A stretch of DNA of 64,000 nt from Reticulascus tulasneorum (taxonomy: Eukaryota > Ascomycota > Sordariomycetes > Glomerellales > Reticulascaceae). The stretch covers positions 62,001-126,000 of the forward strand of contig LSAX01000002.1 of NCBI GenBank assembly GCA_001557505.1, written 5' to 3'. Positions 1-64,000 of the stretch are shown here, piece by piece. The position numbers were made by a program, and so were the translations under genes. A model generated the notes under the pieces. The model did no database searches. It saw only the letters and a list, made by a program, of their open reading frames with translations, and had not been told where the DNA came from. How positions within the stretch are numbered: the stretch's first letter is position 1; each line of letters opens with the position of its first letter.

Positions 1-1732
1 TTCCCTGCAGCCGGTATTGCATTCTAACAACACTCATGGTTTCACCACGGACACTTCACCGGCTTCTGACCCCTTCTGCGGTGGCGCATCCTCGACCAGC
101 ACTTCGTATTCCAGCCTCGCCGATATAGACCCGCTGCAAGCTGAAGAAAACTTGCAATTCTTCAGAACAACGTACCTACCGGCGTTCCCGGCTATATACA
201 TCCCCCCGACAACCAAGCAAGTACCAGCAGAGCCACTGATTTGACCAGAGAAGCTGACGTTGAGTGCCAGTGCCCAACAGTTGCGCTTGCAGAAACCATA
301 TCTCTGGCTTGCGATTCAGTCGATATGCTGTAGACCGTTTTCTGCCCGAGCAGTTCTGCAGCAGACACTCCGCAGGACGTTTGCTGAATGCGTTGTGGTT
401 CAGTTTGAGTGCAGCATGGATCTCCTTCTGGGTTACCTCGTGTTCGCCATGTGGGGCACTTTGACGAACCGCGGCAAACAAGCATTCCACATGAGCGCCG
501 CGATGGCTGCTGCACTTGCACAGGATCTCAAATTGGACAAAAGTCCGGGACCGGAAGGGAGCGGCTTCATGGCATTCGCTTACGGTCTCAACCCACCTTC
601 AGAAGCCGTGGAATCTAGAGATGGCCAGCAGTCGGGTCGAAACGAGCGCACGAATGAGGAGCGCAGGGCCGTTCTAGCTTGCTTCTGCTTGTGCTCGAGG
701 TCAGCCCCCCCCCCAATTCTAGTGTGGCATGTGGCATGGATTAGCTGTCCGCTCGTGGCCGAGTCAATGAAGCGAATAACTGACTGATGGGGCATTCAAG
801 CACGTTTCATAAGCTCGGAACGCCGCCAATGCGTTGGACACCACACATGGACGAGTGTCTGCGTCATTTGGCCGATCAGCCCGAGTGTGAAAACGATGAG
901 GTCCTGGTGCTGCTAACAAAATGCTCCAAGATACTCGATGACATCTTTGGGTTTTCGATGTGCGGATTCGGGGACCGCGACGCCTACGGCCGAGTACACA
1001 ACGGGCTGCCGTCTACAATTCCAATCAAAGCATTGCGAGGGATTCTGGACGAGGTGCGCAGTCACATTCGACCACATCTTCTGGAAAAGAGTAAGGGACC
1101 CCCCCTGGTCCGCCCGAAGCCCAACCACAGATTCACGGCTGGCTGACCGACACAAAGGAATCGTCAAGTTCTGGCTCCTTTTAACCGAAGTCATGATCTT
1201 CGACCTATCGTTACAACACCCCGGCTCGTCGCCAAGCACCAATGGCAACTTTGCCAGAGCCGGGTTTTTGCAGAGCTGCCTCCTAGCGATCAACCACTTC
1301 CTCGACAACTTTGTCTCCTTCAAACCGCGAGAGTATAGTGGTCTCCACGTTCATTATTGGCTGCATTACATGCGTTGTACACGCATAGTCTACCGCTTGC
1401 TCCTGGTCGAAGATCCTGCATGGGACACCAGCACCATCCGCGAGAGCGTGGATTTGATGGCGGCGCTTCAGCGCGGTGCCGATATCTGCCGGGCGGTGCC
1501 GTCAGCTGCAGGACTTGATACGGGCGAGAAAGACGGGTACAGCCAACTCGCAACGAATCTGGAACGTGCAAAGTCAATATGGACCAAGGCGCTTGAGCAG
1601 GCCGGTACATTTCCGACGGATGCGGGTGCGGACGACGGTATTCCGCCAGGGACATTTCAGCCAGTGTTTCTTGACGACTTGTACTCCTTTGATCTGTCCC
1701 AGGATGCTTGGATGGCAGATGTTTTTCTGTGA
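1..1732 (+). CDS. Zn2Cys6-type transcription factor, C-terminal part (5' end outside window)
   Basis: The reading frame is open from the first bases, so the gene begins upstream and its DNA-binding domain is not visible. Four exons fit in phase: up to 220, 281-699, 801-1090 and 1158-1732, with introns of 60, 101 and 67 nt (GTACCA, GTCAGC and GTAAGG donors). The spliced product has the helical regulatory region typical of fungal Zn2Cys6 factors: a segment reading KPYLWLAIQSICC, then LLLGYLVFAMWGT, a conserved PMRWTPHMDECL block and the late motif SGLHVHYWLHYMR, ending in an acidic tail (LDDLYSFDLSQDAW). The role is inferred to be a nuclear regulator. Its targets cannot be told, and no neighbouring pathway gene is obvious. 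The family call rests on this layout without the zinc cluster itself. Confidence 0.72.
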
Positions 1733-2226
1733 GCGTGGACCAAGCTCGGACATGGCCAAGGCGCTCAATCGGAACGAGATGCCACGTCACCCAGTAGCAC
1801 GGCTCGGGCCGAAATTTCTGTATCATCGGGATCAAGGACCTGCCTGAGGAACCGTGGCTCGAACGACCTCCCGTGGCTGGACTTCGAGGGTACCATCTCT
1901 CAGCGCATGTCCGATACCAAGTGGGCCTCATTTTATTCGCATGCGTGGGGGCGTTAAACCGGCGTGACTGCCACCCTTGTATACACAGGCGCAACTACAA
2001 TGCTGTCCTTGTCATGGAAGCTGATGTACCGAAAACAGTGATAATGTCGGCCTCTGAAAACGAAATCTAGATCGCAGGAAGCTCGTGTCTTGGGCATTTT
2101 GTACAACTTTCGAAGCCCAAGTTCAGAAACCGAGCTGGGCACGATGATGGAGTATCAGGACAAGAGAGCTACCGAAGCCCCCTGGACCACGACTTCTACC
2201 TAGCCCAGACAAGTACACACCAGGCC
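1733..2226. other. Intergenic, no supported gene
   Basis: Short stretches look once-coding (for example a frame near 1860-1950 reading PWLDFEGTISQRMSDTKW) but they are broken by stops and do not join into an exon. This could be the eroded 5' part of the remnant that follows. Confidence 0.4.
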
Positions 2227-3105
2227 GTGTACGTTCAAATAATCTTCTTCGTTGCAAGCGACCATAACCTGATGGGCACCCGGCGGTTCAACGCTGCGTC
2301 CTGGACAGTCCCCACCGCAATCTCAGGCGGCCCATTGAAATGTGCATCCGTTCAGCAACGTCACAGCGGCAATTCGCCAAGTATCCAGCAACCCGATAGC
2401 TGTGTCAGCGGACGTATTTTACCTTGGTCCTGAGGGCTGGCTACACGTTGCCACCTGCACCGGAGATTCCAAGTCGTGGCCAAACACCTTCGACCGAATA
2501 CCTGAAGACAAAAAAAGAAAGATCACTCCTCCTAGCCGGGACGTCCCTGGCAACGCGTCTCCATCCATTGATGAGACGCCTTTCTTTACCATCGGGCTGG
2601 ACTGTAATCTGTACGTGGCCGCCTATAACAGGCGGACCGACCAGGATCTATATGTCGACAAGGATTCGGCAACAAACGACGTCGTTGGGGACCTCAAGAG
2701 GACACTCAAATTCCCGCAACGGACAAACCTCGCCAAGATAAAAGGTCTGAAAGATGGTCCCGCCGAATTCGACGACCATCTATTTCCCCACGCAAAATCG
2801 ATGCACTTGCGTTCTCCGAGAATACCGTGTATGTGGCCGCCATCACCGCCTTCAACATCCCTTGTCTGCACGTCATGAAGAAGAGCAGGTTAGGCTGGTA
2901 CATGGAGGCGCGGATGTATTATCCCAGCTTATCAAACATGCCCGTGGACTTTGAAGCGACGGCCACGGCGCCATTTAAAGCCGCGCCAGGATTGCCGGAG
3001 GATTATAGTGATAGCATCCTGGGACCATACGAAGACAGAGACAAGAGCGACTTCGCGATGAGGGTGCGGCCCAAGCGTATAATGTGGGATACTCATTCAA
3101 CCTGA
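2227..3105 (+). pseudogene. Eroded coding remnant, possibly beta-propeller/lectin-like
   Basis: I do not recognise a family with confidence. Three overlapping open stretches in different frames read as one degraded protein: 2227-2433 (ends SGRILPWS), 2342-2878 (contains DVFYLGPEGWLHVA and LDCNLYVAAYNRRTDQ) and 2827-3105 (contains YVAAITAF and LSNMPVDFEATATAPF). The recurring 'sNPxxxDVFYLGPEGWLxVA' and 'LYVAA' strands resemble blades of fungal lectin-like beta-propellers. That is an inference from rhythm, not from a diagnostic motif. The frames change at about 2340 and 2825 without good splice sites, and no start codon with a sensible N-terminus is seen. It could still be a multi-exon gene that I failed to splice. 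Confidence 0.3.
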
Positions 3106-4226
3106 TGGGGGTTATCAGGTTGTCCAGGGTTGGGGCGAACGTCGTCATGTGGATTGCCGGCATGACGATGGTGAAGACGCCCAGGGATTTCGGGGGACAG
3201 GACCGTTTTGTTGTTCAAGAACGTGGTTCCGGATGAGGGGGATAAAGTGTGGAAACGGATGAAATGAGAAGCGCTAGTGGGAGTTTCGTCAGATGTGTCT
3301 GCATGACTTCTTCAGCAGCATACCCTACCTAGGTATTCAGTTATTCTAGGGCCGCTGCCTGCCGCGAATGATTTAATAAGCCGAGGTAATACGTCTCGTT
3401 ATCTCGCACTGTACGAGGAAGGGGGTAGCATTGGTGGCGGACAAAGAATTCGGCCGCACCGCGACATGATACTGCACAAGGGAAGGTGACATTGGTGGCG
3501 AGTAGATGATTTGCCCGGACGAACCCATGAGGACATGATTTCGACAGTCGGAGCTATTCAACCGATTGATCGGAGTCTCCGACACGGCCAACTGCTTTCT
3601 TTTCTTGTCGTTCTTATTCTCCAGAAACCCATCTCTTACTTTGCTTCCGTGCCGATGACCTTGGAAGTTACCCAATCGGCCCATTATCCGTTCTTAGACC
3701 TATGTAGTTGGCTGATGCGCATCCCCTGCTGGTATCTCCCTGCCAGTAATGCTAGCGCTCCCCACACAGTCGATAACTTCCCATTTGGGTGCATACCAAT
3801 ATTGAGTCTTGGCCAAAGAACAGAAACAGCCAAGCTAGCAGCCGTCGCCTCTCGGGTCTCACAGCATATCTTTCGGATGTCAGCCTTAGACAGATGACCG
3901 CGGCTATTTACTGGTTACGGCTGGTATCTCCTTATGGGGCTGGTAGTATGCGGCAGGTGCTTTGTACAACCCCGTAGATGCGACAGTGCCAGCATGTATA
4001 AGCACTTGGTGTAGTTCGTAGATGCAGATCGTTAGTCTGCTAGACTCGTTGTTCTGCCACCGGTCAATGTATTTGTCACGGTAGGCACAGTCGGGATCCA
4101 TGGTGATTGGGAGTTGCGTTACCGGTGCCAGATTTGTATATAAACTGGCTGCATTGTCAAATCCTGTACTTCAGAACAACACAGAGGTTCCATGCACGGG
4201 TTTTGAATCAACTCGACAGACACAAG
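3106..4226. other. Intergenic; promoter side of the PL20 gene
   Basis: Only short random frames are present in roughly the first kilobase. The last 100 bases hold the TATA-like box of the downstream lyase gene. Confidence 0.5.
4137..4144 (+). promoter_or_regulatory. TATA-like box of the glucuronan-lyase gene
   Basis: TATATAAA lies 83 bases before the ATG at 4227, a usual distance for a fungal core promoter with a short leader. Confidence 0.5.
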
Positions 4227-4982
4227 ATGCACATCAAAAACATTGTAGCACTTCTCCCAGCCCTAGGGCTTACTGTCCTGGCTGCACAGTCCTTCAGTAA
4301 CCATGGCGTTCTGGCAGGTTGGGATTACGTCTTTCAGGAGCACTTTGGAAGCGTGCAGCAAGTTACCAACGTCAAGTATGAGGGCGACACCGCGCTCAAG
4401 ATGACGCAAGTCTACGACCCCAACTATACTGGCCGTTACCACTCCGAGGTTCGCAAGTACAACGTGTACCGAAAGGGTGACACTGGCTTTTACGGGTTTA
4501 CCTTCAGACTTCAGGACGCATGGCAGTTTAGCCCTGCCCAGGGTTTCAACCTTGCCCAATTTATTGCCGATTTCAGCGACACTGGTTGCGACGACTTCAT
4601 GCCCACCAGCATGATCTGGATCGACGGGAACAAGCTATCTACGCGAGTCAAAACAGGCACCATCTGCAATCAGCGTACTACCACCTTCAGCAACATTGCC
4701 ACTGTCAAAGCCGGCGTTTGGCATAAGGTCGTAATCCAGGCGAACTGGCAGTCAAATGATTCGGGTTTCTACAAGGTGTGGTTTGACGGGGTTAAGGTTT
4801 TGGAGAAGTTTAATATTGCTACTACCGTGGATCACACGAGGGCATTTGAATTCCGCGTGGGCCTGTATGCGAACGGCTGGCACGACGCTGGACAGATGCT
4901 GGGCACACAGGGTACAAGGCAGGTTTGGTATGATGAGATTGCCGCTGGTACGACATTTGCCGATGCAAATCCCGATCGGTAG
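4227..4982 (+). CDS. Secreted polysaccharide lyase, PL20 glucuronan-lyase type
   Basis: An intronless gene of 251 residues. The ATG at 4227 is chosen over the in-frame upstream extension because it gives a clear signal peptide (basic start, hydrophobic run to about residue 20, cut near AAQS). The mature part is a single beta-jelly-roll domain: GWDYVFQEHFG, GRYHSEVRKYNVYRKGD, GFYGFTFRLQDAW, FNLAQFIADF, then GVWHKVVIQANW, FYKVWFDGVKV, FEFRVGLYANGWHD and RQVWYDEIAAG. This order and length match fungal PL20 enzymes, which cleave beta-1,4-glucuronan by beta-elimination outside the cell. Two cysteines (in TGCDDF and GTICNQ) may form a disulphide. It stands alone, with no other carbohydrate enzyme beside it. 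A different jelly-roll lyase family (PL7-like) is the main alternative. Confidence 0.82.
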   Translation: MHIKNIVALLPALGLTVLAAQSFSNHGVLAGWDYVFQEHFGSVQQVTNVKYEGDTALKMTQVYDPNYTGRYHSEVRKYNVYRKGDTGFYGFTFRLQDAWQFSPAQGFNLAQFIADFSDTGCDDFMPTSMIWIDGNKLSTRVKTGTICNQRTTTFSNIATVKAGVWHKVVIQANWQSNDSGFYKVWFDGVKVLEKFNIATTVDHTRAFEFRVGLYANGWHDAGQMLGTQGTRQVWYDEIAAGTTFADANPDR

Positions 4983-5688
4983 GGTTAGTGCTACTTTTAC
5001 ACTGTTTATACGTCTTGCTACTATTTTTCCTGCTTTCTGGGTGGTCTTCGAATTCTTCTCTCATATTTGATGTATCTACCTTTATATTTGATATCTTAGG
5101 CGATAGCGGGAAGGGTGTCTTTGTTGGAATTGTCTTGCGGCCCGGCGACAGGCATCTTCTTTATTACCACTTTGCTGAGTGTCTAGAACGAGTCCCATGC
5201 TAGTGTATCAATGCCCTGCATATTGAACTTTGAAGAGATTTTGAGGCTACCGTTTTCTCGGACCTTGCGGAGAGGTCTAGGCCGTTGCAATACTAAGACG
5301 GCCTAAGTATTACTTATTCTTGTGTAGCTTTGATAGTTCATTTGGAAGTTCGATGCCTTGTGTCACGACCAGACTGTTCCAGAAGGCTCGCTAACTTGAA
5401 TATTCTGGCAACTAGAACCAACGCTTAGATGCGAGCTCATCTCAGACTTGGAACATGAATATTCTGCTATCTTCTGTCTTGAGATTTGCGCACAATAATA
5501 GAAAAAAAGGACATCCACAAATGCGAACTCACTGCAACTGCTTATGCTATATAACAGCTAGCAAGTAGGAAGAAGAGCTATCATCTGCTGGCTCTCAATA
5601 GTGGTAAATTCCAGCCACTACGCAGTAGCCAACAACTTCTTGGCATCCGTGGCGAGAGCAGCTTTCGATATTTGCGCCATCTCATGAA
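4983..5688. other. Intergenic, no gene seen
   Basis: AT-rich 3' flank of the lyase gene and 5' flank of the BTB gene. No frame with recognisable content. Confidence 0.5.
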
Positions 5689-6552
5689 ATGGTCAAGTCA
5701 TCAGAACTCAGATCTCGACATACCGAGCAGTGCCGGGCAGCATGCTTAGAAGGCCCAAAGACAGTCAATCTCATCTCCAGTGATGGATATCATTTCGAAA
5801 TCGACACAAAAGTGCTAGCTGCATCCTCTCCCTACTTTCGAGCCGCACTAGGGAGTTCTTTCGCACGAGAGAAGACCAATTCCGTTCGATTTGACGACTT
5901 GGATTCCGATCAACTTCGAATCTTTCGTCTTGTCTTAAACGCATGGAAACCCAACGGCTCGGATGAAGCTGTCAAGCTTGAAATCCGGATAGTTAAGGTG
6001 AAGAGCCTCGTGATCCCAATGAAAACGCAGCCTACGATTCCTAGTTCCGCATCTCTCCTGCAACTCACCTTGAGCCAATGTATCACGGCCTGGTCGCTCT
6101 TTGACAGATTCCTCATCGACGATATGTCAGACCTTCTGTAAGAAGCAGTTCAAACAAAACTTGCAAAGCTACGAGATGGCTTCCAAAGAAAACATACATC
6201 ACCTGCTAAGAGACACCAAGCTGGCACTATGATAACAGTTGCTTATGACACCTCAAAGAACCTGCCAGGAATGCCGTTCATGAACCTGATAATGGAGAAA
6301 TTTGCCGAAGGCATTTACACGGAACCGGAGATCCTCGATTCTTTCAAGGGTCAATTGACGAAAGGGTTCATTATAGATGTATGCGATAGGCTCGACAGCA
6401 TGCACGAGAAAGCCAAGTGGTGGAAGGCCCATCGTGCAAGAGCTGAGGCAGGAGTGTCGAAGTTGAAGATTTGGACCAAGGAAGGTGGATTTCAATTTGC
6501 AGAGGAACCCGAAACTGGTCGCGGGGGTCGAAAAAGACGACGACATAATTAG
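5689..6552 (+). CDS. BTB/POZ-domain protein
   Basis: Two exons fit in phase: 5689-6137 and 6213-6552 (GTAAGA donor at 6138, acceptor before 6213), giving 262 residues. The N-terminal half has the fungal BTB core: TVNLISSDGYHFEIDTKVL, then AASSPYFRAALGSSFAR and VRFDDLDSDQLRIFRLVL. The C-terminal half is helical (LIMEKFAEGIYTEPEILDSF, FIIDVCDRLDSM) and ends in a very basic tail (RGGRKRRRHN) that could be a nuclear localisation signal. BTB domains mediate dimerisation, and many act as cullin-3 adaptors. Small stand-alone fungal BTB proteins of this kind mostly have no known role. A further in-frame intron around 6000-6080 is possible, because that stretch (VKVKSLVIPMKTQP) fits the domain poorly. 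Confidence 0.72.
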
Positions 6553-7219
6553 CAACAGTGGGAGAGTAGCATCAACTTTGGTATAAGACGTTTGTCTCTG
6601 TTACCACTAGTCCAAGCACCTAAGTACAATCCTACTACGGCTGCCAACCTCTTCAAGTGGTCAGGCTTTTCCAGCATGAAACCATCCCGTGATCTGATAC
6701 ATTTGAGCGGTGGTCTTTTGTCCATCAAAAAGACCCAATACAGTTTTAACAATTATTGTAGTCCCTCCTGCACTATATCCAGCCTGTCATAGATTACAGA
6801 TATGGTGTCTATCGCTGTCTGTGTCGAATGGAACTGGGTTTTACTCCTGAGCAAGGTTCTTGGTAGAAATTGTCTTCTGACATCGCCTCTCAACATGGCA
6901 TCGAATGTGATTCTTTTCCATGAAATGCGTCACATCAACTGCGCATCTTGCCGCTGAAGTGGCATTAGGTGAAAGATTGAGCGGTTATTTGCAAAGAAGC
7001 AACGCGTATCCGCTTTCCAACATTGGCTGGTAAAGACGGAGGCAGCCCCAGAGCTTAACGATCTGAAGTGGATTCAAGCCCTGGGGTCTTGAGCCTCAGT
7101 GGGCCTTCAAGCTCGATAAAGAGGCGTAACGAGACTGACTGAAGAAGAGCACTGAACCTCCCTGGTGTCTGCGCTGTCAAGCTTTTGACGAAGACTTTAC
7201 ACCATCACCTCCCCCGAAA
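6553..7219. other. Intergenic, no gene seen
   Basis: No supported coding region or RNA gene. The last part may contain 5' pieces of the phosphotransferase relic that follows. Confidence 0.45.
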
Positions 7220-7514
7220 ATGAAGTTGTCGCCAAGGTCACTCTTCCCATCGATCCACAAGGAAACACTCAGCGAGGTTGCAGCGCTACAATGGGTTGCC
7301 CAAAACAAGGACCTGCCGGTTCCTCGAGATCTGGCTTGCAATACAGAGTGCTCGGATACTGTCGGTGGCAGGGTGTTCTTGCTCCCGTGGCTGTCTGGTC
7401 CAGGGCGTCTGCTCAGAGCCAGCCCTGCAACCGTGGCTACAGTTCTGTGCTTCTCAATGCGTGATCATCAGCGAAGGTCTGATGGGGCGTATATCTGACA
7501 CCCGACAGGTATGA
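7220..7514 (+). pseudogene. Relic of an aminoglycoside-phosphotransferase (APH) family gene
   Basis: A frame at 7220-7498 reads EVAALQWVAQNKDLPVPR followed by VFLLPWLSGPG, while the overlapping frame from 7278 stays open longer. In the APH-like family this pair is the N-lobe block 'E..al.wv...t.iPvP.v' followed by the hinge 'mewlpG'. Only about 90 residues remain. The catalytic HxD loop and the DxD metal motif are absent, and the frame is lost downstream. It is most simply a decayed fragment and is unlikely to make an active kinase. Confidence 0.5.
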
Positions 7515-7976
7515 CTTTCACCCGATATTGAGGTTTCTAAACATAATATCGCCAAATCTCTCCTGCATTGGTGGCGCTCGCTTTAGTCCCTGAGCCATGC
7601 ACCCGCTGCCCACTTGGATATATAGATTTTAATTAACTAGCTTATTCCAAACTAGCCACACATTCTTGACCTGAGACGGTCATTTCAAGCAGACCCTCAT
7701 ATCACGCTGGCATAGCCTAATGGAGTCTGTGTTGCACAGAGTGACCCATCACGTGCCGATAGAAATGATCCTCGCTTCCGCCTTTTCCGCTCGCTCACAG
7801 CCTTGCGCGTTGGTCGCTCCCACTTTGCTATCCTGCATTCTGTCATAGCGCCAACCATTCGATTAGAAAGGACTTGCTCCGGGGGCTATGTTAGGACCCC
7901 AATCCTTCCAGTCAATTGGACACCTCTGATCAGTGCACCGAAGTCATCCCCCAAATACCCTCTTCGCATTGAAACG
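7515..7976. other. 5' flank of the HET gene
   Basis: The HET frame is open back to 7803 but this extension has no ATG with a domain-like sequence, so it is treated as leader. Nothing else is seen. Confidence 0.45.
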
Positions 7977-9925
7977 ATGGGCAACGACGACAAGAACCAG
8001 TCACTTCACGACCTCAGCCTAGACCACCGCGCGTCCATTGTCTCGCAGCTCGTCGATATAGGCAGCGAACTTAACCAGCAACAGCATTTCAAGTTTCGCT
8101 CTTTCATCACAGGCCTAAAGTGCCTTTTTGTAGAAGGCACGCGGCTACGCCGCAAGTCTATCAACGCCTGCCGCGAGCAGCAGTACGTCGCGCTGTCCTA
8201 CACCTGGGAACCTTCAGAGTACAAAGACAAAGAACCAGGGCAGTATTTGGTCCAGAACTGGGATGACAACAGTTTCCAAGAGTCGCCGGTCCGGAAATGC
8301 GTACTCGACCGCGTCCTTCGCTACATGCGCTGCGAAAAGATCCGCATTCTCTGGATCGATGCTCATTGTATCCGCCAAGACACGTGCGGAGTCGTCCAGT
8401 GCACCCGCCATTCTACTTGTGTCCAGAAACGGGATGCCTTGCAGGCTATGGATCTTGTCTACCAGCTCAGCAAACACCCCGTTGCGCTGCTGGGCTGGCG
8501 GCTAACGCGAAACTCCGAGTTGCACCTCCTTGCACGGATCCTCTCGGGCACTCTTGTCGACAGCGACGGTCCCGGCGAATTTCGGCTCTCGACTGCAGCT
8601 GCTATTCACAAGGCCAGGGAGGCGCTAGGGCTGCTCTGCAGGATCACGCAGGACCGGTGGTGGAAACGTGCATGGACCTTCCAGGAGAATTACAAGGGCG
8701 GATCGCGGATGAAGCTACTAATCCTCCATAGCCAGGGGCTCGAGCTGCAGAAGCGGGGATATTCGGGATTCGGCGTGATACCGGGGGAGCTATGTATATC
8801 ATCCGTCACCTTCTCCATAGAGTCGACACGGCTGTGTCTAGCGCTCCGCAGAACGGCGAGATCACTGTCGTCGAGCGAAATGCAGGGGATCGGCGGCGTA
8901 CTCCAGGCGGCTGGGAGATATGCACTCATGCTGCACGAGTCGAGCTGTCTGACACCGACGGTAGTTGCCGACATTGAGGTGCGCGGCATGTCGAACACGT
9001 GGGACCGCCTCGCTCTCGTCGCCAACTGTTGCCAGTATCTAGTACGGCTGGACGGCGAAATGCTTTGTCAGCAACGTCATAGCCTTAGCCTATCAGTACT
9101 AGCCATGTGTCTACTCAACGGCGAGATACTGGATAATAGGAATAACGAAATGACATCGGTAGCTGGGCTGACGACATCGGCATTCTTAAAGGAGCGAATG
9201 TTCCGGGGATTCAACGCGCCGGAGGACGATGCCAGGCCGCTGACATTTAATAAGGGCTGCCGGCTGACGGACGTGGAACTGACAGCAGCCGGCCTGGCAG
9301 TGAGGGCCACTTGTGGAAGCTGGGCGGCATCATCGACACGTCGAAATTTGGGAAGTTACCTCGGATCAACGAACCAAGGGGCAGACTGACACTAGAACAG
9401 CGGAGGCATCTGCTGCAGCTCGCGATCTATCTATCCAACCAGAGTTACTGGCCGATCTCCAAACGGATCGACGAATACCTGAAAGCCGACACTGAATCCG
9501 GCAAACACTTCGCGTCCTTTACCGAAATGTATCTCCATCGTATGGCCGCCGAAATAGCGGATGCAATCCAGGCGGGCCAGATTTTGAGGCTAGGTAGCAT
9601 CTGGGACCCGACAAAAGGGCAGTTGCCGTACGGAGCCATCTTTGTGTGGTCTTGCGAAGGTGTCGAGAGCAAGTGGCCTTCAACATCGGATTTCGTCTTT
9701 ACGTCGGCGTGGCAGGGCGATTCAGGCTCGGATGAACACGATGCCAACGACATTGATCGCCATGTCTCAATACAGGTTGAGCTCGAGGGATTCCCAAGAA
9801 TCACTGGGATACCGCGCCTCCGCGTCCGCAACTGGCTGCTTGGTATCTGCTTCTTCAAGGGATGGCCGCGCATCAATGTTGTGTTTCCCTGGCCCCGAGC
9901 GCTGCTGGCCATCAAACCAGACTAG
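7977..9925 (+). pseudogene. HET (heterokaryon incompatibility) domain protein with a one-base frameshift
   Basis: The product would be about 650 residues from the ATG at 7977 (MGNDDKNQ). The HET domain is clear: YVALSYTW at residues 70-77, LWIDAHCIRQD at 125-135, a following MDLVYQLS segment and WWKRAWTFQEN further on. HET proteins trigger cell death on contact with an incompatible partner. At 9303-9306 the frame ends in the sequence AVRATCGSW, whereas the +1-shifted frame continues the family C-terminus (LWKLGGIIDTSKFG, GFPRITGIPRLRVRNW, CFFKGWPRINVVFPWPR) to the stop at 9925. The two frames meet in a run of three G (9304-9306), and one missing G explains the break. There is no room or signal for an intron. 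As written, translation stops at 9389 (470 residues), keeping the HET domain but losing the C-terminal 200 residues. Confidence 0.85.
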
Positions 9926-10776
9926 AATGAATCCTTGCATAGTACTAGGAGATCGAGCCTCGGGCTCTTTCATGATTATACAAGATTATGACAGCTGCAG
10001 GGCCTAAAGGACATCATGCCTTAACTTAGTTGATCACCTTGGGCCGAGCTAGCCGTTCATATATTTATTGTGTTGTTGCCTCTCAGTTGGCGTCGGGTGA
10101 TGTAGTCAGTCCATCCGCTCGTGCAGCACACCTGATACCGGCCTTCGAAATTACCATTTAATTCTTGTTTGTGGCTTACCAAGGTTACTATTCGCCCCCA
10201 TACGGACCAAGGCTTTTGGTTGCGCTGGCTCTGTAGATCCGAGTCCGACTCAAGATATCTCCTTGATCCTATCGTAAGTAGCCCGAAATGTCTCAATTCT
10301 GGCGCTCTCCTTGTCAGGTGGCCACCGCTGGTTAATCAGTGCATATGGAAGACAACCGATTCTCTGTTTCGAGAATGCCGTAGTGGCTACCCAGGAGTTG
10401 TGAAGAAGGAGCGGACTCGGGCGTGTTATGGGAGCGCCCGGGGCATACTCCTGTGATTGGGTAGCGGGCGCGGGTGAGTGGATAACGCATGCATGGTCGG
10501 GGCCGACAGTGCGAGGCGGCAGCATAAGTGGATCACGGCAAGAGTCGGTGGATCGATCACGGCACAGTCAGCCCACGATGAGTGAGGTGGCGCGGAAGAG
10601 GCAGATGGGACATCAGCGCTAACAGTGCCGCCGGCAGTTGTAAATGTCCGTTGGTGTAACTGGACTGCGGGACCTCCGTTAATCCGTAGTATATAGTTCT
10701 TTTGGTTTACCAAGCCATCGAGATTCGAAGCCTCGGTCTCCAGAATATCTTCTTCAACTGCAGCATCTAACGAGAA
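9926..10776. other. Intergenic between HET and GST genes
   Basis: No coding region that I can support. The final 100 bases are the leader and promoter of the GST gene. Confidence 0.5.
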
Positions 10777-11678
10777 ATGGCCTCAGACAAAATTGTATTC
10801 TACGACTTGGCCAGCCGGACCGGGCAATGTTGGTCCTTGAACACGTGGAAAGGTAGTTATGACTCGTGCCACCAAACTCCTGCGACGATTATTGTCTTAC
10901 TCGTATTGTCTTTGTAGTTCGACTATATCTCAACTACAAAGGACTAGACTACGAAACAAAATGGGTACGAGCATGTCGCAGGTGACCCTGTGTCCTCCGA
11001 TAGAGGTCAATGTTAAGAAAATACTAGGTTGAGTACCCTGACATCAAGCCATTGTTGGAGCCGCAGTAAGTCACTTGCCTCAACATCACAACTAGAGGAC
11101 TCAAGCGTCGCAGCTTGCCGCCCGGTAACGAGGGTATGCCGTTCGACTACTCGGTGCCCGCCATTGTAATGCCCGACGGCACGTGGATCATGGAAAGCGA
11201 CAAGATCGCCAGGTATCTCGAGGAAAAGTACCCGTCTCGCCCCCTCGCGATCGACTCTCCACAACTCCAGCGCCTGGAAGCCATTTACCCCAAGCTGTTC
11301 TTCAGCATCGCCCCCATCGTTGTCCCGGCTGTTTACAATAAGCTCATCAACGACGCGAGCAGGGAGTTCTTTGGTACAACCCGCGAAGGCTGGATGGGTA
11401 TGTCGATGGCGCAGCTGGCGGACAAGATTCCGGAGACATGGGAGACTGGGGCATTTATCTTGAAAGAGATCACCGCAATGCTGAAGGAGACCAACGGCCG
11501 TTTCTTCACGGGGGAGACCATGACCTTTGCTGATTTCTACTGGGCCGGCATCCTGCTGTTTCTCAAGGCCCAGGGAGAGCAGGACTGGGAGAAGTGGTTG
11601 CAGGTAACCGGGGATAGGGAGGTGCACTTGCAAATCCTGGCCGCACTGGAACCTTATGTACAGAGGAATAGTGATTAG
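10777..11678 (+). CDS. Glutathione S-transferase (Ure2p/theta-like)
   Basis: Four exons fit exactly in phase: 10777-10852, 10918-10964, 11028-11065 and 11114-11678, giving 241 residues. The N-terminal thioredoxin-like domain starts KIVFYDLASRTGQCWSLN and continues VRLYLNYKGLDYETKW, then VEYPDIKPLLEP, then YSVPAIVMPDGTWI and MESDKIARYLEEKYP (the cis-Pro and glutathione gamma-glutamyl-binding Glu-Ser are in place). The C-terminal all-helical domain contains ETWETGAFILKEI and TMTFADFYWAGILLF. The enzyme would conjugate glutathione to electrophiles in the cytosol (detoxification, or a role in secondary metabolism). The 47- and 38-nt exons are easily missed by gene finders. The DHA2 transporter downstream is convergent and might share a detoxification theme, but this is only proximity. 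Confidence 0.88.
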
Positions 11679-12325
11679 ACCTGGCTAGCACATTGTAGAC
11701 TCGGTTGTGGATACACCAATACTTGTCGGCTGTGAAACAATGACTCCAGCACCTAATGCAAAGGAAGAAATTGTTTCTTTGTAGTCGAACTCAACATGAT
11801 CCCAGTATGTAAGGACGCATATCATGTACTGCTGTCTTCAGAAGGCAGTATAACCATGAACGGGGTCATGGTGCTAAATGTTAGCGTGCTATTCTATACA
11901 AATCTCAAACAGTGATGGTAAAGGCTCCAGCCCATCAGCTCGAGCTTCGAAATGTCTCGGATCGCCATACGCTATGACTTCCTTGTCGTTTAGATGAGTA
12001 CATGAGCTCACGTAACCTCCTGATGTATGGATCTTTCTTCGTCGGCGTTACTGAAGGAGGGGAAAGTGTGGGTTTATTGTGGCAGCACGATGAACCCAAA
12101 AAGTCCCACATCTCGTCAAACACATGGATAGCATGTACCCGTGAGCTAGATGAAAGAAGCACGCGATCAATATACGGGATGGACGGAGAAATGACGAGTG
12201 CTACACATGGTAACGGTGACCTGTAACTCGTGTCTTGCATTTTGCCACTCCTTACAAATGAGCTAAGCGCTTCTAACTTTAGCATCCTGCCGGCGAGGAG
12301 TCATCCCCGGTGGTGAAGTAGAAAC
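11679..12325. other. Convergent intergenic region (GST/MFS 3' ends)
   Basis: Holds the two 3' flanks. Open frames on both strands near 11940-12285 look random. Confidence 0.5.
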
Positions 12326-14121
12326 TCATTTCCTGCCTGTCAGTTCCATTCCATCTGATGGCTCAGTAGGGGCTTCCTTGGCAGCTCCCGCGTCCTCGGT
12401 CTCATAGTCGACACCTTGTTCCGTAGATAAAAGTCGATCCAGCGGCAAATCTCTTGTAAAGCCGCTTGCTAACAAACCGAAGAGTGAAGCAACAATCAGT
12501 CCTACAAACACGAACTTAAGCGCCTGTTGGAAGGCATCAACAAGCTCTGTGACATCCTCGGATTTCTTTCGCATCAGCCGAATGAATTCAACCGTCTGGA
12601 AAGCGTTGTCACTTAGAGACTCTGCCTGGCCGTGGTACTTCGCTGAGCCGGACAACTCCTGCTTTAGAACCGCCTGGAAGACGGCAGCAAACACCGGCAG
12701 GCCGACGGCTTGCCCAAGCGTCCGCATGGTGGCGACCATTGAGGCCGCAAACGCCATGTCCTCGTCCCGCGCTGATGCTTGGACGGAGAACTGCATCGAC
12801 GGTAGCAGCATGCCCATGCCGATGCCTGCCACGGAATTGATAAAGATCCATTGTACGATGCTCGACTCACGGCTGAGCAGCACCATCACGCCAGAGCCGA
12901 GCAGGGTGATAGTCCAGCCGGCCCAGATGAAGAGCCGATATTTGCCGATTTTCTCGATCATGACTCCGACGACAACGGCAATAGGTGCAACCAGCAGGGT
13001 CTCCGGGAAGAGCGACACGCTGGTATTCAACAGCGTGTAGTCCTTGACGACCTCGAAGTAGATGGGCAGGTAGTAGACTATTGCCCACATCATTGCACCG
13101 TTGATGGCAATTTGGATGTATCCCACGGCACCGGTACGCGTGGCGAAGATGCTCAAAGGGAGAAGCGGCGGAACCGAGCAGTGCATCTCCCAGACGACGA
13201 AGCCTGCCAGTCCGCCCAGTCCCACAATCAGCGGGACCAGTGTTGCGGCGCTCGACCACGCGTACTGGATACCGCCCCAGGAGATTGCCACCAAGAATAT
13301 CGTGCACGAAATCGAGAAGATGGCTGCTCCGACCCAATCGACCTGTTTCAGTTTCTGGACGGTATCCGAATTCTTGTCCTTCAGGCGCAGGGCGACGGTC
13401 ACCAGCGCGAGTGTGACAGCACCGCTACCATTGTCAGCCTCGTACCCAATCTTGCTGTGTCGAAGGAACTTACAACGGCAGGAGAATCCAAAAGAGCCAC
13501 CTCCATGTCACTGACTGCGCAAAACCAGCCCCCATAACGGGTCCCATGGAGGTGCCCAGTGCCCAAGAGAGGCTGATGAGTCCAAAGTACGTGCCCCGAT
13601 CCCTCAAGGGAACCAGGTCCGTGACGAGTACCTCGGTCATAGTGGTCAACCCACCGGAGCCAAATCCCTGTATAACCCTTCCGACAATCATGACAGTCAC
13701 GCTGTGTGCGACGCTGCATATTACCGTGCCGATCATGAAGATCAAAATCGAAGCGAGCGTGGGTCCTTTCCGGCCGAAAATGTGAGAAAAGGATGCGGTA
13801 AGAGGCTGAGCAATCACGCTGGCGACGAAATACGAGGATCCAATCCAGATGGACTGGACAGATGAGCTGTGGAGCTCTTCTGATATTTTCTACTGCATGT
13901 CAGCACTGATTTGGCTCCGGCTCTGCAACTGCGGACACACTTACAGCTAGAGGGATGCCGATTCCGGTTGCCTCTGCCGACGTGAATAGTGCTGCCACCA
14001 TCAAGGACGAGATGACTATCTGCTCTCGCGGGCGAAGTTTCGCGGGTTTGCGAGGGTCACCGCGGCCGTCTTGCAACTGGTCGCCATTCTCTTTGTGCTC
14101 TCGAGTGTTTTCGACATCCAT
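12326..14121 (-). CDS. MFS multidrug/H+ antiporter, DHA2 (14-helix) type
   Basis: Three exons on the minus strand: 14121-13945, 13889-13474 and 13424-12326, with introns of 55 and 49 nt, giving 563 residues in phase. The order is a hydrophilic N-terminus (MDVENTREHKENG), first helix IVISSLMVAALFTSAEATGI, the loop with FSHIFGRKGPTLAS (motif A), RVIQGFGSGG, the drug-antiporter motif C region (ALGTSMGPVMGAGFAQ) and WRWLFWILLP, then many more helices (LVPLIVGLGGLAGFVVW, IFINSVAGIGMGMLLPS, FVFVGLIVASLFGLLASGF). This pattern and length fit fungal DHA2 exporters that remove toxins, drugs or secondary metabolites across the plasma membrane by proton antiport. The substrate is unknown. The nearest gene that could be functionally linked is the GST. 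Confidence 0.88.
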
Positions 14122-15090
14122 TGAGGCGTAGTGTTTCCGGGACGTAACGCAGGTAATGCGATGCTATGGGAATCTCAAAGGTGCTGCGACGGCCTTTTTA
14201 TTGTTGCATTAGCCAGCAACGCTCAGGAAGCATATGCAGCAACGGAGCTTACACTCTGGCCTGGCTAGATATGAAGCCCACTAGCGCTGATATAGACTGA
14301 AAATGTTCCGCCGACGGATCTTGATTTCCCCCCAGCGGCGCCTGTCCCTGAAATGTGGATCGCAGAAGTCGACAATTGCTACACGTCAAAAGGTGATCAC
14401 GTTTATGGACCATTCAAGGGCGAGAGACTGTAGAGTCGAGTCCGGGTGGCCCCTAGATTATCTGCCATCAATTCCGCTTCGGAATGAATACCGGGGTCAA
14501 ACTAGTCTTTCGGACTGCTGTGCCATTCACTCGCATTGAACGAGGCGTACGCAGGATAGTAACCCATCTTCAGTAACGTATATCTATATAATATCTTTCT
14601 GCAGTCATTCTGATGCAAGATTCCGAAGCTGAGCCTACTAGGAACTCCAGGACTGTTCTTTGTTGCGCTCTAACAGCCATCGACACTACGTCTACCGACA
14701 AAAGATCATGAATTCGCCAGTGCTTTGAATCCGAAGGCAATCTGGCATTATATAGGACCGATGCCGTTCCCTCTACTCTGGCCGTCTCACATCTTTACCG
14801 AGCAATCACAAACGCCATCTGGAACGTCATTGAGGCAGCTGGGCTCCCAATGAGCCGATGCAGTATCTGATGGGCAACAGTATGATCGGTTAAAAGTGTG
14901 AAGAGGTTTGTTGGAGGGAAATTTGCTAGGTTCTCTCCGTAAGCTGTGTAATCTGCCAACCCATCCGGCACTGGCATGACCTCACCCCTCGAAATAGTCG
15001 TCTACAGATTATTGAGACGCTTTACTTCTAGCTAACTCAGTTTGTTACAAATGCAGACTACTAATTCACCAAGAATGCCGCTCGCTCGAA
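14122..15090. other. Intergenic, no gene seen
   Basis: 5' flank of the MFS gene and beyond. Only short random frames. Confidence 0.5.
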
Positions 15091-15170
15091 CTGTCCACCA
15101 TACAATCTCGCCGACGGTCCGCTCTGACGGCAAGCTCCACAGGCGGCCGCCAAGATCGGCCGCCCTCGCC
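15091..15170. repeat. Dispersed repeat, copy A
   Basis: Contains CAATCTCGCCGACGGTCCGC, then GACGGCAAGCTCCACA, and a GC-rich inverted repeat at 15142-15164 (GGCGGCCG ... CGGCCGCC). The same order of blocks is found at 16236-16328 and 40811-40970. Compared with those, copy A lacks the spacer between the first two blocks. Confidence 0.6.
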
Positions 15171-15551
15171 GGTAACCAGCGCACCCACGAGGAACACGCT
15201 GCCAGCGTCGATGAACGGGCTTAACTACCCCTTGCATTAGAAATTCGTGCCAACCCCCGGGGGATTGTTTTATGCCCTGTATGTATTGAACTCTACACGC
15301 TCTGAGAATATCAAGTCAACCAAGCCCTCAGCCATAGTCTTATTTACTAGCTGCGTCTCACTTGCCGCTAACATGAGCCTTTATACCCGTTCCGACACGA
15401 TTGTGACATCAGGGTACACTACATACGTGACGTAAGAGGGACGCCTGTTGTTTCTTATATTTGTTTATTCCATGTCGGCGCTGGGTGGCTCCTAATCGCC
15501 TCGACATAGCAGTTAATGTAAGTTAACGACGATACACGTCCAAAAGGTCAA
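15171..15551. other. Intergenic, no gene seen
   Basis: Lies between two repeats. Nothing recognised. Confidence 0.4.
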
Positions 15552-15950
15552 ATCTCAACCATGTTCCCAAGAATAGGCCAAAGGCTGTTAATCGCTTTCT
15601 CCCCACTCTCATCAGCCGGGGCCCTTCCGTATCCGGGGAAGACTGTGGAGCATTTAGCCTCTTGGCTGGAAGAAGCACCCCGGCGAGATTTCGAAGGCAC
15701 GTTCCCGCAGCTTAGGATTGGTCCACTTTCCGAGCTTGGCCCACGCCGTTGAGTCAGCAATCAAGATGAGCCGGAGGAGCCCAGACGAATGTTACACACA
15801 AAAGCAGCCGGCATGGAGGCATGCAGCGTTTGGTTACTATTCTCAGGACGATGCGCGCTTGCTAGTTGGCTCGTAGTCTGCTTTGCCAGTTGCAAGAACG
15901 CCGCGGCCGACTTGTATTGATCACGGATTCGGCATGTGGCGCCGAAAGCA
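15552..15950 (-). repeat. Diverged repeat, inverted relative to 35284-35722
   Basis: The reverse complement matches the plus strand at 35.3-35.7 kb in several blocks in the same order: CATGCCGAATCCGTGATCAA, GCATCGTCCTGA versus GTATCGTCCCGA, GTGGACCAATC, GCTGCGGGAA and CCTTCGAAA. The copies differ by many substitutions and indels, so they are old. Neither keeps an open frame, so the nature of the element (transposon piece or duplicated gene) is unclear. Confidence 0.6.
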
Positions 15951-16235
15951 GTTGCCACCTGGAACACTCTGAGATCCCGACGATACGAGAAATGTACATG
16001 ATGGACACTATAGATAAAAAGAGGGCCGTCGGGAGAACTGAGGCAAGGTCTCTTTCCACTTGCAACCTGTCGTAGCACATAAAGCGTTTGACCACCCGAC
16101 CTGGCCCCAGTGTCAGTCCTTGAATGCTCGACATCATATTTATTAAGTCACCTTCCATCGAGCTACTACTATTTATAAGTACAGAGCTGACCAATATTGT
16201 TCCCGATGTTTTACTTTCGAGCACCATTTCGAGCG

Positions 16236-16328
16236 GCCCACCATACACAATCTCGCCGACGGTCCGCCCCGCTGCTAATCCCTGCAGCGGCTAGGATGGT
16301 CTCCGACGGCAAGCTCCACATGTCGGCC
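16236..16328. repeat. Dispersed repeat, copy B
   Basis: CACAATCTCGCCGACGGTCC and CGACGGCAAGCTCCACAT are shared with copy A (15.1 kb), and the CCCC-CTGATCCC-like spacer is shared with copy C (40.8 kb). The A25 tract at 16440 lies about 110 bases downstream. Confidence 0.6.
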
Positions 16329-16439
16329 TTCGACCACCATATACAAGAAACACATATCCCGCGTCAGTAACGGGCTCTACGAGAAGCTAAACATGACATA
16401 AAGAAAAGGAAAACCTTTAGATGTCTATTCAAGGTTTGT

Positions 16440-16464
16440 AAAAAAAAAAAAAAAAAAAAAAAAA
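16440..16464 (+). repeat. Homopolymer tract of 25 A
   Basis: An uninterrupted A run downstream of repeat copy B and 61 bases beyond the stop codon of the minus-strand regulator gene. It could be a plain slippage tract, or the poly(A) end of a retroposed element. Confidence 0.9.
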
Positions 16465-16525
16465 GCACATCTCATAGACGGGATGCTAAGTCTAGTAAGA
16501 CCAAGACTACTTCGAGAACTTCTAT

Positions 16526-18397
16526 TCAGACCGCAATAAAAGCATAACTAGTCTCGAAATGCCCGTTGGCATCAGGGATGACCTTCGTGTACTCGAGCCG
16601 CATAAGCTGCGTCTCCAGATCCCACGTGCAATTGGACCACCTCCAGCGGTTATGTGGCAGTATCTTGCCCTTAGGTCCCGTCCCTTCCTCAAGTCTCATG
16701 AGGGCACGGAGGCCGTCCGTCAGACACTTACTGTCCCATAGACCTTCACGCCATGGATATCGTGCTGCGAGACCTAGAGCCTTCGTTCGCAGTTCATGAG
16801 AACGGCACTTTGCACCGACAAAGCTCAAAGTGGGCAGAATTCCCGGATAATTGCAGAATCGAGGCTCGTTCTCCCTGCCCAAAAGCGAAAGCCCATTCAT
16901 CGTCTTCATCAGCGACTCGATATCTGCCGTGAGCTTAATGAAGTCGGGTTCCATTGTCTCATAGACAGATTCGGTAGGATCCAAACACCCTGCTATCATG
17001 AGCTCAGCAGCTGTAGTATGGACTCGCAGGACGGCCGCTCTGCGCTGCAAATCCGTATCACCAAGGGTGCGCGGATCGAGAGTGAGGCGTTTAAGCTTGG
17101 CATCTAGCTGTTTTATTACGCCGAGGAGTTTCGTTTGCTTGGCTACAGCCTGGCTCATATCCCATACGTCTGGATCATCTGGGTGCATTTTTGCGCGCAA
17201 GGCTTTGTGTGCAAACGAGCTGACCAACGGAAGCATGTAGTCCATGAGGTTCTGGCAGTCCTCTAGAGTGCTGCCATCGGGCAATGCGAGACGTTCCGGC
17301 TCGGCGACTCTCAAATAAGTGATGTCCATGTCCGCCGAGGGCATATAAGCGGTTGTCGTGGTGTACCTTGCAAACAGGTGCATCATTTCGTGGATGCAGT
17401 CATCGGTTTGTCTGTCTTGCGGTTGCGAAGAGCCTCGGGACGGAGAATTCGGACCCTGCGCACTCGGTGATCTCACGCTCTGGCTTATAAACACTTCTCT
17501 GCTCTTCATGCTCAAGACCACGGCATTATGGTCATTTCCGATCATGGCTTCGAAAGTGATCAGGAGCAGGGTAACCATCATTGTGGTCCGTCGATTAAAG
17601 GTTCCCGAGTTGAGTCCCTGCCTCAGGAGCGAAAGAGCCTTGCCGTGGTGGGCAAGAGCCTCTTTGCAGTATTTGCTGCCAATGACATCCGGCCACGCAG
17701 TCTGGTTTCCGACCGAAGTGCTGTTCGGGAAAGGGGGACTATGACTGTCGCTTTTGGACATGATCGCCATCCCCAAGGCCCCAAGACTGAGGACTGAATA
17801 GCGCACGGACGAATTGGTCATGGCTTCCGTGAAGACATATTTTGTCCAAAAGCCCGTGTCGGTGCACGAAGCTAGCATGTCCTTGACGATCTTGTACCGA
17901 CAGGCATCGAAGCAGCTGGTTTCTTCGCCGCTAAGCTTGAAGGACCACGGGGCCAAGGATGCAGGAACCACGGGTTGGGCGGATGCATGAGCAGGTTCCT
18001 CTCCGGGAACGACGTCCCTCTGCTTAGGTTGGAGCGCTCTAGTCGTCCTGTTGACGGCATCGGATTTGCGAGGTAGGTACCCTTCGCACGCCGAACCGTA
18101 CCTAAGGCATCGTGTGCAGGCCGGCTTAGTCTCGTCGCACTTGACGTGTCGCCGTTTGCAAGTGATGCAGCCTGTGCGGACTTTGGACATCACACCCCCC
18201 TTGGGGGCTCTCGCTGGAGGGGCAACATCGGCGTCGACCATGGCGCCGTGTCCGTTAGGTATTGGGAGAGAATAGGGTGGCGGGTTGAACTCTGTGTTTA
18301 CAGCGGCTGGCCTCTCAAGTAACGGTCTACGAGTGAGAAATGGGGGTGAGAATATCTGTCGCACGCATCCTGAAGACTCGTTCTGGGGTTTTCGCAA
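16526..18397 (-). CDS. Zn2Cys6 transcription factor
   Basis: A single open exon of 623 codons. The DNA-binding cluster is complete: C77-x2-C80-x6-C87-x6-C94-x2-C97-x6-C104 in the context [20 protein letters not shown]. The rest is the fungal-specific (DUF3468-like) regulatory region: [54 protein letters not shown] and [19 protein letters not shown], then a C-terminal [21 protein letters not shown] and [16 protein letters not shown]. Two in-frame methionines (about residues 53 and 70) could be the real start, since the first 50 residues are low in structure. It would act in the nucleus on an unknown target. No biosynthetic gene lies next to it. Confidence 0.87.
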
Positions 18398-20237
18398 CCC
18401 GGTTCTTCATCGTCTGCAACGGTTAGGGTTCATATGTCAGCAGATAAGCATATGTACTTCCGCTCTTGGCGCAAGAGTGTGCTCGTCTAACGGAGTATTA
18501 CACGGGCCGTGACAAGGGGTTACATCGCTATTTTCAATTTTATTGGTTTGGGGGCGGGGGTGGCATGGCAGTCAATAGCGTGGGTTTGACGCCTGTTATC
18601 AGCTTGTTGAGGAATGCTATCTGCTGCAAGTAGTCTGTGCGGATTGGGTTAAGCATATATTTGCCTAAGAAAGCATCCGTGCATCGCCCACAACCGCAAT
18701 CTCACGAATCAACGAGGCTCCTTTTTACCTGCAACCAGCTCACAGGATGAGTTCAGTCTCCGACCGTGTATGACAACTATGAGACGCGATTGTCACTTTT
18801 GAGAACTCGTCGAGATCACGCCGAATGCGGCTCAGGCACCAGGCTCGGCAGTAGGCTCTGGTACTTGAGCTCTGTAGCAGAGCCGTGTTGACTAGTTCCA
18901 TGATTCTGTCCCTCTCGCTCTATGTCTCGGCTCAAAGGGGTCTATTAGAAGGAGGTGGACCCGATGTGACGAAGGCAAGAAGGTTGGGCCTGATCGTCTT
19001 GTAGTAGTTGGAATCGGTGGTCCCATTGTTGTGCCAAGACTATCGTTTGATTTAGCATTAGGATGGAAATAAGCAACACGAGAGAGATACAGACCCGAGA
19101 CCAGCGCAGCCATTCGATGTTGCAACGCTGAAGATATGTTGCAAAATTCTGGATGGCAAGATGTGCAAATACAGCCTCGTACGTAGCTGGATACCACAGC
19201 CAGTTGTAAGAGGTTCTGACCGCCTTTCTGGGAGCCCCATCGGACAGTCCCAGCGTGGAACACGAGACTGCGTTTTGCCACTTGTGCAAACATGCCACGG
19301 CCCTTGAGTTCCATACCGCATCCTGTATCCACTCCATTGACCCAATACCAGTCAGATACCAACTCGTGGCCGGGAGGATGGTTCGATACCGGGGAGGTCG
19401 AAACTGGCGTCAACCTTGGGTTATCTGACGCCCCCACAGTCCGCCATACCCACTCCGGCATATGCATGGACATGGATGCTAGGGCTCGCATGCCTGGCTG
19501 GGCCCCGATCGGCAGATGCCTGCTGTAGGGCTATCGAATGTAACCCAGCATTTGGGCCGGTGGACTATTCGTTGCAATACTCCAACGCAACCGCAGTAGC
19601 AGCGGGTTGCAACCATAATGGAGTTGAGACATCGCTACTCAGAAGCCAGGTATCACCAGGAAACAAAGGCTCCAGCCAATCTCCGAGGACCTGACCGCTT
19701 AGGGGTACGCCCATGCAACAAATGTTTGTTCTAGCCTCGGTGCAATGGCGTTGAATATGAGCGTGGTTCCTACCTCCGTACGCTTCAGTAATGCGTATGC
19801 GCAGGTTTGTAAACTGGATTTCCTTTGAGATTGTTCCACCTCGTGGCAGCTGACAGAACAGGCCTTCTGATGGCGGCGCTGATGGGCCACAACGATGTTT
19901 GAGCTAATGGCCCAGAACCGATACAGCCCTTGAAAAATGAACTTGTTTGCAAGCGATTTGAATGCCATTTCAAGGGGACTGACGCAAAGATGAAGTTAAT
20001 CAACCCACATAACAACCAAAGCAAGACCATCCCTTCCTTGTTGGAATATTTTGACCATCGGCAACTCTTACCTCGGCATCATTAAGTAGTAAACTACTTT
20101 TGGGGAGTTGTCTTATAAGCTAGGATGCATTATTTATTATTTACGTTAGGTTATTCTGTTCGGGTTTGTGGCAGCTCTATCAATTCGCTAAGCTTTCCCT
20201 GCCAAGACCGCCTATGATCATTATCACTCCCAACCAT
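18398..20237. other. Long intergenic stretch with unrecognised minus-strand frames
   Basis: Three overlapping minus-strand frames between 18892 and 19491 are open for 95-199 codons, one with a hydrophobic segment (VCISLVLLISILML). None shows a known domain, good start context or splice sites that join them. They could be an eroded gene. A further pair at 19699-20030 is similar. I do not call a gene here. Confidence 0.35.
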
Positions 20238-20378
20238 TCAAAGACAGTCTTAGGTTTAACGACCAATAGAGGTGTAAAACAGAGTAAGTTTGTTAGATCA
20301 CGCCCGGCCAGCGCCTATGGAATAGCCCAGGAGGGAAGGGGATAGGGTCGTAATCTAGTGAAGGGTGCCGCATGTTGC
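20238..20378 (+). repeat. Diverged direct repeat, copy 1
   Basis: Shares with 22131-22295, in the same order, AAAGACA(G/A)TCTT(A/G)GGTTTA, CCCAGGAGGG, a block like GTCGTAA, GTGAAGGGTG and GCATGTTG. Spacing differs by a few tens of bases. Confidence 0.6.
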
Positions 20379-20518
20379 CAAGCCAAGCATCTAGGTATCA
20401 AAGGGCTATAGGCATTTCCATCTGTCTACCCCACGCGATGGAACTTGGGGAGAGACAACATTTATATGAGCTCGCGAGAAGACCTCACTGCGAAAAGCCC
20501 ATCTTATTGTCCGTTTAA

Positions 20519-20881
20519 CTACCAACTTGTTGGATCGCAGAACGAAACTACAAGGGAAAAACCTTTATCGCTATGATAAGTAGCACCGCGATTCCATCCA
20601 TTCCAGCAACCAGATGAATTCAAGAGCCATTCAAACGTCCACCAGCAGTCTGCCTGGCTGGGGAAAGATCCCTCGACGATTACAACAGACCAACCGTACG
20701 GCTCATAAGAATTCACCATTCTCTGCCAATTATTGCAAATGTATTCTCGGGCCCGCCACATACCATCCCAGCTCTCGCAGCGACTGGGATATTTATTTAC
20801 AATAGTGCATTCGTGAGAGTCGCCCATTGTAGCAGGGATCACAAACGCTGCCAGAGCTATTGCCTTCCGAAAGAAATGCAT
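20519..20881 (-). CDS. Small cysteine-rich secreted protein
   Basis: A single exon of 120 residues. A signal peptide is clear (MHFFRKAIALAAFVIPATMG, cut near GDS). The mature chain of about 100 residues has six cysteines (in HECTI, SRCES, YICNN, ADCWW, SGCWN and SFCDP), so three disulphides are possible, and it is rich in tryptophan (eight Trp). I recognise no domain. Size, cysteines and secretion fit the broad class of fungal effector-like or antimicrobial proteins, but that is only a class. A TATA-like box (TATAAAG on the minus strand) lies near 21083-21089. Repeats lie about 140 bases beyond its 3' end and about 1.2 kb beyond its 5' end. Confidence 0.7.
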   Translation of the reverse strand: MHFFRKAIALAAFVIPATMGDSHECTIVNKYPSRCESWDGMWRAREYICNNWQRMVNSYEPYGWSVVIVEGSFPSQADCWWTFEWLLNSSGCWNGWNRGATYHSDKGFSLVVSFCDPTSW

Positions 20882-22130
20882 CTGTTATAACAGATCATTG
20901 TAAGGTTAGATTAAAGTTATCCATTTTGTCAAACACATGGGTCTCACTTACGGTGGATCAATTAGAAGCAGTATGCCTTAGAAAGCTATCACAGCGAATG
21001 CTTTGCTCTGGATACCAAGGCGCTGAAAATGGTTGTTGAGATATGAACTACATATTATTAGAGTGTTCTAAAGGCACTGGACCTTTATAGACATATGTTT
21101 TTGTGTACAAGCAGTAAGTACTCTACAAGCTTTTAGACAGCAAGCAAGTTACTGGCATGATGTGATGCGTGGCGTAGTTTATGTGCCATGACCTATTCCA
21201 CCATTGCGGGCGGATGACACCTAGGCGAATCAAATGAAAAGGCCTCGTAATATTAGCGAATCAATTGACGTTTTCAGAAAGGACCCCTAGGTTAACTGGA
21301 CATCCAGACATAATTGTAGCCTTGCCAAGGCCAGCTTACGAATGTAAGCTACAAATAAGCTATGTTGGTCAGCAAGATCCAGGCTGTAAAATGCAACTCC
21401 ATCAGACACTAAAGCCAATTCCCAAGGCTGCGGTGTATAATCCCCATATACATGTGGTGTAATTAGTGTACGTAACCATGAACTATACCGCAATTGCTAA
21501 CATGTGGCGCGTAGGTACATCGTAATATTAGCGAATCATTTACAGTTTTCGGAAACCGCATCTTGAGTAACCAGACTTCCGAGCATTATTTTGGCCTGCT
21601 GCTGTAAATGCTGACGCCCTGTTAATCCGCTGCGAGGCGTGCCAGGATTCCCAACCGTCGTGAACAGCCGTTAGTCGGGGGATGCATCCTCTCAAACATC
21701 GGTGATAGACTTTCCACAGTTTGTATAATGACCACTGCAGCGGTCTACAACCCTCCAGGTGTAGCGCGATTGGTTCAACCTTTAATAATACGTCGGTGAG
21801 TGCCGGCAGGGTAACGGCCGTTGTGCCCGGTGGTGGCTGTGTCCGGGAGCCAGAGAACTGCATACCGTCCGTCGTTCACAACATGTTTCTTGCGATTGGT
21901 GGCGCCTCTTATCAATTCAATGGCTCTTTTTGCCACCAGTATCAATTATCTTTAATAGACAAAATTACACTTACATATGGATATCACATAGTCATGGTTA
22001 AGTAGCTTACTCCATAGCATGGCTCACCAGGGGTAGAAAACATTATTCTACCTATTTACGGTGCCACGATAATCGTATAGAGATCTATTGGCGGTTCTAT
22101 TAGACGGCTTATAGACATCATTGCTCCTAT
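20882..22130. other. Intergenic with short repeats
   Basis: Contains a 19-base exact repeat, TCGTAATATTAGCGAATCA, at 21245-21263 and 21520-21538, each followed by a similar TTTTC(A/G)GAAA sequence. No gene seen. Confidence 0.5.
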
Positions 22131-22295
22131 CTAAAGACAATCTTGGGTTTACGACTAAGAACGATCAATAGAAAAGCCGGCTCATTAGATCAAAATCAAA
22201 GAAACCCTAGGCCCACACATCCGGCCAAGGCGGGTGGAACATCCCAGGAGGGTAGGGGGTGGAGTCGTAAGCCGGTGAAGGGTGTTGCATGTTGG
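22131..22295 (+). repeat. Diverged direct repeat, copy 2
   Basis: Partner of 20238-20378, lying about 200 bases beyond the 3' end of the giant hydrolase gene. The two copies bracket the 2-kb stretch with the small secreted protein gene and the short repeats. Confidence 0.6.
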
Positions 22296-22506
22296 TCGTA
22301 TAGCACACATACGAACGAGCCTCCCGATCCATCGGTATTACGAAAACCTGGTTCGCAAGCAGGTTGGCGTGGGTGTGAGTGACGAGTGCGCCAGATAGAC
22401 TTGTGAGCTCTGCGCATCTATAGCTGCTGTGTATCGTTGGCGATTAGCCTGAAAGCGACTTGTCTGTCTATGCATCATGAAGAGGTCTATCGTTTAATAT
22501 AACTTA

Positions 22507-25500
22507 CTAGATAAGCATGCACCTCAAGCGGTACCCAGGGTAATTCAGCCTGACAGACTGTATCCCGCCACGCGATTCCTCGGGGAAATCGTCTATCGAG
22601 GTTGAAATACGAGGTCAGCCGATCCCACAAAGAGTAAGGCCACAGGCGAGATAGGAAAGTCTGGGGAGGGGAGGAGCGCATAGGACTCACAGCACTGGCC
22701 TAGGTTGCCTTCAAGGGGAAATCGCGGACCAGTCGCCGTCCCTACAACTGCGCTTGCAGTTATGAAAGCGCCGCCGAAGGCGATGAAATTATCATTAATC
22801 CAGCATTGGCATCCCGGATTGTTGCCTTTGCACGTGGCACCACCCTGGAGATTGTAGAAACCCCGACAACCGCCCTGATCACACCAGGTCACGGAACTGC
22901 AACCAGTGTTCGGGGGGCTGCATTGGCAGCCCCGGTGGTTGCCCTGGCAGCGGTGTACGCCGTCGCCTTCGCGGATGCCGTTACAGCCGTTGTTACTGCA
23001 GCTTTGCGGGGGGCCGCAGAGCGCCGGGTGCGGGTCACAGCGACAACCAACCCAACTCCCGGAACAGACGCCCTGATTGTTCTGCCACTGCCCGTGGCAG
23101 TTGTTAACGTTGCAAGGCTGTCTGGGACCGCAAAGGGCCTCGTGAGGGTTACATCGGCAGCCGACATAGTTACCAGTACACACGCCCTGGTTATTGATCC
23201 ACTGGCCAAAGCAGTCGTTGGCATTGCAAGGCTGTCGGGTACCACAGAGGGCCTCGTGCGGGTTGCAGCGACAGCCCTCAAAGTTGCCTGTACAGACACC
23301 TTGGTTGTTTCTCCACTGGCCGTCGCAGCCACCCGCGTCACAGGACTCTCGGGTACCACAAAGGGCATCGTGTGGATTGCAGCGGCAGCCGGCCCAGTTG
23401 CCCGTACATACGCCCTGGTTGTCTGCGCCCCATTGACCGTTACACCCGACATCACCGCAGGATGCTCGAGGGCCGCAGAGGTCGGCGTGGGGGGTGCAGC
23501 GGCATCCGGCACGGGTCCCGGTACAGATGCCCTGGTTATCTGGTCCCCACGCGCCGTTACAGCCGCCGGCATTACATGCTTGTTGGGCGCCACACATCGC
23601 CGGCGTGGGATTGCATCGGCATGGGGCAAAGCTCCCGGTGCAAACTCCCTGGCCGTTGATCATCTGCCCATTGCAGCCTGCCGCGGCACATGAACCCATG
23701 GCGCCGCAAAGGGCCTCGTGGGGGATACAGCGACAGCCGGCCCAGTTGCCCGTACACACGCCCTGGCTGTCTGCGCCCCATTGACCGTTACAACCTCCAC
23801 CCCCACAGGACCCCTGAGTACCGCAGAGACCAGGGTGGGGGGTGCAGCGGCAGCCGGCACGGGCCCCGGTACAGATGCCCTGGTTATCTGGTCCCCACGC
23901 ACCGTTACAGCCGGTGGCGTCGCAAGACTGCTGATTACCGCACATAGCTGTGGTGGGGAGGCAGCGGCATCCTAAGAGACCTGTGGTCTTGCAAGTTGCC
24001 GCCCCGTTTGAATCGAAGGCGGCACTATTGCAAGCGGCATCACCACAAGAGGGCGGGCTTTGAGGGCAAATAACCGGTAGTGGTCCCGCTGTAGTCGTGC
24101 TGGTGGTGGATTGTGCGGACGTTGAGCTCGTCGGTGACCCTGTGGTGATTGTGCTTAAGGTCGAAGCCGTGGTGGTGGAGACCGATGTCGTGGTTGTGTC
24201 CCCGCAGGCATCTTGGCTGTTATCCAGCGACCTGAAAACACTCAGTCTCCATCCAGCGCCGCATAGGGCGCTGGGATCGCCTGCACACGGCACATTACAT
24301 TCCGATCTTGGTCGGAGGGCAGCCGTAATGCTGTTACCGCAGAAGCAGTCAGCACCGTACTCAACGCCGAAGTATTGGGATCCACAGCACAGCTCCGCAC
24401 ACTTGAGGACCGTCATAAAGTTATCCGGTCCGTGTCTCTCGCCTGTAAGTGACCGCGTCTCGGAATCCATGTGGCAACCAGAAAATTCCCAGCCATCCGG
24501 AGCCGAGACCTCGTCTATCATCACGTCCGTGTCTCGCCAAACATTGAGCCTCCACCCCCCGCCGCAAGTCTCGGAGCTATTTCCTGTGCACGGCGTAGCA
24601 CACTCTTCCAGCGCCGCAGAGAAGCCCGGGACGTCCAGCTCGTCGCCGCATAAGCATTCGTCCCCGTTCTCCAAACCGAAATAACGCCATCCTTCGCACA
24701 GCACCGCGCATGTCGCCGCCGTCAAGCTTATTTGCCCCGTGTGCATCTCACCAACGAGGGTACGAGTTTCCGAATCTCGGACACAGCCTAGATGGGACCA
24801 ACCGTCACCCACAGTACCTGTATTGACCCTGAAACGCGTATTTTCGTAGACTTGAAGTGCCCAGTGTCCACCACAGAGCCATGCTCTGTCGGCAGTACAA
24901 GGGTGGTTGCACCTATCACTTTCCAGGCGACTATGTGCCTCATTCGGAGGAGGATAGGTGGAGCCGCTATCGCAATAGCATTCACCGCCAGCTTCAACAC
25001 CAGCCCATTTGTTGTCGATGCACTCTTGCCCACACTGTTCAGGTGTAAAGCCATACCCCTTAAAGATCGCCATCAGCCGGGGTCTATCCTCGTCTTGGTA
25101 GCATCCGTGGTGAGCCCAGTCGCTCTGCGAGGGATACCAGGGGAAAGAAGCAAAACCGCTCGTCGTGTACAGTGTCAGGCGGCGTGAACCGCCACACAAG
25201 GTACCGTCTACGCAGACGGAATTGCACTCGGCTTGACTCCTTTGCTCTGGAGTCAAGACGCTGGTGTCAAAGCTATTCGAACAGTAACAAATGCTAAGAG
25301 GGAGTTTGGCGTTAGAGCTGGTGCTGGACTCATAGGCAGTGGTATTAAACGCATTGGGGCGGCAAGGCCTTGGGATTAGGAGACAGATGAACTCACTTCT
25401 CTCGCACGCCAAACGCCACAGGATAATCATATCTCTTCGATGTTCTACAGACCATCTCGCAGTTGGATAGGCCGTAGGCGCCTTGAAGCCAAGGGTCACC

Positions 25501-28500
25501 AAGAATGTCTCTATGTGCGCCCGTAGACACCCAGCAGCCGGCATGTATGTATGGGCCAATATCATTAGGGGTAGGAGTGCCGATGCAATCCGTATTGGCG
25601 ACAAGGAACGACCTTCCATTGGAATCACGGACGAGCGGGCGAACCTCCAGTGGCGGTCGCGTCGTAGGGGGGTTCTTGGGGTCGCAGGGCACGTAGTCGT
25701 ATGTCCCTATAACTGGCACCATGTCCGGGTCACCGAAATCCGTCGCAAACGCGGCCACGCGTTTGACGAAAGCCTTGACCACTTGCGGCCATAGGTTGAT
25801 GGCTGTAGAGTCCATGTCCAGTATATTTGCGATATCGGGCCGTGAGACATAGTTAGCGATGAGTCCAGACACGTAGGCTGCCGAAAATGAGACGCCGTTG
25901 CTAATAAAGTATCCACCATTCCTATGGAGACTGAGAATTCTAAGACCGGGAGCGAAGACGGTGGTAATTTGGCGATAGTCACCTGAGGGTATTTGTCGAT
26001 GCCCCTGGGAATTACTACCCCCAACCACAATAAGGGCGCCAGCACCGACGCGGCCTGGCCGAGCCCATCGAATAGGCGTCCAGTTGTCAATAACCTCGTC
26101 GCCAGCTTCAGTGTTAGAGGTGGCACAGACTACGATGATACCAGCGTCGTTGAGTGGAGCAAGGAGAGCACGCCACACGTCGCTAACTTCTACGGGGGAC
26201 ATCCCGTAAGGGTTATGAAAAGAACCGAATAAGGAGCCCGAGGAAAAGTTGATAATAGATCGCTTAGATGCAGTCGCACCCGCCGATCCCACATGGGACA
26301 GGATCCACTGCAGACCTTGGAACAGTTTGTGGGCATAAGCTATCTCCATCCAATTATCCACGTATTTGACGGGAATGATCGTGACCGCCTTCGAGGTACC
26401 TGCGACGTGGCCACCTGCACAGCTAGCCATGCTCGTTCCATGGCCTGTCGAGCCGAGGTACCATGTGGTTAGCAAGCAGACTCTACGCTTCATGGTGCAG
26501 GGTTTGTAGCATACCATGGAGATCCCCAAGCCCCTGGATAGTTCCCACGGCCTCGAAATGGTCCGTGACCCGATACTTGAATTTGCTGTGGAACCATTCC
26601 TAGAGAAAATTCGTCAGCGCTTGGAATCAACCGCTTCTGTCGGTCTAGAAACAAAGGAAATACGCACGGGGTGGTTCGCGACTATGCCCGAATCCAGAAT
26701 ATAAATTCGCGACGAAGAGCCACTGTCGGGGTTGGACACATAACCGTCGTAGTTGTTGAACGTCTGGGCTTGGAACAGTGGGGGCCTGGCAAGATAATCA
26801 AGACCCCAAATGTCATTTCCATTCTCTTGGTTCAGTTGTAGCCGTAGTTCCTGGCGTGAGTCTTGTCGCTTGTTCAAAGAGCTTCCGCTGTGGTTGCCGA
26901 TGCCTGCGCTGCGCTCAAGCGTGACTGCAGCCGACCGCTTTATGGCAGTGCTGTTGTCGGCAACCTGCCGATCCTGCAGCTGTTCGCCGTTATCTGGGGG
27001 GGCGTCCGGCTCCAGAGGGTTGGTAGGCTCTGGATCGATGCTCCATTTATTTTCCCAGCTAATACCCAATACTTGCCCATCACGGCTTGCCAAATCAGCA
27101 CCCCACTCAGCTGTTAACCATGTCGAAACGCCCATCACGTTGGTACCTGGGTACATCGGCCATACCATCATCGGGTATGGATGCTGTGGGATCGAGTTGA
27201 CCATAGCGCGGAACCCGTTCTGTGTGCCCTGGTACATCACAAGTGCCGGGAAGAGCCTCCTCCTGAGGAGGTTACTTAGGTCCTGCTCTATAACCTCTTT
27301 GATCGCCTGGTAGCCCCGCGTTTTGGGATGGAAGGCTTTCATGAGCGACCCGCGCGTCCAAAGGATAGGGTCGCCGAGCCACTCCGGAGGGGCCGAACCT
27401 TCCTGAATAGTCTGCTGAATCCCACACCAAAGCACGAGTCCTAGCTCCTCCCCCATGGTGGTGTTGGGATTGCCCAGGACGGCCTCGCACTCTTCGGGGG
27501 TAAGGTTGATCGGGGGCTGCAATGGGCCCTCTGGTACATCTGGGCTGCCGATAAGGAAAATCCATTCATGGGGGTCGGTTCCTGGAGCTCTGTCGACCCA
27601 GTCGCAGAATCGATGCCCGTCAAATAAGGTGTTTGCATCAATATATCGTACCCTCTCAAACCCTTGCTGTGTATTAACAATAAGGATCGCCTCTCGGATT
27701 TTTTGGTTCATCATGTCAACAAGCTCGTTCATCTGTTCTCGTAGTAACTGGGTTAAAGTCCCGCAGTCCCGGTCGCTACCCCCGATCTTTAAGCTCCACT
27801 TTTCGCAAGGCGTTCTCACTTCAAAAAACCGAATATACGCTAAGCAACCAAGAGTCAGAGCTAATAACAACGTAGTTCCACAACTAATTCCTAGCCGCGT
27901 TTTGCTGCCTTATGCTAGAGGATAACATACCAACAACATGAAGCATAAGATACCGAGCTTCCCCTTTCCTGTTGAATAAGGTCTCAACGATGGTTGTATA
28001 GGCTCTAACCAGCTCCGGGGTTATTGTCTGTAGTCGGTTCCTAGCAGCGGCTATCTCGGTAGCACAAGTCCCATAGACACAATACAAGCAAGCCTTGACT
28101 ACGTCGGCAAAACCTGCGTCGTTGCCTCCAATCGTGATAGTTGCATACTGGTAGACACGAAGCGGCTCTTTTAAGATGAACGCCAGCTGGCTGCCGGGAC
28201 CATCGATGACATTAGAGATAAGGTCCCCAGTGCAAGCGACGAAATCAAATCTGTGAGAAGGCGTGGTCGATAAGAACCGTGACAGGTCAAGTTGGGCGGG
28301 AAAGGACCCAGTTGCGCGATAGCAGGGTCCGCTTTGTTGTAATCCGGCGCCGATTCCCGCGGAAAATGAATCACCAAATGCTACCCACGCGTCTTTGACA
28401 AATGGGGCGGCTCGCCCCAGGATTTCGGGTTGCGGAGACGGTTCGTGTTGAGCTGGTACGAGATGGGCCAAAAAGGCACCAACCCCTAAGAGGAGCCGCA

Positions 28501-28510
28501 GTCTGTACAT
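22507..28510 (-). CDS. Giant secreted multidomain protein: SGNH hydrolase - subtilisin - 4 WSC - 11 Cys6 repeats
   Basis: Six exons join in phase with a total of 5574 coding bases (1857 residues): 28510-27931, 27839-26668, 26599-26515, 26444-25397, 25293-22691 and 22592-22507. Domains in order are as follows. Signal peptide 1-20. SGNH/GDSL hydrolase about 40-385 (GDS with Ser48, GGND with Asn130, FHP with His364). Linker with dibasic sites at 494-495 and 516-517. Subtilisin about 535-810 with Asp576 (YILDSG), His614 (GHGTSMA) and Ser798 (NGVSFSAA, Ala where Pro is usual). Four WSC modules (about 905-1005, 1022-1112, 1128-1215 and 1229-1315). Thr/Ser linker to 1366. Eleven Cys6 repeats 1371-1797. 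A C-terminal cap. Esterase plus protease on a glycan-binding stalk suggests attack on, or anchoring to, cell-wall glycoprotein; that role is inferred. Two genes falsely joined is the alternative, but phases and motifs run through every junction. Confidence 0.85.
22788..24068 (-). repeat. Eleven tandem 38-39-residue cysteine-rich coding repeats
   Basis: Each unit has six cysteines spaced C-x5-C-x4-C-x(9-11)-C-x5-C-x-C, with the consensus core CNGQW, NQGVCTGN and GCRCNPH. The first (residues 1371-1412) and last two units (1721-1797) are divergent, while units 2-9 are close. Units 2, 3, 4 and 5, 6, 7 correspond one to one (both 2 and 5 read CNGAWGPDNQGICTG; both 3 and 6 carry VCTGNWAGCRC), pointing to duplication of a three-unit block of about 348 bases. 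Confidence 0.92.
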
Positions 28511-30825
28511 TGAATTAGGTTGGAGCGGAGTCGAGACTCGTACAGACAAGACAGGAGTTGAGTATGCAAAACGTCTAGAGAGCCAATCGCGGCCGAGTCG
28601 ACATCAAGTAGGCTGGAAATGACAAAGGAGGGCGGCTTTAACTATATCTTAAGAAAGCCAGTGAAACACGAGTTCAACATGTTAATTACCTTTGCTAGAC
28701 GCTGCGATGACCAGACGGCCGTGCCTGGCTAATGCTGGTAGGATACCGGGTAGACGTCCATCCGTGTTGTCGGATCTGTAATCTGAGGCAGTCATAGAAA
28801 CTGGCCCCTGTTTTGACTTGCATAGCAACCAATTTTGTACCGGTATGGTGGTGCGGAGCTTGGCCATTACCTGGTTTGAAGGCGTAGGATATGCAGAGAT
28901 CGGTTCAAGGCCAGGCCACGATGGTATGTATGCGTGAGATGGGACAGGGGTTTCTATCTTGCCTTGCTTTGTCAAGACGTCTACTATGTACTTTTTTTAG
29001 ACTCACAGTTAAGTGAGATTCTTAAATGCGTGTGAAATCTAGAGCAACGTGTAACCTAACTACTTCCGTACATTACGAGTGGGGAATAAAGTAAGGCTAT
29101 TTTAAAGTATTGGCTTACTTTAGAGTCTTAGATAGCTGAGGGTCAATCTAAAGTGCTCTTGCTATACAGAACTCTCTGCCAATTTTGTCAGGGTCGTAAT
29201 ATTGAACATATAATAGCTATACTAAGAACGAGACCACCAAATAGAGAATTATGAACAGAGCTAACCATAAGCAGTGCTACAAGGGCAGACAACAATTGAG
29301 AGGATCTTCCTACCATTTAAGCTGGCGTCTTCTGAGAGGATATGATTGGTGTATCATCCGAGCCTCGTCTTATAAGTTGCTCATTTTCCGATTCTAGACC
29401 CCAAAAAGCCAAAATCTGACATGATATAAGAAACCATGCTGCTTACATAACGGGCGGGAGGAGGGGTCTTTAACATGTACCTAAGGCCTGGACAGAGACT
29501 TAGTCTCTTTTAGTGAGAGACTGTTCAAGGTACGTTTTCTCTTTTAGTTACAATGACCAGCCAATATGTCACGGCCATAAAACGTAACCATTCTAGGAGC
29601 GGTCACGAACGGCAGAGCACACTCACGTGACAGAGCCACAAACAGGGGGGCATACACACCTCTTCGTACGTTCGGAAACTAAGCCAATCAATTTACTACA
29701 CACTATGGACAATTTCGGGAGCTGCACCTGATTGCGACTACTGAGCTGAGATCCTACGAAGTAAGCCAAAAGTGGAAGATGGTCTGACCAATCCTTTCGA
29801 TGGTAACTACATCTACGTCCAGCGCAGCCGCTTCCGGTGATCCGAGTCCTATGTAGCCGATCGACGCCCAGATCTGCCACTTCGCGAATAAATCCGAATA
29901 CCTACACTGGGTATGTTCTACGTAAGCACGTAAGCAGAGCCTGAAAACGCTGGCGAGTCTGGTGCAGCGAGGACTGTCACACTGGAAGGATTCAATAGTG
30001 CCATGCACGCTTCTTATCAAGCACGTAAGCCGATCCTCTAGTGATTCAATTGTTTCTAGAACTCAGACTCAAGTGACAGGATTAACTCGCCAGGACGGGG
30101 ACCAAACCCCTTTGGGAACATGCTAGCAATAGATTTACTGCAATCGCTTATGTTCGCAACCATCAATGGGTGAACGGCCCTGTTACACTACTGCATTCTC
30201 GGGTTGAAGGGCTGAGTTGTGAACTGGCCGCCATCGTTCTTTGCTTTCTGCTTGCCGAAACGCTGACAGAACACGTCAAAAGGTTGGCTATGCTAATACT
30301 TGCTATTGGTAAAATATTTAACCAAAAGTTCCAATCGCCTATGAGTCAAGGAATGCTTTGTGCGGAACCCATCGACAAACCCATTACAAAAGTGTTACGC
30401 TATAGAGAAGAACTGGTTCTATGGTGACTTTTAAGAGCTATGAACAATCTGCGATACACCGATGCCCTGTATCGTCTGGAATACGATCAAGATACGATTC
30501 CCTATTCCGATGAGAGCACTGTCGAGCAGATAGAGAGGTACTGGGAAAGTCGTGAAGCATGTCAGTTGCTGATGACATTGGTTTCGGGGACCAAAGATGT
30601 CTCGCACAGCACGTTTGGCTTCCGCATTCTCGCAGCCCAGACATCGCCTAATTTAGCCAGCTTGGGTGAAGGGGCGTTAGAGGGCCAGTCAACTTGTAGT
30701 GCACATATTTAATTATTACTTGACTACGAACTTTAAAGACGATGAAATCGAACAAATAACGGTTTCCCTTGAATTGAAGAATTGTTATGCCTTATCACAG
30801 GCGACGATGATGCTGGATTCATTGG
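28511..30825. other. Gene-poor, AT-rich stretch
   Basis: 5' flank of the giant gene, then about 2 kb without a convincing gene. Plus-strand frames at 30170-30427 and 30440-30712 are open but show no domain, signal peptide or joinable splice sites. Confidence 0.45.
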
Positions 30826-31594
30826 CTAAAGCGTACGAGCCGTAAAGGATTGTGCTAGGCCTAGAAAACATTCTTCACCCCAGGTACGTTCGAAACGGTT
30901 GATAGTGTTATTGCACCCAGGCGCTGGATAAAGTGTCACTTCCATCATCCGCCCAGCCAACGCGTTCAACAAGACGCTTCTGGTGTTCTGTCGGGTTCCG
31001 AAAACCCAAAATTCCAGGCAAGCGTTGGGGCAGGGGTACTGCCAACTAGACCATGTATACTGCAGCCCGCCGGCGCAAACAGTTGACCCGATATATGCCG
31101 TCACAGGGTCGTCAGCTGCTCGCTTGGTAGGGGTAGGGATACTAAGTGCGGTGTCGTGTCTTTCTTTGGGGTAAGCCATCGTTCATAGCTGGATTGTTAT
31201 CCGATATTGCCAGTCCTGAAACTTACGCGATAAAGGTTCCATTGTCGTAGAAAACGTATCCATGTTAACGAGAGTACCGTCCGGAAGAAGCCGAACTATA
31301 CCTTTCGGGATGGGAGGCGGGCAGGCCTGTAGCGAGCTCAGCAACGTTTATTGTCACGTCGCTCCCGGCGGCAGCAATGAGAGCATCCGATCTAAGACGT
31401 ATCTCGCCAGCGTGCGTGGCAAGATTATCTGTCTCGGCGATTAGACTTCGAATCTGAAGCAGAACAGCCTCAGTGCGAGCAGTGAGGTCGGCAGGCAGGA
31501 CTGACTGGATCTCTGGGCTTGGAGCGGCGGAAGTAATGCTCCCGAGGAAAGCCCCGGAGATCGCCAGTAGATGAAAGATATGTTTCAGAGACAT
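30826..31594 (-). pseudogene. Broken prepro secreted protein (paralogue of 33.9 and 36.1 kb genes)
   Basis: Exon 1 starts at 31594 with a signal peptide (MSLKHIFHLLAISGAFLG) and runs as an acidic-helical pro-region. Near 31320 the frame that carries the family motif changes: RLLPDG is in a different frame from the signal peptide, and YDNGTFIA, the last part of the same motif, is back in the first frame, behind a stop. A GTAAGT donor follows at 31226. A second exon up to about 31180 encodes SIPTPTKR, a dibasic site, and a mature part with five cysteines (STVCAGG, YPCPNACLEF, APGCNN, EECFLG), ending at 30826. The two indels near 31320 and 31265 would compensate each other. A missed splice form is an alternative to decay. 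Confidence 0.5.
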
Positions 31595-33879
31595 GTTTGG
31601 CTCGCAGAGTCTGTGATGAGCCTGTGGTGGGTATTATAAATCAGAGTGTTGCTGGATGATGCCTGATGAGAAGAAACTATGAGAGAAAACGTGAGGTTTT
31701 GTAAACAGGAGCGTTGGTTCTGCAACCTACAGTTTCTTAATGTGCCAGGGTGTTTGGTTTCCAAGTCATCGGGCTGGGAGACGCGCTGTTCATAACGGTG
31801 ACTTTGAGACCTGTATAGCTGCATTGGGGTAATGAGTTCAGATAAATCTCTAATTAGTACTCGACACTTCTTGAAAATCAACCACCGCGGTTGGTGCCAC
31901 CTACCAACAGCCCCTCTGATGCTTGCTTTCTGGTTCCCGGTTACCCCGTCGTTGACCCTGCCTAGTGGTTTGAAGCTTAGATGGACCTGTGGCAAAGAGA
32001 GCCCTGGCTTTTCTTCTTAAAAACTGACGGACTATGCAGGGAGGCATCAGAGTGACTGCTTTGTGCACAGAGACATGGTTGGCTAGGTTGGGAAAATGAT
32101 TGGCTTAGTTTCCGAAATTGCGAGGAATTGGCAGTGGTAGTATTATGAGCTTAGTCAGACTTAGTAGCTAGATCGAATTAGGGTAGTTAATGCCTTTGAC
32201 TAACTGAGTAACAGGTACTTGCGTGTATGCTTGGTGCTTTGTCACCGCATACAATTGAACTGAGATGTTGAAATCCATATGCTCTACCCGAGCCAAACGG
32301 CCATACCAAACAGTGGTTTGCGCCATGCACGAATCTGCTACCACTGGCAAACTCCACATTTGATGTCAGGGGCAGTGTTGAGTGTCGGAGTTGTTTGTTA
32401 GTTTTTATTGATTACCGCCGGGGTCTCACTCTAAACGCAAGAGCGTTCATTGAGCCGCTTTTTGCTCCGGGAAATAATAGCGAGAAGCGCGCCAACAACC
32501 GAATAGCTAAGGGGCTCAGCTAGGTACAAGGGAGGACTTGGGTCATCTGAGTAAAGAGAGCCAACCGTCGGGTTGTCTTGGTCAAGATGCCTCAATGGGA
32601 ATATTCGAAGCGAGTTCTGGAGTATGCGATGCTGTGGAACCATCATGTGCGTTTGCAAGCTTGGCATAGGGTGTTCTAGGCACTTTGTCGGCGTCTTAGG
32701 CTAGTGTGGACGCGCTCGCCAGGGGACGGGACGGATGCATAGACGAGAACATTTCTTCGTCTAAACGATCGCTCACTACGGGTACACGGCAGCGATAACG
32801 TGTCGGGTGAGACCGACTGGATCTACGTGATGCCCTAGGTCTTATTCGTCTGGCCATCTATAATTGATGGCGCCCAGCTTGTGGTGCTTATCGAGATGAA
32901 TCTGATGTAAGCAAAAGCTTTTACTGCGGCAATTTAGATGTTGCTTTTCGGCGTCTGTGACCGGAGAATGCAACATGAGCCTATGCTCGGACGACCGGCC
33001 AATCATAAACCCATCCGAAGATGCCACACCCTCTTGATTGCACTGCTTTAGGCTAACGATATTTCCTTGTACCTTCCGTCTTGTTCCGGGTGTCAGCATT
33101 ACCAAATCAATTTTACAACACTGACTAATGTAGGTTCAGCGGTCATGCGGTGCTAGTCATTGTAGTCACTCATCTGTCTGTCGATGATGTTGAACAGCCG
33201 AGTTTCTTGCGGCCGTTATCGCCCTCGCTGAGTTCCAGCCCTGGTCCACGAGTGATTAGGACAAAGCGCGCGATTGTCGTTGGGTTTATCACACTGTCGC
33301 AAAGGTCCGTCAAGTTTACGAGAATCGTTCGTTCACGCCATGCATTACCAATACAACTGGCATGCTTGGGGTTAACTCGATGTGGCTCAGCAATGCTGGC
33401 AATGACTCAAAGCGAGGGGTGATGCCTTTCTTCAAAACCAGCGCTGCCTTGGCTCAGCGGGCTTTGACTCGACAGCAGCACGAGTGGCGCTTCTTTCTTC
33501 GCTTGGATGGATTGGTTCCGAGAGGTCCTCTGGTCAGATGCGCGATCGAGAAGCTTTAAGTACTTTCCGTGTGCTTGGGACGTCGAGATTGTACGCTACC
33601 GCAACGGCTGTTGTAACGACCTTGAACAGAGCCTCAGCGAACCAGTCTCGTTCTAGGTCTGGGATGTGTGCTAATGGCTCTCTTGGCTATTAGGATTGTG
33701 AATATTAGTGGCATGTTTTCTTATCTTTTAAGTTTAGGCTTTCGATGAGCATCGGAAATAAATCAAATAATGTCTTTTGGTAGCACGGGAGTACTTAAGT
33801 AAATAACTAGTTAATTTGACATTCGGTCACTTGTGCTCGAAGATTAACAAACAAATTACTACCATCATTAACATATACC
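31595..33879. other. Gene-poor stretch
   Basis: No supported gene. A block near 33632-33660 (TCAGCGAACC, GTCTCGTTCT) matches the coding sequence of the 36-kb secreted protein near 36484-36510, so an old partial copy may lie around 33.5-33.7 kb. Confidence 0.4.
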
Positions 33880-34556
33880 TCAAAAGAACTCGCAGTCATA
33901 GGCCTTAAACCAATTAACTCCTGGGCCATTCCTTAAGCAGGCGGTGCCTGATGTATGATAATCCAACTGGGCGACGTTGACGTTGTTGTTGCAGTCCCAC
34001 TCGCCCCGGAACCGGCTCACCACACATGTAGCGGTATTGGCCCAATTGAAAACCATGATTCTGGTCACTGGGACTATACGGCCATTCTCCCAGTAGGCAA
34101 CGCATCCGATCATAACCGAGGTAGAAACCCATCTATAGGACTCTCCAACGCAATCGTCGCGGTCAGTGCGGACGAACGCGAATAGGCCGTAGTTTTGGCG
34201 CTTGTCGAGAGATGGTTTACCAAAAGAAGAATCGTAACCTGTGTCGTAGCTAATCTAGCCGTTAAGATAGCAATAGGCATAGAAAGGTAAAGAGCTACTG
34301 ACCCAATAAACGTGCCATTCTGGAAGAGGGCACCTTTCTCAGTGCGAAGCCTGCCATCTGGAAGGGCAGTGACGAAGCCGTGGAGTATAGGAGCCGATTC
34401 TTCATCCACATCCCGCACGGCGTTAGGTTCTTCCGGCATGCTTCCTCCAGAGTCGGGCACAGCAACTCCTCTCTCTTCGGCACCAGCCGGGATGCCAATA
34501 ACAATAGGCATGAAGCCTAGCAGGGCCCCCGCAAGCAAGAAAGGTCCCAGGTGCAT
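33880..34556 (-). CDS. Secreted prepro-protein with Kex2-type site, 6-Cys mature part
   Basis: Two exons fit in phase: 34556-34303 and 34249-33880 (donor GTCAGT, acceptor TTAG), giving 207 residues. There is a signal peptide (MHLGPFLLAGALLGFMPIVIG), then an acidic pro-region ending in LPDGRLRT, KGALF and NGTFIG. The intron falls exactly after this motif in phase 2. Exon 2 begins YDTGYDSS, then SLDKR, a Kex2-like cleavage site, followed by a mature domain of about 104 residues starting QNYGLFAF with six cysteines (DDCVGE, IGCVAY, ATCVVS, WDCNNN, TACLRN, YDCEFF). The function is unknown; processing by the Golgi protease Kex2 is inferred from the site. The same motif and intron position occur in the 36-kb gene, so the two are paralogues. 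A TATA-like run lies near 34682-34690. Confidence 0.75.
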
Positions 34557-35283
34557 TTCTTTGGCTAAAGGATAAGGGGGGACTCAAGGTTGACAAATGT
34601 ATTGATAGGAAAGATCAGAGATCGAAGATGTGTAAGGTGGTGAGTACATGGGTGAAGAGGCATAGAGGGATGCTCATCCCAATATATATAGTCTAGAACA
34701 TGTCAGGTCAGTACCACTCCATAGGTACGGTAGCTCATGTCCCATTCAATTCCGAGGTGCTTGCTGAACTACGAGCCCGCAAGCCTTCGAACTCTGATTA
34801 AGCATTCTTAGCTCTACCAACCTATTAGCAACATTTCCATACCCTTAATGTGGCGCCGAGAGACGGGGAAGCACATCCACCGCATGCTATAGACTCATGA
34901 AATCGATCAGGATGACCGAGAAACTCCTTGTTCAGCCAGCCATTCTGTCAGCACTACTAGCAGTCCGTCCAACCATCAACCACCACGCCAAGCATTCCGA
35001 CTAGGATTTCTACTCGTGAAACTTGGTTCAAATCTCAAGCAGAGGAATTTGACACAGACTCTGGGGTGTTCCGCAGATGCTGGCAATGGATAGCCTTACC
35101 CCCGGTAAGCACTACTTGCGGCTGCATCTGGTTCAAGTCATTCCCTCCAATACTACAATATCAGTTACATTATAGTGGCCACTGTAGTTGTTGTAGAGCC
35201 TGTCAAAACACCGACACCGAGAAGAACCTACAGGTTGCCTCTCCAGAGGCCCAGACCCATACCGACTACAGAGGCGGCTACTA
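34557..35283. other. Intergenic, no gene seen
   Basis: 5' flank of the minus-strand secreted protein gene. No other content recognised. Confidence 0.45.
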
Positions 35284-35722
35284 CTTTCTGCGCCGCATGC
35301 CGAATCCGTGATCAATATCTGTCGGCCATGGCGTTCTTACATCTGACAAAGCACCGTGATACTCATTTAGCAAGTGCGTATCGTCCCGATAATAGAATCC
35401 AAACGGTACTACATACCCCTCATCGTCTGCTTTCTTATGCACTTTTAGGGCTGCTGATTGGGGACCGTGGACCTGGCCGCCAGGCTCGTAAAATGGACCA
35501 ATCAAAAGGCTGCGGGAATGGCATTCGAAAGTCGCCTGCGACAGTTACGCTTACGGACACTTGTACAAAGTTCTCCGGCACGAACAGCATTACTTCGCAT
35601 GCCGGGATTTGACTGCTGGTCGAGAGCACTCAGCTCGCTCAAGGGCTTTGGACGTTCAGCAACCCGCAAACTTGCCGCATTTGCTACCCTCGCCATCGGC
35701 GACGATGCCATGGTTGAACATC
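35284..35722 (+). repeat. Diverged repeat, inverted copy at 15552-15950
   Basis: Shares ordered blocks with the reverse complement of 15.55-15.95 kb (CATGCCGAATCCGTGATCAA, GTGGACCAATC-like and GCTGCGGGAA). Several frames are open here on both strands, but none matches the other copy without shifts. Confidence 0.6.
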
Positions 35723-35935
35723 TTTAGAATATGGGCAATGCAGGGCACGGGAATCGAGCATCGCCACATTAGGGGTCTCAGAATTGGTAATGCACATGCA
35801 TATTATTCATTGCTCCCGCTGAACAATGAAATGTATTGTTGACCAGCAACAAATGTGAATGCATGGATATTGAGCCTAAGAGAACTGGCCACATGTTGAT
35901 ACGGAGAACACCACGTGGCATAGAAGTCTCCTTAC

Positions 35936-35942
35936 TATAAAA
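35936..35942 (+). promoter_or_regulatory. TATA-like box of the 36-kb secreted protein gene
   Basis: TATAAAA lies 123 bases before the ATG at 36059. CACGTG at 35912-35917 is a perfect E-box-like site just upstream. Confidence 0.45.
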
Positions 35943-36058
35943 CAAACCTAGTTCTTGGACATTTGCTTCCGAGTTGCTATGTGGAGTCTCTACCCGCCCA
36001 CCAGTGCTGTCCTTGGTCTTGGTTTATTTGAAGCCCGCTTCTCTTTGCAACAACAAAA

Positions 36059-36794
36059 ATGCATCTACTCGGTTTCCTCGCCGTGTTTCTCGCCGCCTCT
36101 ATCCTGACCATGTCAATGGCCGCTGTTCTTCCAAGTAATGACGAGATTGCTACTGTCGACCGTGACACAATTCCTATCGTCGACCGCGATGCAGTCCCCG
36201 TTCTGGACGGACCTGCTGCATGGCTCCCTGATGGGAGACTCCGTACGCAGAAAGGAGCTCTTTTCCTGCCAAACGGAACATTCCTCGGGTGAGTACTACC
36301 AATGTGGCCGTGGAACCAATCCATCCATCACCTTCTAACAGCGAATCAGGCACGACGAAGAGCACATTGCTGGACTAGCCAGCCGTCAAGGAGGTCAATA
36401 TGGTCTTCGTGGGTTTATTCACAGAAACCCGAGTGACTGTCATCCCAGTGGAGGCAACCAATGGCTTTGGACAAGCAGTAATCGAGTCAGCGAACCGGTC
36501 TCGTTCTGGGTTCAAGGTGTACTGGTGCCCTTTTCAGCCATCAGAATCGTGGATACTGGTGGCCCGCTTTGCCAAGTTCTCGGCCTCCAACTCTGGGGTC
36601 TCGATGAGTACCGAAACAAACTGAACAATGCTCTTTGGCAGGACGGGAATACCCGCATATTCGATAACCGGTTCAACCCGATAAACGGCGTGTTGATCGC
36701 TTTTACAGGCGGCGGTAGCAGCGGTTATTGCTTCCATGGGGGTGGTGCCGAGGCAGTCTACTTCGATAGCTGCGAGCGAAATGCGTTGCTGTAA
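36059..36794 (+). CDS. Secreted prepro-protein, paralogue of the 34-kb gene
   Basis: Two exons in phase: 36059-36288 and 36350-36794 (GTGAGT donor, CTAACA branch, TCAG acceptor), giving 224 residues. There is a signal peptide (MHLLGFLAVFLAASILTMSM), then a pro-region with a TVDRDTIP-IVDRDAVP repeat and the same LPDGRLRT, KGALF and NGTFLG motif, cut by an intron at the same place and phase as in the paralogue. Exon 2 starts with HDEEHIAGLASR followed by QGGQYGLRGF, matching the QNYGLFAF mature start of the paralogue, but with a single Arg rather than Lys-Arg before it. The mature part has four cysteines (SDCHPS, PLCQVL, GYCFHG, DSCERN). No domain is recognised. Pro-regions are far more alike than mature parts, as expected if the mature part evolves fast. 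Confidence 0.75.
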
Positions 36795-38450
36795 TAGACG
36801 ACTAGCTTACGGAGGCAGTTGACGTTTTCTCTAGTCTGGTTCTGTGATCGGCGATTGTGCCAAGGGGCAATTATTGGGCTCGTAAGGAGGGCCTTGCAAA
36901 TTTATTCGCGATGGTTCCCTCTTTTCTCGGTAGCTGCTAAAATAAGTGTGTAGCCTCGCGCAACGGGCTACGTGGGGTGCTGTGACTAGCGAACCTTCCT
37001 TTAATAGTACTGTAGATGTCTCGCGAGAGTAAAATGCTTGTTGGCCCACCTTTTCATACCTGCTATATACTGGGTCACATCGGTTAAGTCGGCTGCTCCG
37101 ACTAGATATGCATGTTAAGTCTAAGTTGACTACAGTAGCCATGGAGTCGGTGGAGACAGCCTCCAACAACTGAAGAGATGAGGAGCCTGACAGCCTGAAG
37201 GCTGTCGATATATTGGTTCTAATATCACATCTCTCAAGGCACGCCAAGCACCAACTAGTGGGATAGAGTGTAACTGAGCTTACTGCCTCGGTTCAGTTGG
37301 AATTGAACGGGAATAACTTAATGACTCGTTTGGAGCTCTTGTCAAACAACCGCTGGCTGGTAGATCAGGGCCAATAAGCCAATGAACACTCGGGCGCCAT
37401 CTTCACTACAATATCATAATTGCCCTATTGTTTCTCGATATAGATCGGGGCCATCATTTGTCTTTCTGTCCCCAAACGGGCCATAGCACGGGTAGATGCA
37501 CGCTGAGACTGCCTGCAACGCCGCTTGTTGTTCATCAGGATACCATTTACTCACGCCTCTACTTCCTCATAAGTCCTAGGTTCCTCCCTCCTCCAGTCGG
37601 TTTTCGGACCTGTTCTATTCTTGACCCATTGGGGTTTTGTGTGACATCGGTCTAACATAAGTCTTAAAGCTCACCAAATAGCTGTGCCGCGCAGCCACTT
37701 AACTGCCGAGGACCCCGATGCCTTCGCCCGATCCACAGTCAGAACTTAGAATAGCATACCCGCGCAGGCTGCATCATAGGCACCCCCATAAGCCTCAATT
37801 ATTCCCATGCATGATCTATAAGTCTCTGGCTTCAGAGTGTGCGAGTAACCGAGACCATCAGACGACGTCTGAACCGGAGGACTACATATGCAAGAGATAC
37901 TGTGGCCATGCTGGGGATTGATAAAGTGGCAGCAGAGGTAGGTGAATCTGGGGTGTGGATTTCAAGGATCGTCAATTCGTAGTCTAGGTTGTTGACGCTA
38001 AGTTCTTCGGCATGGGCTCGACCTTATTGGCAGAAAGGCCGAACAGATCACACCGAAGACAACTAGATACAGGCCACGGGTGGTGCATACCATAGAATAA
38101 TGCTACATTCAGTGACACGAGGAATCACCAGCAGAGCCCACAAACAGCGTTTGCCAGCGCTCCTGGTATCGGTCGCAAAACAATCACAACGGCCCGCCGA
38201 AAAGGGAATGCTGCTCGAAAGAGACGAAATAGAAGGAAGCAGTGTATAAGTACTTGGGGAGTGATTAGCAACTAAGATACCTTAGTTCGGGCCGCATGAG
38301 TTGCGACACCACAAAAACCCAGCTCAGTCTCGTCGATGCGCCATTCGACTTGACGTAGATGATCCTACCCAATCCTCTGCCCTGGGAAACCGTGTAGGCA
38401 AAACCAGGGCAACATCGTCCCTCATTTACATGCTTTCGCCGATGTGACGG
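36795..38450. other. Gene-poor stretch
   Basis: A minus-strand frame of 138 codons (36831-37247) has no recognisable content. Nothing else supported. Confidence 0.4.
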
Positions 38451-38930
38451 TTAGAGTCCGGTAAACGAGCATCGCCATCGATAGAGGCGACCGTCACCGT
38501 TAAACTCCTCGTAATAGCACCATGTCCACCATGATCTTGTCCCTTTCCACGCCTCGACTCGTATTGCGTGGTCGGCCCCGCTGAAACGGCTCGAGTTAGA
38601 TGAAGACGTCCTCACAACATAGACTCGCGCAAGAGGAGCTTACCCGTTCTCGAGGACGCGAGCGCCATACCCTCCCACGCTGACTTGATAAGGGCACTTC
38701 CAGAAATGGTTGCAGAACTTCATGAGGTCATCCATTAATCTTAGCCCCGCCCCTTCATAAACCGAGCCTAGTGCTTGCCCGCTATCCGCGTAAGCGCGGA
38801 AGCTGGGGAAATAGGCAATTCCACCAGCAGTGTGGATCTCACGGAACCCAATCCGCAGCTGCATGCTGCTAGCCAAAGGCAAAAGCTAGCAGGCAAAAAG
38901 GAAAACGAGGAAATTGAGGTTGAACTTCAT
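38451..38930 (-). pseudogene. Small secreted protein interrupted by a stop in the signal peptide
   Basis: Two exons fit in phase: 38930-38644 and 38580-38451 (GTAAGC donor, TCTAAC branch, TTTCAG acceptor), 138 codons plus the final stop. The N-terminus MKFNLNFLVFLFAC is a typical signal peptide, but codon 15 (38888-38886) is TAG, after which the frame continues as LLPLASS and a mature part (MQLRIGFREIHTAGG, KFCNHFWKCPYQ, then ADHAIRVEAWKGTRSWWTWC and YRWRCSFTGL) with four cysteines. Everything else looks intact, so the lesion is recent or the stop is read through. CAG to TAG is the kind of change that C-to-T mutation (including RIP) produces. The nearest downstream ATG would give a protein without a signal peptide. 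A TATA-like box (39037-39044) is present. Confidence 0.65.
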
Positions 38931-40810
38931 TTTCGTTGAAACTAGGCGAAGAAGGCTGGTTGTGGCCGAGATCAATTGCTTGGATGTAGGATGAGAGATG
39001 AGAGTTTGACGGGGAGGGTGATGGAGGAGTAATCTGTATTTATACCAGTATCGGTCTATCAATGAAGCAAAGGTCGGATATTTGACCTGATATCAAAACC
39101 AGTCCTGGCTCTAATTCACTCACCGACATGGGACGGACCTTGCACTTCCCAGCACAGCTTTGTCGGGCTTAAGAGACTGCATTTTACTGGGGGAACTTCG
39201 ACTAAGTATCATGCATCTGCGTAACGGTCCCTGGTATGCTTGTATCTCCAATACCTTGCGTAGTAGTGTGGCTTGCCGCTTCTCACGCGCTCAGGCTCTC
39301 CCGCTGCATTGGAAATCGCACTGGAGATGAGAGAATAACGTTGTCGTTTAGCCCCGTTTCTATTGTCCGTCTGCTGAAATGCCAATAGCGAGAGATAAAA
39401 AATATGGTATTGCGTCTCAACCAGTACTTGGTAGTTGGATCATATAACTAGCTGGGCCAATCTGCACTTGTTTAAGTCGGACAAAAAGAGATTGTAGAGG
39501 CTTTTGGAACCATATCAGAGGTAGAAGTAGTGACTGCCGAACATAAAGGTTCAACGGGGAACCTCCGGCGTACGAAGATGTGTGAGAGAATAGCAGTCTC
39601 CAATCACATTGCAGCAGTACAGTACCGATACTATCGTTATTTACAGGTTGCAGGGTTATATCAGCCGTATTTTACTTGGCTCAGGAGGTCAGAATGCGCG
39701 TCCATTGTTGCAATTGATATTTACGTCGTTGGGGTTCGCCTACAGTCCCGTGGGGGATGAATGGGGACTAGATCGGACAATTGCGGCCCCGTAAATTGGC
39801 GGGATCGGAGGTGGCGCTCAAAAGCCGGACTTGCCAGCCAAGCGAGACAAACAGATTTACTGTATTGGGCTATTTTGCCTGTTTGGAGTTAGAAAGTATC
39901 TCCATCACTTAATCCCGCGTTCACTCTTGTGTGACAACAATGTACAATGTACACTTGGCATCCCTCACACAATGCATTTTTGCTCCTCAATCCCTTCCAC
40001 TCCACTTTTGCATTTCTCATGCTTCTGCACTACTCCCAAAAGAATGTGTTAGTTTCTCCCGATCCTCGTGTATGATCGCTAGCTCCGTGACCATGGAGTC
40101 GACGCGATGAACCAAGTCCCAGACGACTCGGAGTCTTGCGACTCAAATTCACAAGATAATAATTCTCGCCGCGAACTGCAGCAGCTCCTCCCTTGCAGTG
40201 ATCAGACAACGGGGAGGCATAGTTGACAAATACTCACTCCGCTGGCCGAGGAGCACCACTCTATCTGCGCCGGAAACCCGACTGGATTTGGCTGTAACAT
40301 GACCCCTTCTTTTGGGCTGGGTTGTGGCCATCCAGCGCTACCACAAACATATGCAAAGCAATTTATTGCCCCCGATTTGAATAGCTTCAGCCTTTGAAGC
40401 CCTATTGTATTTGGTTACTTATATTGATTGCATCTATTGTATTTCAATTGAAGTGGCGGCTAGCCCCCTTGCGGGAGTTCTTTCTGCTCTATAGGTGCGA
40501 TACTGAACGTGTTCATGTGATCGGCAGCTTCGGTTTAAGGAGGAAGATTATGAAGTTAGTAGCTAGACAGAGCTTGGTTCCTCGAGTTTCAGTTATTTAG
40601 AGTCGGAGAGATTAGAAGACGAGCTGGAATATATCTTCTCGGTAGTAACTGCGAGACGCCGGTTCCGGTGACGCAAGCGGTGGTGTTGTTGATGATGGTG
40701 CAGGGGGCGGCAAACTATTCCTCGTCTTAATCAGTACTATTCGTTACGAAGGGAGTATACCCCACTAAGTTCATCCTCGATTTGTTGCCCTCAAGCACTG
40801 TTTCCGCCTC
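38931..40810. other. Gene-poor stretch
   Basis: Apart from the TATA-like box of the gene at 38930, no coding region or RNA gene is seen. Confidence 0.45.
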
Positions 40811-40970
40811 CCAGAGTGCAATCTCACCGACGGTCCGCCCCTCTACTGATCCCTTGCCCTACCACGCCTCCTGAACCTTCGAAGACGGCCGCGGACGTGG
40901 CACGGGTACCTCGGCCGGAGATTTCTGACAGCAAGCTCATCAGGGGCGGCCGCCATGGTCGGCCGCCATA
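40811..40970. repeat. Dispersed repeat, copy C
   Basis: CAATCTCACCGACGGTCCGC, then CAGCAAGCTC and a GC-rich inverted repeat GGCGGCCG ... CGGCCGCC at 40945-40967, in the same order as copy A (15.1 kb). It has a longer spacer that includes CCCTCTACTGATCCC, resembling copy B. Confidence 0.6.
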
Positions 40971-41638
40971 AGCTCTGAGCGGACGGCACTTGAGTATTGC
41001 TCAAGATTTCAATGGGAATAATCAGGTTGGCTTTAGCTTTTACAGGGCAATCACCCACCAATACACAAATTTGCCACTACGTGGTCCGACGGCGCTAGCG
41101 CCTCACTTTCTATACTTGTAGGGCATTATAGAGTGTGTAGGTCGTGCTTGCGAAAGCGAAGGATTAGTGGGTACATTTCTGTGAATGTGCCCGTCCAGCG
41201 ACAGATAAGCACTCAAAGGGATAGTCGTCCAACTTCAACCACGCATGCCAACGGAGCGTAGCAGATATTTATTAGCTCCAAGTGATAGAAGAATTTGTGA
41301 GCCTTCCTTAGCCGGGCTGATATTATACCTATGTTCGGGAGAATTTAACCACGAAAGATATTGCTATACTCATGTAACAAGCTTGGGGGCGGGGATCCTG
41401 ACCTTTCTCTCGGTGGTAGCCCCGTGCCGCACCTCCGGATTACTCTCTTCCGGTTCATCCAACTACGTAGTACGGATATATCGGGTAGTAGCAGAGCATT
41501 GATGGTCGAAAGAGCATGCCAATGATAATAGATGACGGTGCTTGCCTATAAATACAGACATCCAGGTAGTACATAAGAAAACTTCACCCTTCAGACACTG
41601 CTATCTTCTTACACAATCATACTTCAACCACAAGCACA
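40971..41638. other. Intergenic; promoter of the 41.6-kb gene
   Basis: Nothing coding seen. The last 100 bases are the core promoter and leader. Confidence 0.45.
41547..41554 (+). promoter_or_regulatory. TATA box of the 41.6-kb secreted protein gene
   Basis: TATAAATA lies 92 bases before the ATG at 41639, followed by a CA-rich leader (CTTCAACCACAAGCACA) typical of highly expressed fungal genes. Confidence 0.55.
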
Positions 41639-42289
41639 ATGCTCTTCAAACCCGCCTTCCTCGTCGCCGCAGTGCATTGCTTGTCGGCATTTGCTGTCCC
41701 CACACCAGCTGAGTTCAGCACGACGGTCGCGACTCCGCCGCCGGAGTTCCTCATTGCTCCAAACGGCATTGTGAGGACTAAGGAGGAGGTTCACCAGGCC
41801 CTCTCTAGCTTTGCATCTACCCGTGATCATGCGGTCAACAGCTCTCAGGGTCTCGGACGCCGTGCCATGACAACCGGGAAACGATATACTACGGCCGGCT
41901 GGATCGTTTCCGTTGGGCAATTCCTCGTTGAGCGATTCGATGGAACAAGCTGGCAGTTTCCTCAGGATGGACCATCTATTGGCTACATCGCAGATCAAGT
42001 CGCCTCATCAATGGATAGCACGATAGGTAATGGAGACGTTACCAGGGCTGTTGGAGGTGGATGGTCCTGGCGTAGCCAGATCCTCCAAGATAACTACGAA
42101 TTCAACGAAATCCCATACCCGCTTATGTACCAGCTTGTGTATGATGCGATCCAAGGTGCAACAGACTGGATCACTAACGACAATGCCTTCGACTTTATCA
42201 TTCACGATGCTAATAAGCTTGCAATTATGGAAGTTGCAGTTTTTCCCACTGTGCGTGGCGATCTGACTATCTGGCACGATGAGCTGTGA
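41639..42289 (+). CDS. Secreted protein of unknown function
   Basis: An intronless gene of 216 residues with a strong start context (CACAATG). Signal peptide MLFKPAFLVAAVHCLSAFAV is followed by a Pro/Thr-rich pro-like region (PTPAEFSTTVATPPPEF), then NGIVRTKEEVHQALSSF, GLGRR and TTGKR (two possible dibasic cleavage sites near residues 75 and 81). The C-terminal part of about 135 residues is probably globular: AGWIVSVGQFLVERFDG, SIGYIADQVASSMD, GGGWSWRSQILQDNYEF and YQLVYDAIQGATDW, ending LTIWHDEL. It has only one cysteine besides the signal peptide region or none, unlike the other small secreted proteins here. No family is recognised. The prepro layout is shared with the 34- and 36-kb genes, but sequence similarity is weak. 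Confidence 0.7.
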   Translation: MLFKPAFLVAAVHCLSAFAVPTPAEFSTTVATPPPEFLIAPNGIVRTKEEVHQALSSFASTRDHAVNSSQGLGRRAMTTGKRYTTAGWIVSVGQFLVERFDGTSWQFPQDGPSIGYIADQVASSMDSTIGNGDVTRAVGGGWSWRSQILQDNYEFNEIPYPLMYQLVYDAIQGATDWITNDNAFDFIIHDANKLAIMEVAVFPTVRGDLTIWHDEL

Positions 42290-42811
42290 ATATTGGTTTG
42301 CCCCAACTCGGCAGTTTGGAGTAAAAATAGCGGTTGGAGCATCGAGATGAGACCCAGACTATCGAACAAACACTGAAACGCGGAGGCCAGAGCCGCCGCT
42401 TGCCCAAAGGAAAGTTCGCCTTCGAGGAGAAATCCAACGGTCCTGGAAGATAGAAATCGAATATAGCACTCGAAGAATAAGCAACGTGCAGATTGAAGTA
42501 CGTTTCGCAGCAATGTGATTTGGGGTATATCTCTCGCATCAACAATCAAGAATGAGTTTGTGAGATGTCTTTTAAGCCGTGGCCTTGTGATGAAAGTGCG
42601 TCTCAGTACTCGATTGCATGCAAGGCTCAAGAGGGAGCATCTTGATACCGCAAGCTTGGCGAAACGGTGTGATGGGTTATTCGCGTTTGCCTGTGCCTCA
42701 TACATCGCCTCTTGTTGTCTTGCTTACCATGATATCAGTTAGTTACCTCATTGCGCCCAAGCTGCACAACACCAAACATGCTCCAGCATGCCTTGAGCCG
42801 TAATCTCACTG
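42290..42811. other. Intergenic, no gene seen
   Basis: A minus-strand frame of 167 codons (42202-42705) overlaps the end of the secreted protein gene and has no recognisable content. Confidence 0.4.
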
Positions 42812-43640
42812 CTAATGAATCCTGATGGTTCTCGTCTCCCACTTCGCATCTTCCAGGTGCTCGCCGATGTACTGCGATTCCACGCAAACCCGACGGAATG
42901 GAGCACCTTCCAAAAACGGCACATCTTCTAGTAAATAATGGAATAGATCACGAGGTTTGGATGTTGACCTTGATCCGGCCGGTACAGAGGTGGAAGAGCC
43001 CCACTGTCTGCTGCTGCGTTCCCTTGTTGAAATCTCTGTATCCCGCCAACGGCGAAGTGTATCAGCCACTTGATGTCGACTTGCTCGAGATGCTTCCTAA
43101 TGATTACGGTAGCGAGCCTAAGGTACGGCAAAATCTGCGCCTTTATCGAACAAGATACCGTCTCGCGATGCACGGCTACTGTGAAACGCAATTCTATCTT
43201 ACCAGCCTTCCTGGGGAAAATTGATCTCTCCGTCGAGCGACACCCATGACCAGTTTGAGGCCCAGCTCGATCTCTGGGGACAGGTCCGCACCGGATACCA
43301 TGAGCAGCTGTCATCAGCCCAATGTCTTTCTCAGTGCCCAAAGTGGACTCGTCCTTCCAAGTACCCCGAATAACGGACACTACAGAGTCTATCGCGTCAG
43401 GTCCATCCTCGTGGGAGAGCTGGTGTCGTGTGCACTGCTTTAGGATCGATTGCTGCTTATCTTTCGACGCAGACAAGGAGTCGAACTCCCCCGCCCCCGG
43501 GGGTCTGAATTAGGTCCCTGAACATGTCGATAAAAGGAACTCCTGGAACGTCCAGGCGTGCGAGTCGATGGCGTGGGCACCGAACTCTGGTACTGTGTCG
43601 TCAAGCTTCGGGATCAGATACGGCTACAGATGGCCGGCTC
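42812..43640 (-). pseudogene. Probable relic of a HET-like gene
   Basis: On the minus strand near 43606-43535 a frame reads TVPEFGAHAIDSHAWTFQEF followed by LLSTC, which fits the 'RaWTfQE.lLStR' block of HET proteins. Downstream pieces in shifting frames (EINFPQEGW near 43230, PRDLFHYLLEDV near 42930) may be parts of the same protein. Stops and frame changes occur every 50-100 codons with no usable splice signals. The PRDLFHYLL piece would also suit a cytochrome P450, so the assignment is tentative. Confidence 0.3.
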
Positions 43641-44090
43641 GGTGCTCTGGTACATTGAGCGAGCGTCTAAGGTTCTCCTAACTAATGGTCCGGGGATTAG
43701 GACAGCAAATTAGTATTGTTGTTTAATGCTGATGAATTCTCCGAGAAATCGAAATCATGTCACGAGTTCCGCTTTGAAAGAAACACAATCCGACGATTCC
43801 CCAAAGAGATCTGATAGTTTAAGAAGCTCCTGGATCGCTCATTAAATCATGTGATGTTCAGTGCAGCATCTTGTAAAAAGAAACCAACCTCATTTCAGCT
43901 GCAGGCCAAAATCAAACGGCTCGTCAGGCTAGATATATAGGCATGAGCTGGAATAGTCGGATATTGTAGCTGGTACTTGTCACACATGAACCGTGGGGGA
44001 AATGGTTTGATGGACAAAGGCTGCCTCGTATGAGTCGAGCAGTAAATAAGAATATCGTCTTGCGTCATTCTTTTGTTACGTAGCTGGAAT
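43641..44090. other. 3' flank of the aldolase gene
   Basis: No gene seen. Confidence 0.45.
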
Positions 44091-45449
44091 TCATCTCTCC
44101 TTCGTCGCCACTGGGATTTCAGCAGCCAAGTGTTGGGACACTGAATCAGCTGCAAATAATACTTGGGGTTCTGAAAGGACTTCTTCCTCTGCCAACACGG
44201 CCCGTAAGGCGTCTCCGGATAGTAATAGTACACCGTGCTCTTTGTTCATAGGTAGCAACGGTCTTCGCGGCGTTTCGCTATGTCCCAGGACGATGTGAAC
44301 TAACAGCTTCAACCCTGCAATCTGGCACCTGTCAGAGTACTTCCACAGAGACCTATCAGGGCAGCACTCACTCCAATCTTTTGACAAGCACCGTCAGCCA
44401 GTGCCAGTAGGCCTTGTAGCCTTTGTGCTTCTCGGTATTCGACTGTGCCTGGAATAGAACTACAGAGTTCCCATAGTCTCGCGCATGTCCTCTAAGGAAG
44501 AGATTTGAGCAAATAAGAGAAGAGAAGAAAGACAAACACATACAGGCACGATATTAGGAAGCCCTGAGATTGCCTAGATGAGCAGTCTGGTATTAGTCGC
44601 GGGCTGGGGAAAAAGGTATGCGGCCAAGACGACTTACCCCAGCGGCTCCACTTGCGATTGACGGAAGGAGAATATCAATGAAACCGTCTATGATTCGAAA
44701 TTCATCGTCTGGCCGCCGACGTGGGTATTTCTGACCAAAGGCTGGACTTGACACCACTGCGTTGATCCTTGTTATCTTGCCAACGGAGGCACATCTTCTC
44801 CTTGTTAGCGCGTGACTTGCACTTGAGGAATAGAGAACAATAGAGAAAAGGAGGAAAATCGATATGGCGAACGGAAATCAGTAACACACGTAAGCTTGAC
44901 CCCAACGACATTCGCGGACGCCTTCACCACGTCAACGATCATCTCGCTATCGAGGTCAATACCCCCTGAAACTGCGGGGAAATTATACAAGACAACCGGC
45001 AGCGGGCTCGCCTCGGCCACATCCACGAAGAAACCCATCAGGGCGTCTCGTCCAGTTGCCCCCATCAACTGGCCGGCGTAGTACCCTGGCGGCAGGACCA
45101 TGGCATAGTCAGCTCCGGCGGCATATGCGTCGCGAGCTAGTTGAATAGTCTCCCGCGTACTCGGGGCGCCGACGCCAGCTACTACGGGAACATGGCCAAA
45201 CTCGCTGCCCAAGGTGTCGAGAGCTTCTCGGGCCGTCTTCAACAACTGAATCCGTTCATCACGGGTCAGGTGTGGGGCTTCTCCGGCCGAGCCTGCAACA
45301 ACGGGGATTGTACCGGCGGCAGCGATATGGCGGACGTGGATTGCGAAGGCGCCGAGGTCGAGATCTTCGTTGGCCTGGAAGAAGGTCGGCAGGGGGGTGT
45401 AAATCCCCTTTGGCAACGGGCGGTGTGCATTTGATGCCATGATGGTCAA
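44091..45449 (-). CDS. Dihydrodipicolinate synthase / N-acetylneuraminate lyase family aldolase
   Basis: Five exons join in phase: 45449-44890, 44794-44638, 44573-44544, 44491-44368 and 44314-44091, giving 364 residues. The TIM-barrel family marks are all present: GIYTPLPTFF, IPVVAGSAGEAPHLTRDER, VVAGVGAPSTRETI, MVLPPGYYAG, then VVLYNFPAVSG with catalytic Tyr155 and VGVKLT with the Schiff-base Lys185. Later exons give FRIIDGFIDILLPSIASGAAG, AISGLPNIVP and the terminal PRRPLLPM. Family members cleave or form 2-keto acids via a lysine imine. Fungal versions include 4-hydroxy-2-oxoglutarate and 2-keto-3-deoxy-sugar-acid aldolases, and the exact substrate cannot be read here. The 30-base third exon and the GTGCTG donor of exon 4 are the least certain parts. 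It lies tail-on behind the permease gene and may or may not belong to that group. Confidence 0.85.
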
Positions 45450-46617
45450 TGGGGACGTAAAGCGCTGGTAGTTAGCATTCGTTGAGATTGAACGATTCAG
45501 CGATGTTTAGTCTGGAAGGATTATATGAACGGTTAGCATTGTTGTTTCGCGGATGATACCTAATAGGGGATACAGCTGGGCATCCACATATCCGTTTGCC
45601 AATCACCGTCACCGAGGCGCCGAATGTATCGCCGAGCTAGCTCCAGGACCCACTGAAGAACTGTTACTTTCCATATACAGGCGTTTCAGTCATAGGCTTT
45701 CACCGAGATATCTACCATCATTCCCGTGTTGTTACGTACCGAGACCCAATACACTGACGACTGCCACCCGATTTTCTCCATCCCGTTATCTTTACTACAT
45801 GGCTCATTGGCAATGTAGCCTGACCAAGTTCTAGACCTACCTGTCCCGCACTGGACCGGAGAGAACAGTGGTCGAGGATCACGCAGGCAGCTAGCAAAGC
45901 CAATCATGGTTATCGGGACCTCTGCTCTGTAGCTATACCTCGGACGTTATTCACGCCTTGCAAAATTGTCAGTTATAGCTACTCGGGGATGCCATCGTCG
46001 TTACCCATTTCCTCCGCTCGATTTGCCGCTGTTGCTTCCCTCGCCTCTGTCTCCTAGTCTACCATTCTCAATGTAGCCTCTGCTGGCCTGCCTCATCTAA
46101 GAAGTTGCTATAATCGTTGAGTTCCAAATACTATCATCGTCGTCATATCCTTCTTCGTCGGTAGTGGCCCTTCATGAACAGTTTGGACCGAATCCAATCT
46201 GAGGGCTCTTCGGTCGCCGTAGCTTAAAGCTCGCAAAGTCATAATATTGCCCCTGAAACTTCGTGTCAGGACAATGGTCCTTTCCAGTAATATCTGTCGA
46301 AGCGTGACTCGTCGAAAAGCTGTCCCAGGCCTATTGAGTCCCTAGGCGTGTAACCCATCTGTGGTTCCAGGTAGGGCCACGTGATTTTCAAACTCGAATG
46401 CGGAATATTGGCAAACATGTTAAATTCTACGAAAGAGACGCGGAAAGGAGAGAATCATCAATTACTTCGACTGCGCCAAAAGTGTCAGACCAGCAGACCT
46501 GTGTACCTCTGACAATTGTATTTCGTGCGACATCGAAGTCTTGAGTCGGATATCTACCTATAGCCATGGCATCCCCCCAAGTGATAGCTAGCAACCGAAA
46601 GCGTTTCCTCCTTACCT
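45450..46617. other. Intergenic between aldolase and permease genes
   Basis: Contains the 5' flank of the aldolase gene and the 3' flank of the permease gene. Open frames (45553-45834 plus, 45686-45907 minus) have no recognisable content. Confidence 0.45.
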
Positions 46618-48369
46618 TTATAGAGTATAGCGGTAGAGGGGCGAGTACTCTTCCATGCTGCTTAGCTCCTCGGATGTATTCTCTGCGAGAATCTTGGACT
46701 CGTCTAAAGCGTCCCTCTTCTTATTCTCGCGCCTCATTAGCCACCAATGCACCGTCGCCGGAATCATCGCGCCAAGAACCGTCGCGCCAACGGAAAAGCC
46801 AAATCCCAAGGGGTACCGAGGCGCCTGCTCCTGCAGATAGATGTTAGATCCGATGCCGCCGCCACCAACTGACCCGAATAACATGAGAAAACCTATAGAT
46901 GCGGCTCGCTTTGACGGGTTGGGGATGTTGTTGGACGTCCACGCCCCGACGATGGGCGCCTGTGCGCTGTATCCGGCGGCGGCGATGAATATGGCAAAGT
47001 ATGACACGCCGCTGATTTGCGGATAGTGCACTGTGACCCAAAGAATGACGATCCCCGCGAGGCCAACTGCATAGCAGGTCATGATGGAAGCATAACGTCT
47101 CTGCGTCCGGTCGCTCATCCAGCCGTTAAATACGCACACGACCGTGGCGAAGATGTACGGCGGCGTGGTGAGTGCCTGCGCCTGGATGGCCGAGTAACCC
47201 AGGTTGCGGACCATGGTGGGCAATGTGTATGACAGAGAATACGTGGGAATCGAGCCTCCCCACCAGAACATCATCATCATGAGCCATGTCTTGCGGTCCT
47301 TGGTCGCGGCCCAGATATCGTCCCAGCGGAACTCATAAGTAGGAGCGTTGGGCCCGGTGGCGTACTTCACGCGCAGCTTGGCGTACTCGAGCTCGTCGGG
47401 GGTGAGCCACTTGGTCGTGCGCTTCTCGTTGTATTGATGAGGGAAGTGGCTGGACATCAAGTTAGCCCAGTGTCCGTAACCGAGGCATGGGCCTTGCTTA
47501 CGGCAGGAAGAGGAAAGTCATCAGGCCGATGGCTACTGTGATTATACCCTCAATGAGGAAAAGCCACTGCCATGCGGTGTATCCGTGGGCTCCATCTATA
47601 TGACCGACGCCGTAGGCAATAACGCCAGAGAAGGCACCGGCCGCAGTGTTGGCTCCGTAGAAGATAGCCATACGGGTGGCCAGCTCACGCGGCGTATACC
47701 ACATGCTCAGGATGAAGTAAGAACCCGGATACAATCCAGCCTCGGACACTCCGAGTGCAAGCCGGACCGCGACGAAGCCGCCGAAGCTGCGTACTAGGCA
47801 GGTCAAGGTGGTGATCGTACCCCAGGTCACTACAATGATAGGGAACCATATCTTGGGACCCAGACGCCGCAGCAAGATGTTAGACACGGGTTCCCAAAGC
47901 CCGTAACTGAAGAAGAAGACCATGAGTCCGAGGTTGAACTGAGTGGGCGTCATGTTGGCGTCTTCAGCAAAGCCAAAGATACGAGCGTTACCAGCATTGG
48001 ATCTTAGCTAGGGTTAACGAAGGCGTCTTCGGATTCGCTTCCTGAACAGGGTGGTTGGTACATACCGGTCGAGAGAGCAGAGCAGATAGAGCACACTCAA
48101 TGTGGGCAGCAGACGCCAGTCGACTGGTGCAAGGTCAGTGATGTTGTGTCCTGAAGGACAATGGTGAACCTACGTTTCCGCAGAAGCCTCTTCTTCCCCT
48201 CGCCTTCGAATTGTCGGTGCAGATCCAGATACCGCTCGTACCCGGGATTTGCAGGCTCAGCATGGCCTTCCGAGACACTGGTTTTCTCCGAGGCTAGGGA
48301 CCGGTCCAGCACGTTTTTCTCAACATCGACCGCCTCGGCGGCATTCTGGCTGTAGGAGCTCGTAGTCAT
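46618..48369 (-). CDS. MFS transporter, anion:cation symporter (allantoate-permease-like)
   Basis: Four exons in phase: 48369-48174, 48123-48066, 48002-47502 and 47449-46618, giving 528 residues. The hydrophilic N-terminus (with a KRLLRK anchor) leads into LDWRLLPTLSVLYLLCSLDR and SNAGNARIFGF, the classical start of fungal ACS-family permeases (Dal5/Tna1 type). Then come WEPVSNILLRRLGPKIW, VRLALGVSEAGLYPGSYF, YTPRELATRMAIFYGANTAA, the central loop and a second six-helix half (PYIFATVVCVFNGWMSD, FAIFIAAAGYSAQAPIVGAW, SKRAASIGFLMLFGSVGG). Such proteins import organic anions with protons across the plasma membrane. It is divergent from the TauD-type dioxygenase with 642 bases between the starts, so uptake of a sulfonate is a reasonable inference. 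Confidence 0.88.
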
Positions 48370-49011
48370 GGCTCGATTGTAGGATGATAGAGAGCAGACT
48401 GAGAATATATTTGGTCGCTCTCGTAGAAGGTCAGTGCTAAGGTCAGAGTCATCAGAGTCATCACCTCATCTGGGTCATGATCGACTTTATGGACATTTAC
48501 GATGCATGTGTTGATCCCATAAATCGAGCAACCCAATGATAACCTCTCTATATCTGCTTGCTCCTATTGCGGAGAATATGCGTCGACGCTGGAGCCCAAA
48601 AGACGCTAAAGCAGACGCCGAGGCTGGGATAAGATAAATGGGGATGATAACAGCAGCTCGGTGCTTCGGCGCTACACGAGTCAGCTACCTAGCTCGGCGC
48701 TGATACCATTAAATTGACAGTGGATAGCGTTTGAGCTTTTCCTTCGGCGCTTCGGCGTGAAAATCTCAACCAATGATACAGGTGCCGTGCGATGTTGAAT
48801 GGCCTGCCACTACATTCGCCGCCGGCGGGATGGGACGCATTACCCTCTTGCTTGGCTAGCTGTACATATTGATGGAGAGGCTTATAAGTTGAGGCAATGA
48901 TATTAAGGCTCTTTTTCTGATAACTCATCTCGACCACGAGATAAACAATCGTGCCATCCGATTACCGTCTTCGCATCTCTCCAAGACTCGTGACAGTCAA
49001 TTCTCGCCGCC
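48370..49011. promoter_or_regulatory. Bidirectional promoter region of permease and dioxygenase genes
   Basis: 642 bases between two divergent start codons. It contains near-direct repeats (TCAGAGTCATCAGAGTCATC at 48450-48469 and GGCGCTTCGGCG-type repeats at 48664-48672 and 48745-48757). No exact regulator site is assigned. Confidence 0.45.
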
Positions 49012-50213
49012 ATGACTCCTGCGGCCACAACCACGGCAAGATCTATCCCTACAGAACCACCCACTACAAAGACTCTCGCCACAAAGCTCGTCACCAGAGC
49101 TAAAAATGAAGATGGTTCGGCTCTCTACCCAGACTACCTCCCATTTTACGACCCCCTAGAGAAGGTCAAAGATATAGGAGAGTTCGAGCACCTCGACCCA
49201 GGTCACAAGGCCGACCCCACGCTTCCCAGCCTTCTCGCCCGCGCCACAAAGATCACCGATCTCTCCCCCCACGTGGGCACTGAGATTGAGGGTGTCCAAC
49301 TGTCGCAGCTTTCTGCGGCTGGGCTCGATGAACTGGCGTTGATGGCTGCGAAGCGCGGCGCTCTGGTCTTCCGCAACCAGGACTTTGGCAGTATCGGCTT
49401 CGAGCAGCAGAAGCAAATAGTCCGGCATTTTGGGCCGCTTCACGTCCACGGGTGGGCGCCGCATCCCATGGCAGGGTCCGAGGAGCACATGATCATATAT
49501 GATCACAAGGAAGATCTCCGTGTGCGGCGGTCTTGGAGGGGACGCAGCCCGGTGCAGTGGCACACGGATCAGTCGCCTGAGGCGCAGACGCCCGGGACTT
49601 CATTCATCTGTATGCTTGAATCGCCCGCCACGGCAGGCGGAGATACCCTTGTCAGCTCAAGCGTACAGGCTTTCAAGTCTTTGTCTCCGAGGTTCCGCAA
49701 GCGTTTGGAGGGATTGACCGCGATCCACTCCAACGACGACGGGGTCTCCCAGGAGCTGAAGAATGGCCATGACGCTGTCATGCGCAGGGCTCTGCTGGTG
49801 CAAGAGCACCCCGTTGTCATTGTTCATCCTGTTACCAAGGAAAAGGCACTCTGTAAGTCATGTCACACCTTGCATTCTCTGCGCATCTAACATACGTAGA
49901 CGTGAACCCTGTATACACCAAGAAGATCGTGGGCTTCGACCAAGAGGAGTCGGACTACCTCCTCGGATTCCTTTTCGACCATATTGCCAAGCGGCAGGAT
50001 TTCCAGTGTCGCGTACGCTACGAGACCGGCACTGTTCTCGTCTGGGACCAGCGGGTGACGAACCACTCGCAGACCCTGGATTATCCAGCCGGAGACAGGC
50101 GTCATGCCTTCAGATTGACCCCGATAGCGAATAAACCGATTCCCTCCAAGATTGAGGAAGAGGACGGCGAGTGTGAGAAGGACTATGGGCGGGCCTCACT
50201 GGGACTTTGCTAA
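49012..50213 (+). CDS. TauD-type alpha-ketoglutarate-dependent (taurine/sulfonate) dioxygenase
   Basis: Two exons in phase, 49012-49852 and 49900-50213 (GTAAGT donor, 47-nt intron), giving 384 residues. The facial triad is visible: WHTD with His184 and Asp186, and NHSQ with His336. The 2-oxoglutarate-binding Arg is in HAFRLTP (Arg352). Around them are ALVFRNQDF, HFGPLHVHGWAPHP, the substrate-side SPEAQTPGTSFICMLESP, GGDTLVSSSVQAF and VNPVYTKKIVGF. Fungal homologues (Jlp1-like) hydroxylate sulfonates such as taurine so that sulfite is released for sulfur nutrition. Related clades act on 2,4-D or other acids, so the substrate is inferred. Its neighbours are a divergent ACS permease and a convergent Zn2Cys6 regulator ending 56 bases away. 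Confidence 0.88.
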
Positions 50214-50268
50214 TTAAACGATAACGGTTGTATATACTATAGTCTGTACAGCAAACATGGTCGTTCTA

Positions 50269-52471
50269 TCAGAATGTGAATAAAAATTCATTTGAAAACT
50301 CGGGGGTTTGCCAGTGTTCATTTTGCCAATGCCTCCAACCGTCGAGCATCTCTTCTGTGCTGCCGAGGATGCTCTGGCTGTTTTCGTGATTTTCCGGCTG
50401 ACGTGAAAGCGGAAGTGGGTTCGAGGAAGCTTCCACAACAGAATGGGGTTGCTCATTCTGCGTGTTGAGCCCGGGCATTGCCACCAGGCACTCATTCTGT
50501 GTGAACTGTCCGGGCGTGTAACGCCGTGCATAATCACTGGAATCAACAATGTTGGATTCCTCTGGGGCATCATCAAATACTCCACGAGACGTTGCGAGAG
50601 TTTCGTCTCGTCTGATCTCGTTTCTTGCCAATCTCACGCGATCGGGGTTAGGTACTGGAGGAGAGTTTATTCGGGTGGACTTCGCAAAGAAGTGTAGGAT
50701 AGACTCCGCATTGGGCCAAAGCCCAGCAAGGCTTTTCAACGAAACCAGCGCCGAGTCATACCTCCTAAGAGCAGAAATAGCTAGCAAAGGGTTGGGGAGT
50801 CGGATCTCGGTGCTGAGTTGTATCAACGCAGTGAAGAGGCAATTGATGGTCGACATCCAAAGACACTTCAGGCTTTCTGCCTCGCAAAGGGTCAGAAAGA
50901 GTGATTGGATGACGCCTGCTGCAGCCACGCAAATTTCGTTATTCTCGTCATGTCTTTGGCCATCAGCCGCGGGCCGGGCACCTGGCCGCGGCAATGATCG
51001 GTGGAATAGTATCAGGACGGTGCTGTAATGTAGATGCAAGTTGGCGCACCAGGCATCCGAGTGCGATGTGTTATGGAGCTGAAGTTGTTGTGGGAGTCGC
51101 AAAGTCCAGCCTGCGAGCCTTTCATCGGTTTGCGTCACGGCCGAGACAAGTGCTTCAGGTGTTGAGGAGCGAGAACGAGCTCGCAAGGCCTCAGACACTA
51201 TGACGGCCAAGTGCGACATCTGCATCATGTAATCAGGTCTGGCAGTGTCTCCGCAGTCCTCAAAGTCAGAGTACTTGAGCCTCTGCACATTGCAGTCTTC
51301 TAGATGGATGGATTGCGGCCTGCCATACTGGAGGGAGATCCAGACGTCACTCTGGAAGAGAAGCCACCAAACGCGCCGCCACATGCGCTTGTTGTGAGCA
51401 ACGAGGGTGCTACCGTCTGCGTCGCGATGCATGCCTAGACCCATCGCTGTGCGACCGGCCACGCCCAGCCAGAACCAGGCATTTGCCGTGACATCCTCAA
51501 GACCACCAGCGTGCCAGGTCAAGAGCAAGGCAGCCTGGACGATAGTATCGCGGTTACGCTCGAAGCCCGCGTCAAGGAGGCTCTTGGCCCGTCTGTAGAA
51601 AGAAAGCTTGCACGAGTCGCGCTTCTCCCGGTCACGGTAGTACAGCACGTGTGCGCCAACGACTAGAATGGCATGCAGTAATAGTAGCGAGGGAGGGTTC
51701 GACGGGTCCTTGGCGCGATATTGCTGGACGAATATGCGCTCGTCAACGACGGGGAAGCCCGGGTTTACATGATGAAAGTACGCGTCAATGAGCTCGTCGA
51801 CCAGGACCCTCGGAGGTAGCTGGAACGCGTCGAGGGGAAGGCGGTCGGCAGAGCCGTGAGAAGCATGGTGTCGTGATATGCGGTTAGTCGGGTAATGGCA
51901 AACGTCGTGAGCGCGGGCTTGGGCGCCAAACTGGTGGCGCACCAGAAAGTTGATGTTCGACACGTCCGTGCCAATGTAGGTCATGCGAGCTTTGCTGTCG
52001 ATGGGCCGGTCGACGAGCTCCGGCTGGTCAATGAACTCGACGAGATGGCGCTTATAGAAATACTCGCCGTCTTCGGCAGCATGGATGTCAACGCCAGCAA
52101 CGCCTGCTGATGCGGGGGTCGACTGGGTGGACTGATGCTCCTCAATCCCAGGCAACAAAGGCGAGGATGCCACGGGGACAGCAATTGAGAGGTTCTCCGC
52201 CGGCTCGGCTTCGCATGGAGAGTGAGCCGTCGCTGACTTGGAGACGCGCTTGCGTTTTTGGTGGATGCGACAGTCGTCCTCTTTCGAGGCGAGCCTGCAA
52301 TTGGAGCAAGGGAGGCCGACATCGTGGGCGTCGCATTTGACTTTTCGCTGGTGACAGGCCGTGCAAGCCGCTCGATCTGTGTCTTGTGTGTAAGATGCCG
52401 GATGCCCGAGATGTACCGTGGAAAACATGGATTTACTCACTAGCTGCCTGGGCCCGTGTGATTCTTTGCAT
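50269..52471 (-). CDS. Zn2Cys6 transcription factor with fungal-specific regulatory domain
   Basis: Preferred model: exon 1 52471-52441 and exon 2 52382-50269, intron 58 nt with a GTGAGT donor, 714 residues starting MQRITRAQAA. The alternative is an unspliced start at 52428 (MFSTVHLG). The zinc cluster CTACHQRKVKCDAHDVGLPC, then SNC and later DDC, is followed by a basic QKRKRVSKS linker. The middle homology region is typical: LVDELIDAYFHHVNPGFPVV, LLLHAILVVGAHVLYY, FYRRAKSLLDAGFERNRDTI, AALLLTWHAGG, WFWLGVAGRTAMGLGMHRD and RRVWWLLFQSDVWISLQYGR. This resembles cutinase-type regulators (CTF1-like family). Its gene is tail-to-tail with the dioxygenase gene, so it is the obvious candidate regulator of the permease/dioxygenase pair; this is inferred from position only. 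Confidence 0.85.
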
Positions 52472-53520
52472 GGTGGCCAAGTCCAATGTCACTTTGTTGA
52501 TTGTGACCAAAAGCATTTGTATAGATCAGCCATCCCACCATCTTTCGGTGCTTAATGAAATGAACAAGCAAGAGAGGCCAAGATGATCGACCGCCGAGGC
52601 GATTGCGAGCAGGTCCCAATGTCTCGACTTGTCGCCTTGGTTTTCCTTCGAGCCCCTCGGGTGGAGATTCTGTTGACCAAGACTAGCCCATGCGATCCCA
52701 CTTGGCGCCAGTACAGCTTTGGACGATGCTAATGAATAAAGGAGCCACAGATAAGACGTTGCCCGTTTGCCGATAGCATTCCATCTCCACACCTTATCGC
52801 CCGCTCCACGCCGACCCACCGTCCCGTCGCCACGAGTCATGGAAAACTGCTATACCGACGACGAGCCTCATTTAAATTAGACAGACACATGCCTCGGTGC
52901 ATGGGCAGACGGTCTTCTATCTGACGAATTCCTGCAGATGTCAACCTTGGGCCAGCTGTGAGATGACTTGAACGGTGATTCTTAAAACTGGCAGTTTTCG
53001 GAAACGGAAATCAGCTTGAAATTCTACGTGAATCTCAACTTATTAAATCGGTCTCGCCTGCTGCAGAGCAGACCACACCAGTCCCGCCGGTGAAGTCGCC
53101 GGTGCCAACCCTCTAGTTACACGTACTCGCAGCAGACCCAATGATGGGTCAATGGCTCATCTGCGCGGACGCCAGATCACAACGCCTGGCAGTACTCCTA
53201 CAGGGACCACGACCCGAAACGAGCGCGGCTGACCAGATATGAGCGCCTCGGTCACATGTACGGTTTTAGTCCTTCATAGAATTGTAGAGACCAATCAAGT
53301 TATCCTTATTTAATATCGGAAGCGGTTATATTTGAATTGGAGTCGACTACAGTAGGCATTTGATCAGACGATGTTAATTATAGCTACTGACGATTCTGTA
53401 CCAAGAGAAAATATACAGGAGAAGTAATGGATGGGAAGTTCTACAAACCATGTTTTCCTTCGGAGTTCATCTTGCTTTGCTTCGCGATCAGGAGCACCAG
53501 CAGCGGTCTTGCAAGATTTG
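52472..53520. other. Intergenic between regulator and amidohydrolase genes
   Basis: 5' flank of the regulator and 3' flank of the amidohydrolase. A minus-strand frame (52526-52840) has no recognisable content. Confidence 0.45.
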
Positions 53521-54777
53521 TCAAACATCACCAGGATAAATTGGCACATATTCGACACCGCCGTTCCAAACCCTCGCAATATCCATTGTCTTTGAGATGT
53601 TCCGTAGTGGATTACTCCCCGGCTTGAGTAGTATTAGATCCGCGCGATATCCCTCTCGGATAGACCCTCGCCCTATCAAATTATGCCAGATACTAGGTAT
53701 CACCGTCGCGGCCCTTAGGACATCAACCTCACTCATGCCTGCCTCTTTCAGATAATGTAACTCGCGATGTAGAGTAATGCCAATATAATCATCTTCGATA
53801 AAGCTATTAGCAATGTCAATGGCGTCCGTTCCGGCGAGAATCGGAACGCCCGCACGCACCAGCCGTTGTACACTGGTCACTCCAGCTTCGTATGACAAGC
53901 TCACTCCGCCGGCAAGGATCGATTCGAGGGTCGCATTCCCGGCGACAATCTCGCCGATGTTGAGCGTCGGCGTCACATATTGCCCTTGTCGTTTTATGCG
54001 TTGGGCCATCTCCTCCGTCAGCGGAATGTCGAACGGCACGTGTTGGAGACCGTTGGTTTTGGAGCGGATCGCGACTTCATACGAGGCGTAGTCTTGGGCG
54101 TGGGTCATAGAGACCTTACCTAGCGCATGTGTCGCACTGACAAGCGCGTTATGGGTCGCCTGGTTGAAGCCGTCGGGCTCCGAGATGACTTTCATGTAAT
54201 CGGAGCTATTTCCAAAGACACCAGCTACGAACTGCTGTGCTTGAGACGGCGAGTACACCAAGCCTTGAGACGCGAACGCCGTGGCATGCGTGCTATTCGG
54301 TGCAACGGCGCCTTCTCCCGCGCTGAAGTAGGATGTCAATCCAACTTGGTCACGGAGGGCGGCGCACAACGTGTAATTTGAGCAGCCCATATTCATGGCA
54401 GTGGTTACACCGTATTTGCTCAGGGTCGCAAGGCTGGCCAACGAGCTGACGTGAATATGGCTATCGATCAACCCCGGGAGCAGGACGCCGCCCTTCCCAT
54501 CGATGGCATTTTGTACGCCGCGGGGATCGAAAGTTATGCTGTCCCCATCGATCACCACAGTACTGGGTTCACCGATGCGCCACCCGTCGAAGACACGGAC
54601 GTTTGTAAGGGCTGTTTTGCCTGCTGGTGGTGGAATCTGACTCCGGGCTGAAAGTAATTTTAGTTGCGTCTCAACGTAGGAGACATCCCTTTCCTGCCGT
54701 GCTTGATGACCTGAGAGGCAACCATCCACAGACGGGTATAGCAGAGCTGTGAGGACTATGTAGATGATTGGCTGCAT
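53521..54777 (-). CDS. Secreted amidohydrolase-superfamily protein
   Basis: A single exon of 418 residues. An N-terminal signal peptide (MQPIIYIVLTALLYPSVDG) precedes a KR-poor region and the amidohydrolase fold: TNVRVFDGWRIGEPSTVVID, then GVLLPGLIDSHIHV with metal ligands His107 and His109, GVTTAMNMG, MTHAQD and LQHVPFD carrying candidate metal/substrate histidines, VPILAGTDA with the conserved Asp, and AATVIPSIWHNLIGRGSI plus GYRADLILL, the conserved C-terminal strand. Such enzymes hydrolyse amide or related bonds in imidazolone-, dipeptide- or hydantoin-like substrates. Secreted fungal members are poorly characterised. A TATA-like run (TATATA, 54941-54946) lies about 165 bases upstream. 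A role with the sulfonate module next door is possible but unsupported. Confidence 0.85.
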   Translation of the reverse strand: MQPIIYIVLTALLYPSVDGCLSGHQARQERDVSYVETQLKLLSARSQIPPPAGKTALTNVRVFDGWRIGEPSTVVIDGDSITFDPRGVQNAIDGKGGVLLPGLIDSHIHVSSLASLATLSKYGVTTAMNMGCSNYTLCAALRDQVGLTSYFSAGEGAVAPNSTHATAFASQGLVYSPSQAQQFVAGVFGNSSDYMKVISEPDGFNQATHNALVSATHALGKVSMTHAQDYASYEVAIRSKTNGLQHVPFDIPLTEEMAQRIKRQGQYVTPTLNIGEIVAGNATLESILAGGVSLSYEAGVTSVQRLVRAGVPILAGTDAIDIANSFIEDDYIGITLHRELHYLKEAGMSEVDVLRAATVIPSIWHNLIGRGSIREGYRADLILLKPGSNPLRNISKTMDIARVWNGGVEYVPIYPGDV

Positions 54778-55785
54778 GACGAATTCGAATAGCTTAGTAT
54801 TGAAAAGAGATATAATTTTGTAACAAAGTATGTAAGCTTGCTGTTGTCAAGCCCTTTTGACGTTATAGAATAGAGTGACGGAAAACTCAAGTATAATAAT
54901 GAATGCTGTAGACTCGGTTTCATGTCGAACTCTATGGCTTTATATACCTATGGTCATCGACACCTTATTATAATCGTGTAGTACTTTTATAACTGTATCA
55001 TTTCTCGTAACTCCTTTACCCTTGACTCGCCGCAGGCTGACTTGCATTCGGCTTCCTTAAGTCACATCCGCCCATTCGCTCCATAAAAACGGGCAAGGCC
55101 AGGCGAGGTCCCGCTTATTAATATATAAAGCGGTACCCACATACAAGGAAGAAGCTAGCTTGACATAGTTGTACATACGAATCAGCCAATTAGATCCGCT
55201 GGAGATACTCACCCCTACCTAAAATACCTACTTGCAACTACGGCGAAACTCACGATAGTGCGAAATGACGATATAGAAGGCTGTGTTTATGAGGCGCCAG
55301 TCTAGGTGCTCCAAGTTCCATTCCAATAATGGAAACATAGGGACAGGATGCGTAATGCTTCGGCGTGTTCGGTGATTATCACTAGCCTGTGCCGTGGGGC
55401 CTGTCCTTACGAGCCCTCCAATCCAACACTGGTAACAACTCTCGAAATTCTAAAGAGGCCGAAACGATTGCACGAAACCCTCAAGGATGGCCACATTTCT
55501 TGCTAGCAAGTGCCTCCCCAAACGCCGGTTCATCCGTCATCGTGCCGATGATCTACAAATGTCCGTACGAGCGGACTAACATCAGCATGTTCAAAGTCTG
55601 GGAACAGAGCTAGACAAGGGTTGGGCAGCAGTCCGATCTTGCTTGGGAGTGCGCCGAGAATATATATATGGGTATCTATTATCCCCGAGACTTTGGTCTC
55701 GAACGCTTCCATTTTTCGAATATTATACATCCCTGTATCGCGTTGCAAATTCGCGTGCCTACTGACTTAATTCCCATTGTTCAAA
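54778..55785. other. Divergent intergenic region
   Basis: Between two divergent genes (amidohydrolase minus, RTA1-like plus). No gene supported; a 74-codon plus frame at 55389 is probably random. Confidence 0.45.
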
Positions 55786-57091
55786 ATGTCCGCGACTTGC
55801 TCTGGTCAGTTCGTCCACACAAGGCATCGAGGATAAAAGCTTACATTGTCCTCAGCCCGCGCAGATCCGATACACACCCTCTGGGAATTTTGTCCTTCAA
55901 CCCCAGCCGCAATTCTCTTCATAGCCCTTTTCGGTCTCACCACTTGCGCCCATCTCTCGCAAGCAATATTCTATAAAAATGCGTACTGTCTGGTGATAGT
56001 TGTCTCAGGACTGATTCAGACGCTCAACTACATCTTCCGCGTCATCAGCATCGACAACCCTGAAAGTCTGGCCTCTTACACGGCGTGGTTTGTACTGGTT
56101 CTGGCAAGTCATCATCATCACCGCTACCTTGGTACGTCAAATGCTAACTCCGCATAAGATCGCTCCTCTTTTTACCAATGCTTTTGTTTATATGATTCTG
56201 GGTGAGTCTCGTGGGCTCTAGATCTCACAACCTGATAATTCCTTGCTTCCAAGCGCGCTTTTAGGGATTATCTGTAGGGGAGCTTAGTAGCTCCCCTGGC
56301 TCCTATGCAGTACGGCAGGAGTCCTGCTAATCTGTTGTTCAGGAAGAATGGTCTGGAACTTCATCCCCGATGGTAAACTTTATCGAATCACTGCGTGGAA
56401 GCTCTCGACCTATTTTGTGGCTATTGATATCATGTAAGACTACGTCTGGGAACCCTTGAAGTAGCTGAGGCTAATCACGATGCAGCGCACTCATTGTTCA
56501 GATAGCTGGAGCAGCATCAAGCGCTGGTAACACGAAACCGAACCAGCAGGTGCTGAACGGTAAGTCGTTGCTAAATGGGAGAGAGGCTTTGGCTGATATT
56601 GTTTGCAGCAATTCACATTTACATGATTGGGGTTGGATTTCAGCAATTCTTCATTCTCCTTTTCGCGTTCTTCGCCATCAAATTTCACCGCATAATGCTT
56701 CAACTAGCTCAACAAGGCGTGGAGGGAGCCTCGACGCCATTGCCGTTACTGTATGCGGTATATGCGGTTCTAATCCTTATCACGGTACATCAATCCACCC
56801 CCCTTTTACAAGGCACCGTACTCATTAACGTTTGTTGCGAAGATGAGAATCGTCTTTCGTCTCTGCGAGTACTCCCAGGGGTTCCAGAGCAACGTTCCCA
56901 CTCACGAGGCGTACCAATACTGTCTGGACTCTCTCCCGATGCTTTGCAGCCTTGTCATACTCAATGTCTACCATCCAGGTCGCTTCATGGCCGGGGAAGG
57001 AAGTGATCTTCCGAGTCGCAAAGAGAGGAAATCAGAGGGCAACCGCAGCAGACTAGAAAAGCTCACCGGGAGTTCTAGTTCGGCCGTATAG
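55786..57091 (+). CDS. RTA1-like seven-transmembrane protein
   Basis: Seven exons join in phase: 55786-55804, 55856-56103, 56159-56201, 56343-56433, 56486-56559, 56609-56784 and 56843-57091, giving 299 residues. Helices and loops follow the RTA1/RTM1 family: PAAILFIALFGLTTCAH, YCLVIVVSGLIQTLNYIFR, VLVLIAPLFTNAFVYMILGR, VAIDIIALIVQIAGAASS, AIHIYMIGVGFQQFFILLF, LLYAVYAVLILIT, then MRIVFRLCEYSQG, HEAYQYCLDSLPM and VYHPGRF. Family members (Rta1, Rsb1) are plasma- or vacuolar-membrane proteins linked to lipid translocation and resistance to toxic lipids or 7-aminocholesterol. The second intron (56104-56158) begins GCAAGT and ends AG, a GC-AG intron. No in-phase GT donor in that stretch rebuilds the conserved LIAPLF segment. 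Confidence 0.87.
56104..56158 (+). other. GC-AG intron
   Basis: Starts GCAAGT, with branch-like GCTAAC and the end CATAAG, 55 nt. Splicing here joins VLVL to IAPLFTNAF, a conserved RTA1 helix. A GT at 56108 would leave the exons out of phase. Confidence 0.75.
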
Positions 57092-57782
57092 AAACGTGTT
57101 TCTTCCTGAACGGGCAATATGACGGCAAGCTCTTATTTCATGGAGAATTTAACAATGTGCATATAGTAGAATGTGGGATTGGTCGTGCATTACGAGTTTT
57201 TTTTCATGGAATTCTAATGCACTAAGTTAGCCTTGTCATCAGGACTTTAGTTCTTATAATAGCCCTGCTTAGGAAGTGATCTGATAAAAGAATCACCATG
57301 AGGTCGTGGCCAGGCCACACCCCACTTTTCTAGGTATCCACTGACAGGGGCAACAGCACTGCTGAGCCAGCACTGTTAGCTTAGTGCTTACAGGGAACGG
57401 AGGTAGCGGCTGAAGTTCTTCCGCTAGCCCCACCAGCAACCGGTAGTCGGTCTCCAGCGTCAGACTTCTCCATCAGGTGACGAAACAGTGACGAAACATG
57501 TCTGCTTGAGCCTCTTTCTGCCTATCATATTAACCGACTGCTTTTGAACCATTGTCCAACAGTGCCAGTTGCCGGAATGCCAGGGAACGCAAGTCGTTGC
57601 GTCCGGCACCTTGAATAGCTCCCGCCACATCCGTACCGGAGAGGATTGCCCGGAATGCCGCGTGTCGCTCCCGGTCAGAGAAAACGGGCGTATCGACCAA
57701 AGACTCGAACTGGTTGCCACACATGCAAGTGTGTACCCTCATTCTTGTATGGTTGATGGGCGCATTCTGTTTTGCTAACAGT
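57092..57782. other. Intergenic, no gene seen
   Basis: 3' flank of the RTA1-like gene and 5' flank of the regulator. A minus frame at 57530-57841 is probably random. Confidence 0.4.
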
Positions 57783-59570
57783 ATGGCAGGAGTAAGATTC
57801 GGCTGCACGATATTGAACCATGGGAAGTTGGAACTAATCAAGTTGTGTTGGCTAGTACGGCGGGTTAAATGCGACGAGACGAAGCCTTGTTGCTATACAT
57901 GCACCTCTACGGGCAGAAAATGTGATGGCTATGAGCCAAACATAGAAGCACCTCCAGAATCTCCAAGCGCGTCTCTTGGTGCATCGAGTCGACCTGCGTC
58001 CATTGGTTTTCTTGGCACCGAGACGGAACGGCGATCGTTCTACTTCTTTCAACAGAAGACTGCACCACAATTGTCTAGATTCTTTAGAAGCGATTTCTGG
58101 CAGAGTCTCCTGCTCCAAGCGGCTCTTTGTGAGCCCTCAATCCGACATGTGACTCTCGCTCTAGGTTCCTTGCACAGTAACCTTGAGCAGAACAAGGACT
58201 GGAGTGTGCCAAGTTATAGGAATGGATGGACGGATGACTTTGCTCTGAAGAACTATAGCCAGGCAATAAATATCCTCGCTGAACCACCCTCACTGGAAAG
58301 TCAACAAGCAATAGACGTTTTTCTGATATGTTCTATACTGTTTGCATGCCTCGAGGTCAGTGTTTCTCGTATCCAAGCTTCATTCCCTGCTAATTGTCAA
58401 TAGGCGATGCAAAGCAGCTACGGCTCCGCCATCACACATATCCAAAGCGGTATGAAGATCTTGTGTGAGGTCAAGTACAACGAGAAAACTCGCCGCCATC
58501 AACATGATATCCTTGGAGCGTCTGAAATACCATATGCAACCATAAAAATGCTAAAAGAGATGTTCGTGCGTCTTGACCATCAAATTATCCAGGTAAGCCT
58601 TTCCCGATTGCGCAGCACATAGACGCAGTATTTTGACCGAAAGTAGATGTTGAATGGGCAGAGATTGGAGATATGCGACTCAAAGAACCACCACGCACAG
58701 AAACCAGAGATTCCAACCATGTTTTCGGGTTTATCGAAGGACCGAGAATCGCTCGTATCTCAATGGCACCTGGCATCTTACTCCACGAGTCACACATGGA
58801 TGAATCCTGCAAGTCGAATACCTCCTGTCCTCACTCAGGATGGGTTCGGGCAGAGCAAATCCATAAGCATTCTGGCGAGGTGGACTTCAGCATATGACGT
58901 CTACTTGGACATCCAGGGTGGCAATCTGACGGACAAAAGAAGGCAAGGCACTGCTGCATTGCGCATACTGAAAGAGCTTGGGTCTACAGCGTCGAGGCTT
59001 GGACAAACCACGGTCGATGACCAGAGGGATTGGGACGTCTTCTGCCCCATGTTCCAGAACATTGTCTCCCTGGCGGAGGATATCGTCGAGCTTGACCAAA
59101 AGTCAACTATAGAAAGACCTGCTTTCTGCATTGACATGGCCCTGGTTAGACCTATGTTGAAGGTAAGCCTAACTCATCAAACATTATTTCCCTGTTTTGA
59201 GGATCTCGCGATGTATATCAAGTGAAGTAACACAGACTACGAGTTCTAACTTAACGTTGTCCAGGTATCCTGTCGGTGTAGAGATCCCATCATTCGCAGA
59301 AGAGCAATCTCGGTTCTTCAAGACTGCGGTCGAACAGAAGGGGCATGGAATGCATTTTCGACTTCCAGAGTCGCGCAGAGAGTTTTAGATATCGAGGAAG
59401 CCGGGTTACAGAACGTGACGAGTTGCGAGGATATCCCATACTGGGCTCGCATATTGGACTTGACACCGGTTTTTCATCCCGTTGAGCGCAAGGCCACGAT
59501 CACTTACTACCGCCCGAGAAGTAAGCACGATCTAACCAAGCAGATGATAAAAGAGGTGATTGAGTGGTAA
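57783..59570 (+). CDS. Zn2Cys6-type regulator with an incomplete zinc cluster
   Basis: Exons 57783-58355, 58404-58592, 58647-59162 and 59265-59570 join in phase (527 residues). The body is that of a fungal regulator: LLLQAALCEPSIRHVTLALG, FALKNYSQAINIL, DVFLICSILFACLEAMQSSY, GMKILCEVKYNE, SISILARWTSAYDVYLD and a C-terminal PYWARILDLTPVFHP with ATITYYRPRS. The second half of the zinc cluster is good ([20 protein letters not shown]). The first half reads VRFGCTI and then 14 residues of non-domain sequence before VRRVKC, so the second cysteine is missing. The extra stretch has an ACTAAT branch-like site and ends CTAG like an intron, but no GT donor restores the motif. Either a splice form was missed or the DNA-binding domain is damaged. 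Confidence 0.7.
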
Positions 59571-61497
59571 CTTGCGGTTGAGTTCCTCTTAAGAGCCGAA
59601 CACTCCACGTCCAATAAATGCGTACTATTGCATTTGGATCCTCGCAAGCATCCGCCTGCGTTCGCATTGCCTCAGTGCAGTCCTATCTTGGTCCTACGCG
59701 ACTTGCGAGGCATTCCTTGTGCTCTTATTAAAAGTGGTAGGGTGCAATATGGTACGACGAAGCTACGACGTCACCAACCACCACGCCCGATATTAAGCTC
59801 AAGAATACACTGCTTCACCAAGACTGATGTCGCAGAAGGGCAAGGATGGTGCGAGAAACGCGTTCGGCAAGCGGTTATGCTTCTTGATGGTGTATGCCGC
59901 GTTCCTTGTACGGGTAGATCGCATGCCCCTGCCCCTCCTTTCTGGGGGACAGGACCCAAGGGCAACCGCTGGATAAAGCCTACGATGATAACCGGAGGCG
60001 CTCGGACCTTTCTCGCCATGGAAGATGCGATGAGGGAGGCCTGCGTCGCATTCGGTGATCGTGCAGCTTTGGCTGGTTCAATGGCGCTCCTGCTCGCTTC
60101 TCTGGGCCTGACGGGCCACTTGCTCTTTGTCGTTTGGCCGAAAATTGCCCCCAATGATAGATGGACTATTCTAGATTTCCGGTTTGTAGTTATTCTTAAC
60201 CTATAGCTAGGGTGGCCGAGCCGAGCGCTCGGCTGGGCCGCCGTGCGAGGAAGAGGTTCCGTCTAGAAATATACGCACAAAGTAGCAGCACGAGGCTTGC
60301 TCGCAAGACCTGACCGCAAGTTGTACGTATAAAAACTGCACAAGTTCGTATAGGGTGGTGAGGGTTTGAGTACATAATGCCAGGCCTGCTGTAGCAAGGA
60401 CTAGGCGGGTTTCCCGACGTACGACGAATTCTCAGGTTGTACACGGCCTTGCAACTAATTAAGCTAAACGGGGAATGAGATTCCCTATCGGTATTTCCGA
60501 ATCAGTTTGATGTGCAAGCCAATGTTAACGGAGAGCTTTTCAAGCTATTTTGTATTTCATTTTATCTACAAAAATGTCTTTCAATCAAGGAGAACACATC
60601 GAGTACAAAGTATTCAAGTTAAACCGAGTGGTCATAGTGCGAATAGAGAAACCAAAAGAGGAATAGAAGTAATACGAACTTTGTGAATTGATGGCGAAAG
60701 TTGATAGAACTTCGAAATAATATTCGTGATAACAGCCCTTACTAACCTTGAGAATTTGTTCACCGTCGATGTCCCGGTCAACGAGCGCGTGGCCGAGTCG
60801 AAATCAGGTTTAGTACTGTTATGCAGGGCTCTGCAGAGATCCAGTCGAAGAGATTAGAAAACCCAGTATAATGTTCCATTGAGGAGATGCGTTGAATAGT
60901 GCTGAGTTTCGTTCAGGATGCCCTCATCATGGGAAATTTTCTTCAAGCCCTGAGTGTCTGGGCTGCGTGGTGTGGTCGTTAAGTCTTTCGGCAAGCGGAA
61001 AGTCAACCTCAGACGGCATTTGGCGAAGTACTGCAATTATAACGACTGGACTATATCACTGTAATCTGTCGGTATGATCCATGATGACTGTAAGTAACTG
61101 AGAAGATCTGAAAAGACGTGCTTAGATATTGACTTGCACTGTAACATGACGACCTGTGCGCTTCTGTCTGCACTTTAATTGGCTGCAGAACAACATCAGT
61201 TCCAGTCCGTTTAGTAGCTTATTGGTGCCAAACCAGTCATATCTTTCTATCCAATGGCACGCCACCCCAACTTCAACTTTTAGCCACTGTTGTCGATTGG
61301 CAAGTATCGTCAAATATCCCCCGAAAGGGTAAGTCATTAGTTTAAGTATTACTTAGGCTCTGAACAGTACTTTTGCGTTGCTTGCCAACTAGTGCGGCTT
61401 TTCCGCGTCTTGACCGACAGTTTGGTCTTATTCTCCTCATTCTCTCCACATATTAATCCCCTCGGATATCTCTTCTACTCGCCATCTGAGAGAGCCT
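59571..61497. other. Intergenic, unrecognised frames and a GC-rich palindrome
   Basis: A plus frame of 192 codons (59628-60206) and an overlapping minus frame of 127 codons (59771-60154) show no domain I know. Both could be an eroded gene. The rest is AT-rich and empty. Confidence 0.35.
60211..60242. repeat. GC-rich inverted repeat
   Basis: A 16-base perfect palindrome AGCCGAGCGCTCGGCT (60219-60234) flanked by GGTGGCC on the left and GGCCGCC on the right, which pair as an outer stem. The outer arms recall the GGCGGCC ... GGCCGCC structures at 15142 and 40945. Confidence 0.6.
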
Positions 61498-62129
61498 CTA
61501 GTAGACCTGTCCTCTGGCAACACCGGGAACGGCCAAGCTGGAGTGAATGTCGGCGTAGTAGGCCGACGGGTTGTCCTCTATCATCGAGACCATGAATCCC
61601 GCACCGGTATCAGCACCGTTGACGACGAGGCCGGAGGTGAAAGGTCCCTGCATGCAACCGTTACTGTTTCTCTCACCCATAGGGGCCGAGGCGTCCACCG
61701 GCATCGGGTTGGGGAATGATAGTCTTGGGGGCCCAGCCATTCCCCTCTGAGCGTTGTGTAGATGGTGGCTGTCCTCGCCGGGGATTGGTACTCGCCCTGG
61801 AAGCCAGTGATGGTGATGTCGTAGCAGATGGTGTTCGTCACGCTGTCAACCCAGAAGTCGTACTGCCCAATCGCCCCCGGAAGGCCACCGGTAGGCGTAG
61901 TCCCATTGACGACCTGACTGGGAGTGGCGACGACGCTGAACGAGGAAGTGAAGTCGTACTCGTCCATGAATCCGTGGTTGCCCTTAGATCCGCGGTAGCC
62001 CTCAGATTTATGGCCATCCTCGTGGCGACCCTCAGATTCTACATGATGGCCGTTGCCGCGTCTAATAGTTCCGGCAGAAACGGCTGAGGCCACGAGGACA
62101 ATGGAAGCGATGACAGATGTCGTCTTCAT
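61498..62129 (-). pseudogene. CHRD-like secreted protein with a one-base frameshift
   Basis: The signal peptide MKTTSVIASIVLVASAVSAG starts at 62129, followed by a His/Gly/Lys-rich region (GNGHHVESEGRHEDGHKSEG). Then comes a CHRD-like domain: FTSSFSVVATPSQVVNGTTP, GGLPGAIGQYDFWV, TICYDITITGFQGEYQSPAR. At 61762-61767 the frame changes: the family continuation HLHNAQRGMAGPPRLSFPNP lies one base over and runs through GCMQGPFTSGLVVNGADTG and DIHSSLAVPGVARGQ to the stop at 61498. With one extra base the total would be exactly 211 codons. No intron fits. As read, translation ends at about 61581 in unrelated sequence. Fungal CHRD-like proteins are secreted or wall-associated and of unknown biochemical role. 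Confidence 0.75.
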
Positions 62130-64000
62130 TTTGAATTTGTGAGTTTTACGGTTTTTGGGTTTTTCTTTTGGTTGGGTACGAGATTGGACTTGTAAAGAGT
62201 GAATTGTGATGTGCTGATGGAAACCTGTCATTATCCGGTAGAGAACACCGAGCTCTATATACTGAACTGGAACGCGACGAATATCTCTCTTTGTCAACGA
62301 ATGACTCATTACAAAGCTCCATGCGAACTAAATTCAATCAACATTGTGCCAATATCTACCAACTGTTCTGATTTAGGCCGAATGTCCCTCAGCCAAGTCG
62401 CTACCGCGAAACACTTGAGATTGAGACTTTCCCATCATCATAATGACCTGTGCGATTAGTGATAGGGTGGTACTGGCAAAATTTGACAGGCTAATAGACC
62501 ATGTTGTGTGTGGAAATATGAGCTTTGCAGTCTATCTGGATACCGTATGCCCCTCGTGCCAAAGGCTTGCCAAGGATGTTAGTAAAGTAGTTGGTGAGAC
62601 ATTTGGTTGAGACTAGTGTACGGATGCCGACCCAAAGCACACATTAGTTAGGAGTAATAATCTTTTCTTTTCCTTTTTCAATTTCACCGTTGACCCTACT
62701 CGCCGTGACTGTGGTGCAGAGAATGCTTGGCTGGCGCTTTCCTCACAAATTCACGAACTCTAAAGACTGGTGGCTAAGGCGCCATTGACGCCAAAGCCGC
62801 AGCCCGATATTTTAATAATGGTACATAGTTCGCTAGTGCGAAGTAACGCCCTTTGGATGCACCTGCATACTTGCAGGACTGAATTGCGGTGGAGACGCAG
62901 CCGATCACTAAGTACGTGCAATTTGTTTCTATGGGCTAATCTGTTAACCTGCCCGATTGACCAAATCTGGCTTTCTCAGCGTACATTCTTCTACTAAGTA
63001 TTCCGTTTACATCAAAGAGGCCACCTTACGAGAAGACTATTTGTGAGGGCATATCGCATTGACGTCTAGCCGTGATCTGCATCTTGACATATCTCCTAGG
63101 CATCATGGCTTCATCAATCTCTACCCTTCCATTCCATCCGAGCTCGATGATGAGGCTGACGAGGTCGAACTGTCTTCCGACAGGTTTAGGCCTACCCATG
63201 AAAGCCTTCTCCGTGTATTTTTAAGGCCAGTCCTGGCAGCTGCGAAGCAACGTCCTCCTCCATTTACAGAACCCCCCTCCCCGATTGTCGTTCCCGGGAG
63301 GATCTTGACGAGCAAGTCTGGAATTACAACTTTAGAGACGATAACGGCAAGATAGTATGTGATAGAGGCACAATGAAGTAAACGGCAATGCATAAAGCCT
63401 TAAGATGTTTGTAAGTAGAAGGAATGCCGGTCGTATAACTGCCCTACTGGCACAGGGAGTTGATGTCGCACCGTAGGGTACGAAAATGTCGAAGGTTTCT
63501 TAGGATTACAGCACAGAGTAGATATATCTACAATCAGCATTGCAGGCTTATCTTATGACCTCACCATTGCTATAGATACAATGCAGAAGCCATCTTGGGA
63601 GGTGAAAATCCGGTTTTGAGTGATGTGACTAAAGTTAATTAACTTCTAATGTGATAAAGACCGTAGGGTTTGCTCTATCGGAACGGGTCTTCAGACCCGA
63701 CAGGGCGTGTCGCAGGGTCCATATTTTCTTGTGTGAGTCATTGATATTCGTAGGTTGCGTTTATGTAAACTCTCTAGCACTTTGTTAAACTCTTTTGAAC
63801 ATCTCACTACTTAGAATCCTCAGTCCCAACATGATTCGTTTTAACAACGAGACCTAACAGAATCCCTACGCAGTAAAACACGTGCCAACGCGCTGGTATC
63901 GGAGTCCACCGTCTTAACAACTTCTCACGACGAGGCTCAAACGAGCCGAAACAATACCACAAGATTTGAGGATTGGCTACTAGACAATGTGATACTCAAA
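62130..64000. other. No supported gene
   Basis: 5' flank of the CHRD-like gene, with a TATATA-type box near 62255. A 98-codon plus frame at 63059-63355 (acidic, then Pro-rich) has no start context or partner exon that I trust. The last 600 bases are featureless to me. Confidence 0.4.

Follow-up and report, generated by a model that had tools for sequence, protein, structure and literature searches.

The locus analyzed here raises the question of whether two enzymes of different catalytic classes, an SGNH hydrolase and a subtilase, are encoded as one secreted chain in Reticulascus tulasneorum and, if so, whether that chain stays whole. The window (the entire stretch of 64,000 nucleotides examined) belongs to a genome of 42.8 Mb in 35 contigs, and the gene is situated some 85 kb into contig C2. 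The gene occupies 22593..28510 on the minus strand, as do all of its features given below, and five exons (28510-27931, 27839-26668, 26599-26515, 26444-25397, and 25293-22593) join into an open frame of 1861 amino acids from start codon to stop. The four GT-AG introns between them (91, 68, 70, and 103 nt) are secure; intron 1 (27930-27840) interrupts the SGNH domain, introns 2 and 3 lie inside the S8 domain, and intron 4 lies inside the first WSC domain. The initial annotation had proposed five introns and 1857 codons. Its first four introns stand, in frame, while the fifth is only possible, as the four-intron frame is open without it and ends in a stop codon (22593-22595). Pairing a GTGAGT donor at 22690 with an acceptor ending at 22593 would, as calculated from the coordinates, give 1857 codons and a stop at 22507-22509; this five-intron model is feasible, though not required, and the last few dozen residues, within the C-terminal tail of the four-intron model (22596..22802, which contains the possible donor), could differ.

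From its N-terminus, the predicted protein begins with a hydrophobic stretch typical of a signal peptide (residues 1-21, 28448..28510; hydropathy maximum 2.17, cleavage place by eye), followed by the SGNH hydrolase (residues about 41-364, 27331..28390, with intron 1 inside). The latter is matched by the Pfam family Lipase_GDSL (PF00657; E 1.1e-6, 29.4 bits versus a cut-off of 23.6), scores under the cut-off for Lipase_GDSL_2 (PF13472; 27.7 versus 32.9), and has PDB relatives in 5mal and 4hyq. It presents the Ser of a GDS motif (S48, 28369-28367), the Asn of a GGND motif (N130, 28123-28121), and a C-terminal His (H364, 27330-27328). A spacer (residues about 392-468, 27016..27246), kept in all seven aligned rows, and a dibasic site (K517-R518, then Q519; 26866..26871) precede the S8 subtilase (residues about 531-860, 25702..26829, with introns 2 and 3 inside), which is matched by Peptidase_S8 at E 1.6e-14 (54.3 bits versus a cut-off of 21.8). 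Translation and alignment place both catalytic sets where they had been annotated at the outset, with D576 (26694-26692), H614 (26442-26440), and S798 (25890-25888) forming the S8 triad, and the oxyanion residue N723 (26115-26113) completes the S8 set. Between the two enzymes there is no second hydrophobic stretch (maximum 0.65 versus 2.17 at the N-terminus); therefore, the S8 domain would rely on the N-terminal signal. Beyond it stand four WSC domains (residues about 912-1318, 24225..25548, with intron 4 in the first; four Pfam stretches, E 4e-46, 155.6 bits, above cut-off), a Thr/Ser-rich linker evident from the sequence (residues about 1328-1370, 24069..24197), and eleven six-Cys repeats (residues 1371-1792, 22803..24068). 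Pfam, sequence, and hydropathy thus agree with the WSC modules, linker, and signal-type N-terminus proposed earlier, and the number of repeats is likewise borne out: the pattern matches ten, a degenerate eleventh precedes them, and residues 1371-1792 hold 66 Cys, or 11 x 6.

The SGNH His and the S8 Asp both fall inside one open exon (ORF 26614-27909), so the joining of the two enzymes is no splicing artefact. Two further SGNH-S8 copies in the same genome, L042 on contig C3 and L041 on contig C34, also carry the stretch from SGNH His to S8 Asp in a single open exon, and the C3 copy has counterparts of all four window introns at equal places and phases, with one more inside S8. The window copy is the only stop-free copy among the three: in the C3 copy an in-frame TAG falls within the WSC region, and in the C34 copy there are a TAG in WSC, a TGA in S8, and an apparent frame break in the first exon. 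The stops could mean either that parts of the chain are dispensable in those copies or that the assembly or sequencing contains errors. The S8 part stands apart within its own genome, with a best S8-only match of E 1.5e-8 compared to 1.2e-52 for the C34 copy. At least 98 Peptidase_S8 (PF00082) matches, counted exon by exon, mark the genome as rich in subtilases.

The same domain order was sought in other organisms by three protein searches, each scoring 7997 to 8000 candidates sharing most words. The first matched a Collariella sp. protein (P0001) and a protein from Apiospora (P0002) in which FG-GAP repeats accompany SGNH; the second matched a metagenomic ORF (P0003) and an Aspergillus GH71-SGNH protein; and a four-sequence profile search matched 47 proteins, among which a Podospora aff. 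communis protein (P0005) has a Pfam S8 domain and two metagenomic ORFs, P0003 and P0006, extend as far as the start of S8. The other 44 of the 47 show no S8 domain in the domain table, and the sequences of four of them (P0007-P0010) were inspected. The Collariella protein (1626 aa) aligns over 97% of residues 1-1000 at 29% identity (E 8.9e-84), and the Podospora protein (1266 aa) over 98% of residues 1-883 at 35% identity (profile E 1.1e-195). Both have SGNH, S8, and WSC in the order of the window gene, with six-Cys repeats present in the former and absent from the latter. The layout is found in these two proteins and in part in the two metagenomic ORFs, which run from SGNH through to the S8 Asp motif and end just beyond it, at the place of the second intron of the window gene. 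In P0006, the SGNH domain is preceded by an additional stretch rich in Cys and by a Ser/Thr linker. Rather than always being separate genes, SGNH and S8 are joined in all four of these sequences and in the two other genome copies, and the reading of the locus as one gene agrees with both the single-exon junction and the co-linear proteins of Collariella and Podospora.

A tree built from 14 SGNH rows places the C3 copy with Collariella (98/94), a grouping that suggests the family already comprised two lines before these fungi split. The same tree does not decide on a single origin of the SGNH-S8 fusion, requiring two changes, with one change in 24% of bootstrap trees. A stand-alone SGNH gene on contig C3 (L053) groups in this tree with a Gaeumannomyces avenae protein (P0007; 100/99).

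Catalytic residues were compared in a seven-row alignment of the window protein and six others. S48 and N130 are kept in 6/6 rows reaching them, H364 and D576 in 7/7, and H614, N723, and S798 in 4/4 rows spanning them. Identity to the window protein is 31-35% for five of the six other rows and 40-49% for the decayed C34 copy, and retention of the residues at 31-35% identity is what selection on both predicted activities would leave. The linker ahead of S8, on the other hand, is poorly conserved except for one dibasic [KR]R site, which lies 54-65 residues ahead of the S8 Asp in all six members tested (the C34 copy was left out). The site reads NKR followed by Q in the window protein, RR followed by Q in P0003, P0005, and the C3 copy, KR followed by I in P0001, and KR followed by D in P0006; the decayed C34 copy has PR followed by Q. 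When the linkers were shuffled, none of 20000 sets reached dibasic sites in 6/6 members, in a test that ignores common descent.

These patterns bear on the proposal, made in the initial annotation, that both enzymes are tethered to one stalk. The order of SGNH, spacer, dibasic site, and S8 makes release of the SGNH enzyme likelier, and because the site between the two enzymes is kept in all six members tested, the SGNH arm is more likely cut off during secretion. We consider it reasonably probable that the gene encodes one secreted two-enzyme precursor that is cut at [KR]R into a soluble SGNH esterase and a tail-bearing S8 protease. The whole chain would enter the secretory pathway, and the candidate site would be cut by Kex2, which is specific for dibasic sites, or by the S8 protease itself. 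The esterase would then leave with the spacer in soluble form, and the protease alone would keep the WSC/six-Cys tail, by which it could sit on polysaccharide, in contrast to a stalk shared by both enzymes. Equal amounts of the two would arrive at the same wall or substrate, where the protease may digest glycoprotein and the esterase may remove acyl groups nearby. Only tentatively do we go further and suggest a subtilase zymogen that has the active esterase as its N-terminal arm, such that one dibasic cut would both free the esterase and activate the tail-held protease in an equal, joint release. The spacer may have an inhibitory role.

It is also important to note the evidence against the use of this cut. 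The site could have been inherited in 6/6 members without being used, the residue after it is I in P0001 and D in P0006 instead of Q, the C34 copy has PR, and the stops in two of the three genome copies count against the precursor reading. If the site is not used, the chain would stay whole as a bifunctional esterase and protease on one wall-binding tail. We regard this as rather unlikely: the layout is shared by the Collariella and Podospora proteins and both predicted activities look intact, but a dibasic site conserved 6/6 in an otherwise variable linker speaks against it, and cutting at KR is common in secreted fungal precursors. It is less probable still that the SGNH arm serves chiefly as an outsized pro-region, helping the S8 zymogen to fold, shielding it, or inhibiting it, with the arm's own catalysis of little importance. 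The arm does stand at the place of a propeptide, with the conserved spacer ahead of the cut site; however, its catalytic residues are all retained wherever a row extends to them, and related SGNH domains are found by themselves or joined to GH71 or other domains. The merging of two genes by a wrong gene model or assembly, for which the existence of SGNH-only relatives (P0007 and L053) could be cited, is rejected as extremely improbable, given a junction inside one exon in three copies and two metagenomic ORFs and co-linear proteins in two other genera.

The spacer, which the precursor reading would release with the esterase, shows a motif order resembling that of the subtilisin I9 propeptide at the pattern level only. 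Pfam found no I9 match in five pieces, and a five-row profile run against the PDB matched only titin (E 0.39). When a spacer profile was compared with seven I9 pieces of the same genome, 39 of 200 shuffles were as good, and when the seven family rows were compared with the I9 pieces, shuffles were as good in 3 of 100 cases in local mode, which is suggestive, and in 95 of 100 in global mode. A plain HMM search with the spacer reached six of the seven I9 pieces at E 0.17 to 1. With Pfam, PDB, and most profile tests negative, identity of the spacer with an I9 propeptide is not claimed.

Thirteen other places in the genome also carry the six-Cys array (28 matches at 14 loci including the window gene), and 12 of these places were fetched. 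No Pfam family covers the array, and a PDB search with 383 of its 422 residues gave nothing below E 0.1. The repeats follow the pattern CGxxxSCxxxxCxG...CxGxxxGCxC (L043-L052; window 22803-24068). Two of the 13 other arrays belong to the SGNH-S8 copies, two (L046 and L050) come after a GH88-like domain whose score falls short of the Pfam cut-off, and approximately six form array-only proteins with a short head and a Ser/Thr linker (L043-L045, L047-L049). Ten ORFs neighboring the SGNH-S8 gene belong to ordinary families and give no hint of a cluster with it. Elsewhere in the window (44805-54846), adjoining genes for DHDPS, an MFS protein, a TauD dioxygenase, a Zn2Cys6 regulator, and an amidohydrolase look like a small catabolic cluster, and a short ORF rich in Cys and Trp (20519-20884), possibly with a signal peptide, lies approximately 1.6 kb downstream of the SGNH-S8 gene.

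The significance of these findings is that they define an unnamed, conserved family in which a single precursor unites two classes of enzyme and carries its own candidate cut site. Such a family makes it possible to ask directly whether wall-attacking activities that are linked are delivered by fungi in a single chain. A further pointer is the six-Cys repeat module, which lacks annotation and recurs elsewhere in the genome. As had been noted from the start, the layout has no named family, none being present in Pfam, NCBIfam, or the open-licence literature searched; that literature gave no paper combining an SGNH hydrolase with a WSC domain, with or without a subtilisin or peptidase S8.

Among known systems, proteinase K-like subtilases (PDB 1s2n, 8gko, and 1ic6) share the order of the Asp/His/Ser triad and oxyanion Asn, and the family profile matches 8gko at E 5.1e-21. 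In contrast to these enzymes, the window protein shows an SGNH enzyme and a dibasic site at the position where a propeptide would normally start, has no I9 match, and carries GVSFSA rather than GTSMA as its Ser motif. The best solved relatives of the SGNH domain are the bacterial SGNH lipase 5mal (E 1.3e-14) and the phospholipase A1 4hyq (E 7.4e-14), both single-enzyme proteins of approximately 235 aa, and the match (residues about 42-205) covers only the N-terminal half of the window domain. SGNH domains of like kind, with the HRFC and FHPK motifs, are also fused to another secreted hydrolase in the Aspergillus GH71-SGNH proteins P0004 and P0009 (both annotated as mutanase), which differ in that the partner belongs to an alpha-1,3-glucanase family and SGNH is C-terminal; in addition, one Nemania protein joins a like-kind SGNH to a fungal lectin domain. 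Because such domains are joined to GH71 and lectin partners, SGNH may act as a helper to its partner, stripping off acyl groups or lipids. WSC domains are described as carbohydrate-binding in PMC4237727, where they are treated as a family separate from subtilisin. They are described as PAN/Apple folds with four disulphides in PMC13094651; the WSC-AA5_1 copper radical oxidases presented there resemble the window protein in having WSC attached to a secreted fungal enzyme and differ in being single enzymes with WSC at the N-terminus. On the sequences compared, the SGNH-S8 family is a real, conserved, and unnamed fungal domain layout, whose predicted parts are of known kinds and whose combination with a candidate cut site is new.
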